A stretch of DNA of 64,000 nucleotides. Source: Paramacrobiotus metropolitanus (lineage: Eukaryota > Tardigrada > Eutardigrada > Parachela > Macrobiotidae). Made by a program: the position numbers and the translations under genes. Under the pieces are notes generated by a model that was given only the letters and a program-made list of their open reading frames with translations, ran no database searches and was not told the origin of the DNA. Where the stretch lies: positions 1,178,001 through 1,242,000 of the forward strand of contig NW_026570240.1 of NCBI RefSeq assembly GCF_019649055.1, given 5' to 3'. Shown in pieces: positions 1 through 64,000 of this stretch (the stretch's first letter is position 1; every line of letters begins with the position of its first letter).

Positions 1-180
1 TGCTCCAGGCAGCAGCAGGACTGGATTCTGATCAGCACTGTCCGGGGAGCTTGACGATCTCTTCTTTAAAACATAACGGACTTGGCCAGCCAGTAGCTTT
101 GGGATATCAAAATACAATGACTCGAGCGCTAGGGATTTCGAACACGAGTAGTCCATGATCGAGGCTTTCAGGCCCGCTTT
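1..180 (-). CDS. Open 3'-side exon of an unrecognised gene, cut by the left edge
   Basis: Sixty codons read without a stop from a good acceptor (a T-rich tract ending TATAG just above position 180) to the window edge. The peptide includes KASIMDYSCSKSLALESLYF and later FDIPKLLAGQVRYVLKKRS, followed by a Ser-rich stretch and LLLPGA. I do not recognise the family. It contains an internal Met, but the frame is open upstream of it to the acceptor, so it looks like an internal exon. The rest of the gene would lie to the left, and upstream exons should lie between 180 and about 700. The composition looks coding, but this rests on one exon only. Confidence 0.45.
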
Positions 181-507
181 CTATAAAAACAACTTACGTT
201 TTTCTGTTTAACAAGCAAAAAAGCCTGTTGAAATAAAAAAAAAGTAATAAGTAATCAAATCTGGTAAGGCGCCAGCCTTGAAGGCTACGTTCTGACTTCT
301 GAGTTAGCAATCCACCACAAATCAGCTGTGAGTTTTGCGTAAACTGTAAGGCTAGAGGGCTCCTCGGTACAGGGACTTAAGCTTCATGACAACAGCGTAT
401 TTTTGTGGCTCGTTTTCCGCTTCAGTCTACTGAAATGAAAAATTGCATACAAGTACTGCTACTGGTTCATTTGTTTTATGTAACCAGCAACCGAATTTTT
501 GGAAGAA

Positions 508-678
508 TTAGTTTGGGACTTCGGGATAATAGTCGGTTTTGGAAATGAAATAACAAAGCGGGCAGATAAATTTATTTCGTCTCCCGTACTTTTCTGCTTC
601 TCGAAAGCAGATATATAAGGACGGTTCGCACTTCGTGTAATCTGGCCGTGGCAGCTTATCTGGAAGCACAACATCCAT
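508..678 (-). CDS. Small ORF with Cys-x2-Cys, possible first exon of the left-edge gene
   Basis: A 56-residue ORF starts MDVVLPDKLPRPDYTKCEPS and holds four cysteines, ending in FICPLCYF and a short tail. The C-x2-C pair and basic YGRRNK resemble half of a zinc-binding knuckle, but I cannot name a family. It lies just upstream of the open exon at the left edge on the same strand, so it could be that gene's first exon. I found no strong donor at its end, so the link is a guess. It may also be chance. Confidence 0.25.
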   Translation of the reverse strand: MDVVLPDKLPRPDYTKCEPSLYICFREAEKYGRRNKFICPLCYFISKTDYYPEVPN

Positions 679-930
679 CTTGTAAGTATTGGAAACAAGG
701 TAAATGAAAGAATGAGCATTTATTAAGCCGAGGAATCTGGAAATTCCTGAAATTTAATTAATTCACTAAAAGGTGAAGGACACTTTTAACTAAAATGTTC
801 AGGTGCTAGAGAAACGACCTCTTCTGACATTTAGCAAGGTGCATACTAATAGCAATTCTGAATATGCACGCACATTTCAATATGGCTTAATAATCAGCCA
901 CGTTTATTTGTTTGAAAAATTAAAAGTCTG

Positions 931-972
931 TGTGCTTTGCTTCCATTCTGTCTTTGTGCTTTGCTTCCATTC
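931..972. repeat. Two direct copies of an 18-base sequence
   Basis: TGTGCTTTGCTTCCATTC occurs twice with a 24-base period, in the T-rich region upstream of FAF1. The rest of 711-1127 shows no coding signal and is probably FAF1 promoter and 5' leader. Confidence 0.8.
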
Positions 973-1127
973 ATTTTGATTTTTAATACTGTACTGCACG
1001 GATGCTCATAATTTATCTTCGACAAGGACGCTTTACTATGCTTGTAACTTGTTGTGAGCTGCAGGGCTCATTGTTTGCACCACTTTGATGACTTGCAGAT
1101 TGAGATTTGTTGCGGTTCTTTCAAGTC

Positions 1128-4100
1128 ATGGAGGATTACGAATTTCGTAACGGAAGCCATAAAATGGCAGGCGATGAGGATATTGTGTTTAAGATCCATT
1201 ATGGCGAGCACACTATTCGTTTGGAGCTTCCGGAATCGGAAAAAGTTGGTATGTCAAACAGTAAACGGACACTGCTAATTTTTTTATTTAAATTTTTTAA
1301 TTACGTTAACCGTTATTGTTGCTTTGCAGGGGATTTAAAAAGACTCCTGCGGAGAAAAACGGGACTCAAAGACTCCGAAATGGAACTGTTAGGATGGGAT
1401 GACCCGGACATCATTTCTGACGAAGTTCGTGCTTTACCTGTAGCGGTGTTTGTCATGTTCTCGGCAGTGTTGTACGGTACCATAATGATAAGCTGTTGTG
1501 GTACTGTAATCCGTATTTTGTATTGTTGTGCATTTGGACTGCAAAAATTTTTTGCAGTTGCTGTCATTTCGTTTCGCCATGGTGTCGCAAACCTTAAGTG
1601 AAGTTTTTTAGTTTTTTTTTATGCGTTGCAGCTAAAGTAATTTTATACTGGATTTCAAAGAGATCATGGTGATTTGGCGTTTTCTTGCAGATGACGTTTG
1701 CAGAACTTGGTCTGGCAAAGGACTACCATTTGGTTCTACGACCTGTTGGTGATCATTGCGAGTGAGTTTCACGATTTTTATTTGTGTAAACGATGGAAAA
1801 TTATATCAACAGTTTAACTGAAGCTGTTGCAGTGATAGAATGGGGAAGACTTACCATGTGCAAGTCATTGACCAACAAAACGACGAAACCTACAATTTGT
1901 TTTTCAACGGCATGCAAACTGTCAGAGAGGTATGGGCCGTATGGCTATCAAAAATTTTAAGAACTTCTGCGTAGTACGGGCGGTATTTTAAGAGGGTAAC
2001 AAATTACGTATTTGAAATATTTGTCATTTTTATGGTAGTAGAGGTATTGTTATTCGGAATCGTAATTTGTATCTCTTGAATTGTATTTCGTTACAGGCAA
2101 AGGCCCATTTGGCTGAACTGTCAAATATTTCTTTCGAGAAACAGAGTTGGTCTGGATGGCCATGGCCCCTTCATGACGAACAGGTGTCATTCTTTCATCC
2201 CGCGTCCCTCTGTCATCCCGCTGACATTTCATACTCTGTGCCTTTGATACGAAGTTACGAACAAGTTCTTTATATTTTCCAGTATCTTTCCGAAGTCGGG
2301 CTTCGCACTCCCAATCATGAACTCAGACTGTCCAAACTTCGTGATAGAGAGCCTGCCGTTTACGAGCGTGTACGCATCGTGTTCAATTTGCGGTGATTAT
2401 GTAATGAAGCGCATTAGTGTAGCGCAATTGTGTTATCTCATAGTCCCAGTCGTCCGAGTTGAATTACGAAGTGGAAACGGACGACATGGACGAGAGCGAC
2501 ACTGTTGATGTCAGTCCTCGAATCGCCCAACGCGGTTCGTTAGGTATGCTTGCCGATTTGTGTTTATTTCGCCTAGTAACCTTCTTTACTTACTATATAG
2601 TGCCAGATGCTAGTCTGTCCATAACGGATGCCGTTCGTCTTTTCGTCCAAAATTTTGAATCGAGGTAGCATAAAATTAAACGATTTGTGGTGCATAAGTG
2701 TTATGTACTTCTGCAGTCTCAAGGCTTCTTTGCTTTAGGTACGGTGCCAATCATCCTCCATTTTATGAGGGCACACTTCGAGAAGCCATGTCGTATGCAT
2801 TTGATCGTCCAGTTATGGAGGTGCATTTTTTTTATTTATTTTATAAGCAGACTAATTGGTGACGCTTTCCTTGTTATTGTAGAAAAAATTGTTTGCATTA
2901 TATGTCCACAACGACCGTTCCATATCCGTCAATATCTTTGTCACTCAAGTCTTGCAGGATCCTGTGCTCATACAGTACTTGACGGAACATGCGGTTTTAT
3001 GGCCTTGGGATGTGACTATTCCAGAATCTCGAATCGTCTTAAGAAATGAGATTGAAGAAATTATTGGTGCACAAGTGTCAATACCGTTGACGACGACCAA
3101 TGTAGATAAATTTCCAATGTTATTTATTTGCACGAAAATGCGCGGATCGGTGGAGTTACTTAAGGTTGTTGATGGAACGAAGTCTGCGCAAGAAGTTTTC
3201 GAAGGTCTGGAAATTGCCGAGCGTGTACATGGTGAGGCGCAAGAATCGGAAATGCTGGACCAGGTATTGTATTGACCGGTAAGAAAGACGAGTTATTTTC
3301 TCAGAAATTTATGTCTTTTCAGCAAGCGAGGGCGAACCGAGCCATGATGGTGGAAGAACAAAACCAGGCTTATTTGGTGTCACTGGAAGCTGACAGAGCA
3401 AAGGTTACAGTATTTAAGAAACCGTTGTTCTTTAGCTCTTCAATCAACTCACAGTATGCTCGTAGGATGTAGCTCGAAAGGCCGTGGAAAACGAAAAAAA
3501 GGAGGCTGAAAATCGAGAAAAAGAGGAACTTCGTTTGCGTCAGGTATATTTGTGCATTTTGCAGTACAGTGGTTAGTAAATTGTATCCAGTGGTTACTTC
3601 GTAAATAAGCACTGCTGATTACAGTTGTCAATGAATTTCGTTTTACATTGACAGAAGGCTGTTGTTAACTTTAATTAGCGTTTTAATTCTTGTCGCTGGA
3701 ATTTCTACGAAAGCGGCACTGCTTAATAATTAACCTGGCGTAGCCATCCTTTAATGAGTGGTTTTCGAAATATGTGTATTGTGGATATCGAGTGAAAATT
3801 TTTTGCTGCACTTCGTGATCCTTTTTTTCCTACAGCAAAAACAAGATGAGGCTGGAGCGTCTTTACCACCCGAACCACAGCAGGATAATGGTGATGTAAT
3901 TACGGTGATTCGTTTGCGTACCCCAGATGGCAAATCAGTGACCAGGAAATTTTTGGCTTCCTCACCTATTAAACATTTGTTCGCCTTTGCTCATGCAAAT
4001 GGGTTTTCCGGTGATGATTACAATTTGGTATCAAGTTATCCTAAAAAGATGGTAAAGCCGAAAAACATTCTGTTTGCACATTGTTCTATTACTTCCTGTT

Positions 4101-4213
4101 TTTTATTTTTAATTGGATGTTTCAATTTATAGCTGAGTGGACTGGATCCCAACAAAACCTTTAAGGATTTGGGATTGACGCAACAGGTTGCCGTGTTCGT
4201 TGAAGAACGCTAG
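1128..4213 (+). CDS. FAF1: FAS-associated factor 1 (UBX-domain p97/VCP adaptor), 14 exons, 539 aa
   Basis: FAF1 links ubiquitinated cargo to the p97/VCP AAA ATPase through its C-terminal UBX domain. Exons: 1128-1248, 1330-1424, 1691-1761, 1833-1929, 2097-2183, 2283-2369, 2450-2543, 2601-2664, 2739-2820, 2883-3263, 3323-3403, 3481-3543, 3836-4051, 4133-4213; the phases close. Order seen: two ubiquitin-like segments (IHYGEHTIRLELPESEKV, then VQVIDQQNDETYNLFF), an acidic linker, the UAS thioredoxin-like domain (KKLFALYVHNDRSISVNIFV ... LWPWDVT), a charged helix (AYLVSLEADRAK) and the UBX domain (VIRLRTPDGKSVTRKFL ... SGLDPNKTF). The vertebrate protein is about 650 aa and begins with a UBA domain, which is absent here. 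An in-frame stop just upstream of the ATG argues for this start. The acceptor of exon 12 (3481) is weak. Confidence 0.9.
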
Positions 4214-4500
4214 AGAGAGCTCATATTTGGGTTCACACAGAATACCTGCCTTCAATTTTGATACCTAACTGGGACTTGGTGGAAATGGTGTGGTTGTTCA
4301 CTTGAACTAATGTGACAAAATTTCAACTTGTGTTGATTCTGATTTTTTAAAAACGAGTTTTTGCTTTTGTTTCGTTGATGGTTTGGTTCCGGTGGTCAGT
4401 GAAACTGTGACTTAACGAAATTCTCTTTTGTTGTTTATTGTGTTCATAAGTTGTGTTGGGACAGACATCACATTCTTTCGTCGGTGGGCCGCATGCTTTG

Positions 4501-4506
4501 AATAAA
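4501..4506 (+). terminator. AATAAA poly(A) signal, probably FAF1
   Basis: The hexamer lies 288 bases after the FAF1 stop codon. The stretch from there to about 4690 has no gene I can support. A 46-codon ORF opens with an ATG at 4692 and encodes a hydrophobic start (MVYVGLAISFLTFIIRR); it could be a first exon of the next gene. Confidence 0.5.
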
Positions 4507-4978
4507 ATCGTTTTTCTTTGGTGTTTGTTCTTTTTTAAATCTGAATTCTTTGCGCTATAAAGGATGAATAATTCATCCGTAAAACGTCCTGGCACACGAT
4601 GAACGCCTTGATTGATGGACAAACGGAAACTTGCTTAGTGTAATTTATAAAGTTACTTAATTACCACCTTTGTAAAAAATATAGAGTTTGCATGGTCTAT
4701 GTTGGGCTTGCTATAAGTTTTTTAACTTTTATTATCCGGCGGCAAAAACAGTTCCAAGTTTTCTCTAAAAGAAGCAGTTTTTCTCTTGATTACTCAGCTT
4801 CAGCCGACCGCGGAAGGTTGCTGCAATAACCCCCAAAAGCTGGACGTTATAAAGTAAGGGTACATACTCTTCTCTGTCAAATGCTTGAAGCGATGGAATA
4901 TTCATCCAACTGATCTCAGGAAAAGAAAGGTCATGCTGAGAACTGACCAGCTGATTTAAACTGCGGACAGTTGTACAG

Positions 4979-5399
4979 TATGCTGGCCATGTTTACGAAG
5001 TGCTTGAACGGCAGATAATTTCATTGCACGACTCTGTGTGCCATACCATTGTCACATGCGCAACAGACTACAACACCTGCGTAGACGAACAGGTTAACAG
5101 CATCGCGGGTCTTGAACTCGTTTCCGCTTTTCCCCCCGTAAACAGTAACACCTTGTTGTGTTTGTCTTATATTGAAACAGGTTCGAGCATTTGATTTGTT
5201 CGCTGTCCGATCGGTCCATTTTATTCTAAATGCCCATGCCTCGTTAATGCTAAAGAAGAACGGTTTGAGTTTTCATCATCCAAACCATCTAAACTTTGCT
5301 GTCTTGCGCTATATAACCGCAGCTACGTGCGCTTCACAGCAGGAAATCCAGTTATACAAAAACATCGGGTCTGCAGAAAGGATGGCCACTTTATTATAA
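4979..5399 (+). CDS. Last two exons of an unresolved small gene
   Basis: Two open segments, 4979-5091 and 5181-5399, join in phase 0 across an 89-base intron with good sites (CAG/GTTAAC donor, TGAAACAG acceptor). The joined peptide reads through YAGHVYEVLERQIISLHDSV, several Cys, then VRAFDLFAVRSVHFILNAHA and LRYITAATCASQQEIQLYKN, and ends at TAA. It looks like a helical protein fragment. I do not recognise it. Upstream exons are not resolved: a Trp-containing segment at about 4890-4930 (WNIHPTDLRKRK, phase 0 at both ends) and the hydrophobic ORF opening at 4692 are candidates. If all belong, the gene is only about 0.7 kb. The 5' end given here is an exon edge, not a start codon. Confidence 0.38.
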
Positions 5400-5558
5400 A
5401 ACGACATTGATCTTTATCATGATTGGCATCGTGACCCATTCACTGCGAGCATTTGTTTTTTGTTTTTATGGGAATCTGTGAAGTTTATATTATTATATGC
5501 GTGCATGTACATAATACAGATTGTATAGATTAGTACTACTGAGTATAGTCAGAATAAA

Positions 5559-7337
5559 ATGTGGCCACATCCGGTAAACTGGCTTCTGCTGTGCACACTC
5601 GCTATTACGACTCTCCTTTCCAATGCACAAGTTGGGCGAGTTGGGAAATGCCCTGACATGAAAGGAGTCCCCGATTTCGATTTTGATAGGGTAAGCACAT
5701 GCATATAATGCAGACGCACCTTCAGACGTACCTTATATAACCGAAAACAGCTAATAATAAGTACTCCGAGTCCGATGATAAATTATTTTTTTGCAATAAG
5801 TAATATCGTCGACGTCATATGCATGATATGTAGTACCAATTTGCTATCTTTGCCGGCACAGTCCTAATTGTGCGATGTTCATTATGTACTACATATTATT
5901 AACATTCTATCCGTTTGCTACTGGTACTACATTGAAATCAGCATTAATGGGTCAGTATTAGCAGATTGAGAACTTGCTACTGGTGTTTTAGTATGCGAAT
6001 GGAACATGGTATGAAATTGCCAAGTTTTTTACCATCATGGAAACAAAGTGCGTCTCGATGGAGTTTATAAGACATAATCAGACGACGTTGGTCATAAGTA
6101 ATGCGCTGGAAAAGATGTAAGTAGATACTTAAAGTAGGTATCAATTTGCAGCTGATCAAAAAGCCTCAGTAAAGCAAGCTCATAAAGGTTACCAGAACCA
6201 CCTGTGAAAATTTTGTCTCTTGCTATGAATACGCACATTTGTGGTTTCTCTGCATTGAGCAGTCATTACAGATCATACAATTATTATAGCGTCATAAAAG
6301 TAATGTGGACATTGTGATGTAAAAAAATACTGTATTTAACCGCCGCACCTTACTTGTGTTTGTTATTGTTTGCAGGGTGCTGCCTCCACCAATTTCATCC
6401 AGTGTGCCGGCACAAATTGTTCACCGCAAAGGTCCAGGATCCGTATACAAACATGCTCACATGAAAAAACCGTTGATGGAAAATTCGAAAGTATTTCGAC
6501 AAAGACGACAAAGTGCAGTTAACCAAGCCGAACCGTAAGAACAACTTCTGTAACAGCGATGATAAAAGTACATGTCAAAGCATCATTTTATTGCATAATA
6601 TAATAAAAGTAATACTTGCCATATTGCAGCATTTACACGCCCATTAAAATTGTGGGATTTCTAGCCGAAAAAGTACCGCCGGCTACTTTAAGGTTCAACT
6701 ATACGGAAGGTCAGATTTTTTTCTAAAATTTGTCATTGAGTGCGAGCGCTGTCCATAAAGTACACTTCAAGAAACCAATGCTCGCCCACAAGACATTTTG
6801 ACAGTGACTAACGACAATCTAATCAGGAATATGAAGCTCTGACTTTCAGTTAAATTTTCGATTTATTGAATTTAGGGACAAGTATGTCAGAATATCGGGT
6901 ACTGGACACCGACTACAAAACTTTTGCTGTGGTAAGTTCCTGATAACGACTACGAAATCACAGTTAAATTCCGTTTACATTCGCTTGCAGACTAATTATT
7001 TATAAACGGCTTTGTAATTTGGTGTTAGATATGGTCATGCAATGAGATGTTTAATGGAGTTTTCCACAACCAGTTCGTGTCGATTTTAAGGTTAGTAAAC
7101 GCGCACTGAAAGCGAAGAGCCGCTACATACCAAGATGCATGTATGGCAACCAAATTGTTTTTTTCCGATATACAATTTATTGCAGAAACTTATCATGACA
7201 ACAAATGCGTGTTTGCTTGCAGCCGCTCCAGAAAGGCCGATCCCAATATGGTGCAAAGCATTGTGACAAAGCTCACCCAAGCCGGAATTGAAACCGCTCA
7301 TATAGTAGCTGCTGACCAAATAAGATGCGACAGTTGA
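5559..7337 (+). CDS. Secreted lipocalin, apolipoprotein-D type, 7 exons, 242 aa
   Basis: Lipocalins are secreted beta-barrel carriers of small hydrophobic ligands. Exons: 5559-5690, 5992-6116, 6376-6534, 6630-6709, 6876-6931, 7029-7090, 7223-7337; phases close. A signal peptide is clear (NWLLLCTLAITTLLSNAQ). After it come the CP of apoD-type proteins and the barrel-entry motif YANGTWYEIAKF (G-x-W). A second conserved block is YRVLDTDYKTFAVIWSC, and the end carries the C-terminal Cys (QIRCDS), as in apoD disulphide pairing. N-glycosylation sequons NGT, NQT and NYT are visible. An insertion of about 45 residues rich in basic and proline residues (VLPPPISSSVPAQIV, QRRQSAVNQ) interrupts the barrel between strands and makes the protein longer than the usual 170-190 aa. 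Which lipocalin subfamily, and which ligand, cannot be told. Confidence 0.85.
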
Positions 7338-7542
7338 TATAACCGGCTACTGCTACGAGTACCAAGAAAGATTAACAAATTGAGGCACGATTATTTGCAT
7401 AATTGTAAGCAAATGCCGAAAAAAATCATGAATCTTTGTAAATCTGCTATAATACAGGGTCTGTGTGTTCTTGTGATAACTGCGTTGATTGTACTGATAA
7501 TGGTACTGATAATTGCTTAAAAGCTATTCTTTACCTTACAAA

Positions 7543-7548
7543 AATAAA
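7543..7548 (+). terminator. AATAAA poly(A) signal for the lipocalin gene
   Basis: The hexamer is 206 bases downstream of the lipocalin stop, in AT-rich sequence and just before the fold-back element. Confidence 0.5.
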
Positions 7549-7621
7549 ATTTATATCGATCAAAAGTATATTGGTATTAAACACTGATGGTTCAATCTGG
7601 CTTGATTGATGATAGTTTAGG

Positions 7622-8277
7622 CAAGGTATATAGGGTTACCTGGTAGCGCGACTGAACGTCTAAAAATTCAGTACTTTTTTTGCCGTCACACCTCGTTAAG
7701 ATTTCTTGAAAGACAAAAGAAAAACAATGGCCGAAACGACCATCAAGTTGTAAACGTATGGCAAGGATTTGCGGATGACCCATAAAGTCTACAAACTTTT
7801 TACAGACAGAAAGCCATAGTAAAATTTTACGCTGATTCTGAATCTGCAATTTGTTTTCCAAAATTCCAAAAAACATCTGAGTCGGTAAAGTAGTAGAAAT
7901 GTGGTTTGAATCGGGCATGAATACATATAGGCCAGGCAGGCAGCGCGCTAGCGACAGTCTGTCTGCGCCCTACAACCGCACTCACTCCGACTGCTGCTGA
8001 GAATTATATGAGGCTCGCTCATATTCATATTTCGACTTATGGAAAAATCATAATTTCTCATCAAATCGATAACGAGCATGAAGAGCATGAAAAACTAGAC
8101 AGAGAATGTGCAATCGGCTTTTAAAAATTCTAAGCGGTTTAGGCTGTAGGCCGTGCCATACGTTTGGGCCCTTAATTACAACTTGATGCCTTTGAGTGAA
8201 ACGTGCCGAAAGTTACTGAATTTTTATACAGCAGATTTCCGACTTCTGCGCTACCAGGTTTAACCCTATATACCTTG
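7622..8277. mobile_element. Non-autonomous fold-back DNA transposon (MITE-like) with 7-base target duplication
   Basis: The ends are inverted copies: CAAGGTATATAGGGTTA on the left matches the complement of AACCCTATATACCTTG on the right. Similarity continues inwards, for example AAAAATTCAGTA and CATCAAGTTGTAA occur in inverted order on the other arm. GTTTAGG flanks both ends directly (7615-7621 and 8278-8284), as expected for a target-site duplication. No transposase is present. The 108-codon minus-strand ORF inside (7592-7918) is a by-product of the palindrome arm. A 7-8-base duplication would suit an hAT-like origin, but that is inference. Confidence 0.75.
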
Positions 8278-8398
8278 GTTTAGGGTTTTGTTTTTCTGCA
8301 GAATCGAGATCGCAAGGAGGAAAACCTTTAGCCGACAGATATAGATATTAAGAATTTGGCGCTTAAAAAATTTCAAAGAAAGAAAACACCAATAAAAA

Positions 8399-9676
8399 TT
8401 ATTTTTCGTGAACTTTGAATGGAGGCATTCTGTATTCCATCGGCAGCTGCTGATTCAGGTTTTCCATAACGGCAACTGTCTTATCCAAGTTCACACTGAT
8501 TTTATCCAAAGTTTTGCTGATATCTGTCACGGTTCCAAAAGTCTCCGAATAACGGGCAAGGAGCTTTTGTTTTTCTGAAAGACTAGCTGTTTCGCGTAGC
8601 AGGGTTTGGTCCGCCTATTGGTAAAGCAATAAAGATTCGAACCTACCGTATGTCTGTTCATTTAGTATTAAGTAACATTGTCACCCTAACTACCCTAGGA
8701 TGTGAGCAAACTCGTTCGAGCAAGCGTGGAGCGGCACATTTAACACATTTACCTCTTTAACACGGCCCATTACAGCCTGCTGTTCCACTGAAACAATGTC
8801 CGAGCATTGTCGTAGATATTGCTGATACCGTAAACCGATCATCAACATCTTGCGGTAATCAAGCCGATCAGTAATTTCGGAGTCTCTCACGCTAGGTATG
8901 CTGACGGATCCTTTAACGACAGGTAGGAAAGTCGGAAGTGACTGCAACAACACGCTGGTATTAAAAATTTTTAATACAAAATCCGAATCCTTTTGGTACA
9001 CATATTTAACAGTGCCAAAACACTGGGTATCGCATCGGTCAGCATGCAAGTCTCCGAAAAAAACTGAATCAAACAATGCAAAGGTCTAAACAATCAAAAA
9101 TTCGAATAAAAGACGCATAAACGATACTTAGGAATCTAATCTCGACTACTACTCTTTGCCAGCATTCTTAAGCAGGATACTTTTCTGCGAAACAGCAAGC
9201 TATAAAACAGCAAATTACGAAAACTACTTAACCTGGCAAATGAGTGAAAAAGGCACACCGTGACAAATGACAATACTACCGACAAGCTGACAACGCGCCG
9301 CACTCACCAGGAGATGCTTCAAATCGTCGTCCTGCTCAATAGTGGGAGCCTCAATTGATCCTTCCTTGACCACGTGTATCTCTTGTGGAATGGGTAATTT
9401 CGATATGGGACGGGAAGGCATTGCGTCGCTCAAGAAGCGGGTCAGGCGACCAACACGGGCCTGCTCGTTGTTGTGGAATGCATCTACTCACACCCCACCA
9501 CGATTACCATTACGTTAAATCTCAAACCGGTTCACTGTAAACATCGAAAGTAGCCAACTCAAACCTATGGGAGGGTTCCTTGCGGAAGCAGCGATTTCTT
9601 CGGGAAACGATTTCACCGTCGAAGGGGTTGGAGGGGCGTCTCGCTGTTGCCCCTGTGAACTCTGATCCGCTCCCAT
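8399..9676 (-). CDS. BORCS5: BORC complex subunit 5, 4 exons, 230 aa
   Basis: BORCS5 anchors the BORC complex to lysosomes, where BORC recruits ARL8 and kinesin for outward lysosome movement. Exons, from the start: 9565-9676, 9308-9483, 8753-8941, 8399-8614; total 693 bases, in phase. The N-terminus MGADQSS matches the family's MGSEQSS with the myristoylation glycine. The middle block DYRKMLMIGLRYQQYLRQCS and the following MGRVKE match the human LRYQDHLHQC ... KRIKE region. The C-terminal coiled coil runs SLSEKQKLLARYSETFGTV to LNQQLPMEYRM. Exon 3 reads on in an open frame beyond its true donor at K-E. Human BORCS5 is about 196 aa, so the linker before the coiled coil is longer here. Confidence 0.85.
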
Positions 9677-11210
9677 TATCAACGAACACACAATTATCCT
9701 ATAAGTATTAAAACATACAACCAATTCGTTTTGTGACCTATCGGTTTTTCCATATTTCAAACGAAGTATACGCAGTAAACATAATCAATTTCACTATGCT
9801 TCAATAACTTGCTACTAAGTACATATAAGTACTAGCAGTTCCCGTTCCAGTATTAACGGGTACCACCGTAAGCTGGTAACAGTTTTAAGATCACAATATC
9901 TCACTTTCCGATGATTATGTTCCTGCTGTACATACAAATAATGGCCAATATGGCACTCCGCGATGCCACGATTGTCATATAAACAATCTTATGAAAAGGC
10001 AAAATTCAAGTGCCAAATGTGTTACGACTTACGACAAATCAAAATGGAAATAATCCACCATATAAGAAATCAACCATAACAGCTCACTGCTCTCGCTTAT
10101 CAACCATTCGGCCCTTTCCAGTTGATGTGCTCACAGTTTGCAGGTTTTAACCGAGGAGCTATTAAATCATTTACCTAAAAAAAACAAGTTTAAAGATTTG
10201 TATAACTTAAAGTTTTAACATGGCTTTCGGAGCTTCCCGAGCAATAAGCCCTTCGCATTGAATTCTCAGAGATTGTGTTTACTGTTTTAGTTTTAGTTTT
10301 TACAGATACAAACGTTCACAATCAGCTGCCGAGCTACCACAGAGCGCCGTAGTTGATTTGATCAGCTGAATACCCAACCGCCTGTAGCTGTGAGTTTGAA
10401 GTTTGAACAGATATCTGGCTCTCAAAATTTACTATTGACGATTCTCGCCCGGATGGCGCCCTGTGGCGGTTGGGAGTCGTGCGCCTAAGGTGCGCCGGGA
10501 AGTCATCGTATGCCCATAACAACAAGTGCTTATCCCGGCACTTTTTAAACAGCTCGCTTTCGCAAATTATCATGTTTCTTAATTGGGCAGATACATGAAA
10601 ATTTACAGAAAACTATCCTCTTTAAACGAGAAAAAAACGTGTGATAAAAATATTTACAATATTCCTAAATTAAGCGACAGTGCCATGGCCACGGTATCAC
10701 ACCACCGCCCATACGACAGCACACGAACAGAAACAGAGCGAATGCGTAGTTCTCCTGTTGGCGCACCGTAAAATCCCTGTATGTTAGTGACGTCAAAATG
10801 ACACACTGGCACCAGTCTGCATTCTCGGCGAGAATCACGAATTTGGCAGCATTAGCTTTTTCATTTTAACTACTGAGTAGTCTAAAACGATAAAAAAATA
10901 AAAAATTTATGAAACCGGCTGGTTCTCGAAAATTTTCATTTTCTAATGAACGAACAAAACAGTCTTATTAAAATTTTTGTCTAGATATTTGATAGCTGTC
11001 AGCTACACATACTAAGGAAAGCTTTGGCGTTCGGCGTTCGCCAGTGCTCCAAAGTAAGTAGTAGTACCTCGGCGATCATTTTGGTAGTTTAGAACAGCTT
11101 TTCATAGAAGTCAAACTTTATCGTGTATTTGATATCCGCAAAGAACATTGTTTTATCTTCAGAAATCTGTACCACGCCAGGTTTGTGCGTTGGTTTGCTG
11201 CAAGCTGGAA
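9677..11210. other. Shared upstream region of BORCS5 (-) and MRPS16 (+)
   Basis: About 1.5 kb between two divergent genes. Several short ORFs (for example 10334-10573 minus and 10583-10771 plus) have no recognisable domains and no splice partners. I see no RNA gene or repeat in it. It probably holds both promoters. Confidence 0.5.
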
Positions 11211-11995
11211 ATGGCGGGGATTGCATCGCAAGGACTTCGTCCCACGAGATTTATTATTCGAATATTGCGCAGAGGATGCACGAACCGACCTTTTTATGTC
11301 TTTGTTGTACAACCAAAACACCTGGATGTGTTCGACGAAGCCGCAATAGTAGAGCAAGTCGGAACATACGACCCTATGCCAAACAGTGCCGGAGAAAAGC
11401 TCTGCGCGTTGAATTTTGACAGGTGACCGTAGTTATGTGACCGTAGTAACGGCGTAGTTCCGTGGATTCTGTTATTACTAATTAGGTGGAAAGCAGAATT
11501 AATAATTTGCAGCATTTACGATTTACGTTTACCTCTACAAGATTGATATGGTATACTCGTTTTCGTGGGATTAGTTGAGCTTTTGCGAATTCGCGTGGCT
11601 TTAGCCGCTTATTGGTTAATAATTGCAATTGTGACGTGAGTTGATTTTTTACGTTTAAATTGTAGTTTGTATTTATTTTGGTGTCAATATAGCTTGCATT
11701 CTAACACCTCTAGAAAACCCCTGGTCTACAGTACCTTGAAGTATGGTTTATATGAATATATAAATTATACTTAAGTATAAGCATAAAATTTATCGTTTCC
11801 AGAATACGTTACTGGTTGGGTTCCGGAGCTCTCACGAGCAAACCAGTCGATCAACTTCTCGGCCTTTCAGGGTTTCTTCCGGTTCATCCTATGTCATACA
11901 TCGGTGCTCGCAGGAATCGGATTAAAATGGCTAATGTAGCCGCCGAAATGGAAGAACAAAATGCTGCCAAAGAAACGGCTAGTGGCTCACGATGA
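11211..11995 (+). CDS. MRPS16: Mitochondrial small ribosomal subunit protein bS16m, 2 exons, 134 aa
   Basis: This is a nuclear-encoded subunit of the mitochondrial ribosome. Exons 11211-11422 and 11803-11995 join with AG/A completing Arg. The bacterial S16 core is visible as IRILRRGCTNRPFYVFVV, VGTYDPMPN and the WLGSGALTSKPVDQLLGLSG block. The C-terminal tail is short and charged. Upstream in-frame codons exist, but MAGIASQGLRPTRF is the start that matches family length; a weak mitochondrial presequence is possible in RPTRFIIRILRR. It faces ZPR1 tail to tail. Confidence 0.92.
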
Positions 11996-12502
11996 ATCTG
12001 TTGTTTTTTTTGTGTAAATATTTGTTTGCTTTTATTACGATTAGAAGTAAAATCGCGTGAGCTGAGTTAGAGTACAATGGATTTCGAGAATGCGACTAAA
12101 GGCTAGCGGGACTAGTCCGGTGACTCTGGTCTGGTCCGACGGTAACGTTTATGAAGTCCACTGTATTAGCAGTTGTGTTTCTCGTCCTTTATTCACAGTA
12201 ACCAGCATGAAACATACGTACATGGTATTAATGCATATTGTGCTTTGTATTCGGAGGTCTTTTTGCACTTTTTGGGTGAGCAGTGCAATCGCGCGAGATA
12301 CCAGATTTTTGAGCGCTTGTTATGGTAATCACGTGAATGCACACTGCAAAGTGACGTTGAAAAACACTTGATAAGCATTTCAGCTACTACTCCGAAGATA
12401 AGCTGTATGTAAATGTTGCCTTCTAAAAATTTTACGGCAATATCGTTGTCAGTTTAAATATAATGGTGCCACCAGCAAAAGTTATTAGGTTCTACGGAAC
12501 AA

Positions 12503-12508
12503 AAATAA
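12503..12508 (+). terminator. AATAAA poly(A) signal, probably MRPS16
   Basis: The hexamer lies about 510 bases after the MRPS16 stop. The sequence between 11996 and 12686 shows no coding exon on either strand and must hold both convergent 3' UTRs. Confidence 0.35.
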
Positions 12509-12686
12509 ACGGGATAACCTTTGATTAATTTGTTTCAATTTTTTCGAGTCACACTAATTCGACGCACACGGTAGAACAAGAGACATCGCGTCTGCAGCCC
12601 ACATCACCGCACCGCTTCCAACAAATTAAAAAACTAAAAATCACTACTCTAACGTAAGTATCAGAGCTTTGATCCGATGACAGTTT

Positions 12687-15426
12687 TCATTCATGCTGTT
12701 TTGCGTGTTCTTCATAATTGTCGGTTTTCATCTCCGTTATCCCCAGTTCCTCATCTTGGGCACGTGTCCGTTTATAGCGTTCAATTTTAAGGTTCTGGTC
12801 TTGCTCAAAATTAGGCATGGCCTAAAAAAATTTACAGATGCTGAAACAAGATTTTTTCCGATTTCCTGCAACCATAAGCCTGACATTAAGTAAACAGTCA
12901 AAAATGTAACTCCATAGCTATGCACCAAGGTGGTACACCGTCCTACCGTGTATTGTTACAGTACAGTGCTGTAATAATTCACTGTACCTCCACAAAGGCA
13001 TTGCCAGCGGGATCATCAAGAACTAAATGAACTTCCGATTTTCCTGCTACAACCTGATGAGCATAAGAAATCAGCGCTACAATTCTCTTTATCGCGCTAA
13101 CCATTTGTAAGTAAAAAAAACAGCAAAACAACCGGCGAATAACTGAAACTCTTACGCTGTCGAGCTTTTCCACAAAACGAGCAATCTTTTGTATAACCTC
13201 AGGATCAGCACTATCTCCGCGTGCAAAAGGATTATCGTTCACCAACTATAAAAATTCGACCGTAATCTACTAATAATTATCACTATAAACGGTCCCTTGT
13301 GCTCCAACTTGCAGTACACTGTACAAAATATAAATATGCCTACAGTTTTGATGTTCATAAGAAGCCCTTCGATGGTGGTGAACCGGCTGGAATGCTCACT
13401 GGGAACCAATTCAAATTCTAATTCTGGTATCTCCAAAGCACACGTTGCTGACTAAATAAAAACGAATAAAATTAATCATTTAAGTGGAAAAAAGCCACGA
13501 GTTACAATAGGATGTCAAATTACCGCAACCAGACTTCACAGAAGATATTCTACTCGTAGATATTAGGGGAAAAAAAACTGCCACACGACTATATTAAAAA
13601 TTTGGAAAACGTCACTTTTTCAGTTAATTAAGTACGTACTTTTACAACGTCCCGACTCAAGTCTTCCGGTGAAGATATTGTCAGAGTAATGCGAACACCT
13701 TCGGTTGCAATACCACCCGATGGCTTAACTTCATTATTACGCCAACCGCATGTATCGCATACCGTCGACATGATCAAAATTTCGCTAAAATGAGGCACTT
13801 CTGCAGAAAGACCATAACAGGAAGTTACTGAAACTCCAAAGTGTCGAGGGGTGTTTTTGTAAATACTCACGAACATTCTTCATATTTGTTTCACATGCTG
13901 CGCTGCAATTGTAACACGTCGCTGGAAACACAAGAACCTGCAAAAATTATCACAGGTTAGAGCTAAATTGAGTTGAAATAGTTCTCCGCAATATTGTGCG
14001 TGTAGATTTTTGTCAGTTATGTGCATCTCTGTACCTCGTCGTGGACATTATCCTCATTAGTGGAATCATCATGTGGCTAGAAATAATATGCATTAATAAT
14101 CTACTAATTTAGAATACCATATGGATGGGCATACCGCTAGACCACAAAGCACATCAAGCTCCGGAGTCCGGTTGTATTTCGTACTGGTCAGTTCCGGATC
14201 AATGTTGGGAGCGTTCAGGTTCTGTATGAAGCTGTTTCCACTCGGGTCATCTATGATCTAAAAACAACATAATTTTACGATGAGTACAAGACTGTACAAC
14301 ACTATTCTGTTCTTTAAAATTAATTTTTGTACACAAGTAACACAACCATTCACTTGTGAGTTGTGACAAAACAGTATGCAACTTTTTAGTACAAACCTGT
14401 CCCCACCACAACAGAGAGCGTATCTACCGGTCGAACACACTGCCAATTTGCCAAATTGCATTTTTCTTGCAAATTGCACTACTACTGTACGTACTACAAA
14501 CACAAGCAAGAAGTACTGTACGCACCAAATGAAAAGTTGATTCCACCACCAGGAGTTTTCCAACTTTTCCAATAAAGGCGGCAATCGGTGCGAGGTCCTC
14601 TTCGGAGTCGGTTCCTTTGCGAGCTTCCTAAAAAGCCTTGTTAACCGTAAAACAGCATACAAAGTAAAGAATACACTAAAACACTCAAATGAAATATCAA
14701 CGCTCAGTAACTTACTAAGTATTTCTGCAGCATTTCTTTCACTTTAACAATAACTCCTTCAATAGTAGTTATGCCTGCATAAAAAACAATTAGTAAGAAC
14801 TAAGCAACAAAAACATGAGATTCAAATCAATTATTCGAAAAAGTTTACCAAGGCTTTGTACTTAAAATTAGTACTGCAATAAAAGGTTTTTTCTAACAGT
14901 TATCCATTTACCGAAAGTCTGTCTACGATAAGGCGCTTCAAAGTCCAGTTCTGGGATTTTTAGGGAGGCAGTTTCTGACATCACAACGGTACGATCCAGA
15001 TCCTACAAAAACATTAACCCTGCTACAGCTAACGCGGGGTATAATTGGTTTTTCATTTGTTTGTCGGTGTTTGTTACTCGCTGTTCTTTAACGTTCAGCT
15101 GGAATTCAATGCCCTGCTCCTGGATTACTTCTCCTTCCATGACAGAGTTGTCTGAATAGTTGCAGTGGGGACACGAAAACGAAGATACGATGACTTCTTT
15201 ATAAAACGGAATCTTAACTGGTAAAAGCCGCGTGGTGCCCTAAACACAGATGACAGTGTGGTTCGACATTACGCAATCACGCAGTCGGATATGCACTTAC
15301 GTTTTTCTCACACGATACACATAAGCTCTCGATTTCTGTAACTTCTGAATCATCTCCAGTAATATCCTGGAATAAATTCACATGGGCGGGTTGTCCTTCG
15401 GGACCGCTTCCGGAAGATTTAGCCAT
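12687..15426 (-). CDS. ZPR1: Zinc finger protein ZPR1, 13 exons, 443 aa
   Basis: ZPR1 is an eEF1A chaperone and SMN-associated protein that shuttles between cytoplasm and nucleus. Exons from the start: 15301-15426, 15078-15239, 14912-15002, 14716-14774, 14526-14627, 14135-14257, 14035-14076, 13871-13937, 13640-13800, 13344-13451, 13156-13245, 12988-13053, 12687-12821. The two-fold ZPR1 repeat is clear. The first zinc finger has LCVSCEK and FSCPHCNY; the second has ATCYNCS and TVCDTCGWRNNEVK. The two A/B domains carry the matching IIDDPSGNSF and LVLDDPAGNAF motifs. The last exon (ERYKRTRAQDEELGITEMKT) matches the conserved C-terminus. If exon 12 is read straight on, a stop appears only three codons past the donor, so a naive model would miss the end. 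Human ZPR1 is 459 aa. Confidence 0.95.
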
Positions 15427-16511
15427 ATTTTCCGAAAATTTGACACTGCAAACACAACGACGGCAATATAGTGCCGCGACACCACTAATAACTCGTGGAA
15501 CGAAATAAGTTTACATCATAATATTAGTGTTTCGAGTCCTCGACCCTTCTTATGCTAATTTGTTAAAAACAAAGTATTCAACTTTTTAAAGTAACCTAAT
15601 TCACCAACCTTGTCTCTATAATCTGAGTATAATGCCTTGAATTCTTGGTAGTTTTAGTTGCCAGCTTGCCACTAAAACTGATACTCATAAGTCATGAATA
15701 ATATGAAAATCTGTGATTGACTTCTCAGTTTCTGTAAAAATTCACAGTAGTACAGTGGCTGAGAAAACGCTACAGACACAGTACGATCTGTACGGCTGTT
15801 TAACCAGACACCATCCAGCACAAGTGTCATTTGGCTGCGGCCTGCGTATAAAACGATTTATTTACTTATTTGCATGCATTTTGACGGATTTCAGATTACT
15901 AGCACTTTTAATCATTTGTTTTGACTGGCAATTTGAGTACTTGAATTAGATTAAACCTGTGTATAGATTATCATTTATGTCCAAATATTTTGCACGCTGT
16001 GCAAGACATCTGCAGTATTCTGTAATTATGGATTGCGCAGGATGAAGATCAAAGCGCAAAGGAAAAACTACGGGACATGTCTTGGAACTGTGTTATCGGA
16101 ATATTGATTTGCTTTAAGAGTTTAGACCACCAACTGAGTTTGTATGTGTTGTTTGCAACAGTACAGCTCCGGCTGTCGAACGTTGACGCTTATCCAGTCT
16201 ATCATTTTCCATTCGACGAACGTAATGGTTAACTCGGGTAAACTTAAACGAATCCATGACAAACCTTTGAATAATTCATTGCGTGCTTTGGTTCTCGACA
16301 AGGCAATCCGCCGTTTCTTTTCCTCGTCGCAGGAGTCAACTTAGTTATGGACAACTCGATACTTACTTGCAGTCGGCGGATAATGTGACTAATCGGCGTG
16401 TGTTGTGTAGCCAGCCTGTGAGATGCTGGTTTGCGGTATCGTTGCATTGGACATTCCGTTGCGTTCCGCTCGGCGATGGGCTAGCGGTTGTTGCGTGGTT
16501 ATGAACGGGTC
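15427..16511. other. Divergent promoter region between ZPR1 (-) and EXT2 (+)
   Basis: About 1.1 kb. Overlapping ORFs in several frames around 16140-16570 have no family similarity. No splice-linked upstream exon of EXT2 is needed. It presumably drives both genes. Confidence 0.5.
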
Positions 16512-19500
16512 ATGAAAACCTTCTGGAAATGGTGGGGCCGATGGAAGACTCAGTTTCCATCCAAACACCATCGATGGAAAACTTGTTTTCGACGCTTTCT
16601 GCGGCGGCGGCGTTGGCTGTTACTGTTGTTGTTTTTTGCCACTCTCTGTGGCTTCCTAATACGCAGCGCGCCCGAAGAAATGGATATTGCGTCCTACCCG
16701 AGAAGCCTGATCGGCTCACACGGTCCGGTCACTGTGCAAGTGGACGGGCGTGTTGTGGTTCCTACCAAACATGATTGCTCACATTTTTCCTGCTTTGATG
16801 TGTATCGGTGTAACGCGTTGAATGATTATCGCAGTTTAGTATTTTTCTACCCCGATACCCAATTTTATCATCGTGGAAAACCTTTGAATTCCGAAGCAAG
16901 CTCTTCTTTTCATGCATTTCGGAGCATCGTCAAAAAAAGTGTGTTTAATACGGAAAGCCAATCCGATGCCTGCATATTCATACCTCCCGTAGATTTTTTG
17001 TATCCTGATTTTTCATCTGCACGAAACCTGTCGTTAGCTTTGGCCGCATTGAAAAGGTGAGTTGTTATAAGCCGGATTTATGAATGTTCCTTTACGTTCG
17101 TCGCCGTTCTGGGAATTTTCGTGTTACTGATATAACAACGTAAAATGTGCTAGTGGTAATAGTCTTTTATAGTTCATTTCATAGGCCGCTTCGGATTGGT
17201 GTGAACCCATAATATAAATATTGTCCTCATGACTGTTCCTTGTTTTTCAGTTGTACATATATAGTTATTAATTCCTTAAGCGTATTCCGTTGCGGAGAAA
17301 TTTTTTCTGCTGTTGCTTCTTAATTGGTGTAGTATTTATTTTTGCGATCGTTAAGATCGTACTAAGTACTGTAATAAGTTAGTAACATCTTTGTTACCGT
17401 TACGGTGTGAGTTACCTGTACTGCTTGGTTGTTAATACAAATTGAAATCTGACATGGTGCCGTAATTTACGATTAAATGAGACGAATGTTTACTGATACT
17501 GTGATACATATGTTGCTTTGCTCCATTGTACCTATGTGGTGATGCTTCGATTTTAATGGCAACTGTGTAACAGTTTAATCACTAAAATATTGGCGCGAGT
17601 GAGCTGCTAAGAATAACTGAAACAGAGTAATTTTTTGTTGAACTTTTAAAAATTAGCTGTTTGGTAGTTGTGCCGACCGACGCGGTATTATGAAATGCCT
17701 TTCCTTGAAATTGTTCATGTTGTTTTCGTTATGGATTTGGACGTTTGATAGAATGTGTGTAATGTAGCAAATTTTATTTAAGCTCTTTCATTAATGTTGA
17801 AAGACCATTTCAAACGCCAGTAAAGATCTTTTCAAGTGGAACAAGTAGTTAAATATTTGCTTTGCTCATAGGTGGAACGACGGAAGTAATAGCCTGATAT
17901 TTACCTTGAAACCACGGGCATCTTTGCCGACTGGGATGCATTTGGGTGCAGCAATGGTTGCAGCACCGGGATTCACTCTGAAATCCTACAGGAAAGAATT
18001 CGATATCAGTGTACCATATTTTCACCCTGCACCCTACCGAAAAGTTTGGCCTAATCGATCACGGTAACCTAATTTTGTCGTCCTATGGTTATTTTATGAA
18101 GTTTGTAGTAATGCGCCAGGCTTTGTTTTTGTTTGTAATCTGGCCCAAATGAGTATATATTACTTCGCAAAAATTTTACATCATAGTTCTCTATTTTTCC
18201 CATTCATTTTAATTATTAACTCGTATGATGTATTTTTAACAAGTTTTCATATTTTGTGTTGTTCACCTTTGTGTGCTATTGTTACAATAAAGTAGGTAAA
18301 AGACTTGTATGTGGTATCGTGAGTATGTTTGCATACCGCATGGAAATTGCAGTGTCACTCTGTTTTACTCTAGCGCAAACCGACGATGGATGTTGACGCT
18401 GATCACGGTTGATCGGGATCAAATACCTGATGATAACACAATTGTTACTTTAATGAAATCTCAGTCTGAGAGAATGTTGCGTTTATCCCTCCGCGTTGCG
18501 CCTAATGGAGAAATTATTGGAGCTTGTAAGTTGTCTGACGTATCCTGTCGCTATCCGGAGATCCTTCTGGTGCGTTACAAATTGACACAAATCTGCTCAA
18601 ATTCTTTTATACAATACCCTTGGGGTGAATGAGTCGTCGGCTATTTTCAGGATTCGCATTTCTGTATAATAGCTGGAGCATCTGCTATGACACTGTTAGG
18701 CGATCTTTTAATGATGGGATGTATTCCCGTCATCGCTAATAGTGCCATAATTATGCCTTTTGCCGACAATCTGGATTGGCCAAGGTGTGTGGATTATGTA
18801 CCACCCAGTACCGCATATTCGTTTTATAAATACACGATCGAACATTTTTTCTTTAGTTTTTGATTTAACGATTGATTTTTGTTCAGGTCGGCAGTATTCT
18901 TGCGTCCCGATCAACCAAGTGATGTGATTGAGCGGCTGCAGGCTATCGATAAATCTGTGATTGGCGAGATGCGGCAGATCGGCTTGTATTTTTGGGAGCA
19001 ATATTTTAGTTCAATGGAGATTATTGTGGAGACTGTACTGCAAGCCCTTAACGATCGTATCTTTCCCAAAGCCGCCAAGAGTTATGAGCAATGGAATCTG
19101 GCAGCGAAACGAGTATGGCGTGACGATCATTGGCGTGATTAGATTGCCTTTTGTAACATGTGTATAAATTGTGTGCTGTCCCTGTGTGTTCCAGATTTCC
19201 CATCAGGCACCGTTGTTTTTACCCGGTATAATGCCGAAATCGCTCGGCTTCACCACTGTAATCCTAACGTTCGATCGACTTCCCAGCCTCTTCCAGCTGA
19301 TTTCCCATGTAGCCAAGTGTCCCAGTCTGGCTAAGATTCTGGTGATGTGGAATGATCAGGATGCCCAGCCGCCTTCCGGTGCGTGATCACTTGTAGTTGC
19401 CCTCTCTGTAATTAGAGCGATTGTCAGGTCGTACGTCTCAAATTACGCAGTAAGTGCTATCAAATCGGCCGGCAGCTGCTACGATAATAACACTGCTGCA

Positions 19501-20907
19501 AAAAGCGACATGTAGGTAATTAGACGTGTTGTTGCGAATGATTGTGTACTGCGGCGTAAATCGATTTGTCGCGAAATGATGCGCTTCAGTAATCGAAGGA
19601 GAGAATTGACGCAAGTTATGGAAAATGGGAACATGCTGTATTTTAGAGAAAATATGGCATGGTAACTGAAAATATACTCCTATTGAGCGGTCTAAATAGA
19701 TCATTAAGTATTTCCAATAGTTGCCATAATTTTTTAGTGTAAGTTTGATAGGTGAAAGAGGCATCGTACTGTATACTTCAGTATCCATACTTCTACCCAT
19801 GATGTACCGTTTCGCGTCATTTAGAGTTAATCAGTGCTTTCTTTTCCAGCTGAAAAATGGCCTCAAATAAATAAACCGCTCAAGGTTCTGCAGACCAAAG
19901 ATAATGATTTAAATAATAGGTAATGTACGAAACTGTAACTTACCATTAGCATGGTGTGAGTAAGATAGCGGTAAGGGTACAGTTGTCCTCGTAGGGGACT
20001 TAATTTTTCATTGGAAGTGGTATAGAAGTATATCTCATTTTTCAGGTTTTTACCGTATGACGACATTGAAACGGAGGCGATTTTAAACCTTGACGATGAC
20101 ATATTAATGCTTACTGTAGACGAAATCGAATTTGGATACCAGGTGAGAGGAAAACACCCAGGTGTTGCAGGGCGGTTCTTTTTGAAGAGTTGTATTGATA
20201 CTTCTTAAAGGTTGCCATTAGGTTAAGTGCTTCGTTTGAGGAGCGTTTTACATGCCAATGCGGGCCGATTATAGCATACTTTGAAAAGTAGCAACTAACC
20301 GACCTTTCCTTGTGGTGCCTCTACCGACCGGATATTTATGTTTAATGACAGGTTTGGCTGGAGCACTCCGACCGATTGGTTGGGTTTCCATCGCGGCTTC
20401 ATTTATGGAATGGTTCCAACCATGCATGGGAATATAGTTCTGAATGGTCTAGTAGATTGTCCATTGTGCTTACCGGCGCTGCCTTTTATAATAAGGTACG
20501 CGACATTCATGATTGGTTGATTTTTTGTGTTGTTGGTGATATTGTTTTGTGCGTAGGTATACAATCAGTATTACTCGTTCAAGATGCCTCGTTCCATCCG
20601 AGACTTTGTGCGAGAGCATAAAAATTGCGAGGATATTGCAATGAATTTCCTAATTGCCAATCTTACGGGAAAGGCTCCTTTAAAAGTTGGGCCGCGAAAG
20701 AAATTTCGTTGTCCCGAATGCTCAAACATGGATATGCTTTCCGCAGATGCCGGCCACTTGTTAGAAAGATCTCATTGTATAAATTTCCTTATCTCTGTCT
20801 ACGGCTACCTGCCTCTGTTAACGGTGGAGTACCGCGCGGATCCCACTCTTTACAAAGAAAGCGTTCACCATATTGAAGAGGCGTATCCTCACATTGGTGC
20901 CTTGTGA
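16512..20907 (+). CDS. EXT2: Exostosin-2, heparan sulfate co-polymerase subunit, 10 exons, 712 aa
   Basis: EXT2 works with EXT1 in the Golgi to polymerise the GlcNAc-GlcA chain of heparan sulfate. Exons: 16512-17056, 17872-18063, 18374-18569, 18651-18784, 18887-19112, 19195-19378, 19850-19919, 20046-20142, 20352-20495, 20557-20907. Length nearly equals human EXT2 (718). Features: a basic N-terminus followed by one membrane anchor ([16 protein letters not shown]; type II), a GT47 exostosin region ([11 protein letters not shown] ... [32 protein letters not shown]), and a C-terminal GT64 domain with the DxD-type [23 protein letters not shown] and TGAAFYNK. The end ([32 protein letters not shown]) is distinctive of EXT2 rather than EXT1. 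Intron 1 (815 bases) and intron 6 (471 bases) carry no extra exon that I can see. Confidence 0.95.
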
Positions 20908-21589
20908 TTCTTTTTTATCTTTTTATTTGTTGTCGTTTGACCCTTGATTGTTGTTAATTGAAATTCCGTTCTTTAAAATTGAGATTTAAGGAACGGTAAA
21001 GCGTGTTGGTTTAGTTGCTGTCTCATAGGGAAGAGTAGCGTCGTCACGTCGTGTAAACGAACTGCAGGAGTAAATCTTGAAACAGCGTAGAAATAACTCT
21101 GAAATATTACAGTAAAATTAAGGGTGTAATGCATTGTGCTTGCAAGTTGCATGCAACTGTAACCTTCTGAATCTCTTTGATCGCCACACGAGTACTAGTA
21201 CTTACTTTAAGTGTGTAAGTGGATCGCGATTGGGGAATGAGGGCGAAATCGAATCGAGCCTGTGCTAAGGGATTTCTCGATTTACCGATTACTTGCTTTT
21301 GCTAAAATGACGGTACCTGTTTTAGGATTAATGCAAGTACCTATTTTTACCGGACACATGTATGGATCCCAAACTCATGTGCCAGTGCAGTATGACAGTA
21401 TCTAATTCTTCAGTACACCGTCAGACAACAGGGCGGGGGGCATAAATCAGGAATTTGATTGCTATCACGTGATTGTTTTAGACATTGATTTTAGACATTG
21501 GCATTGGTTTTAGAAATTGTTGCTTAAGTTTAACGGTACGGTATTAAAGGTGTCCGGTTGCGAGTTTTTCTTATATTACTCTATAGGTA
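20908..21589. other. EXT2 3' flank
   Basis: AT-rich sequence without a supported gene, up to the retrotransposon remnant. No clear AATAAA is near the stop. Confidence 0.5.
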
Positions 21590-22215
21590 TATTTATGTAT
21601 TGGAGCACAGCGCATGGCCGCTTCAGTCTGCGTTGAAGACAGGTGCAACGTGCGGCAGCATTGTTGATGTGTGGGGAATGGGATATCACGGGTTGGGATG
21701 CAAGCGCCTCAAAGCCAAAATTTCCCGCCCCAACGAAGTCGAAGATGTGATCCATCGCGCGTGTGGTTCGATCAGCATCCCTTCAGTTTTGGAACCACCA
21801 GGCCTACACCGCGACACTTAGAAGCGTCCGGACAGCATGACCTTGGTCCCCTTCAGCCAAGGAAAATCTTGGATTGGCACGTTACCTGCCCGGACACCAT
21901 GGCCACTTCATATATCGGCATAATACCGCCAAGACAACCCAGGAGGCCGGTGCTGCCGCCACCATGGCAGAGGCGAAACAAATCACAAGCAGGGATACTT
22001 ATGCGTAATTTTGTTTTCTCTGCTTTGGTTTTTTGAAACAATGGGCGTGTGGCGTAAAGAATCTATATTTAAGATTTGCACTCGATAAAGTGCTTTTTGA
22101 GAGGGCACAGAAGGATCGGTCCACTCAATTTCCGAAGCACAGTATCACTACTGCTTTAATGCGAGGTGATGCATTAGAACGAAATGCGTTATTGCGAAAA
22201 ACACACTTATATATA
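21590..22215 (+). pseudogene. Decayed retrotransposon pol fragment (C-terminal part)
   Basis: Several frames carry consecutive pieces of one protein type: HSAWPLQSALKTGATCGSIV, then SISIPSVLEPPGLHRD, then RPDSMTLVPFSQGKS, then VTCPDTMATSY, then AKTTQEAGAAATMAEAKQIT, then FETMGVW, and last STQFPKHSITTALMRGDALE. In this order they match the end of the reverse-transcriptase polyproteins common in invertebrate non-LTR elements (RPDG-type, WDVT-x-DT, AGAAAE-x-AE, FETMG, Q-x-S-x-A-x-x-RGNA). Each step changes frame and stops intervene, so the copy is dead. Neither the RT core nor an element end is present. Confidence 0.7.
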
Positions 22216-22235
22216 TTAGAGTTAACTATTGTTGC

Positions 22236-23060
22236 TTTACTTAGTAAAAGTAAATAGTAAACCTTACTTAGTAAGCCGTTTTTGCCTCTTATTAATTATG
22301 TAACAAGTAAGTTAGCAGCAAAACGGAAAAGTAAAAGTAAAGTAAAAGTAAGAGCAGCCGAGGTTTGAGAAGTAAATAGTAAGTAAAAGTAAAAGGCGCG
22401 AAACGGGAATAGTTTAATTAGTAAATCAGTCTTTTTACTTAGCTTCCGCAACAGATAAAAGTGACGGGCATTAACAGAATTCTGCTGAACATTATTTTTT
22501 CCATAGCAGTTACATTTGGCAGTACAGGTTTTCTTCTGAATCGCCAAACATTTCGCTGCACTGCTGACGCTTTCAACCGCTTAGGTGGGCAAGTTACGTG
22601 ACTGCCAGGCATACTAGCTAGTGCCGCTTCACTGCAATGCTGACTCCGGATACGGTGTAATAACTTTTGCTAATTTTTGTCAAAAAATAAGTACTGTAAT
22701 TTTACACAGAACCAAATCGCTCCATTGAAACAAATTTCTGAGCACAAATTAAAATTAATCGGTGTGCACACTGTCCCAAAGTAGGTACAAGCAGTTATTT
22801 TTGTTTTAGATACGTAATATGTTCAAGAAACGAATATGGCAAAAGTGAAAACTTTGTTGCGTACTGCGATTTGTCGCAAAACCCGAATAGTAAATACTAT
22901 TTTACTACTGATTACTAAGTTAGTAAAAGTAAGTAAGGTTACGATAAAAAAGTAAAAAGTAAGTAAAAGTAAAGAAGAAAGATTATGAAAAGTAAATAGT
23001 AAAGTAAATAGTAAAGTCAATGGCCAGACGAAAAGTAAAAAGTAAGTAAGGTTCTGGGGC
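22236..23060. repeat. Two degenerate AGTAAAAGTAA-rich stretches
   Basis: Units such as AGTAAAAGTAA, AAGTAAATAGTAAAG and AGTAAGTAAGG recur in 22236-22470 and again in 22895-23055, with about 420 bases of ordinary sequence between. The minus-strand ORFs here (22296-22547, 22823-23077) are low-complexity Leu/Phe/Thr translations and are not genes. The stretches follow directly on the retrotransposon remnant. Confidence 0.6.
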
Positions 23061-23690
23061 AACACTGGAGTTAACAAAAGAGTGTGCCGCCAGTTCCGGT
23101 ACGAAACAGGGTAGCACCAAATCCGGGCACATGCTCAAAAACTTTCGCGTTCGTGCACTCTGCAAGAGTTTTATCCACTGTTTCACGACAATGTATTTGC
23201 CAAAAGACTTGTATGCAATATGATATAAGTCATATAATTCGATACATATGTAATATAAATTTTTCATATATATATATGATCAACTGTGACACACTACTAT
23301 CACATACTGTACGGTCTGTACCATGGTCCATATCCCAGTGTATGTTATGCTATGGTGATATAAACTGATAAGTGCAAATAGCAAAGATCTGCCAAAGGAG
23401 ACTAGGGGATTTTGGAGGTTTCAAATGTGATATCCATTGTAAGCTGTTACAGTTTTTTTGCTGTGAATTTTTGAAATCAACCCGAAGAGGATTTGAATTA
23501 ATTTTTATTACTGTATCAGAATGTCATGCATCAAGTTGCTAAGCTTTGCAGCTTGAGAGCATTTTGCTTAATATTTTGATTGTGGCCAAAATTTTTCCTG
23601 TCCAGAATGAAGCGCAGCACCAAACATAAGGTTATCCTCTGAGAACTGTTGAAAGTTCGCATTTTGTGCTTTTTAAACCCCGACGCCACA

Positions 23691-26600
23691 ATGGAGAGTG
23701 TTAAGGAAAACCCTACGTTATCCAGTAGCGATATGTTCTTCGCGGAGAGCGGAAGAAACTCAGGAACCGAAGAAGAAGTTCTGGCAGACTGCGAAATTCT
23801 CGAAGAAGACTTCGCATCTTCGCGCAATTCGTCTGATCATTCTCTTTTGTGTGATTCTTCATCTTGCACATCTGAAGTGAATGGAGACGATACAAGGTAT
23901 GGTAATTTGTAAAAACACCATAACAGGTACGAGGTAGTCTTCTCAAGGCTACAGGTGGGGAAGAATCTTGAAATCTTAACCCAGGTGTGCGTGCGTGCAT
24001 CGTCATTTTGTCGTGGTTATTTTTGTTGAGCAGTTAGGCATTAGCTCATTAGCACGTATTACCCACAAAATACAATTGTCTCGCTTCATGCCTTTTAAGA
24101 AATTCAGAGAAACTCACATTTCATTAATAGATGTGGAAGGTGCGCATAGCATCGTGCAGTATGTTTTTTAAACGCGGTGGATCTACTCTGTAATCGTGCC
24201 AGAACTGGATTACGAATCGCTGAGCATAGGATAAAGCGATTCGCTGTGGTCTTTCTCCAAGAGAAGTTTTCTGTACAACAAACTATAGTCAGTTACCTAA
24301 CTTTAGTAGAGGCTCCGAGCCATGGTGCATCCGATTTGGTAGGACTGAACTTTGTTTTCGTTTGCCTTGATCAGTTGAACTTGCTACTTTTGGTACTCGT
24401 GTGGGCGATCTAATGGATTAGCCACAATTAAATAATTATGAAGCAGAAGCACTGACACTGCAGCATTCATGCCTTGTCACCGTACGATGTGTCACAATAT
24501 ACGAGTATGCAATCTGATCGCGGCTTGATATTATGGCCATGGCGCGATCATCCTTTGCTTTTCTTTATAGTCAAATGGAATCATTTTACGCTTCGGAAAA
24601 CTTGTCAAATGGTCACACGGAACCGTTCTCCATGAGTCCTTCTTTTCGTGAGCTGGACGCACTTTTAGGCGAAACACCTGCAGACCTTCCGGATCCCCCT
24701 TTGAAGAAAATTGAGGATTTCGTATCAAAATCACTGGCCAAAAAGATGTCAGCCAGGCGCAATATTCGCAACGTGAAATCTCTGAAAGAACTCAATCCAG
24801 AAACGCGAAAAGCGATGGAGGAGGAGAATGCCAAAATTAGCGCAATGGAATTAGGCCAGAAAGAGGCTGTAGTAGATCTGGAGAATGAGAGCGATGACAT
24901 TGAGATAGTGGAAGTACGCAACGAAAACCGCTCCACGGGGTCGGGATTGAGGTCGGAGAATTCGGCTGCCCGCTCGAACGGGGATGTCGTATGTATGGGT
25001 AGCTATGGTGCTTATCCGTCCATCTCGTCCTTCCATTGCGATGATGCGGCCAACATTCCCGACGAGAACGGCCAGATTCTGATTAATGTTAACCGGATGA
25101 AGAGAGAGCCTTGCATTTATGTGGCTGACCAGCTGGTCCCGCATTTGCGTCCTCATCAGGTAACTGGAACACCGACATTTTTTCATAAACTTAACCTGCT
25201 TTAATTTTTTTCATAAGAACGGTACAACAGTCTGTACCTGTATATGCTAATTCACCTTGAAAGAAACCACTGATTGTCTGCACTCATCCGCAGAGTCAAA
25301 CAAACAAAACAAAATTGAACCATCAGAGCCGTCGCGAGGTCTGAGGGTAGGGCCCACAAATCCTCGCGCCAGCCGCTCCCTTTTGGAAATGCACAAAAAA
25401 TGTAGGAAGTGGTTGAAAATCCACTTCTTTATTAAAATTTTCGGCGAGCGAACGCGCTCCCTGCAGTTGTTGCCAGCATGCCCTGCGCCTTCTTCCAAAC
25501 AGCTACTTGCAGTTAACAGTAAATTGGCGTCAGTAGATTCATGAGAATGCGTTAATAATATTGATTGTGGAATAACTGATTGAGAATTATTTTCCTGCAG
25601 ATTGGCGGTATTCGATTTATGTACGCTACATTAATCGAAAGCATCAGCAAATTCACTAACAGCCCTGGGAATGGGGCTGTTTTGGCGCATAGCATGGGCT
25701 TGGGGAAGACGCTGCAAGTAATAACATTCTTGGACGCCATTTTTCGGGATACACCGGTCAAGTCGGTCCTGATCGTGGCGCCACTGAATACTATGGCGCA
25801 TTGGATGGCAGAATTCGCCAAATGGGTTCCCCCGGAAAGTCGCCATGAGAGAATGAAAGTAATATGCATTCGCGATCAGAAAGCAGCTGTGCGCAGCGCC
25901 CTAATTGAAGGCTGGTCGGAAGAAGGTGGTGTGCTTCTAATGGGTTATGAGAAACTCCGATCTATCGTCGAACAGAAAGGCGGTAAAACGGGTGGAGAAA
26001 AGGGGAAGAAAAGGAACAGAGACCATGTGGACGATGATAGTCTGTTAGTTAATGGTGCTTCCTCAGCGGCGCCCAGTACCGAAGAAGATATTGATTTGGG
26101 AGGCCAAGTGATGCAGAAATGCGAGATCATTATTTGCGATGAAGGTTTGTTTTGTCTGCGTCAAAAAAACAAATTCGTTTCCTCTGTCAGAACTGAATGT
26201 TTTTTTGTGTAGGTCACCGCATCAAAAGCGCTGGTGCAGCCATAACGAAAATCCTGAAGAAAGTTAAGACAAAAAGGTGCCTGTTGAATTTTCTTTCTGC
26301 ATGGGGAACAAGCATATAAATAGTATGATTGTATTGTAGACGATTGATATTGACGGGATATCCTTTGCAAAACAATCTCATGGAATATTGGTGCATGGTC
26401 AGTATAAAATACCTGTCGACACATTTAACAAAAACGTATGGAAAGATACGTATATGTCTAGTTCTTTTTAGTTGGCCGTTAATTCATACTCTTATTACTA
26501 AACTGTACTGTGTACGTGGAAGGCTTCAAGTCGTTTTTACTGTTCGCATTTTTCACTTGATACAGCAACTTTTTATCTGAATTTTATAATTTACACAGAT

Positions 26601-28721
26601 CGATTTTGTGAGGCCATTTCTACTGGGAAATGAGTCGGAATTCGGAAATCTGTTCAAGAATCCCATCGAAAATGGACAGTGTGCTGACAGCAGTGATGCG
26701 GATCGTCGACTAATGCGTTATCGAACCTATATTCTTCAGCGCACTCTAAGTCGCATTGTACAGCGAAGGGATTCAAGACCATTGATTGCTGAACTACCAA
26801 AAAAGCGTGAATTTGCGTTAATTTTCCGACAGACACCGGCTCAAACGAGCCTATACAAAAGTGTCTTTGAAGAATTAATCGAGCACGGGGAATCTCTGAA
26901 TGCAGTTGCGTTGTATGCAACGTTTCGCAGTATCACGCAGCATCCAGCGATCTTTTTTGCGCATGTAAAAAAGCTGGTGAACTCAGCGGTCGAAACATCC
27001 GGCCAGATTGAGGTCATGGGCCCAATTAGACAGTTTCTCGTGAACATGGTGCAGGAAGGTAAATGGGAGCGATTCCTGACGAATTACGATACCTTCAAAC
27101 ACGAGGAGATTTTAAGTGGGAAAATACTTTTTCTGAAAATTTTAATATCCGAAGCCGTGGTTAAGCGGAAGGAAAAGATCATCGTTTTTTCTCAGTCCAT
27201 TGATGTGCTGGATTATTTGCAAGAGTATTTGCCTGCTCTACTGCCGGCGCGTGATGAAAAACAGGACAGTTTTCCTGTTTGTTTTCGCATCGACGGCTCC
27301 ACTTCCAGTCACGAACGGGAGCGTATGATCAATTTGTTCAATGATGAGAACGATCCCACTCAGATATTTCTGATCTCAACGGATGCAGGAGGAATTGGTA
27401 TATGTTATTTCTCACCGGTTTAACCACATCTCATATTAGTAAAATAGTTTATTTTCAAAATTTAGCTGTTGTTTGTGAAATCTATTCATTTCTAGGTATT
27501 AACTTGACGGGAGGGAACCGGGTAGTGATTTTGGATGTGTCATGGAATCCCAGCAAAGACATTCAGGTACTTATGTGGGTAGATTTGGTTACTTACAGAG
27601 ATACGCGAAATAGACAAAAATGCTTTGTTTTATATTGAGCTGTGACCGGCGGGCGAAATAAGATTTGTTTTTACAGGCAATCAGTCGAATCTATCGATAT
27701 GGACAAAACAAGATTTCCACTGTATACCGCTTGGTGGGGGATGGCTCAATGGAGCGATGCGTTTTTGATCGGTACGTTCAGGCGTTCACGCTGTCGATAA
27801 ATATGTTTTATTGTATCGCATCATTTCCGCGATTTCATGCTCATAAATTTTTCCCACAGACAAATTCATAAGCAGTTCCTGTTCAAAAGAGTTGTCGATG
27901 ATAAGAGTCCCATGTTAGCTATCAACCAAGCCGATCTGGGTAGCCTTTTCCGGATCAATGACGTAGTCGGGCCCGAAGTCTGGCATAAGATATGCCGTTC
28001 CCCGTTTCCCGATGAAGCGAAGGAGGATGACATTCTCAGTGCGCTGGACACCAGTGACATGTTCCGTCAGTATCTTGCCGAAGCCCCGATGGTCATGGAT
28101 TCCATCCTGGAAGCTGATGACTCTGCACAACTATCTGATCTCGAGCGCCGTGAAGCTGAAGCCAATTTCCTGCGGGAAAAACGGCCAGGAGATTCTTTGT
28201 CCGCCAGCCGCAGACCTTATCATCCTATTAGCAATATTCGGCAATTTTATCCATCTCCGCAGTTTTCTGGGGGAGCGGGAATGTATCGTGCGCACATGCC
28301 CTTGCCCCATGGGAGTATGGGAATGACACAGTTTCCGGGACTGCGACCGGCTCCTCCCAAAGCCCAGCACATTCCTTTGGAGCAGGCGGTACTGGATAGT
28401 GCATTAGTAAAAGAAATCCGTGAACGGGTGGCTAAGCGAGAGGATTTTTGCGATCTCATTCAGCGCTACGCGCAACCCCTTCAAGGCCGCGTGATTCGGC
28501 ACACAATTCCCGACCCACAAGGAAATCCTTCCATTGTTTATTCACTGCATGCACCGGGTGTCGCTGCCTACACGGTTTTCAGAATGGATGGCATGGCATA
28601 CAGAATGATCAATAATAGCATGATGATGCCATCACACCCACCACCGCAGCCGATGGCCAGTTCGAGCCGATCAGTTCCGGCGGCTGACCCTGATCCCAAT
28701 GTGCCGACTCAATCTGAGTAA
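23691..28721 (+). CDS. RAD54L2: SNF2-family ATPase ARIP4 / RAD54L2, 9 exons, 1095 aa
   Basis: ARIP4 is a nuclear Rad54-like translocase and cofactor of steroid receptors. Exons: 23691-23896, 24571-25159, 25601-26144, 26213-26276, 26340-26397, 26599-27397, 27496-27566, 27677-27771, 27860-28721. The N-terminus is acidic and Ser-rich. The helicase core follows: LRPHQIGGIRFMYATLIES (Q-like start), Walker A in LAHSMGLGKTLQVITF, IVAPLNTMAHWMAEF, the Walker B box IIICDEGHRIKSAG (DEGH, as in this subfamily), LTGYPLQNNLMEYWCM, then the second lobe with EKIIVFSQSIDVLDYL, STDAGGIGINLTGGNRV and motif VI AISRIYRYGQNK. The core has an insertion of basic and acidic residues before the DEGH box. The C-terminus is proline/methionine-rich. 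The first intron is 674 bases. Vertebrate ARIP4 is about 1,460 aa; the shorter tail accounts for most of the difference. Confidence 0.93.
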
Positions 28722-28991
28722 CATTTCCGGCTTGGGGGATTTTTCTTTGTATATATTTTTTGTTGTAATTTTTGAGATTATGCTAACCGTTGTTAACCCT
28801 GTGGATTGTGCCGTTGAGTTTTAATAATTTTACCCTTTGTTACCCATTGCTCCGGTATGTTGTTTTTATTTTTCGGTGTTAACCCTGTACGTATGCAATT
28901 CGCTTGATCTATTTTGAAGACCGGCGGTCTCTGATGTTATTTGTCGAGGAAGGGAAAACGTTATTACGTCCATTGTACATGTCTTTCGACA

Positions 28992-28997
28992 AATAAA
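28992..28997 (+). terminator. AATAAA poly(A) signal, RAD54L2
   Basis: The hexamer is 271 bases after the stop codon. Confidence 0.5.
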
Positions 28998-31438
28998 CAA
29001 CTGGTTTTATGACAGTTTCCGGAAGTGGCGTGGCGTGGTTTCTGCAAAATAATAACCTCGTGTACACAGCCAGCGTATTTGAACAATGCCGCAATTTTTC
29101 AATGGTGGACACTGCACTGTTTGCTGATAAAGTGCCGCTAGCGTTTGAATTGACTGGCAGATAACGTTTGGAATAATCTTTGTGCGTGATTCGCCGCACA
29201 ATTCAGAATTACGTCGTAACTGAATTTTTACTAAAATATAAAATGATACAGTAGTGCCGTACTTTACATGTACTGAAGGTTTATACCGAAGTATCTGTAG
29301 ACTGTATACTTACTAGACATGTAATTTGCGTATCGAATGTGCACGCTGATTTGGTCCTTGAATTGTTTCCTTGAATATATTCCTTGAATTGTTCCTTGAA
29401 TATATTCCTCGAAAATATTCCTTGAATTGTTTTTAGACCAGTTTTCTAAAAGCTCCATTTAATAAACGTGATTCGGCTAAAGTTTTGCGTTGCCGTTCCA
29501 CCTGTTGAAAATGCACAGAAGTGCAGTTTTTGTACAGAATATATACCTATGGCCGAAAGTTGCGATTTGTCGAATAAATACTGTTTTATCAGAATCGTAA
29601 ATCTATAAATGTAGCGATCGCAGTATGAATTTACAATTACGGCGATAAATAAATACATCTGGAAATAAGGTACTGTCTGTACAAATACTTGGTTCGTAAT
29701 AATTTTGTTGCTCAGTCGTCGAGCAGACCACCGACTGTGGGTGAGTTCTCTAGTGTACCGTGGTGTTGTACCAAAGTTCAGAATGTTGCAGCACAGGCAT
29801 TTGTACAAGGCATGTTTCTGAAGAAGCTGCGCGGTTTTTCCGGAGCTCGTTAAATTAAATAAAGTCTAGTATGACACGTACCTAAAGACTTCCTAACCAG
29901 CGTATGTAATATTAATTTTATGAATACCATGCCTACTGCGAACTGCATTAGCGCGCGATCGCCTAAATAGTATATTTATGCATGCAGGAAGTAGTACATT
30001 AGCAGCGTTGTTCTGAACCTTCCTTTCTGCTAAGTGGTCAATTTTAGCAGTGATGCACAAAATTTTCTGTAAATGAACTTTTCGATATTGAGCATTAGCA
30101 CAAAAAGGACACAAGTACTTAATTTATGGTGCGCTGGCTGCAATTGTATTGGTTATATGTCCATTTACGCTGCTGCAGCTGCATATATATTCCCGGATTC
30201 ATGCTAAATTAAACGAGCGTCAGCATTGAAAGCGAAGAGTGAATGCGGGCATACTGGTACCACACTCTCCGGCATTTGCGTCTACGCATTACTCATTACT
30301 GCACTGTTAAACTGGGATATTGTGCAATATCCGTGAGCCGGGGCTAAATGGTTAAACGTTAACGGATAACATCGCAGCAGCAGTGTGTTTGCATCTGTTT
30401 TTCAAGGAGGCTAATCATGGGAATACGATACACAGATCCATCCAGCCGGCTCTTCTGGTCCGGGCCAACAACACATCGACTATTTCCAATCTTCAGTTGC
30501 TAAAATTGTTGCCGTATGCTGCTGTGTGGGCAAATTTTGTGTGTCTTGCATAAGAATGATCATGATTGAGGTTCTGTATTCAACGTATACGCGCCGCTTC
30601 TGTGCCAATAGAAATGCACTTTACATTTCGCCCGCCACCAACTCTCGTGTATGTTTTTCTAGGGGAATGCCGATGATTTTGGGTGTTGATTTTTTGTGCA
30701 TTTGATGTATTGTTAGGGATGATATTTGCTCTGCCAGCCCTTTTCCGCCTACTACCAGCCTTTGATCTAAACGTGCACCGGTACAGTACACAATGCACCG
30801 GTGATACGTCACATTACATTCACTAAGCGAAGTCGATGCGCATACGTTTTCGCACGCGAAACAACAGATCGACATCCATATGTGCTACCCATTATCTGTG
30901 TATATCTTGGCGCGCTGGCTTTCTTTGCAAATTACAGACGCCGCGCATTATCCACTGCGGTATTTCCTCTGAATACTATACGGTGTATAGCTGCTACAGC
31001 TTCGTGATTATCGATGCAGAACTGCTGGTGAATAAAAGAATTTCAGTGGAGCATAGCGACTTTGTGGTTGTGTCTAGATCTGTGTGGGAAGACGGGCGCG
31101 TGTCATAACGATTTACCCGTAAACACTTGCACTTGGATGCCGTCGCATAACTTATTAAGACTCTTCTTTCTGGAGTTTTGCATCAAGTTACTATGTGTAG
31201 GGCGTCTTAATTAGATAATGTGTCCAACTTTTGATTGCACGGTAACAGACCCGGCGTACACATCTACACAGCCAAACTGACAGTGGCTTTTAAAAAAAGT
31301 TTGTCCAAGTTCGCCGCTCACTTCCGGTTCCTGAGTAGCCGCAGAAAGATGCTTTAAAAGCCGGCAATTACAATGGCATGGAGTCTCGCGGACGAAGACA
31401 CACTCAACTAGTGGTGACATCAACGACTGCTACTGATC
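28998..31438. other. Intergenic region upstream of the DAG lipase gene
   Basis: About 2.4 kb of AT-rich sequence. It holds a short CCTTGAATATATT repeat (29355-29430) and many ORFs of 60-120 codons whose translations show no domain. One 51-codon ORF (29009-29164) looks mildly protein-like but stands alone. The promoter and 5' leader of the DAG lipase gene must be here. Confidence 0.5.
29355..29430. repeat. Short imperfect tandem repeat of CCTTGAATATATT
   Basis: TCCTTGAATTGTT and TCCTTGAATATATT alternate about five times with substitutions. It is a local minisatellite. Confidence 0.7.
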
Positions 31439-34400
31439 ATGCCCGGATTAGTGTTATTTCGCCGACGATGGGCTATTGCCTACGATGATCTTGTGTTCCC
31501 CTCACTATTCCTTCTCATAAGCCACATTATCTGGTAAGTAATCCGACTTATCGTTTATAAACTGACACTGATAAAAATGTCATTTAAATAGTGGCGCTGA
31601 TAAAATTTCTAGCATGTCGGCTAAACTTCTGTGTATTTGAAGTATGTTTGTTCCATTCAAGACGGTGTTTAGTGTTAGTTCGCAGAAGCATGAATGATAG
31701 TAGTCTCAAAAAGGTTAAGAATGAACAAAAAAATGGAAAAACCACGGAGTTGTAAATAACCCGAAGGGTTGTTTAACGTGTTTTTACCGTATGAAGCGGT
31801 GACAATGATGTCAACAAAACCGAAGACACAAGTTGTTTTTACACATTCGACAATATAGTCGTAAAACTTCTGATACTGATTTCTTCCTCCATGGCTCTAT
31901 AAGCCAACTCAGAAACGCAGCAAACAAACACCGACTGTCGCAAATACTGTATAAATTAATCTTATAACTTATTCAATTCGGGATCTCAAAAAGTCTCCCG
32001 TGTTAATTATGGAATTATTTAAAAAAGCGACAGAATATTTTGATTCAGCTGTAAACAAGTTGATTGATTTTGTTTAATTTGTCGCTTCAGTGTGCTGGTA
32101 GCGCTGCAATATTTCATTTTGCATTGCCACAATATTAATATTGTCAAGAAATGTAGAAATACAGTAAGAATCGCACAGTATTTTAGGTTTTTATCGTACA
32201 CCTATCACAGTATACCTAAACGTTGTAAGCTTCTATATAAGCTATACATAGCATTTTCCAGTTTAAGCATTTCAAAAATGGTGGCTATAAATGGAAAAGG
32301 ATTTGATAAACGCCCTTCCCTTTTCCGGAGCTATGAAGAGAATATACTGGTAGGAAAAATCTAAGGTGAAGCTGATTATGTCTCTTCAAAAGGGCATTTG
32401 GGGATTTTGAATGAAATTCGTCGTCAGCTACTGTCGATTGTGACGGTGTTATAAAGCTATCGATCTTATGCTTGGGAAATTTCGATGCATGGAAATCAAG
32501 TGGCTTAGGGCTGGTTAATCCGATTTATCAGCAACCGTTTATCACGGCTTGTAATATTTACGTTGTTATCTTGTTTTATTCGCTTATTACGTTTATTTGG
32601 ACGTTTTCATACTTTAATGCAGCACATATTGTGGCATGTATAGGATTATTAATTTCCACAAATATGACGTGAGTGAAAATTAAATGGGAGGTAGGAGGGA
32701 ATCTCCACGAATCAACACTGTAGTTACAGAAATGCCGACAGGCGGAATAACCATCAGTGCCTTTTGCAACGCTTTATACATTCATCTTATAGCCATGATC
32801 TAAAAGAAACACGCGATTTCCATTTTGCATGCTTTGTTTTCTGCTGAAAAATGGCACGCTGATGTGGCAAAATACATTACGCTCATATTGGTATTCGAGC
32901 TACACAGGTAGTAAAAATGGCAAAAACGAAGATCAAAAGGTCTCGAAAGACCGCGAATATGCAATAACAGCAGGGTTATAACTGGAAAAATAAACGAAGT
33001 TTTTCTGCTAAATGGAATTATGGCATGTACTATACCTGATATTTCAGTTACAGATACATACTGCGTATTTAAAAAGGCAGAACTCTCTAAATTCAAAGTT
33101 ACGCATTTTGCCGTAAAATTTCGACTGATGGCAAATCACTTGTAGACTGTATTTAGCTAGTACTGTTAGCAGGCGTAGATTTAACTACGGTATCAAAAAA
33201 CAATATACTTATTTACTTACATACACATGCTCTGTTCAAAAGAAATATTCAATCACATTCAATAATACTACATCAGTTTAGAATACCAGAACAGGAAGCA
33301 CTTTTTTGACATCTACCTTATCACAATTAAAAACAACGGACATCCTCTGTAAAAAGCCGACATCAGTAATACTTTAAAGTGAATTACAGTGCGACAAATG
33401 CATTTACAGTGGACTGCGATATTGTGGAAGGTGTTATATTGCCTCCACTGTGCTTTGCCACATTTCGTGCAGAAAGTCCTTAAGTGCGACGTTAAAGATT
33501 TACGCCGGCTATCAAGGAATTAAATTTTTTGAATGATTTGTGCATTTGGCAACATTGTGGTCCAAATGTAGGCCGGTTACGCCTGAAAAGATTTTCTCGT
33601 TAAATTATGGATGATTTGCGCTTGACTAACGCAGAATTGTTTCGCATTAACGAAACGCTGTTAAACAGTAACTTAAAAAGCATTTCCAGTGACGGAGAAA
33701 TGTCTTCATTGATGGATTTCAAAGGCATGCAGCATGTGTGGTGTGCGATTAAGTCTACAGTTAAAAGAGAAATTGTATTACGTATACGATTTTCTCCGAA
33801 TAAATAAACTGTTTGCCCTTCAAGTTCATAACCAGTTGTTTTCCGTCTGATTTAACTGTCGGCGCCCCGTTCGCCTGTAGTTATGATTACGTACATCGCT
33901 GGTTTATTGCTGGCTAGCAAGCCGGTTACAACCTTTTTAAGTTGTAAAAATTGTAATATGAGATGCATTTGCGCTTTAGCTTTCGGGGTGAACATGTTTT
34001 ACTCCGCTTAGCATTTCCGCTGTTGTAATCCATGAAGCTCCTAGTAATTTATTATTACAGCTGACTATATGCTGCAATCGTATGATATTTGGACAGTACG
34101 TTGTACTCTACAAAATTACTTCATAAATTCACAGTAATGTTCACAGAGTCTAAACCAACTAAAATACAACAAATTATTATTAGTTAAGCGCAAAGCAAAT
34201 TTTTCTGAGTAGTAGTAAATGACGTATTTTATGACAGTAACATTAATGTCACATTGTCACTAGAAAGTATGAAAACATGACCTCAAGTTTTGTCGAAAAT
34301 GTTGTAAAGTTGTTCAACAATAAAATCATTTTAAAAAAACATTCGCCTTGAATGGTCAAAGTTATTAAAAGTATGGAATACGGGATAGCAGTGCTACAGA

Positions 34401-37400
34401 GAGCTACAAACCTACATAAAATAAAACTGTAAAATTGCAAAAAAAAATTTGTACAATTGGATGAATAACCAATCGGTTCGAACATACGTACTAAATGTCC
34501 AGATTGTACGTCTACTTATTTCTGGGCGTACCGCATGTATTTGGACATACCTATATTTGGAATGTATTTCGACATTTCACAATATGACCATACATAAGAT
34601 ACATATGAAAATAAGATGTCGCAACGTCTAGTTGTGACGACAAAGAGATATATTTAATGATATAATTATAGGACCGCGATGGAAATACTCCTCTACATTC
34701 TCGTTTATCAACTTGACGGTTACTGCAACCAGCTGCTACAAATTTACGCCCTTGGAAGTATAGTAATAACTAGCCTGGCGGCAGTTCTGGAGATTTGTAT
34801 TGGGTGTGTGACGAAACGTGGATCGATTATGAACACAAATATCCGAAAACCCGTCCGAGCGTTTTTGTACTTTCGATGTGGTAAGGGGAACTAACAAACT
34901 GATTATGTGTTAATCCAAAACCTGATTAACATATGGTAAACCGTGGCAAACCGGTGAAAATTGCACTTAAGCTTTTGACAAAACTTTCTATAGGCTAACC
35001 TTTTGTTCTTTTAATTATTGTATAGCTCTGTTTTTCTTGGAATGTGGCTGGACAGTTTTTGGAATAGTGTGGTTGGCAAAATGTTACCCTACAAGTTTGG
35101 ATCTTTTTCCAAAATCAACGAGTTTGGGTAAGCGTACTGGGCATCGCCCCTTGGCTTTCTAATAACTGGGAAGTTCATACTGTCTTTGTATTATGCGTGG
35201 TGAATGCAGTATTTCCCACTAAACATGAAAATATACAGCTTTTCGCTTTTCAGGACTTGTGATATTCAATGGAATTTTTATACTGATTGTTATTGTTGGA
35301 GTTTACCTTTCTTATGATTACGGAGGAAGTAAATGGCTAAAACTCAGAAAGTAAGTATCAGTTGCGTGGCAAGGCAAAAAGAAGAGGACTACTAAAACGA
35401 TTAAATTTAAGTAAAAGATTTATGCATTATCAGAGAGGTTAATTAAAGCTTGACAACAGGTACGAAGCAAATATTCAGATAACTGGCTCAAAACTGCATC
35501 ACGGCAGCGGGACGCCAAGAACATGGAGAACGAGGTACAGATGCTTATATAAATATATCATTTTTGTGTTTTAAATTCTAACTGCTCACTTTAGGCATAA
35601 ATAGATGATGCTTGTAGTAAGTGAAAAATTAGGACAAATTTCAAACTTTTCAGAAAAACCGTCCGGGCATATCAAACAAGTTGGGATCGTCGATGCCGGC
35701 TGCTGTTCTGCTGTTTGGGCACAGGCCAAAGGGTGGGTGAGTCGACTTGCAACGAGCCATCCATGCCGAAACTGGCGATACTGATAATGCTGTTTGTCAA
35801 TCTGTTCAGACGTCCCTTGGAGAAATTGCTCAACTCTTATCGGATTTCTTTCGGGATTTGGATCTGGTAAGCTTGCCGTCCTGCTGGTAGCCGGCAATTT
35901 TATCATGCAGAAACCGAGATTACTTTTATACCCTCCGTTTGCAAGATTTTATTTTTGTTTACCTCTGTGAATGCCCTATAGTTAAACAAATGTCGCTTTA
36001 CAGTGTACGCTGGACTTATCTTGGTTTGCGCTGTAGGTCCCATCTGATATCGTTGCGGGAGTGATATTGCTGCGGAAATATCAGAAGCTGCGTCGCAGTG
36101 CCTTGCTTACCAAAGTAATACGCGCCACATCCGTATTGTGCGGTAGCGTATATACAATACATAGACCGACAAACTGTAACCCGAGAAATTCATTCCGTGA
36201 CCATGCAAACATCCCCTTTGCCCTGCGTTCATGTACAAACGATTCTTCTAATTTGTAGAACAGGACATACAAGTTCCTTTCTGGAGCGCCGATCACCAAG
36301 GATACAAAGTTTCTGGATTTACAGGACCCGGTACGTGCAAGGCAGGATTCCCCTGTGGTCAGCAGCAACCAGATGTGTTATATGATTTATACCATTCTGT
36401 TGCGTTACCACAAGTTATTGTAGGCTGCACAGCCAACGAGCAACACTAAATAAAAATTTGTGGTGATGTTGATAATTATTGTTTGCATGCAAACATCAAT
36501 TATCAGCTGTTTACAAAAAGTGTATTTACAGATAATAGGAAAACATACTTTAAGTATTGTTGTTAATAATGTTTTTCCACTTTTAGGTGGTATCGAAGGA
36601 GTACAAGCAACTCGTTCGTTATATGCGATTTAGTCTCGCAGGTGGGTTTGGGATCGTTTTAAGGTCATTTTTAGTCATGCGCTATGGGTCCTATATAGAT
36701 GCATAACGTAAAGTACCACATTCAGAAATACTGTACATGTATTTTAATAAATGCTTATGATAATGAAAATATTTTCACTAATTTCGGCTTCGTTTCATGT
36801 GCGTTGCTGATGACATTAAAATGACATCGTAATCAATCAATCATATGCCCTACAGTTTACGGATGGCCGATGTACTTATTTCGCGGGAACACTTGCCGAA
36901 AACTAGTGGGAGTATTACCGGGACTGCGGTGTGTGTGCTGCTTCTGGCTTCCGGCGCGATTACCGGGAATTGAAGTGCTAGATGATAACTGCTGCAATTG
37001 CAATTCCTCTGCTATGTGGGCAGTTATGGTATTCATGAACCAGCAGCGTATAATGCCTCGACGGCAATTACTGTATCTATTACAAAATAGCCTGTTGTGT
37101 TGTATTCAGAAATCGGTTGCCGAAGATGAGTCAATCCAATTTATCCACGCATCATATACCGGCGGGGTTGGAATAACACCGTACTTCCTGGCACTTGACC
37201 ACCTCGAGAAGAAGATTGTCGTCACCATCCGGGGAACGTTGAGCATGAAAGATATCGTTACTGATCTAAATGCAGATGCCGAGTTCATCCCGGTTGATCC
37301 TCTACAAACCAATCCCCCGTGGCTAGCCCATAAGGTATTGTACGTACTGTGCATTCGTACTTATTGTGACACTGGCACACATTTATAAATTTTGTCCAAG

Positions 37401-40400
37401 TGCGCTTAATACTGCATATGCTTACATGCAGTTGTTGATGGAACTATACTAGGTCAGCATTGATGAAATCTCCGCTTACATGTGATCGCATGTGATACAC
37501 CTTTAGGCAAAATTTATGCGGTTTTAAATATCGTTTTGTTCTGCATCCAAGTAGACGTTTGCTGTACTTATCATGCGCTACCTGTGTTTCGTTCCTACGA
37601 TAGCAGCGACAACGTGAATTTATTAGAAGTAGAAGAAAATTTAATTTCGTGTACGTCCAAATCATCACTAATGTTAGTCAAATAAAACTTAAGAGTACGA
37701 TGATAATTATTTCGAATGCACCGCTTTGTGAGTGCCTGTTATAGTGCACGGTAGATTTCTGCTAATTAACGAAGTTATACAATTTGTCGCTGGACGCTGC
37801 TACATAAGCATTTAAATAAGCAGCGCCAGTAGTTAGTGAAGATTTACGACAGACGCAATCACGGATTTTTTAATTTGGAAACAAGGTTTTACGTTATTTG
37901 ACAAGCAGCTGACGAGTTTCAGCGTAAACAATTTACGTCATACAATAAAGTTGTTGCTCATAATTATTCGTTGGGCAGATATCATATGCATACTCGTACA
38001 ACTATTTTATTGATATTTTAAACGGCTTTAGTGGACATCTGAAAGAGAAAGTACTCTACAGGCTGCAAATATTTTCAAATAATGTACAACATTTGTACAG
38101 CAGATGTCGCACACGTGGTATTATGATAATTAAATTTCGGCAGCAGCACCAATTGCTATAATACGAGTATTATGATGTCAAGCAGATCATAAAAAACTTG
38201 TATCTGTAGGGTGCCCAGTTCCCACAAATGACGCATCGAAGTGCCATTATTTAAGGTATTTTTCTGCAGGGTATGGTTGCGGCTGCGGAATATGTCAAGA
38301 AGAAGCTGATCCAGGAAGGGAAGCTTAAGCAACTCCTACTGTTGTCAAAAGTAAGATGGCCTAATCAATACTGCCCTGTTAATTACAAAGTACTAAATGC
38401 TTGTTATAATGAAGCACTTGTCAACATTACATAATCATGAAATTCAAAATTACTAGCGGTGGTTGCGAACCACATTATTGCACGAGCGCGAGCGCCAATA
38501 CCACTGGGAAATAGTATTGGGATTGTGGAATTGGAAAAGCGTGACGTACGCTCTTCGTGGCGTCAGACAAATTTTATGCTCTTGACGAAGACTTATTGCA
38601 GCACCTCGCGCTTCGCGCTCAGTGCAAATAATTTCTGCTTGCATCTAATTACACTGTACTTTAGTATACTAGCGGTGGTTGCGAACCACATTATTGCACG
38701 AGCGCGAGCGCCAGTACCACTGGGAAATGGTATTGGGATTGTGGAATTGGAAAAGCGTGACGTACGCTCTTCGTGGCGTCAGACAAATTTTATGCTCTTG
38801 ACGAAGACTTATTGCAGCACCTCGCGCTTCGCGCTCGGTGCAAATAAAGTGCTTACATGTCTTATGTAGCTCAAAAACTTGTGGTACTACTTACTAGCGG
38901 TGGTTGTTAACCACATTATTGCACGAGCGCGAGCGCTAATACCACTGGGAAATGGTATTGGGATTGTGGAATTGGAAAAGTGTTACGTACGCTCTTCGTG
39001 GCGTCAGACAAATTTATGCTCTTGACGATCAGTTAATTGCAGCACCTCGCGCTTCGCGCTCGGTGCAAAAAATTTTACATTGGAGTCGGTACACTGTCCA
39101 AGCTTGACATCTTTAGTTACATAGCTGGAATAAATTGTTAAACAAAGATATCGGTATAGTACGGTAGTTAATACATTTCACGAAGATTGCAAGACGAATG
39201 TAAAAAAGGGAAAGGTATAACTCGTGTACGCATGCGACTAAAGTCACATACAGAGTTTGTCCCACTCAGTAATTCGGCGTACGGAAATGTTGAATAAATC
39301 AGTACTGACAGCAATCTTTTAATTATGCGGCATCTGTTTGTATGGTACTGTTTAAATTCGATGCCAAAAACAACAATCCACACACATATTAAGGTTTACG
39401 TTACACACACATATCTATATTAAGATCTATGTTTTGTATTTACTGTACAAATTGTTCGAACAGGAACGCACAGGATCCGAATACGATTTACTGTTGGTTG
39501 GTCATTCTCTGGGTGGTGGTACCGCCGCCATACTGGCAATAATGCTAAAACCGGAATTTCCCACGTTAAAATGCATTTGCTTCAGCCCTCCTGGAGGGCT
39601 TCTCAAGTGCGTTCGTTGTTATAAGACTATTTCGCTCTGTTCATATAAAAATATAAATACGTATTTTTAATTCGCAGTTTACCCGCCGCGGAATACAGCA
39701 AACCTTTCGTAACAACATGTTTGTTGGGAAAGGACATGGTTGCCCGCTTAGGTCTGCATCAACTGGAAGCTATGCGTTCCGATCTGTTGAACGTAATCCA
39801 ACGCAGCACTTGTCCGAAGGTAAACTAGTAGCGCGTACTGCAAATATATAGAAAAATTTACCTTATATGTAACTCCGGCTACCAACAAAAATGCAATGTT
39901 TTAACAGCAATAAGTTTTTGAGAATGTTTATCTTGGACTTGCAGTGGAAGATTTTGCTGAGCAGTATTTGCGGTCGTCTTTGTCCCACGGCACAAGTTGA
40001 TCCTGCACTGAAAAAATTCGCAGAAGAGCAGATAGCAAATTCGCAAAGAAAAAATAAACCAGTGTCTCCTTATATGACGACACATCCTCCTATGTACCTA
40101 CCTGGGAAAATAATCCAAATTGTAAGGCGGTACCCTAATGAGAAAAGGTGAGTAATTTGTACAATTTAACTGATTTTGTTGACACATGATTGCGGAATAT
40201 ATGGTGCTATTGCTATCATTGCTGTGCGGTTTCGATAAATCCTTTTTGTGTTTTTAGTGTTAGCAAGACACGTTCAGTGTAAGTATATTTTTATTCATGT
40301 TCACCATCACCTGCAAAAACTTAATATTTTAACTGCATCGGTTGAACTTATTTGTACCGGTACAGTTCTATTAACAGCTTACAGCCCAAGATAAGTACTA

Positions 40401-41638
40401 ATTTATCTTATTATTGTCTCTTGGCCGTTAGATGCTGCTTGAAGTCACAACGGAAAGGCGATCCCATTTACCAAGCCATTGAAGCCGACAGAGATAGCTT
40501 TTATGAAATTAGTCTTTCCCCGTCAATGGTGGACGACCACATGCCAGGTACGTACTGACCTGAGCAACGTTTACAAGGATAAAAGTTATTAATATCACTA
40601 CGAGTTGTATAAAATATTCTGCAGATACACTGCTGGCCGCAATGGAAAAGGTATGTAAAGTTAGAAACTTTCAAGCAATTTGCAAAATTTACAGTGGAAC
40701 GTATCGTGGCTGCCAGGTTCTGGAAGTTGTTGTCATACCCAACACAAACGGACTTCAAAATGACCCTGGAATAGACTTGTCGGATGCGACTTCCGGTTCC
40801 GGTACTTCAGATGCTACAGACGAAGGCCTGCCTGTCCGTCGTTCGAATATTCCTTACACGTTAGTCTTTACCAGTTTATAGGTATCTGGCAATTTTTTTC
40901 ACGATCGAACTTGATTGCAGACGTGATCTTACGCTGCCGTTTGCGGATGCAACTAGCAGTAACTTCCTATCAACACCCGGTTCACTGACGCCTTTTTCCG
41001 AAGGTTTCGCCAATCGCCCGGCGTCACGCTGCTCCAGCGTGTCTCGCCAGACTCTCCCGATCTCACAACTGGAAGAAACAGCTAGTAGCCATCCACGAAT
41101 TCAGATATATTCCTCTCTGGTCGATCAGGGGACATCGTGTTACACTCTGGGATCTCCTGGCTCCGAGACATCGTGTTTGGAAACCACACAAGCCGAAATC
41201 CATCTGGACACCTTTAACGCCAATCGGCATCTGGCGCCAGACAGCTTCGACTCGCCCAAGTACTCCACCACTCGCAGCCGAGTGTCGAAAGCCAAGAGTC
41301 TCAACGAGATGTGCGAAAGCAGTCCAAAAAAATCCAGACATCGAAAGGTCAGCGGTGAACCGTCACACCGGACCGCGGGCCGACCGAATGCTACCCGCAA
41401 TAATAATGCGGACCAGCAGAACCGCGCCCAACGCGCTAAATCGGTGTCACAAGAGACGCTACTTGTGGCTAGCAATAAAAAACCGCACGGGGTGCAGGTG
41501 CATGTGCAGGGCGTGGAGAATTATGATTTCCAGTCCAGCAGTCCGTCCCCCGTGCTGACCGTCAACCAAACCGGCACGGTGGCCAATTTCACGGTCTTGC
41601 CGGACAAGACCCAGTACGGAACGATCTATTATGTTTAA
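31439..41638 (+). CDS. DAGL: sn1-specific diacylglycerol lipase, 19 exons, 1018 aa
   Basis: DAGL cleaves diacylglycerol at the plasma membrane to make 2-arachidonoylglycerol. Exons: 31439-31533, 34672-34880, 35026-35127, 35254-35350, 35460-35534, 35654-35732, 35810-35866, 36037-36114, 36259-36330, 36587-36641, 36856-37334, 38270-38350, 39464-39606, 39678-39819, 39945-40147, 40258-40278, 40432-40547, 40625-40859, 40921-41638; every phase closes. The start [20 protein letters not shown] is the family hallmark. Four membrane segments follow, then [27 protein letters not shown], a Cys-rich insert, [18 protein letters not shown], the nucleophile elbow [22 protein letters not shown] (catalytic Asp region) and [14 protein letters not shown] (catalytic His region). 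Length and the long Ser-rich tail resemble DAGL-alpha (1,042 aa), with a basic SRHRK patch. Exon 16 is only 21 bases. Exon 11 contains an in-frame 87-base stretch that could be an intron. Confidence 0.95.
31534..34671 (+). other. Long first intron of the DAG lipase gene
   Basis: GT at 31534 (CTG/GTAAGT) to AG at 34671 joins Trp codon halves. It is 3.1 kb, four or more times the length of most introns here. The ORFs inside (for example 32472-32672, 33607-33807) have no family match and are not needed for the lipase. Long first introns often hold regulatory DNA, but nothing specific is visible. Confidence 0.8.
38451..38631. repeat. Hairpin-rich repeat, copy 1 of 3
   Basis: This is a 181-base unit starting TACTAGCGGTGGTTGCG. 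It holds nested inverted repeats: GTGGTTGCGAACCAC; ATACCACTGGGAAATAGTAT; GAGCGCGAGCGC near the start, which pairs with GCGCTTCGCGCTC near the end; and TTATTGCA..TGCAAATAA at the end. It sits in the intron between DAG lipase exons 12 and 13. Confidence 0.85.
38667..38847. repeat. Hairpin-rich repeat, copy 2 of 3
   Basis: Nearly identical to copy 1, 216 bases downstream. The change ATAGTAT to ATGGTAT makes the ATACCA..TGGTAT stem perfect. The linker between copies is unrelated sequence. Confidence 0.85.
38892..39070. repeat. Hairpin-rich repeat, copy 3 of 3
   Basis: More diverged, 179 bases. The first hairpin reads GTGGTTGTTAACCAC: only the loop is changed and the stem is kept. The end lacks the final AATAA stem bases. 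Confidence 0.8.
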
Positions 41639-41869
41639 CAATTACGGGTTTTTTCAGATCGTCTGGTACTGTAATTCTGCAATATGGCACACTTCTTGCA
41701 TCCTGAACAGGAAAACGTAATGTTCGACATTTTTGTTTGCTCAGTTTGGAGACCAGGCAAATAGAATACAATGGCAACGAGTGAAATAAGCCGGGTGCAG
41801 TTTTTCGCACTTGTCGTTTTTGTACCTCGTTTGTATTTTGTTGGATATTGTTTCCGATGAGGTACGATT

Positions 41870-41875
41870 AATAAA
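41870..41875 (+). terminator. AATAAA poly(A) signal, DAG lipase
   Basis: The hexamer is 232 bases after the stop. The remaining stretch to 42391 shows no gene and would hold the NSUN2 promoter. Confidence 0.5.
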
Positions 41876-42391
41876 CGAAATCACCGTAAAGGTGATAGAA
41901 TGCTAAGAAGAACTGGGAAAATGTCGTATTCGGTCTCTTATAACATTAAACGCACGCGATGTAATAAACACAAAACCCTGAGGAACCGGAAACGGATCCA
42001 GAAATAGGTAGTTGGCGCGCTGCTTGGTACAAGTTTGCATTATAAAGGCATATGCCGCCTATGGGAGGTTATGCATTCGTTTGTTCTGGCAGTGCAACTT
42101 TGCCGTTCGGCCTGTGCTCACTCGTTCAAGTACTTCTAAAAGACTGAAAACTCTCAGTTCTCTGGAAACTTTTCGAGTTACCTTATTTCGAAGCTTTTCT
42201 GTTCCATATAATTTGTTATTTGATATACAGTTAATTTTTGTAGGTTTATCGTATAATGAAACAAAAGACTGATAGAAGCTTACAATAGTGGAGCTGTGGT
42301 GTGGTGCCTTATACACTTTGTGTCTTCTTGGAAGTAAGGTAGCCGCTCGCGAGTCGCTACGTGCGATTTTTCAGTCGGCTGTGCAACAGGC

Positions 42392-44857
42392 ATGTCTAGC
42401 GCGGACAACGGTAGCGGTGATACCGTGATTCCTTCGAGCTGTGATGCCGGAGAAGGTTGTGCGGATACGAAAGTTCTGCCTGAAAATCTCCAACATTCTG
42501 TAAAGCGTCCTTTTTCTTTTGAAGAAGCGAATGGAAAGCAGGCCGAGAGTGTTTCCGGCTCCGATGAGTCGCAGCCTGTGGTTCCTGCAGGTGGCGAGGA
42601 AAGCGCAAAGAAACCCCGCAGAGATGATCGTGATTATCATCAGATCAAAAAGGACAATCCTCGCTTTAGGAAGTATGTGGAATCTTTGGGACTTCTACCA
42701 CCAGATCAATTAGATTTATTTTGGGAGACTGTCCGTGAACCACTGCCGACGTCGTTTCGCATCACGGGTTTTCGGCGCGACTGCGAAGCCTTCAAAGGAA
42801 TTATTAATAATCATTTCTTAGCGGGTTTACCGGAGGATGCAGCGCAGTTATGCACGGAGATTTCGTGGTATCCGGAGCAGTTAGCGTGGCAGATCAATCT
42901 CCACCGACGCCACATTAAACGCTGCGATGATTTCAAGAATTTGCGTGAGTTCATTATCAACGAGACAGCCAGCGGAAACATCAGTCGACAGGAAACTGTC
43001 AGTATGATTCCACCGCTCCTGCTGGATGTCAAACCGGGTCAGAATGTCTTGGACATGTGTGCAGCTCCGGGAAGCAAAACAGCGCAAATTGTGGACATGT
43101 TGCAGGAGGATCTTCGGATTGCTGAAAGCGACGGTACAGATTTTGTGGTTTTGCTTGATCAGTTATGGAAATTCTGCTCATATCAATTCTCATTCGCTGA
43201 TTCATTTTAGCTTACGGGTTTTCTTTAATCTGGTTTTCCGAAATTTATGGATGTAGTTTATTGAATCGTGGGTAGCCTATGTGGCAGTAACGGTACGAGT
43301 TTGATAGTTTTTCAAATGTTTGAACTTTAGCTATCAGATACTTTACCAGCGCTTGCGGCTATTTTATTTGTTAACTCGATTTAGTTCTGACTTTGTATTA
43401 CAGGGGCTCAAACCGAAGGCGAAACTCAAGGAAACGAAGGTACTTAATTTCGTGTCTGATTGGCAGCTTATCGAAGAATTGTTTTTAATTCAACTGATGT
43501 GAGATTAATTGTGATAATTTAATTTACATCTGATTTTAAAATACAATAATGTTTTTCAGAGGCGAAATTACCTAATGGATTGATTGTGGCCAACGACATG
43601 GAACTGAAGCGTTGCCAGCTTCTGACTCACCAGTTAAAGCGTCTCCAGTCTCCCTGCGTAGTGGTAACTAACCACGACGCCAGCCTGATGCCCAACGTGT
43701 CCCTGGATGGCGGCGATACGCCTGTTGCCTTTGACCGGATACTCTGCGATGTCCCCTGCAGTGGAGATGGAACTATCAGGAAAAATTTGGATTTGTGGCG
43801 GACATGGCATCCCCATAATGCTTTGGCCCTGCATCCCGTGCAGTACCGCATTCTGAAACGCGGACTAGAAATGCTGGCTGTTGGAGGCCGTTTGGTCTAT
43901 TCAACGTGCTCGATGAATCCCGTGGAGAACGAAGCAGTTATCAGTCGAGTACTAAACGAAGCCAAAACGTCGGTAGAGTTAGTGGATTGCAGTAACCGCC
44001 TGCCTGGTCTCCAGCGCAGACCTGGTTTACAACAGTGGTCGATTATGGGCGCCAATGAACAGGTCTACAGGGATTTCACGGAAGTGCCCAAAGACTTGAA
44101 AATGCGTATCCGCGTAGAGTTTTTTGCTCCGCCGAATGCGGAGACTTTGCATTTGGAGCGGTGTATGCGGGTGATGCCGCACTATCAAAATACCGGGGCG
44201 TTTTTTATCGCGGTATTAGAGAAAAAAGCCACACTTCCTTGGCAGCGATATGGCGCACTGTCACAAGTACGCGTGAAATCCCAGCGACTTTTCGAAAACG
44301 AACCGTTGGTTCAGTTTGCCACAGAGGATTCACAGACTTGGGAAGTAATTCGGAATTTCTTTCATGTGCATTCAGATTTTCCTGCCGACCAGTTATTTAT
44401 CCGAAAAAACACCCAGGAGAAGAGCCGACACATCTACTTGGTATCGAAAACAGTTAAGGATGTTCTACTGCAGAATCAGGATAAGTTACGAATTGTTAAT
44501 GCTGGTGTGAGGATTTTGACCCGTACAGGAGTTCAGGACAATTCGTGTCCGTACAGGTTGGCGCAGGAAGGACTGCATGTTTGGATGGAGTACTTGGATA
44601 TCGGTCGGATCACCCTCAATCGCGAAGAAGTCACCAAACTGATGAACAAGGATGTTATTGACTTGACTGCGCTTCGTCCGGAAACCAAACAGGATGTTGA
44701 CAAACTGCCGGTTGGGAGTGTTGTCGTGCGATATGAGAAGCCTGGTGGGATAATGTTCGAGTTAGCGGCCTGGCGCTCATCCTCCGCAATCAGGTGTTAT
44801 GTGGCGAAAGAAGAACGCGGGCATTTTCTGCGATTGTTGCAGATGGAAACAATGTGA
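42392..44857 (+). CDS. NSUN2: RNA cytosine-5 methyltransferase NSUN2, 3 exons, 691 aa
   Basis: NSUN2 methylates C5 of cytosine in many tRNAs and some mRNAs in the nucleus. Exons: 42392-43133, 43404-43439 (36 bases), 43560-44857. Visible: a low-complexity N-terminus with a basic SAKKPRRDD patch, FWETVREPLPTSFRITGF, the SAM-binding loop VLDMCAAPGSKTAQI, IVANDMELKRCQLLTHQLKR, the releasing-cysteine motif ILCDVPCSGDGTIRKN and the catalytic-cysteine motif LVYSTCSMNPVENEAV. The C-terminal part contains HIYLVSKTVKDVLLQN, typical of NSUN2. Human NSUN2 is 767 aa; the missing part is the Lys/Glu-rich C-terminal tail. The second acceptor could shift by two bases, but only the CAG/AGGCG choice keeps the frame. 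Confidence 0.95.
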
Positions 44858-44972
44858 CGAGCACTTTAACCTATTTACTATCCATTCAGTTGAAGTGTGC
44901 GATTTCGTACCTTTACTACGCTGCGGCTAACAATAAGTATCACGAGAAATGATGGGATTGCGAAGGGAAAAA

Positions 44973-44978
44973 AATAAA
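44973..44978 (+). terminator. AATAAA poly(A) signal, NSUN2
   Basis: The hexamer is 116 bases after the stop, within AAAAATAAACGG. The same AATAAACG context follows the DAG lipase stop. Confidence 0.6.
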
Positions 44979-45091
44979 CGGTTCTCTTCTGCTGTTCTGC
45001 AGAAGTGAGTATCACTAGCCGTTATATAGGAAAATCATCACTCAATTGATAAAAGCATGCCGTCTGTAGGATTCTTAGTGTGTCTTAACAT

Positions 45092-45379
45092 TTAACAATT
45101 TTGATTTTTATCACAATTCGCTCGCATCTGTAGTCGCCGACTTATCGACTCGTACCAGGTACAAAAGTCATTCACGGTCAACGGATGTAGAATTATTTCT
45201 TTTCTTCGTGTTATCACAGATTTCACTTTGTACAAATCAATCTCATGTCTCCAAACGTAACAATTTAAACTGTTATGAGATTTACGGACTACAAGCACCA
45301 AAAACTTCAACCCGACAACCGTAAAAAATACAAAAGTTAATTGCAGTAATACTGACAGAAAATATAATACTTTTCGCAT
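45092..45379 (-). CDS. Possible small secreted or membrane protein, 95 aa
   Basis: A single open frame begins MRKVLYFLSVLLQLTFVFFT, a strong signal peptide or membrane segment that continues into VVGLKFLVLVV. After it come a basic region and four Cys (LNCYVW, DFCTWY, RANCDKNQNC). It lies 73 bases beyond the end of the insulin-like peptide gene on the same strand. I recognise no family. The sequence is AT-rich, so a chance ORF or part of a 3' UTR is quite possible. Confidence 0.35.
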   Translation of the reverse strand: MRKVLYFLSVLLQLTFVFFTVVGLKFLVLVVRKSHNSLNCYVWRHEIDLYKVKSVITRRKEIILHPLTVNDFCTWYESISRRLQMRANCDKNQNC

Positions 45380-45451
45380 CGTTTCAGCGTCATGCGTATA
45401 AGCATTTCTGGCACGGGACTGAGAAAGGGAATCAGCTGTATTGTTTATTTG

Positions 45452-46692
45452 CTATATAGATAAATCTGCTGGCAGCACTTTCCGCTTTCTTCTGTAATAA
45501 TTTCTGGAGAAACGTTTTTGTCGAGTTGGTTCCGCAATTTGTCGAGTACTTGATTCCTCCATTAAAGGGGACAAATCAAAGGGCTCGTTTTCTTGAACCG
45601 CCGATGGAAATCGACTAAAAATTGATGCCGCTTCCGGTGAAGGCGCACTTTGCAGCGCCACAACAGAATTTGGGGGAAGCAAGCTCGATAAAGCAGTTTT
45701 GTTCTGATTGTCCTGTAAAAAGCAGATTTTTTAAAAAAACGTTCATAAAAACGAGTTCCTGTACTGTAACTGTTGCAACATTTCAAAATGGTAGTGCTAG
45801 TAGTAGTTGACTATAGTAAGGTAGACGACGATAATACGGCAATACACAGTGGACAACGGACGCGTATGAATATCCCCGGATTACTTGTTGCACATGGATT
45901 GCGGATTATATCAGTATGATAATAACAACTGTAGCACCCCAAAGTAGTAAAAGCATGAAAAGCTAAATAATTTGCTTTCTGAAGACACTGGAATTCTTTT
46001 TTGTATAGAGCAATGAAAGTAGAAAAGCTAAACTCTTCGCTTCATTAATTACCACGTACGCTATAAATATCAGTTTATGGCATGTTTTATAGATGTACAA
46101 AATTAAAAAGAATTCCTAATTCTGATACGACCTTTGCAGATTTTGTGCGGACTCGAAACTGCCACTGGTTAGTTGGATGGTTTTTAAACGTCGTTTACTC
46201 TGATTTTTTTTACCGCACCGTGCTAGCTGTTACATACCGCAAAGAGTGGTGACGATCCAAATAGGTTTAAAAGAGGCTGACCAGGAGGTTCAGCACAATA
46301 TTTGGTAAGTGCGCTGATGCTGCAAGGTCTCTCGCAACATTCCTCAACAATTCCACTAGAGTCAAAAATTTCCCGCTTTCTTCTTGATCGCGTCTGCAGT
46401 GCCAGTTGCACATTTGGACCTGTAACAATTAAAACGTAATGTAATTGGAATGGAATGTAATTACAGTACATATAAGCTATCGGTGAGATCTACTTTACCT
46501 GCAGCCAGTACTCTTTTAAATTTGCTTACCTAATCTTGAGTGATATTTTCCATGACATAATAATTTAAGGGCATTTGAGAGACCGTAGCCGCAAAACCGG
46601 CGATCACCGAAAATAACCGGAAGAAAACTGACGACTGCAAGGCAAATGACCAACATCCAATCCATATATCGCGACTTCATTGTACCGAACAT
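45452..46692 (-). CDS. Insulin-like peptide prohormone, 3 exons, 201 aa
   Basis: Exons from the start: 46530-46692, 46238-46419, 45452-45712; in phase (115 + 87 codons). Order: signal peptide (MDWMLVICLAVVSFLPVIFG), B chain with FCGYGLSNALKLLCHGKY (C-x11-C, as in insulin), a very short C peptide ending in the cleavage site RSRRKR, then the A chain beginning GIVEECCERPC and ending ALTKYC (CC-x3-C-x8-C, the canonical spacing). So all six cysteines of an insulin/IGF fold are present. After the A chain a tail of about 105 residues, mostly from exon 3, contains RQKR and RRKRK sites, like an IGF E-domain. It should be secreted and act on an insulin-type receptor. ATG at 46692 or 46680 could start translation. 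A naive reading of exon 2 runs past its donor to a stop. Confidence 0.93.
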
Positions 46693-49600
46693 AATAATAT
46701 TGTGCTAACTGAAAAGAAATCCCCTGGCTATTTTTCCCTCCTTCGATCCCTAAAATGCAAAAACTTTATGTTGTACGTATGAATGGTGTTGTTTTGTTTC
46801 TTATATTTACGACACGAAAGCTATATTATGGCGGTGTTCTGCTGACGCCACGACGGCTATACGACCAGTATTCATGGAAATGCTCAACTTGTCATTCAAT
46901 CGGGTGGTGGTCTTTTATCGCATCATTACGTATATAGCGCTTGAGCCTGACTTAACAAGAGTACCGCCAACTGGATGACTAATTAGCTTTATAGACGGAT
47001 GTTGCGGCAGATATCAAAACATCGAAATTAGTTGAAAACTAACCATATGACATGCACAAACTAACATAACACTACAGTACAGCACAAGTACACTTTCGTG
47101 ATTTTGAGTTATGCGCTAAATATAAGTTATTTTAACATAAAACTGCATATCAGCGCCATATTTGCGTTCTGAATGACAAGTTGTACTGGAAATGAAGCGC
47201 ATATTTTTCCAAAGCATCGTTATTTACTCGCTACCATGTACGACTCCGAAAAATTTAAATTCCGTTAGTGTAAGAACGCGAAAATATTCGACTAGTACTA
47301 TCCATTTGGATAGCCTTTGTACGCGTCACTTATAACACTTTGCGTAGCCTTGACCAGAAGCTAAAATCATTATACTTAAGAACATTATACTTCTATACAC
47401 TTTTGCAAGAGGAAATCCCCTTGGTATTTTTCCCTGACTTACCACACAAATTTGGGATGAACTTATATATCCTGCATATATGCGTAAGTTATGCAATGTG
47501 GCATCTTGACAAAACGAAGGATAACGCAATAAAGTTAAAGTGGGGTCGTGTGATCAGTTGCCGGCATTAAACGGAGCAAATCGGCATCCATTCCATTTCC
47601 ATCCAGTACACAATTCTGTGTGCAACAATACTGCAGTAATGTAAGTCTTCTAAATTACCAAATTAATATCAACAAAGAATAAATAAACGGATATTAAACT
47701 GAAGTGCTAAAACACAAAAGGAATAGATCAACAAATTCTGTTGTAGTCTGGTTGTTGGAAAAATGGAGCTGAGACAAATAGCAGACTCTCTCTCGGAGTA
47801 ACAGGTGCACAACTGTTATTGGACCTAGTTTGTAAGAAAATGCAGGGATGTGAGCGAGCGGTGGTTGGCTGCAGTGGCTAGCTGGTGCCATAAGCACATA
47901 ATGCGTAGATACGGCGGTCAGTGTTTGAGCCGCCAAGTCAAGTAATTATCGCGATGCCGGTACCCGGGCCTCGTTCGGATAGCACACAACTGAGAACAAC
48001 TCTAACAAAACCGTAACGATTAAGATAAAGAGACATGTTGTTTTACGGGTGTTTCATGATGGCAATAAAGTACTCTGGCTGGCTGGCCTATTGGCCGGCA
48101 AAACATCTCTTAAAACTCTCCTCTGTACTTAACTACGGATTCGGCGGCCAACAATTACAATAGTTGTTATTGCACGCAAAAACTGCATAGTTTCTGGAAT
48201 AGCCTTGTAACTGTTTATTGGCAGACTGTCAGAAGGATGTAAAATTCTGCCCGCCATTGTATGATTCCGTCAGAGCAATGTGATAAAGGTTACAACTTTT
48301 TTTAAAATCGTAATAATGTGGATGCGGGAAATTGTAGAGTCTTTAATGGCAACTTATTTATCGACCACTTGCTGTACATTTGTTCTGCAGTTTACGGATG
48401 ATGGTGGCTAAGCCGGTATAAACTATAATTATTATCTGCACTTATCATTTGCAGAAAATTAAAGGTATTAATGTTATTTATCAAGCGAACCGACGTTATT
48501 TTGGTTGATTAATGTGCTAATTGTGATAAGTTTCTCGTTTCCCCTGCTGACTGCTGCAAATTTATGGTCCCGATTGCGGGCCATGGTAGAAATAATTATA
48601 TGACCGGCCTGGTTCGATACTACTTGTACTCCACGGTTTGTCGAATATCTAATGGGTCCGTGGACTGTCGCACAGGTACTAGTATATGTACATACTCACG
48701 TAAGTGCACTTTACACTACTAATTTTTATTATTATAATTATTACGGTAGCGGTTAGCTGGTTATATACGTTGTGTTATTATTATATGCGTTCTGATTTCT
48801 TTACAACTGATGTTAACAAATTATGCGAGGTGCAAACTGCAAAGTTGAATGCCCTAACTAGCAAGCTTGTTAATAAACTACTAATATTTTTTAAGCCGTG
48901 CTATTGGGGCAGATCTGTCTGTTGAGTATTGTACTTATGAATTTATGATTAGTACGTACATTGTTTCATAGTTTTCTGAGGGTTACCGACGACTACACTG
49001 AACAGATCAGCGTAGCGGTTGGAACTTGGAACACCAATTATCAAGGAGTAATTATCAATATGTCCGACAGACTGACATTATAGTCCAATTTATTTTCGGT
49101 CTCTTTAGACTTCGATTTTATTTGTTCGTTTCGTGTGTCTGTTTGTAGGTACTAATTGAGACCACGCTTGTGTATATTGGCTTCTGTCTCCATTTTTATT
49201 GCCTGTACCGAAAGGAGACGACATGCAAATGGTTTTGAAAACATCCACGCAGTCTTATCCTGCTTCCCATCTTACGCATAAAATCCGCAATTACCATTAC
49301 AAAAGCACTGGCCACAAAGGTCACGCGATACGCGATCATTCATGCAAATAACCTGCGATCCACACAAAGCTGGTGCGCGCGTTGCTTAAAATCTATAGGG
49401 TTCGTCCTCTAGCGTAAGCAACTGTTGTACAGATACTTAAAGTTTTGGATAACAGTTCGTTGTTTCTTTGTTGGCACTTTGCAGTAATATTATAAACAAA
49501 CAGAAAATACGTCTGCTGTTAACTGTTCACACTGAAAGGTCACCTGAACTTGCCTCCACATGTACAGACGATTGTGACCACCTATAGACTACTATCAGAA

Positions 49601-50852
49601 GTAAAATCAGCTGCAATCCAGATCCATGGTAATTTTGTGTTTGTCACAGGCCGAAGCGTTTGACAGAAATAGAACGATTCCTGCCTAGTCGTCCGACCGT
49701 ACTCTCAGTACTGTGTACAAATTTTTGGCTCGTTGCGCAGTTCGGCTTAAGTGAGCCATGGAGGCCTTGATCGCAATAGCTCTGGTTCGTAGTTAACAAC
49801 AAATTACTTTCCGCAAACGTGTCATTTTAGAGTTATATTTAATCACCACTTTCGTATGGTATCTTCATACCCGTGTTAAAGTTCATTACCTGCAGACGAT
49901 TCACCAAGAGCCCAGCAGCTATTATACACCGATTATAAAGGTCATCCTTCCATTTTAGTCTGTGCAACGTTGTTTTCATTGAGCACAGGTATGTACGAGT
50001 ACAAGTAGATGAGCCTTTTTCCTTAAATTCCTTTAGATTTTTGGCTTTGCCGGATGCGTTTGCTGCGCAGCTTTTGGTTAGTGATACAACGTATGACACA
50101 AAATATTAATATATCTGAATCAAGAATTGTCCTTTTTCACTGTTTTTAGGAGTCGTAACACAGTGCATATAACTACCTTGTGGAAATAAAGCTAAAAATT
50201 TATCAAATCCGAGCAGTAGCAACTGAATTCGTCTTTCAGTTTATGCTTTAACGAGAAAGCTGGAAACGAAACTAAAGCACTGAAAGTAACCCTCCCTGTG
50301 TCCTGTTTGTAAAAAACACTACGAGTATAGTAAAAAACATTATAGTAAAAAACACAAAATTAATAATGTAATGACGTTTGTAATGACGTATTTTATTGTA
50401 TGATGTGCCATTAATACGTACTGCGTAAGTATTGTATGTACATGTATTGTGATTTGTGTTTACGGTTAGTTAATAATGTACTTTGACTTGTGATTGTTCG
50501 GCGTACGTTCGGCAGCAGATTTTACTGATACGACACATTTTTTGGGTTTTCTAGCGCTTCTTAATTTTTAAAAGGGATGTTGTTTTTTTGAGCACCTGCT
50601 CCCATGTGGGTAAATGTAGCGTCCATTGCGTCATGGTTTTGTAGTGTTTATGATGTTTATCAGTTTCCGATTTGGACGAGTGGCATTCACTAAACTTTTT
50701 CTTTATTGCGAGTCTCACGAGTGCAGATTTACACTCGTCTCACAGACTCTCACTCACCTCTTCCCACATACGTATTTTTAAGGCTCTTGGAATTGTTCAT
50801 TGTGGAGTTAGGCTTGGTGGGCCTAAGGTTCTAACTGAAACCCACACCTATC
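46693..50852. other. Large region without a supported gene
   Basis: About 4.2 kb between the insulin-like peptide gene (-) and the TIGAR-like gene (+). ORFs such as 47694-47936 (-), 48704-48925 (+) and 49839-50099 (-) lack splice partners and recognisable domains. A tRNA-like sequence lies at 47858-47935. Both promoters must be here, so it is the natural place to look for hormone-gene enhancers. Confidence 0.5.
47858..47935 (+). other. tRNA-like sequence, degenerate tRNA or SINE head
   Basis: TGGCTGCAGTGGCTAGCTGG resembles a tRNA D-arm with A box. ACATAAT resembles the anticodon loop of elongator tRNA-Met (CAU). GTGTTTGAGCC resembles the T loop and B box. I cannot build a clean acceptor stem and the T stem is imperfect. 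A tRNA-derived SINE or pseudogene is likelier than a working tRNA. Confidence 0.3.
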
Positions 50853-53176
50853 ATGAATAATAACCCTGGAAGCAGCCATAAGCCATCCGTCGCTGTGCTC
50901 CAGCATGCAGTGACGTCCAGAACACAGTACGAAATCCCGTTGCATTTTGGGATTACATTCGTACGGCAGTAAGTTGGTTTTCGCTTTTTTAAGAAGTCAT
51001 ACTATCGAAGTTTGACATGATTTATTGCGTATGGTTTTTACAGTGGAGAAAGCACTGGAAACAAACTAGGTGTTGTTCAAGGTACGGAACATGCTTTCTC
51101 AGAGCTCACAATCAGTGATTTTATTTTTGGCGAAAATAAATAATTTCGTATTTGTTTATTTCTGTAATATTGTATGCGTTGCTGAAACTGCAGGCCATCA
51201 GGATTATCCTTTATCTACTCTGGGATTGAATCAAGCTCAGCAGCTGGGAATCAACAGTGTGATGAATCTTCGCGTTTCGCACATTTATTCCAGCGATTTA
51301 CAACGGGCTGTCAAGGTAAAAAAGCTGCATGTTTAAATATATGCCCGTTTAAGTGGCACATGAAATACTTTTATTCGCAGACAGCCGAAATTTTACGGTC
51401 GTATTTACTGCATGCTCCGGAGATTCAGTACGATAAACGCCTTCGAGAACGGGTGAGTGTAAATTTCACATGATTTACATGTTGCACTCTTTCTTCTGAA
51501 TTGCTTCGTACATTTATAAAAACTACAATATTTTAGTACAGTACTAGTAATACTAAAATATGCTGCTCTGTTAAAAAAAAATTGTAAAATAATTTTTTGT
51601 TGCGTGCAGTAGATGTAAAAGCTAATACAGTACTTAATAATATTGCCGACTGCAGTTTTTACTTTCCAGATGGTTTATGGTATTCACAAAATTTGTATTA
51701 TTTTTGGAATAACTCTGCCTTTTTAAAATTACTTCTAAATTTTCTGGAGTGAAGCTGCTTACAATCGTACAGTATGAGACTATGAGTACAGTTATTGTGG
51801 TAGAGACCAGTTTAATCGTCTGTCCTTACGCGGTGGTTATTTATGGGTTGAACGTGATATGATGCGTTTAGAATCAACAGATCGTCATTCACTGACGCCA
51901 GAATCTTTTTTTAAATTCTGTCCAAGTCTGATGATCTTTCTCTGCATCTTCTCCGGGTCTCTCGTTATCGTTGCATAATCGTTAAATGATTGCTTCCTTC
52001 CGGCAGACTAAATCGATGTTCTTGTTCGTGATGGAATAAATGCTAATGTATGTCGCTGGCTTTTTTCATTACAGGGTTTTGGCAGTCTGGAAGGTCTAAG
52101 TCTTAAACAGTTTCGAGCCGAACTGCAGAAATCTGGCGTACACATGACAGATCTGAAACCTCCAGGCGGAGAATCCACTGCAGATGTGAGTGGTGTCTGT
52201 TAATTTTCGCTATTCGATAAGAAACACATTAGAAAATTAAAATAACACTGTATAAGACTGACATCATGCAAATGCTTCATTTGTGCGGGCGTGGGAACTA
52301 TCTCGAATTTTTTCGAGTTGAAAATCGAGGGTTTTCGAGGTGATTTTTTCGAGGGTCTTATGAAAAAGATTTTAACAAGTTCAAGAATATTTGAAAATTT
52401 CGATATGCCTATTAAATTTTTCGGTTCTATACTGTGAATTGTGAGGTACGTAATGTGAGGTGCATATGGAAACTTGGTTACTTGCTTACACTACGATATA
52501 CGTCTATGATTTTCTTTTATTTTATAAACGAGAGATTTGCATAAACCATAATCTTTGTAAAACGTGCTAGGTAGCCTTTTAAATCTCGGAAGTTGCAAAA
52601 GTTCTGAATTTCTTGGGGTTTATTACTGTGTACCTGTTGTGATAACTTTGGGGTATGTTTTCTTAGTTACGGGCTCGCGTAATATCTTTCATGGAAGATT
52701 TGCTCACGACCCTTCGAGCCTTCGACAAAGAACGCCTCAAGGAGCTGGCAGCCAACCCGAACGCCGCCAGCCCATCCTACTATTCAGAATACCAAGTGCC
52801 TTCCGGTCGCAGCAATCCCGGTGCGCCACCATCTGTTAATGACCCTTTGGGTGCCAGTGTGTTGATTTTTACTCACGGTGGATTCATCCGTGAAGCACTG
52901 CTCTATTTGGAACAGGAATACAACTTCTGCGTTGAATCTCAGCGACATTTGCTCAAGGCCGTGTCACCTAACTGCGGCATCTCGACATTGACGATCAAGA
53001 TCACTGAGCCCAAAACAACGGTTAATTGCATGTGGTTGCACCGAATCTACCACGTCAGCGATAATTCTCGTCCCAAACTGAACCAGTCCATGTCAATTGC
53101 GGCGTTGAGGGCCCGCTCGCAGTCAGCCTCCGGAGGCAACAGGAAACAGTTCAACTCTTCCATATCGATGATGTGA
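50853..53176 (+). CDS. TIGAR-like histidine phosphatase (fructose-2,6-bisphosphatase type), 6 exons, 322 aa
   Basis: Exons: 50853-50968, 51044-51081, 51194-51315, 51381-51452, 52075-52185, 52667-53176; in phase. The fold is histidine phosphatase (phosphoglycerate-mutase type). The phosphohistidine motif FVRHGESTGN is completed across the first splice junction, followed by VVQG, PLSTLGLNQAQQLG, the IYSSDLQRAVKTAEI signature, RLRERGFGSLEGLSL, KPPGGEST, and the second catalytic His in LIFTHGGFIREALLYL. RERGFGSLEG and PPGGEST match TIGAR (RERKYGVVEG, PPGGET). TIGAR lowers fructose-2,6-bisphosphate. Here the His box is THGG rather than SHG, there are about 38 extra N-terminal residues, and the tail (RARSQSASGGNRKQ) is Ser/Arg-rich. 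The exact substrate is not certain. Confidence 0.82.
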
Positions 53177-53709
53177 TAGAAAAAACTTAGCGACATGAAA
53201 ATAAGATTCTCTAAATTACGGTGAACAGATTGTAGACTACTAGATTGCTGTAGGATTTATAATACGGCGCCATGTTCAGAAACACTATGTGCGTAACTGA
53301 TTTTTAGTGCTGATTGTTTTTTGTGTTACGCGGTGATCTACATTATTTTTATGGCGGTTTGAATGTTTTGTGCATATCAGCTATGCAGGATTATTTGCGA
53401 ATGTCCGATTTAACTTTTTTTGGCTTACCATGGCCTCATCTGCTTTTATTTTTTTTCACAAAAGTTTATCTGGTCTTAAGCGGAATGTCGGTGCTACAGA
53501 TAAAACTTTCACCTACAGCGATTACAAATTAATTTGTTATACGGTTCTTTTGTCTCCGATGCCCATTGATAATCCTCTTTTGTGTTTTGTGTGCGCTTAC
53601 AGCGTACTGTAAATCAGTTGCCGTCTGATTACTGCAGAAGGTCACAATCATCGGCCGGCGGCGGATTACTTAAAAGTTAAAACAGTAATTTTTAACTTTT
53701 AGTATTTTG
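53177..53709. other. 3' flank of the TIGAR-like gene
   Basis: AT-rich, without a supported gene. Overlapping short ORFs (53314-53612) show no domain. Confidence 0.5.
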
Positions 53710-53711
53710 TA

Positions 53712-54363
53712 CGAGGACACACTAAGTATACGTGATAGACCAAAAAACCAGCGAGAATAAATGATAACCAATCACGTGTTGTGCAGCACACCCAGCCGCC
53801 AAGGGTTGGCGGTCCAAGTACTGCGTAGTAAACAGCTCGTCTTCATAGACGCGTATGCTGACTTCCAGCTCTCATTTCTTGTGTGCTATGGAACGAAGCA
53901 ATTTGACCAATGTAGCAAAAAGATGCAGAAAAAATCTACAAGATTTTTGATACCCAACAAGTTGCTGTTTATAGCGATTAAGACAACAGATAGCGTTTTT
54001 GAGTTTCTCGTAGACATAGCATAGGATTCTGTGTGGGGAACCCTTGACCGTGGATTCTATGCTAAGTCTACGAGAAAATGAAAATAGCTGTAATCTGTTT
54101 GAATCAGCGTATCTTCTCACTTCTTTGGTATCAAAAATCGTGTTATTTTTTTCTGCGTCTTCTGATATATTGGTTGAATAGTCACGTTCCAGAGTGCACG
54201 AGAAATCAGCGTTGAAAGTTTGCATAATTTTCAGTCAGTCATTTTTTATGTGCTTACAAGCAACTCCAAACCTGGGTGGTTGCCCGCGTTGCATGAGCCG
54301 GGCATGGTTATCACTTATTCTCGCTTAATTTTTTGTCTATCACGTATACTTAGTGTGTCCTCG
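53712..54363. mobile_element. Long fold-back DNA transposon (MITE-like) flanked by TA
   Basis: The outer 60 or so bases are inverted copies: CGAGGACACACTAAGTATAC on the left equals the complement of the right end, and GCGAGAATAA and GATAACCA follow in both arms. Inverted similarity continues to the centre. ATGCAGAAAAAATCTACAAG faces a similar complement, and TTTCTCGTAGAC..AGCATAG faces its complement around 54003-54075. The whole element is therefore one imperfect hairpin with arms of about 325 bases. TA stands on both sides (53710 and 54364), consistent with a TA target site. There is no transposase. ORFs at 53761-54024 (+) and 53872-54225 (-) are the two arms and are not genes. Confidence 0.8.
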
Positions 54364-54365
54364 TA

Positions 54366-55010
54366 GTGCATATACAGAATAATTTTACTGCGTTCACTTT
54401 TCACAGAGACCTCGAGGATTTTGCGCACTCATAAAAAACTCAGCAACGATTGCAGTACCGAGTATGTCAGCGTATCTGAAAACTTTTTTTAAATATTTTT
54501 TTACAAATTGTTGGGGATATCAAAAATCAAAATTGCATGTGGTAGCACTTGATTCCGATTCCGAGTTTACCCAAATTTTTGGAGTTTAAATTCGAACAAT
54601 GTATGTACTTGTCAGCCGCTGCGGATGGCACGAAATATATAAATATACTTTCCAACCGACACTGGGTGAAGGTTCTACAGTTATTTTTGCGGCTCACCCT
54701 CCCGGGAGTAAACTACTTACAGTTTGGAATACCTGGAAGAAAATAGGAACATAAAACGATAAAATTTTAAGAAATATTTCCGAAAGTGGAAAGCTACAGA
54801 AACAAAGTACTTAAGTACTCGTACAGTGCTTCAAATCGTTAAAACCATAATGTTCAGTTTTTGCCGTCAGTAGTAGAACTAAATTAGTAGCTGTAAGCTT
54901 GTAATTTACGCTTTGTTTCGAAAAAATTTATGTTAGTATTATAATTAGTTCTATCATCTATGCACTAATCCGCTTGCCTCGCTCCGGGTTCTCACGGTTG
55001 GGACTTAAAG
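54366..55010. other. Upstream region of CEBPZ
   Basis: AT-rich, without coding exons that I can support. It probably contains the promoter. Confidence 0.45.
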
Positions 55011-58000
55011 ATGGCTGATTTGCGAGCGGAAGCGAAAGCTCTCTTCGAGAAGCACTGTGAGAAGGCGTCCCGCAGCGCCGGTCCTCGACACGGGAAAAAT
55101 GCCAACTGGTCGAACTTGGTAGGACCTTGCATTTCTGCTGGCGTTGAGCAGTAATCTCACTTTGCGTGTGTTCGCCGCAGGTTATGAAATCGGGAACCCT
55201 CGCCGATCGGATCGCTGCACTGTCGCTCGCTATCAAGAAATCACCGCGGAATAATCTGCAGAATTTGACTGCCTTATCAGGCATGCTAAAGAAGAAAAAT
55301 CATCGGGAGTGTTTATTAGCGCTAGACGCATTGACATCGTTATACAAGGACGAACTCCTTCCATCTGACCGAAAATTAATCAAATTTGAAAGCGTAAGAC
55401 TCAGAATTGCCACTAACCAGTTCTGTGTTTCTTTTTTAATGATTTTCTTTACAGCAATCTCGGGACAGTTTTAGTAAACTTGGCAAGCATGAAAAAGAAG
55501 AAACCCTTGTGCAATGGTACGAAGAAGACTTGATCAAAAGCAACTATGGAGAGTTTGTTATGGAACTGGAACGTCTTTCTAAAGACCAAATCGAGACGAC
55601 TCGGTTAAAAGTGCTGGGTACGAATTTTGCTAAGTTCGTATTTAGTTATTCAGTGCCGTATTAGTTGCAGTTTTTCATTCCTGTTAATTTCAACCGATGC
55701 AGATGGCATAGACCGAGCTTAGGATCATAAAACGAATTATTTTTGAAATTAATGTTTAAATAAATAATAGTGAAATTCTTATACGATTTTTATCCCCAAT
55801 GTTGATGGTCGTACCACGTTGTACAGGTGTAGTTCACGATCTCCTGGCGGAAAAACCCGAAAAAGAGGACCACCTGCTGGCCATAATTGCGAACAAGCTG
55901 GGCGATCTGCAGAAGAAGGTTGCGGCGAAATCCTGCAGTCTGCTGATTAAACTGCTGCGGCAGCATCCGAACATGAAATCTGTTATTGTGGAGGAAATTG
56001 AGCGCCTGCTGTATCGGCCAAATGTCTCCCCGAAAGCGCAGTATTATGCCGTATGCTTCCTTATTCAAATAAAACTAAGCGACAATGATTCCGCCTTGGC
56101 CATCAAATTAGTCAAGATTTATTTTTCCCTATTCAAGGTATGTATTTTAACGCCGCCGTATATTTTTCTCAAAACTTATTATTAACTTTCTCACTAACTC
56201 ACTTTCTTTCTCACTAACTCACTAAATTTCTCACTAACTCACTAAATTTCTCACTAACTTTCTTTCTTATTAACTTATTATTAACTTTTTCATTTCTCAC
56301 TAACTTATTTTTCTCAAAAACTTATTTGTTGTGATAATAATGATGCATTTGTTTATATTTGGTCGTTTCTAGGCGGTTACTGCCATGAAGGCTACAAATT
56401 CTAAAATGCTCGGTGCCATCTTAACCGGCGTGAACCGCGCTTATCCCTTTACAAAAGGACCGCAGAGTCTTTTGGAACACATTGATACCTTTTTCCGCTA
56501 CGTCCACACGGTGTCCGCCCAGATCGGCATTCAGATGCTGATGCTGTTGTATCAGGTGATGGAGCGAGAAGGTGCGATTACGGATAGGTTTTACATGGCA
56601 CTTTACCGAAAGATGATGGATCCCGAATTGGTGTCGCATGCCGGACGGTCGTCTTCCTTATTGAATCTTATTTACAAGGCCATGAAACGCGATACAGAAT
56701 TGAATAGAATCAAAGCGTTCATCAAGAGAACGCTCCAGTTAGCCATCTCTCATTCGCCACCGTTTATCTGCGGCGCGCTGATTGTTGTTTCGGAAATAAT
56801 CAAAAATAGACCAAAAGGATTCCTTGCTACCTTATTAAGTTCTGTTAAAACCGAATCTATCGTGGACGAGACGCAGACGATGGAGGATTCAGGAAGTACG
56901 TGCCGGTTTCAGCGCGTTTCACAGTTAAAGTATTCTAATTCATAACGGACATGGTTGTTTCATCCTGCTAGAACTCGACAAGGAAGAAAAATGCCCCACA
57001 TCTTATTCGCAGACGGCTCGAAACCCTTTATACTGTGGTGCAGAGTTCACAAGTATATGGGAATTTCAAGTTTTGAGGCAACATTATCACCCTTCCGTTG
57101 CACGGTTTACGGAATGCATTTTACAGGTTTGTGATCGACTGTCGTCTGTATTTTGTGCGCATTATTGCTTGATTGTAGAAAACTGTCATTCTGATGTAAG
57201 CAACTTTTCTATAGAATCGTGAAATTGATTACGCTGGGGATCCGTTCGAAGATTTCACGTCGATGCACTTTCTGGATCGGTTTGTGTATCGGAATCCCAA
57301 GAAAAAAACCCAAGAGAATGCTAGAGATATGCCTGTGCTAAGTCAGCAGTATCTTGCATTGCCGGAAAAAGCGATACCGGACGATGAGAAATTTTTGCAT
57401 AGGTGCGAATCTGGTTGCAATTGTGCGTCTTGCTATTGGTGCAGTGATAGATAAAAATCTGTGTTTAGATACCTCACCCAAAAACTGAAAAGAAAAAGCG
57501 ATAGAATGGGCCATGAAGATGACGTGGAAAGTGTCTCAGACGATGAATTCGACAAGTTCTTAGGCAAGTTAAAGTTTTGGATTTTTAGCTTGTTCTGTGT
57601 CGCAAAAAGGCAGTTAAGGCGAATGTGGTGTACGGGTTTTATGAATTATTTAGAAGTGGTCTTTTATGGAACACCGTTTTTTACCGGTCCTCGATGCCTC
57701 TTTTTTATGGTTTATTATTATACTGATGTGATTTGCTTTGCAGATGATTACGAGCGTGATGAAGAGGACTTCGACATGGATTTCGCGGCGTAAGTCGCTA
57801 GATGCCTAAGAGTTTTTAAAGCATACTTGCATTTAGTAATTGCTGTGATTGTGTTTTTTTTTACAGGGATGTGAATGAAGAGAGAGAAGAACAAGATTCC
57901 TTGGATGATGAAATGTCACTGTTCGGGGACGACGCTGATAGCGATGACCAGACCAACGGTGATTTTACTGCCGCGGAAGAAGATGCATTGAATGCGGCCT

Positions 58001-58080
58001 TTTCTACAGATGACGATGATGGGGACGGGAGTGGAGACGAATCAGAAGGCGACTATGAAGCCATGGATTACGAAGACTAA
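55011..58080 (+). CDS. CEBPZ: CCAAT/enhancer-binding protein zeta / NOC1 (MAK21) family, 10 exons, 671 aa
   Basis: This family is nucleolar and helps assemble and export 60S pre-ribosomes (yeast Noc1/Mak21). Exons: 55011-55118, 55181-55393, 55455-55617, 55827-56137, 56373-56895, 56972-57126, 57215-57402, 57469-57563, 57744-57789, 57867-58080. The CBF/Mak21 domain is clear: GTLADRIAALSLAIKKSP, KKKNHRECLLALDALTSLYK, ELLPSDRKLIKFE, PNVSPKAQYYAVCFLIQIKL, TAMKATNSKMLGAILTGVNR, ARNPLYCGAEFTSIWEFQVL, HYHPSVARFTECIL and YAGDPFEDFTSMHFLDRFVY. The C-terminus is strongly acidic (DDDDGDGSGDESEG). The family is usually 800-1,050 aa; here the N-terminal region before the domain is only about 35 residues. 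Exon 8 ends with a GC donor (TTAG/GCAAGT), which phase confirms. Exon 5 reads past its donor in an open frame. Confidence 0.92.
56185..56320. repeat. CTCACTAACTCACTAAATTT tandem repeat in a CEBPZ intron
   Basis: TTTCTCACTAACTCACTAAA-like units repeat about six times with decay, upstream of exon 5's acceptor. The repeat lengthens a pyrimidine-rich intron of 235 bases. Confidence 0.75.
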
Positions 58081-58434
58081 AATTATTTCGGATGTGTGGA
58101 AAAATATGTGTCCGGTTGTTCTTGTTAACAATAATATAGTTAAGATATTTTTTAATTTTTGTCATCTCGTAAGTCATACAGATATATACATCATTTTTGC
58201 ATCACACTGACTGAACAGTCACGGATATGGACATCTATCCATACGAAAAATTTGCAGAACTAGCACAAACAACGGACCAGATAGTGAAAACAAACAACAA
58301 TTTCGTCAATGCCAAATGCATCATGTCAGATTCAATTTTGGTAAACGGTAGAAAATTTGGTCCGACAGTCAAGGCACGGAGTCAGCGTAATGGGCAATCT
58401 TTGTCACAAAAACGGCTAACGGCCATCACTCTCA

Positions 58435-61400
58435 CTAGGAGCGCAGGCTCAGTGTCTCCGTCGTTACATCCTCACTTAAATGCATTTTTGGATCATTCGT
58501 TTCCAAGTTATTTTGGTTTGTTGAGTACAGTGCGGCTTCTTGCAGTTGCATGAGCATATGGGACTGAAAAAGACGGTTGCATTGGGTGACTGCGAAATGG
58601 AGTTAGTATAAAAGTGTTGAACTTACCAAAGGGTCACTCGGCACATCATCGGCAAAAGGAATACCATTGGATTTGGTGCCGTTGTTTATCCCGTATGTCT
58701 CAAAACCGACGTCTTCCGGACGGAGACGGTTGAGTCCATGGTGAGCGCGGTCATCCTCTTTTTCGTTAGGCGGCCATGGGTAGGTTTCTAAAATCCACTC
58801 GACTGGATCTTCCCATGTGGGAATGCATCGCCCATATAGCTAAAAAAGTAAAAAAACGCACGTTTTTAACCTCATTTATTTAAATTTAAGCTATTCTAGA
58901 AACGTCCTGTAATTGACGATTATCACTGCGCTGCCGTATCAAGACATGGCTGTATTGCACTGGAAAATGGTAATAATTATTAATTTTTGTAATTTAATAC
59001 GCACAGAGCACAGCGTTTCTAACTTTTGTTTGCGGTATCGTATTAACCATAAAATAATAATTACCACACGTACACATTACCGCCCATTGCCTACCTACAT
59101 CGTAAAGTAAATGGCAGCAGGGGCAACTGCATCAGTTAGTTTACAAAACTGCCACAAATACGAAAGCCGCAAACATTTTCGTTATTTCAGCATTTTATCA
59201 CAAACTCGAATTTTCGCTTTACCTGTAGCCCTTCCTTTACGGCTTCCAAAATATAGGGAACGAGCGAATAATTCCAGAGTAGTGTAAACCAGTCTTGCGA
59301 TTCGCGGACACTGATGGGACAGTCCAAAAATAGTCTCGGTCCGAGCGTCACGTCCGATGAACTATGTTTTTCCAGAAACGTGTTAATGTGCTGCCATGCT
59401 CGCGGTATCCAGTCAATAATCTTCGTCAGTGCCGAATCACACACGCCCATCGCTAATTCATGCCCGATAATTTTCCGCCGCAGATAACGCCCCAGGAATC
59501 CCTTAACTGGCTCCATGTGGTTAGCGCACAGGATCCACCTGTTTAATAGAGGTCAATTAGGTATGCCGTCATACGAGATGGAACAATATTGTTCCAGCGC
59601 TCGCCTTACTTACCGGAAATTGTGATGCAACTGAAGATTTGCGGGGGAGCAGGTGGCTTGATTCATGGTTCCAATAATGAAGGGACTGAAAATTATTAAC
59701 GACTTAAATTAAATCCTTCCCGGCAAACCCGCTGACTCTCGTTAGTTAGTTTTACCAGCGGTGATGTCGGACACTAAGGAATCCGTTGAACACTTCTCCC
59801 AGCGATCCGACGTGATGTAGATTATCAATGACCACGACACTGGGAACATTCATCTGGCTGCTAAAATATCAAATTATTTATGTATAAAGAAATACAAATA
59901 TTTTTCGAATTTTTAATGATCAAAATAGTTATTACCGGCATCGCTTCTTACCTGCTTTCGCACTGCTCTGCGATTTGTAATAAGTACTGGCGCAACTCTT
60001 TGCTGCTCTTCTGGTCAACGTTAAACGTTGTTATTGCCCCATCTGCTACTGATTTCCCGGATCTGGAAACACAAAACGAGGTGAAGAACAAGATTAGTGG
60101 ATACGAGCTTAGTTTTTTAAGTAGAATCAAAACGCTCAGAGTACTGTATATAAATGTAATTTTTATAGGTAAATAAAAAAGCGCTGAAACGAAAACCGCG
60201 AAAATTTATTCCGAATTCAACAAAATTCTTGGGAAAACAATTTACAATTGCTGTACGCTTGCGTATACCTCATTACAACGTGTTGTGCCATTTTTCGCGC
60301 CAGAAATGATTTTCCCGTCCCACTAGGACCGCAGAGGATAACTCGTTTATGCTCGGTCAACAACGAAATGTACCGCTGGAAGAACGATTTAGGTATAAGA
60401 GATTCAAAGGCAATTGTATCCACAGCATGATCACGACTCCCTGTAGAAATGCAGAACGCCGTTACAGCTTTAATTATCGCTACGTGCTTAGTTAAAAGAA
60501 AACCTATTTACCTCGCAAAGCAATACGGATTTTTTCATCATCACACTTAAGGTAATCGATGGGAGAACTGTCAGCCGTCGGCGGCTCATCCCGGTTGCGC
60601 AACGCCATGCCCAGATGGTAGCCGGCAATGCTCTCCACCGTCAGACCCAGATTAGCCTGATCGCGCACATCCGCCTGCTCCCGTCTGGAATCCACGCGGG
60701 AGACATACTCCTAAATAGCACAGCATTCACACATTAAACGTGGCGTTCCTGTTGACGATACTGTTGATTTCAGGCAGAATTTGGAGATGTATACGACCTG
60801 GCTAAAAATTTAAGCCAAGTCGTAAAGTTTAATACTTCTTGATTTTGAAACCATTAAAAACTAACTTAAGTTTGTCACTCCTTATTGATATGCTGCTGAG
60901 CCGGTAGCCTATGCCGCAGGGGCATATCACACCAGTTTCTTACAGTGTACTATAGTCCACTTGATTATCATGTGCTCATTATACTCGTAGCATATTTTAG
61001 ATTCGCTTCTCAAAAATGTATACGCATCAAGGTGGGTCATGAACTCTGAAAGATACCTTAAATAGCTGTCTGACAGTTCGATCCAACTGCTCCCAACGCA
61101 GTAGTGGACCGATGTTTACGGAACCGATCGGAATGTCTTCGCTTTCCTCGTCGGTTCGGCCATTTTCATCTTCTACCGCAATGACCTTGACCGGAATTCG
61201 TCTGGCATCGAACGTAGGAGATTCATCGTCTCCGATTCCTGATTCTACAGTAAGTAGTTTAACTGGATCAGGTTTCACAAAATTTTATTATAACATGCTC
61301 TATTACAAAGCGACTCGATTAAGCTTATGGTATAAATTATGGGTTTAAGGCCGTATATTATGGCTACTCTAGCTAATCGTGACATGAACGGAATCCAATT

Positions 61401-64000
61401 TCCGTTTCGTAATATTAAAGGTCACATAATTTTATGTCGTTTTGCCATAAAATTAATTTTAAATTAATTCATTTCCGGTTCGTGATATCGATCTGATTTG
61501 GAGTCGAATATTAATCGCAACATCTCTTATCTCATTACACGTACCCGAGGGCGTTGAGCGTGCACCCCCATCGTGAGGTGATTTTCGTTCGGATGAGAGA
61601 CTGCGCCGCTTGACAGCCACCAACCGATGTAACCTCATATTATCTTGCCGCAGAATTTCGATCTCATTCTGTAAAAGAACAAAACAACTCATTCGTGGAC
61701 ATGTTATTTATGAAATGATACACTCTATTACATTCATGCTTTCTAAGCATTCGACAGAAACGATACATATATGCAGCAAATATTCGTGTTCAAGTACATA
61801 CCCGCATCCGTTGCATATCCTCTTTATACTGATCTAACTGCTGTGCTGATTTGACAGCTTGCAGTTGGAAATCGGTTAACGTCATCTCTTTCTCGCGTAG
61901 CTGTCGCTGGAGATCTTCGACTATCACTATTTCATCGCTCTCATCCATTCGATCAAGCCTAAGCACAAAGAGAAACGATTCTCATTCTGGTGCACTAAAA
62001 ATTGTTTCTCGTGATTTAAGAAGGCAAAAAGTCAGTTGGACTCACGCAGAGGAAGAACTAGCTGGTTTCAGGTGCGAATGACCATTTCGAAGAGGCAACT
62101 GCCCATTGACAGCCATTCGGCTAGCGTTCCGGTTGTTTTGCAGCAGTGGAGAGTTCGGGACCGAATTCGAAAGGTCAACGCTGCCATTTCGAACACTTTC
62201 AGCATCTGCATTCCCATCATTTTTTGATTTATTTTTCGAGCGCGAAAATGCTTTGCTCAGTGAAGAACGAATCTGAAAAAAATGCACTGTAAAATCGTGC
62301 ATAAAATAACAACATAAAAACCGACGTGCATAAACTTTTTAGACTACCGGAAATCAGGCAAATTCAAAATAAAAATTTCTCGCCAATACTGTAAAAAACG
62401 TATTCAAAGGGAAATAAAGCGCTGGTTCGCAAACGAACAAATACATCGATAAACGTAGAGCATCAAAAAAGTGTGCAGGCATTTTCAAGATGCAAATGAT
62501 ACAGGAAAAATGGGCAGCACACACATGACGAAACCAAAGAGAGAAAACAAAATAGTGACAGTAAATTCCTTAATTAACCGCGCAAACGCAATAAAGTTAG
62601 CGAAACTTAAGCAGCAAAGGGTCACAAAACCAATATTTCAATTATCATGCGGGTTTTATAGGGTGATGAATAGCCCAAATCCCAGAATACCTTTTCGGGT
62701 GGTTTTGCCTAAAATTTAATGAAAAAGCTCGATGTAAGTCGACTATATTTCCTGTGGAAAATGACGAGTGGTGATAATTGTTTTAACAAGCCAATTTATA
62801 CCCAGCTCTTTTTCTTCTTCTTCTTGCTGTCCTCATCCAACTGATGACTGGCATTACTGCAGTTACTATTTAAAGATGCTACTGATTCGGTTGACAGCTG
62901 GCGCGACAGGCCCTGATGATGTTTTTCTGGATTGTCTGTATGGGAAAAGTAAATACAAAACCAATCAACACAAGCCAATACAGTGGCACGGTAATGGATG
63001 GACGATACGGTGTGTTGGAGTCAAGTGTACCGGAAAGCACATCTTTTGTGGAGTTGAATGTATGTCGACGGACAAGGTTGGGACTGATCGGATTGCCAGC
63101 TGTACTGCTGCTGCTGTTGCGGCCGCCGCTGATCAGGCCCGCTTCGGCACCTTGTTGCCGAAGGACGTCAATTATCCGCCGCAATTCCAGCAGTTCCCCA
63201 TCCTGGGAAAAAAGTGACAATCAATGCCGATTAATAGGCCACTCTCTCCCCTGATGGGGATGGTTTTCCGCAGATTAACCAACAATGCCAATCTGGCCGT
63301 GCAGATTTAACGCTGTGGTGCGAGCTGTGTTTATACGCACCTTGCGTTGCGAGTGGGCTGTTAATGTTTCCAGTCGCTGCGTCATATTGTTCAAGCTGTT
63401 CTCGAAAGCCGCCACAACATGCGTCTGTAACAAACAAATTTAGCTGTAGTCATTAGGAACTCATTCAGCCTTTATTGCTTTCTAAAGGATGATTTATAAA
63501 AGGATACAACCCATTCTTAAGTTATAAGAGCGTATAATCAGTTTGAAAAATAAATTTGACGGGTTATTGCACATTAGCCTTTCCGTAGCTCGCCCAATCG
63601 ACCAGCTGTTCTTTCCATAAAAATATTGAAAATTTTGAATAAGGAAAAAGAAAACAGCGAAAAATAGCGATCAATGTACTCAGAAAATGTTTGCGGGCTT
63701 TTACGAGTAGAAAACGTTTTAATTTTGCATTTCCCCCGGCTTCGTGCGCTACAAACGATTGATCGTAAAAAATTGATCATGACATTTTTTCTCACGATTA
63801 CCTCATCATGAGAAATCAATAGTGATTAGTGATTGACAGGCAGTATTAGGGATAAAATCTAATCCAGCTGTTATTCTAGCTATCCAATTGACTGTCGTAT
63901 ATGTTAAATTCCCGGACTTACATTAGTGCTTAATTGTGTGGTCAATGATGTAACTCGCTCCTGCGCCTGCTCCAGTTCTTTGCGCAGCTTCCGCACTTCA
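58435..64000 (-). CDS. NAV: Neuron navigator (NAV) C-terminal half, 16 exons visible, 5' end outside the window
   Basis: NAV proteins track microtubule plus ends and guide axon and cell migration; the C-terminus is an AAA-type ATPase. Exons from the right edge: 63922-64000, 63341-63424, 63031-63202, 62802-62935, 62046-62272, 61802-61958, 61545-61668, 61057-61244, 60512-60710, 60269-60440, 59952-60062, 59756-59860, 59614-59685, 59223-59538, 58627-58839, 58435-58563. Coiled coil: LRKELEQAQERVTSLTTQLS, AAFENSLNNMTQRLETL. Then the NAV hallmark SKKKKKKSW plus IRSSLSKAFS, a second coiled coil (REKEMTLTDFQLQAVKSAQQ), TIAFESLIPKSFFQRYISLL, Walker A CGPSGTGKSFLARKMAQ, Walker-B-like PSVVVIDNLHHVGSL, CPFIIGTMNQ, GRYLRRKIIGHE, DWIPRAWQHINTFLEKHSSS and WEDPVEWILETYPWPP. 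It ends with LMQLQEAA and a short tail. It converges on CEBPZ, with 354 bases between stops. NAV1, NAV2 and NAV3 cannot be told apart, and invertebrates usually have one gene. Confidence 0.95.

Follow-up and report, generated by a model that had tools for sequence, protein, structure and literature searches.

We uncovered in a tardigrade genome a gene of three exons that encodes a secreted hormone of the insulin family, the sequence of which fits an IGF-type insulin-like growth factor and not an ordinary insulin. We apply this label because of three features in conjunction: an 86-residue tail encoded by an exon of its own, a short connecting domain that lacks a cleavage site at the B/C boundary, and best matches among solved structures to IGF-I for this gene and to IGF-II for a linked paralogue. 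The gene lies in the window, the 64,000-nucleotide stretch analyzed here (C20:1178001-1242000), and the genome-wide profile searches reported below covered 169,799,020 bases in 533 contigs. We hold with good confidence that this tardigrade gene is functional and that its product is a secreted, IGF-type growth hormone related to insulin.

Gene structure and family membership

Joining the minus-strand segments 46692-46530, 46419-46238 and 45712-45452 yields an in-frame 201-aa precursor interrupted by two GT-AG introns, as the original prediction of a complete insulin-superfamily gene with three in-phase exons had it. That prediction had staked itself on the frame surviving the joins, and it does: the exon lengths (163, 182 and 261 nt) add up to a multiple of three, and internal stops are absent. 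The gene is laid out as follows, in window coordinates:

46530..46692, minus strand: coding exon 1, signal peptide and B domain RRFCGYGLSNALKLLCHGKYHSRL (translation, junctions)
46420..46529, minus strand: intron 1, phase 1, 110 nt, GT-AG (junctions)
46238..46419, minus strand: coding exon 2, C domain GPNVQLALQT-RSRRKR-EIFDSS, A domain GIVEECCERPCSISALTKYCA and start of the D/tail region EPPGQPLLNLFGSSPLFA (translation, Pfam Insulin)
45713..46237, minus strand: intron 2, phase 0, 525 nt, GT-AG (junctions)
45452..45712, minus strand: coding exon 3, 86-aa C-terminal extension (D/E-like) with stop TAG (translation; homologous exon in the paralogue)
45444..45449, minus strand: AATAAA, candidate polyadenylation signal a few bases past the stop codon (gene-strand sequence CTATATAGCAAATAAACA)

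An in-frame stop immediately precedes the first ATG, and the signal peptide that follows displays a hydrophobic core, MLVICLAVVSFL, in the hydropathy profile. Exon 1 ends in the phase-1 donor GTAAGC; the first junction reads GATTAG/GTAAGC...TTACAG/GTCC and the second TTTGCG/GTATGT...TTTTTACAG/GAC. Intron 1, which is in phase 1 because exon 1 measures 163 nt, falls within the C domain, a position typical for insulin-family genes, and a phase-1 intron is common to insulin-like genes (PMC8286064). The precursor thus runs through MFGTMKSRYMDWMLVICLAVVSFLPVIFG, DRRFCGYGLSNALKLLCHGKYHSRLGPNVQLALQT, RSRRKR, EIFDSSGIVEECCERPCSISALTKYCA and EPPGQPLLNLFGSSPLFA into the 86-aa tail of exon 3, where FDLSPLMEE precedes two sites of the furin type, RQKR and RRKR (convertase motifs at residues 179 and 189), and ends in TRQKRFSRNYYRRKRKVLPADLSI.

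The translation contains, in the predicted order, a signal peptide, the B-chain C-x11-C, the convertase site RSRRKR and the A-chain CC-x3-C-x8-C, and thereby the six cysteines that mark the superfamily. The joined protein also matches the insulin-superfamily profile, as had been expected of it, with 32.5 bits (Pfam Insulin, PF00049; E = 1.7e-7; curated cut-off 23), and exon 2 by itself is the best Pfam Insulin match of the 170-Mb genome (33.3 bits, E = 1.4e-5). In a six-frame translation of 157 kb of the same contig, cysteine motifs of the B and A types stand within 1 kb of each other on one strand in two places only, namely at this gene and at the paralogue. Among solved structures, the target protein is closest to IGF-I, ahead of IGF-II.

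The window also holds other genes. An NSUN2-type RNA methyltransferase gene (42338-44854, plus strand; Pfam NSUN2 domains) adjoins the hormone gene on the opposite strand; exons of an SNF2-family (ATRX/RAD54-like) helicase occupy 24518-28718 (plus strand; Helicase_C), and a CBF/Mak21-family (CEBPZ-like) exon lies at 56373-56942 (plus strand). An Rfam scan over the window returned no matches. Lipocalin/FABP matches, weighed as a possible tardigrade marker, proved to be an ordinary fatty-acid-binding protein, which is not diagnostic.

The IGF-type layout and the linked paralogue

In the archetypal insect aIGF gene the first exon encodes the signal peptide, the B chain and part of the C domain, the second the rest of C and the A chain, and further exons a C-terminal extension with an arginine-rich part; the same study cautions that the tail goes unnoticed when the splice donor behind the A chain is disregarded (Veenstra 2020, PMC7357564). 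The original prediction overlooked the 86-aa tail on its own exon and with it the IGF-type layout. Its insulin framing holds at the level of the superfamily and fails for an ordinary insulin, given the tail exon, the single cleavage cluster and the IGF-type arrangement. The tail is a long charged extension with 12 K/R and 9 D/E residues, the basic ones clustered terminally, as is expected of an aIGF. The connecting domain is likewise aIGF-like in being short and non-excised, with RSRRKR as the sole cluster and a B/C boundary devoid of dibasic sites. It spans 18 residues from the last B-chain cysteine to RSRRKR, the last ten beginning at the exon junction. The shortness previously remarked on, for a C peptide of about a dozen residues, is normal for IGF-type peptides; the implied excision does not stand, since the one cluster lies at the C/A junction. 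A classical insulin would have two sites excising a C peptide and few residues past the last cysteine; here there is one cluster, and 105 residues follow the last A-chain cysteine. Against the IGF reading, RSRRKR within the C domain resembles insulins more than IGFs. The tail also contains neither of the two insect aIGF tail motifs, having no cysteine for the extra disulfide of the Arg-rich region and no C-terminal consensus GTVxPx(F/Y); these motifs were described for insects, and hemipteran tails are less conserved (PMC7357564). Because they are absent, we name the gene IGF-type and do not regard it as a proven aIGF orthologue.

The same plan recurs in a second gene of the contig:

C20:1096547-1095525, minus strand: IGF-type paralogue with the three-exon plan of the target, about 127 kb from it

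Its exon coordinates were derived by hand, as was the choice of its second donor, GTGCGT, which is weak. The exon translations read ...FAERKFCGTGLADTLKLLCRGKYRPRL-DSDPDGKAGDVSNSLTQECCHKACSMKTLMGYCASPP..., with the tail ...TFDVSPLLEMRPSDIYQSLPSRQR, and the introns are in phase 1 and phase 0, as in the target. With 25 bits, the joined paralogue exceeds the Pfam cut-off, and its solved-structure ranking is headed by IGF-II, followed by single-chain insulins and IGF-I. Between the two genes, the B exons share 50% identity (E = 4.7e-6; local alignment score 107 vs a shuffle maximum of 48), and the A exons align with a score of 82 (shuffle maximum 47). The tail exons score 47, a value equalled by 1 of 5000 shuffles and the highest among all stop-free frames in 90 kb, with the conservation confined to the short stretch FDLSPLME. 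With all three exons homologous in the paralogue, the target model, tail exon included, stands on more than splice guesses. As no dibasic site was found in the interval from B to A of the paralogue, its product is probably a single-chain peptide. Cysteine motifs revealed no third linked gene of the relaxin/gonadulin type in C20:1085001-1242000, a search that a divergent gonadulin could escape.

Probable hormone processing and receptor, and rival readings

From this architecture we infer a plausible course from expression to physiology. The signal peptide would take the precursor into the secretory pathway, where three disulfides would tie the B and A domains into the insulin fold. The RSRRKR site is probably a target of furin or prohormone convertases, whose cut would generate a two-chain hormone with the C domain left on the B chain. 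The released A chain would start EIFDSSGIVEECC, with EIFDSS at its N-terminus; the GIVEECC that the original prediction likened to vertebrate GIVEQCC is indeed present, but such cleavage would place the start of the chain six residues upstream of it. Cleavage at RQKR/RRKR near the end probably trims the basic terminus, a proposal modeled on the removal of the vertebrate IGF E domain by furin (PMC8286064). The hormone most likely activates an insulin-receptor tyrosine kinase, and through it growth or nutrient-dependent development; for the basic tail, possible engagement of a GRL101-type receptor has also been suggested (Veenstra 2021, PMC8286064). Two further genes elsewhere in the assembly bear on this picture:

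C207:24063-40276, plus strand: gene of the insulin-receptor type, whose exons cover L-domain, furin-like, Fn3-like and kinase regions and include YETDYYRKGGKG
C2:188848-187116, minus strand: third insulin-family precursor gene (Pfam 29.9 bits on a hand-joined model)

The first of these is the sole insulin receptor among the translated candidates of the kinase search; the others, named by eye from their translations, are an EGFR (C30), a ROS/sevenless-like (C6), a DDR-like (C2) and a Trk/ROR-like (C104) protein. The receptor exons show a GC3 of about 0.86, vs about 0.5 for the window genes and 0.37 for the target, and its introns have 26-34% GC, a composition that sets the gene apart from those of the window. 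Given this unusually high GC3 and a culture fed on Lecane rotifers, the receptor gene is possibly foreign DNA, or else a compositional outlier; the remaining ORFs of its contig have a GC3 of 0.5-0.7, so the contig is not clearly foreign. In the third insulin-family gene an N-terminal prodomain with KR at its end precedes the B chain, the C peptide is long, the A chain reads SECCLKACTISEIVGYC and a tail exon is lacking; the gene is possibly dilp7/relaxin-like. Its layout indicates that, next to the IGF-type pair, the genome contains an insulin- or relaxin-like type.

The target might instead encode an ordinary two-chain neuroendocrine insulin-like peptide, with frequent retention of intron 2 or only minor use of exon 3, so that the main product would stop shortly behind the A chain and the tail would be a by-product. 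The RSRRKR cluster and the A-chain GIVEECC agree with this, as does the fate of a transcript in which intron 2 stays unspliced: read-through of the second donor meets an in-frame stop after FAVCNS and leaves a short insulin-like precursor. However, the paralogue has a homologous tail exon at the right place, the donor and acceptor of intron 2 are good, the B/C junction offers no cleavage site, and the third gene, which has a long C peptide and lacks a tail exon, already supplies the insulin-type layout; we therefore consider this reading unlikely.

A relaxin- or gonadulin-type peptide (dilp7/dilp8-like) acting on an LGR-type G-protein-coupled receptor could be suspected from the linked insulin-family neighbor, given that arthropod IGF, relaxin and gonadulin genes adjoin one another (PMC7357564). 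Yet the B domain of the target has no relaxin RxxxRxxI motif, an N-terminal F domain is absent, its best matches are IGFs and insulins, and the linked copy itself is IGF-like and not relaxin-like, all of which makes such an identity very improbable. We give equally little credence to a decayed or unexpressed duplicate of an IGF-type gene: despite great divergence from the paralogue, the target retains an intact 201-codon frame, four splice sites, six cysteines, a signal peptide and a polyadenylation motif.

The tardigrade pair and known IGFs

Insulin-like peptides are already known in tardigrades, which are close relatives of the arthropods, and the IGF-type gene described here adds a member: Koziol (2018, Gen Comp Endocrinol 267:116) reportedly described insulin-like precursors from the Hypsibius and Ramazzottius genomes, and our search for full-text literature on tardigrade insulin peptides found none. 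What stands out is the linked pair, in which one copy bears and the other lacks a cleavage site in the C domain. The target would have arisen together with this probably single-chain, site-less paralogue. According to one proposal, shortened copies of IGFs gave rise to insulins on several occasions (Veenstra, PMC8286064), and a pair of tailed IGF-type genes, one having and one lacking the C-domain site, provides a concrete test of that idea. More speculatively, and in our estimate doubtfully, the pair could be a snapshot of insulin evolving from IGF: a single-chain tailed IGF would have been duplicated locally in tardigrades, whereupon a furin-type site was gained in the C domain of one copy, or lost from the other, and the copy with the site now yields a two-chain hormone with different receptor use. 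For genome annotation, tardigrade insulin-family genes should be checked for tail exons.

The target resembles the arthropod IGFs (Drosophila ilp6 orthologues; PMC7357564) in the partition into signal-plus-B, C-plus-A and tail exons, the intron in the C domain, the short C domain, the long C-terminal extension with a basic stretch and the local gene duplication. Unlike them, its tail has neither the extra cysteine pair nor GTVxPx(F/Y), its C domain carries a furin-type cluster, and no fourth coding exon was found in it. With vertebrate IGF-I and IGF-II it shares the succession of B, short C, A, D and E-like regions, and these are its best solved-structure matches; it differs from them in the RSRRKR of its C domain, where the vertebrate IGFs remain single-chain, and in a tail of unrelated sequence.
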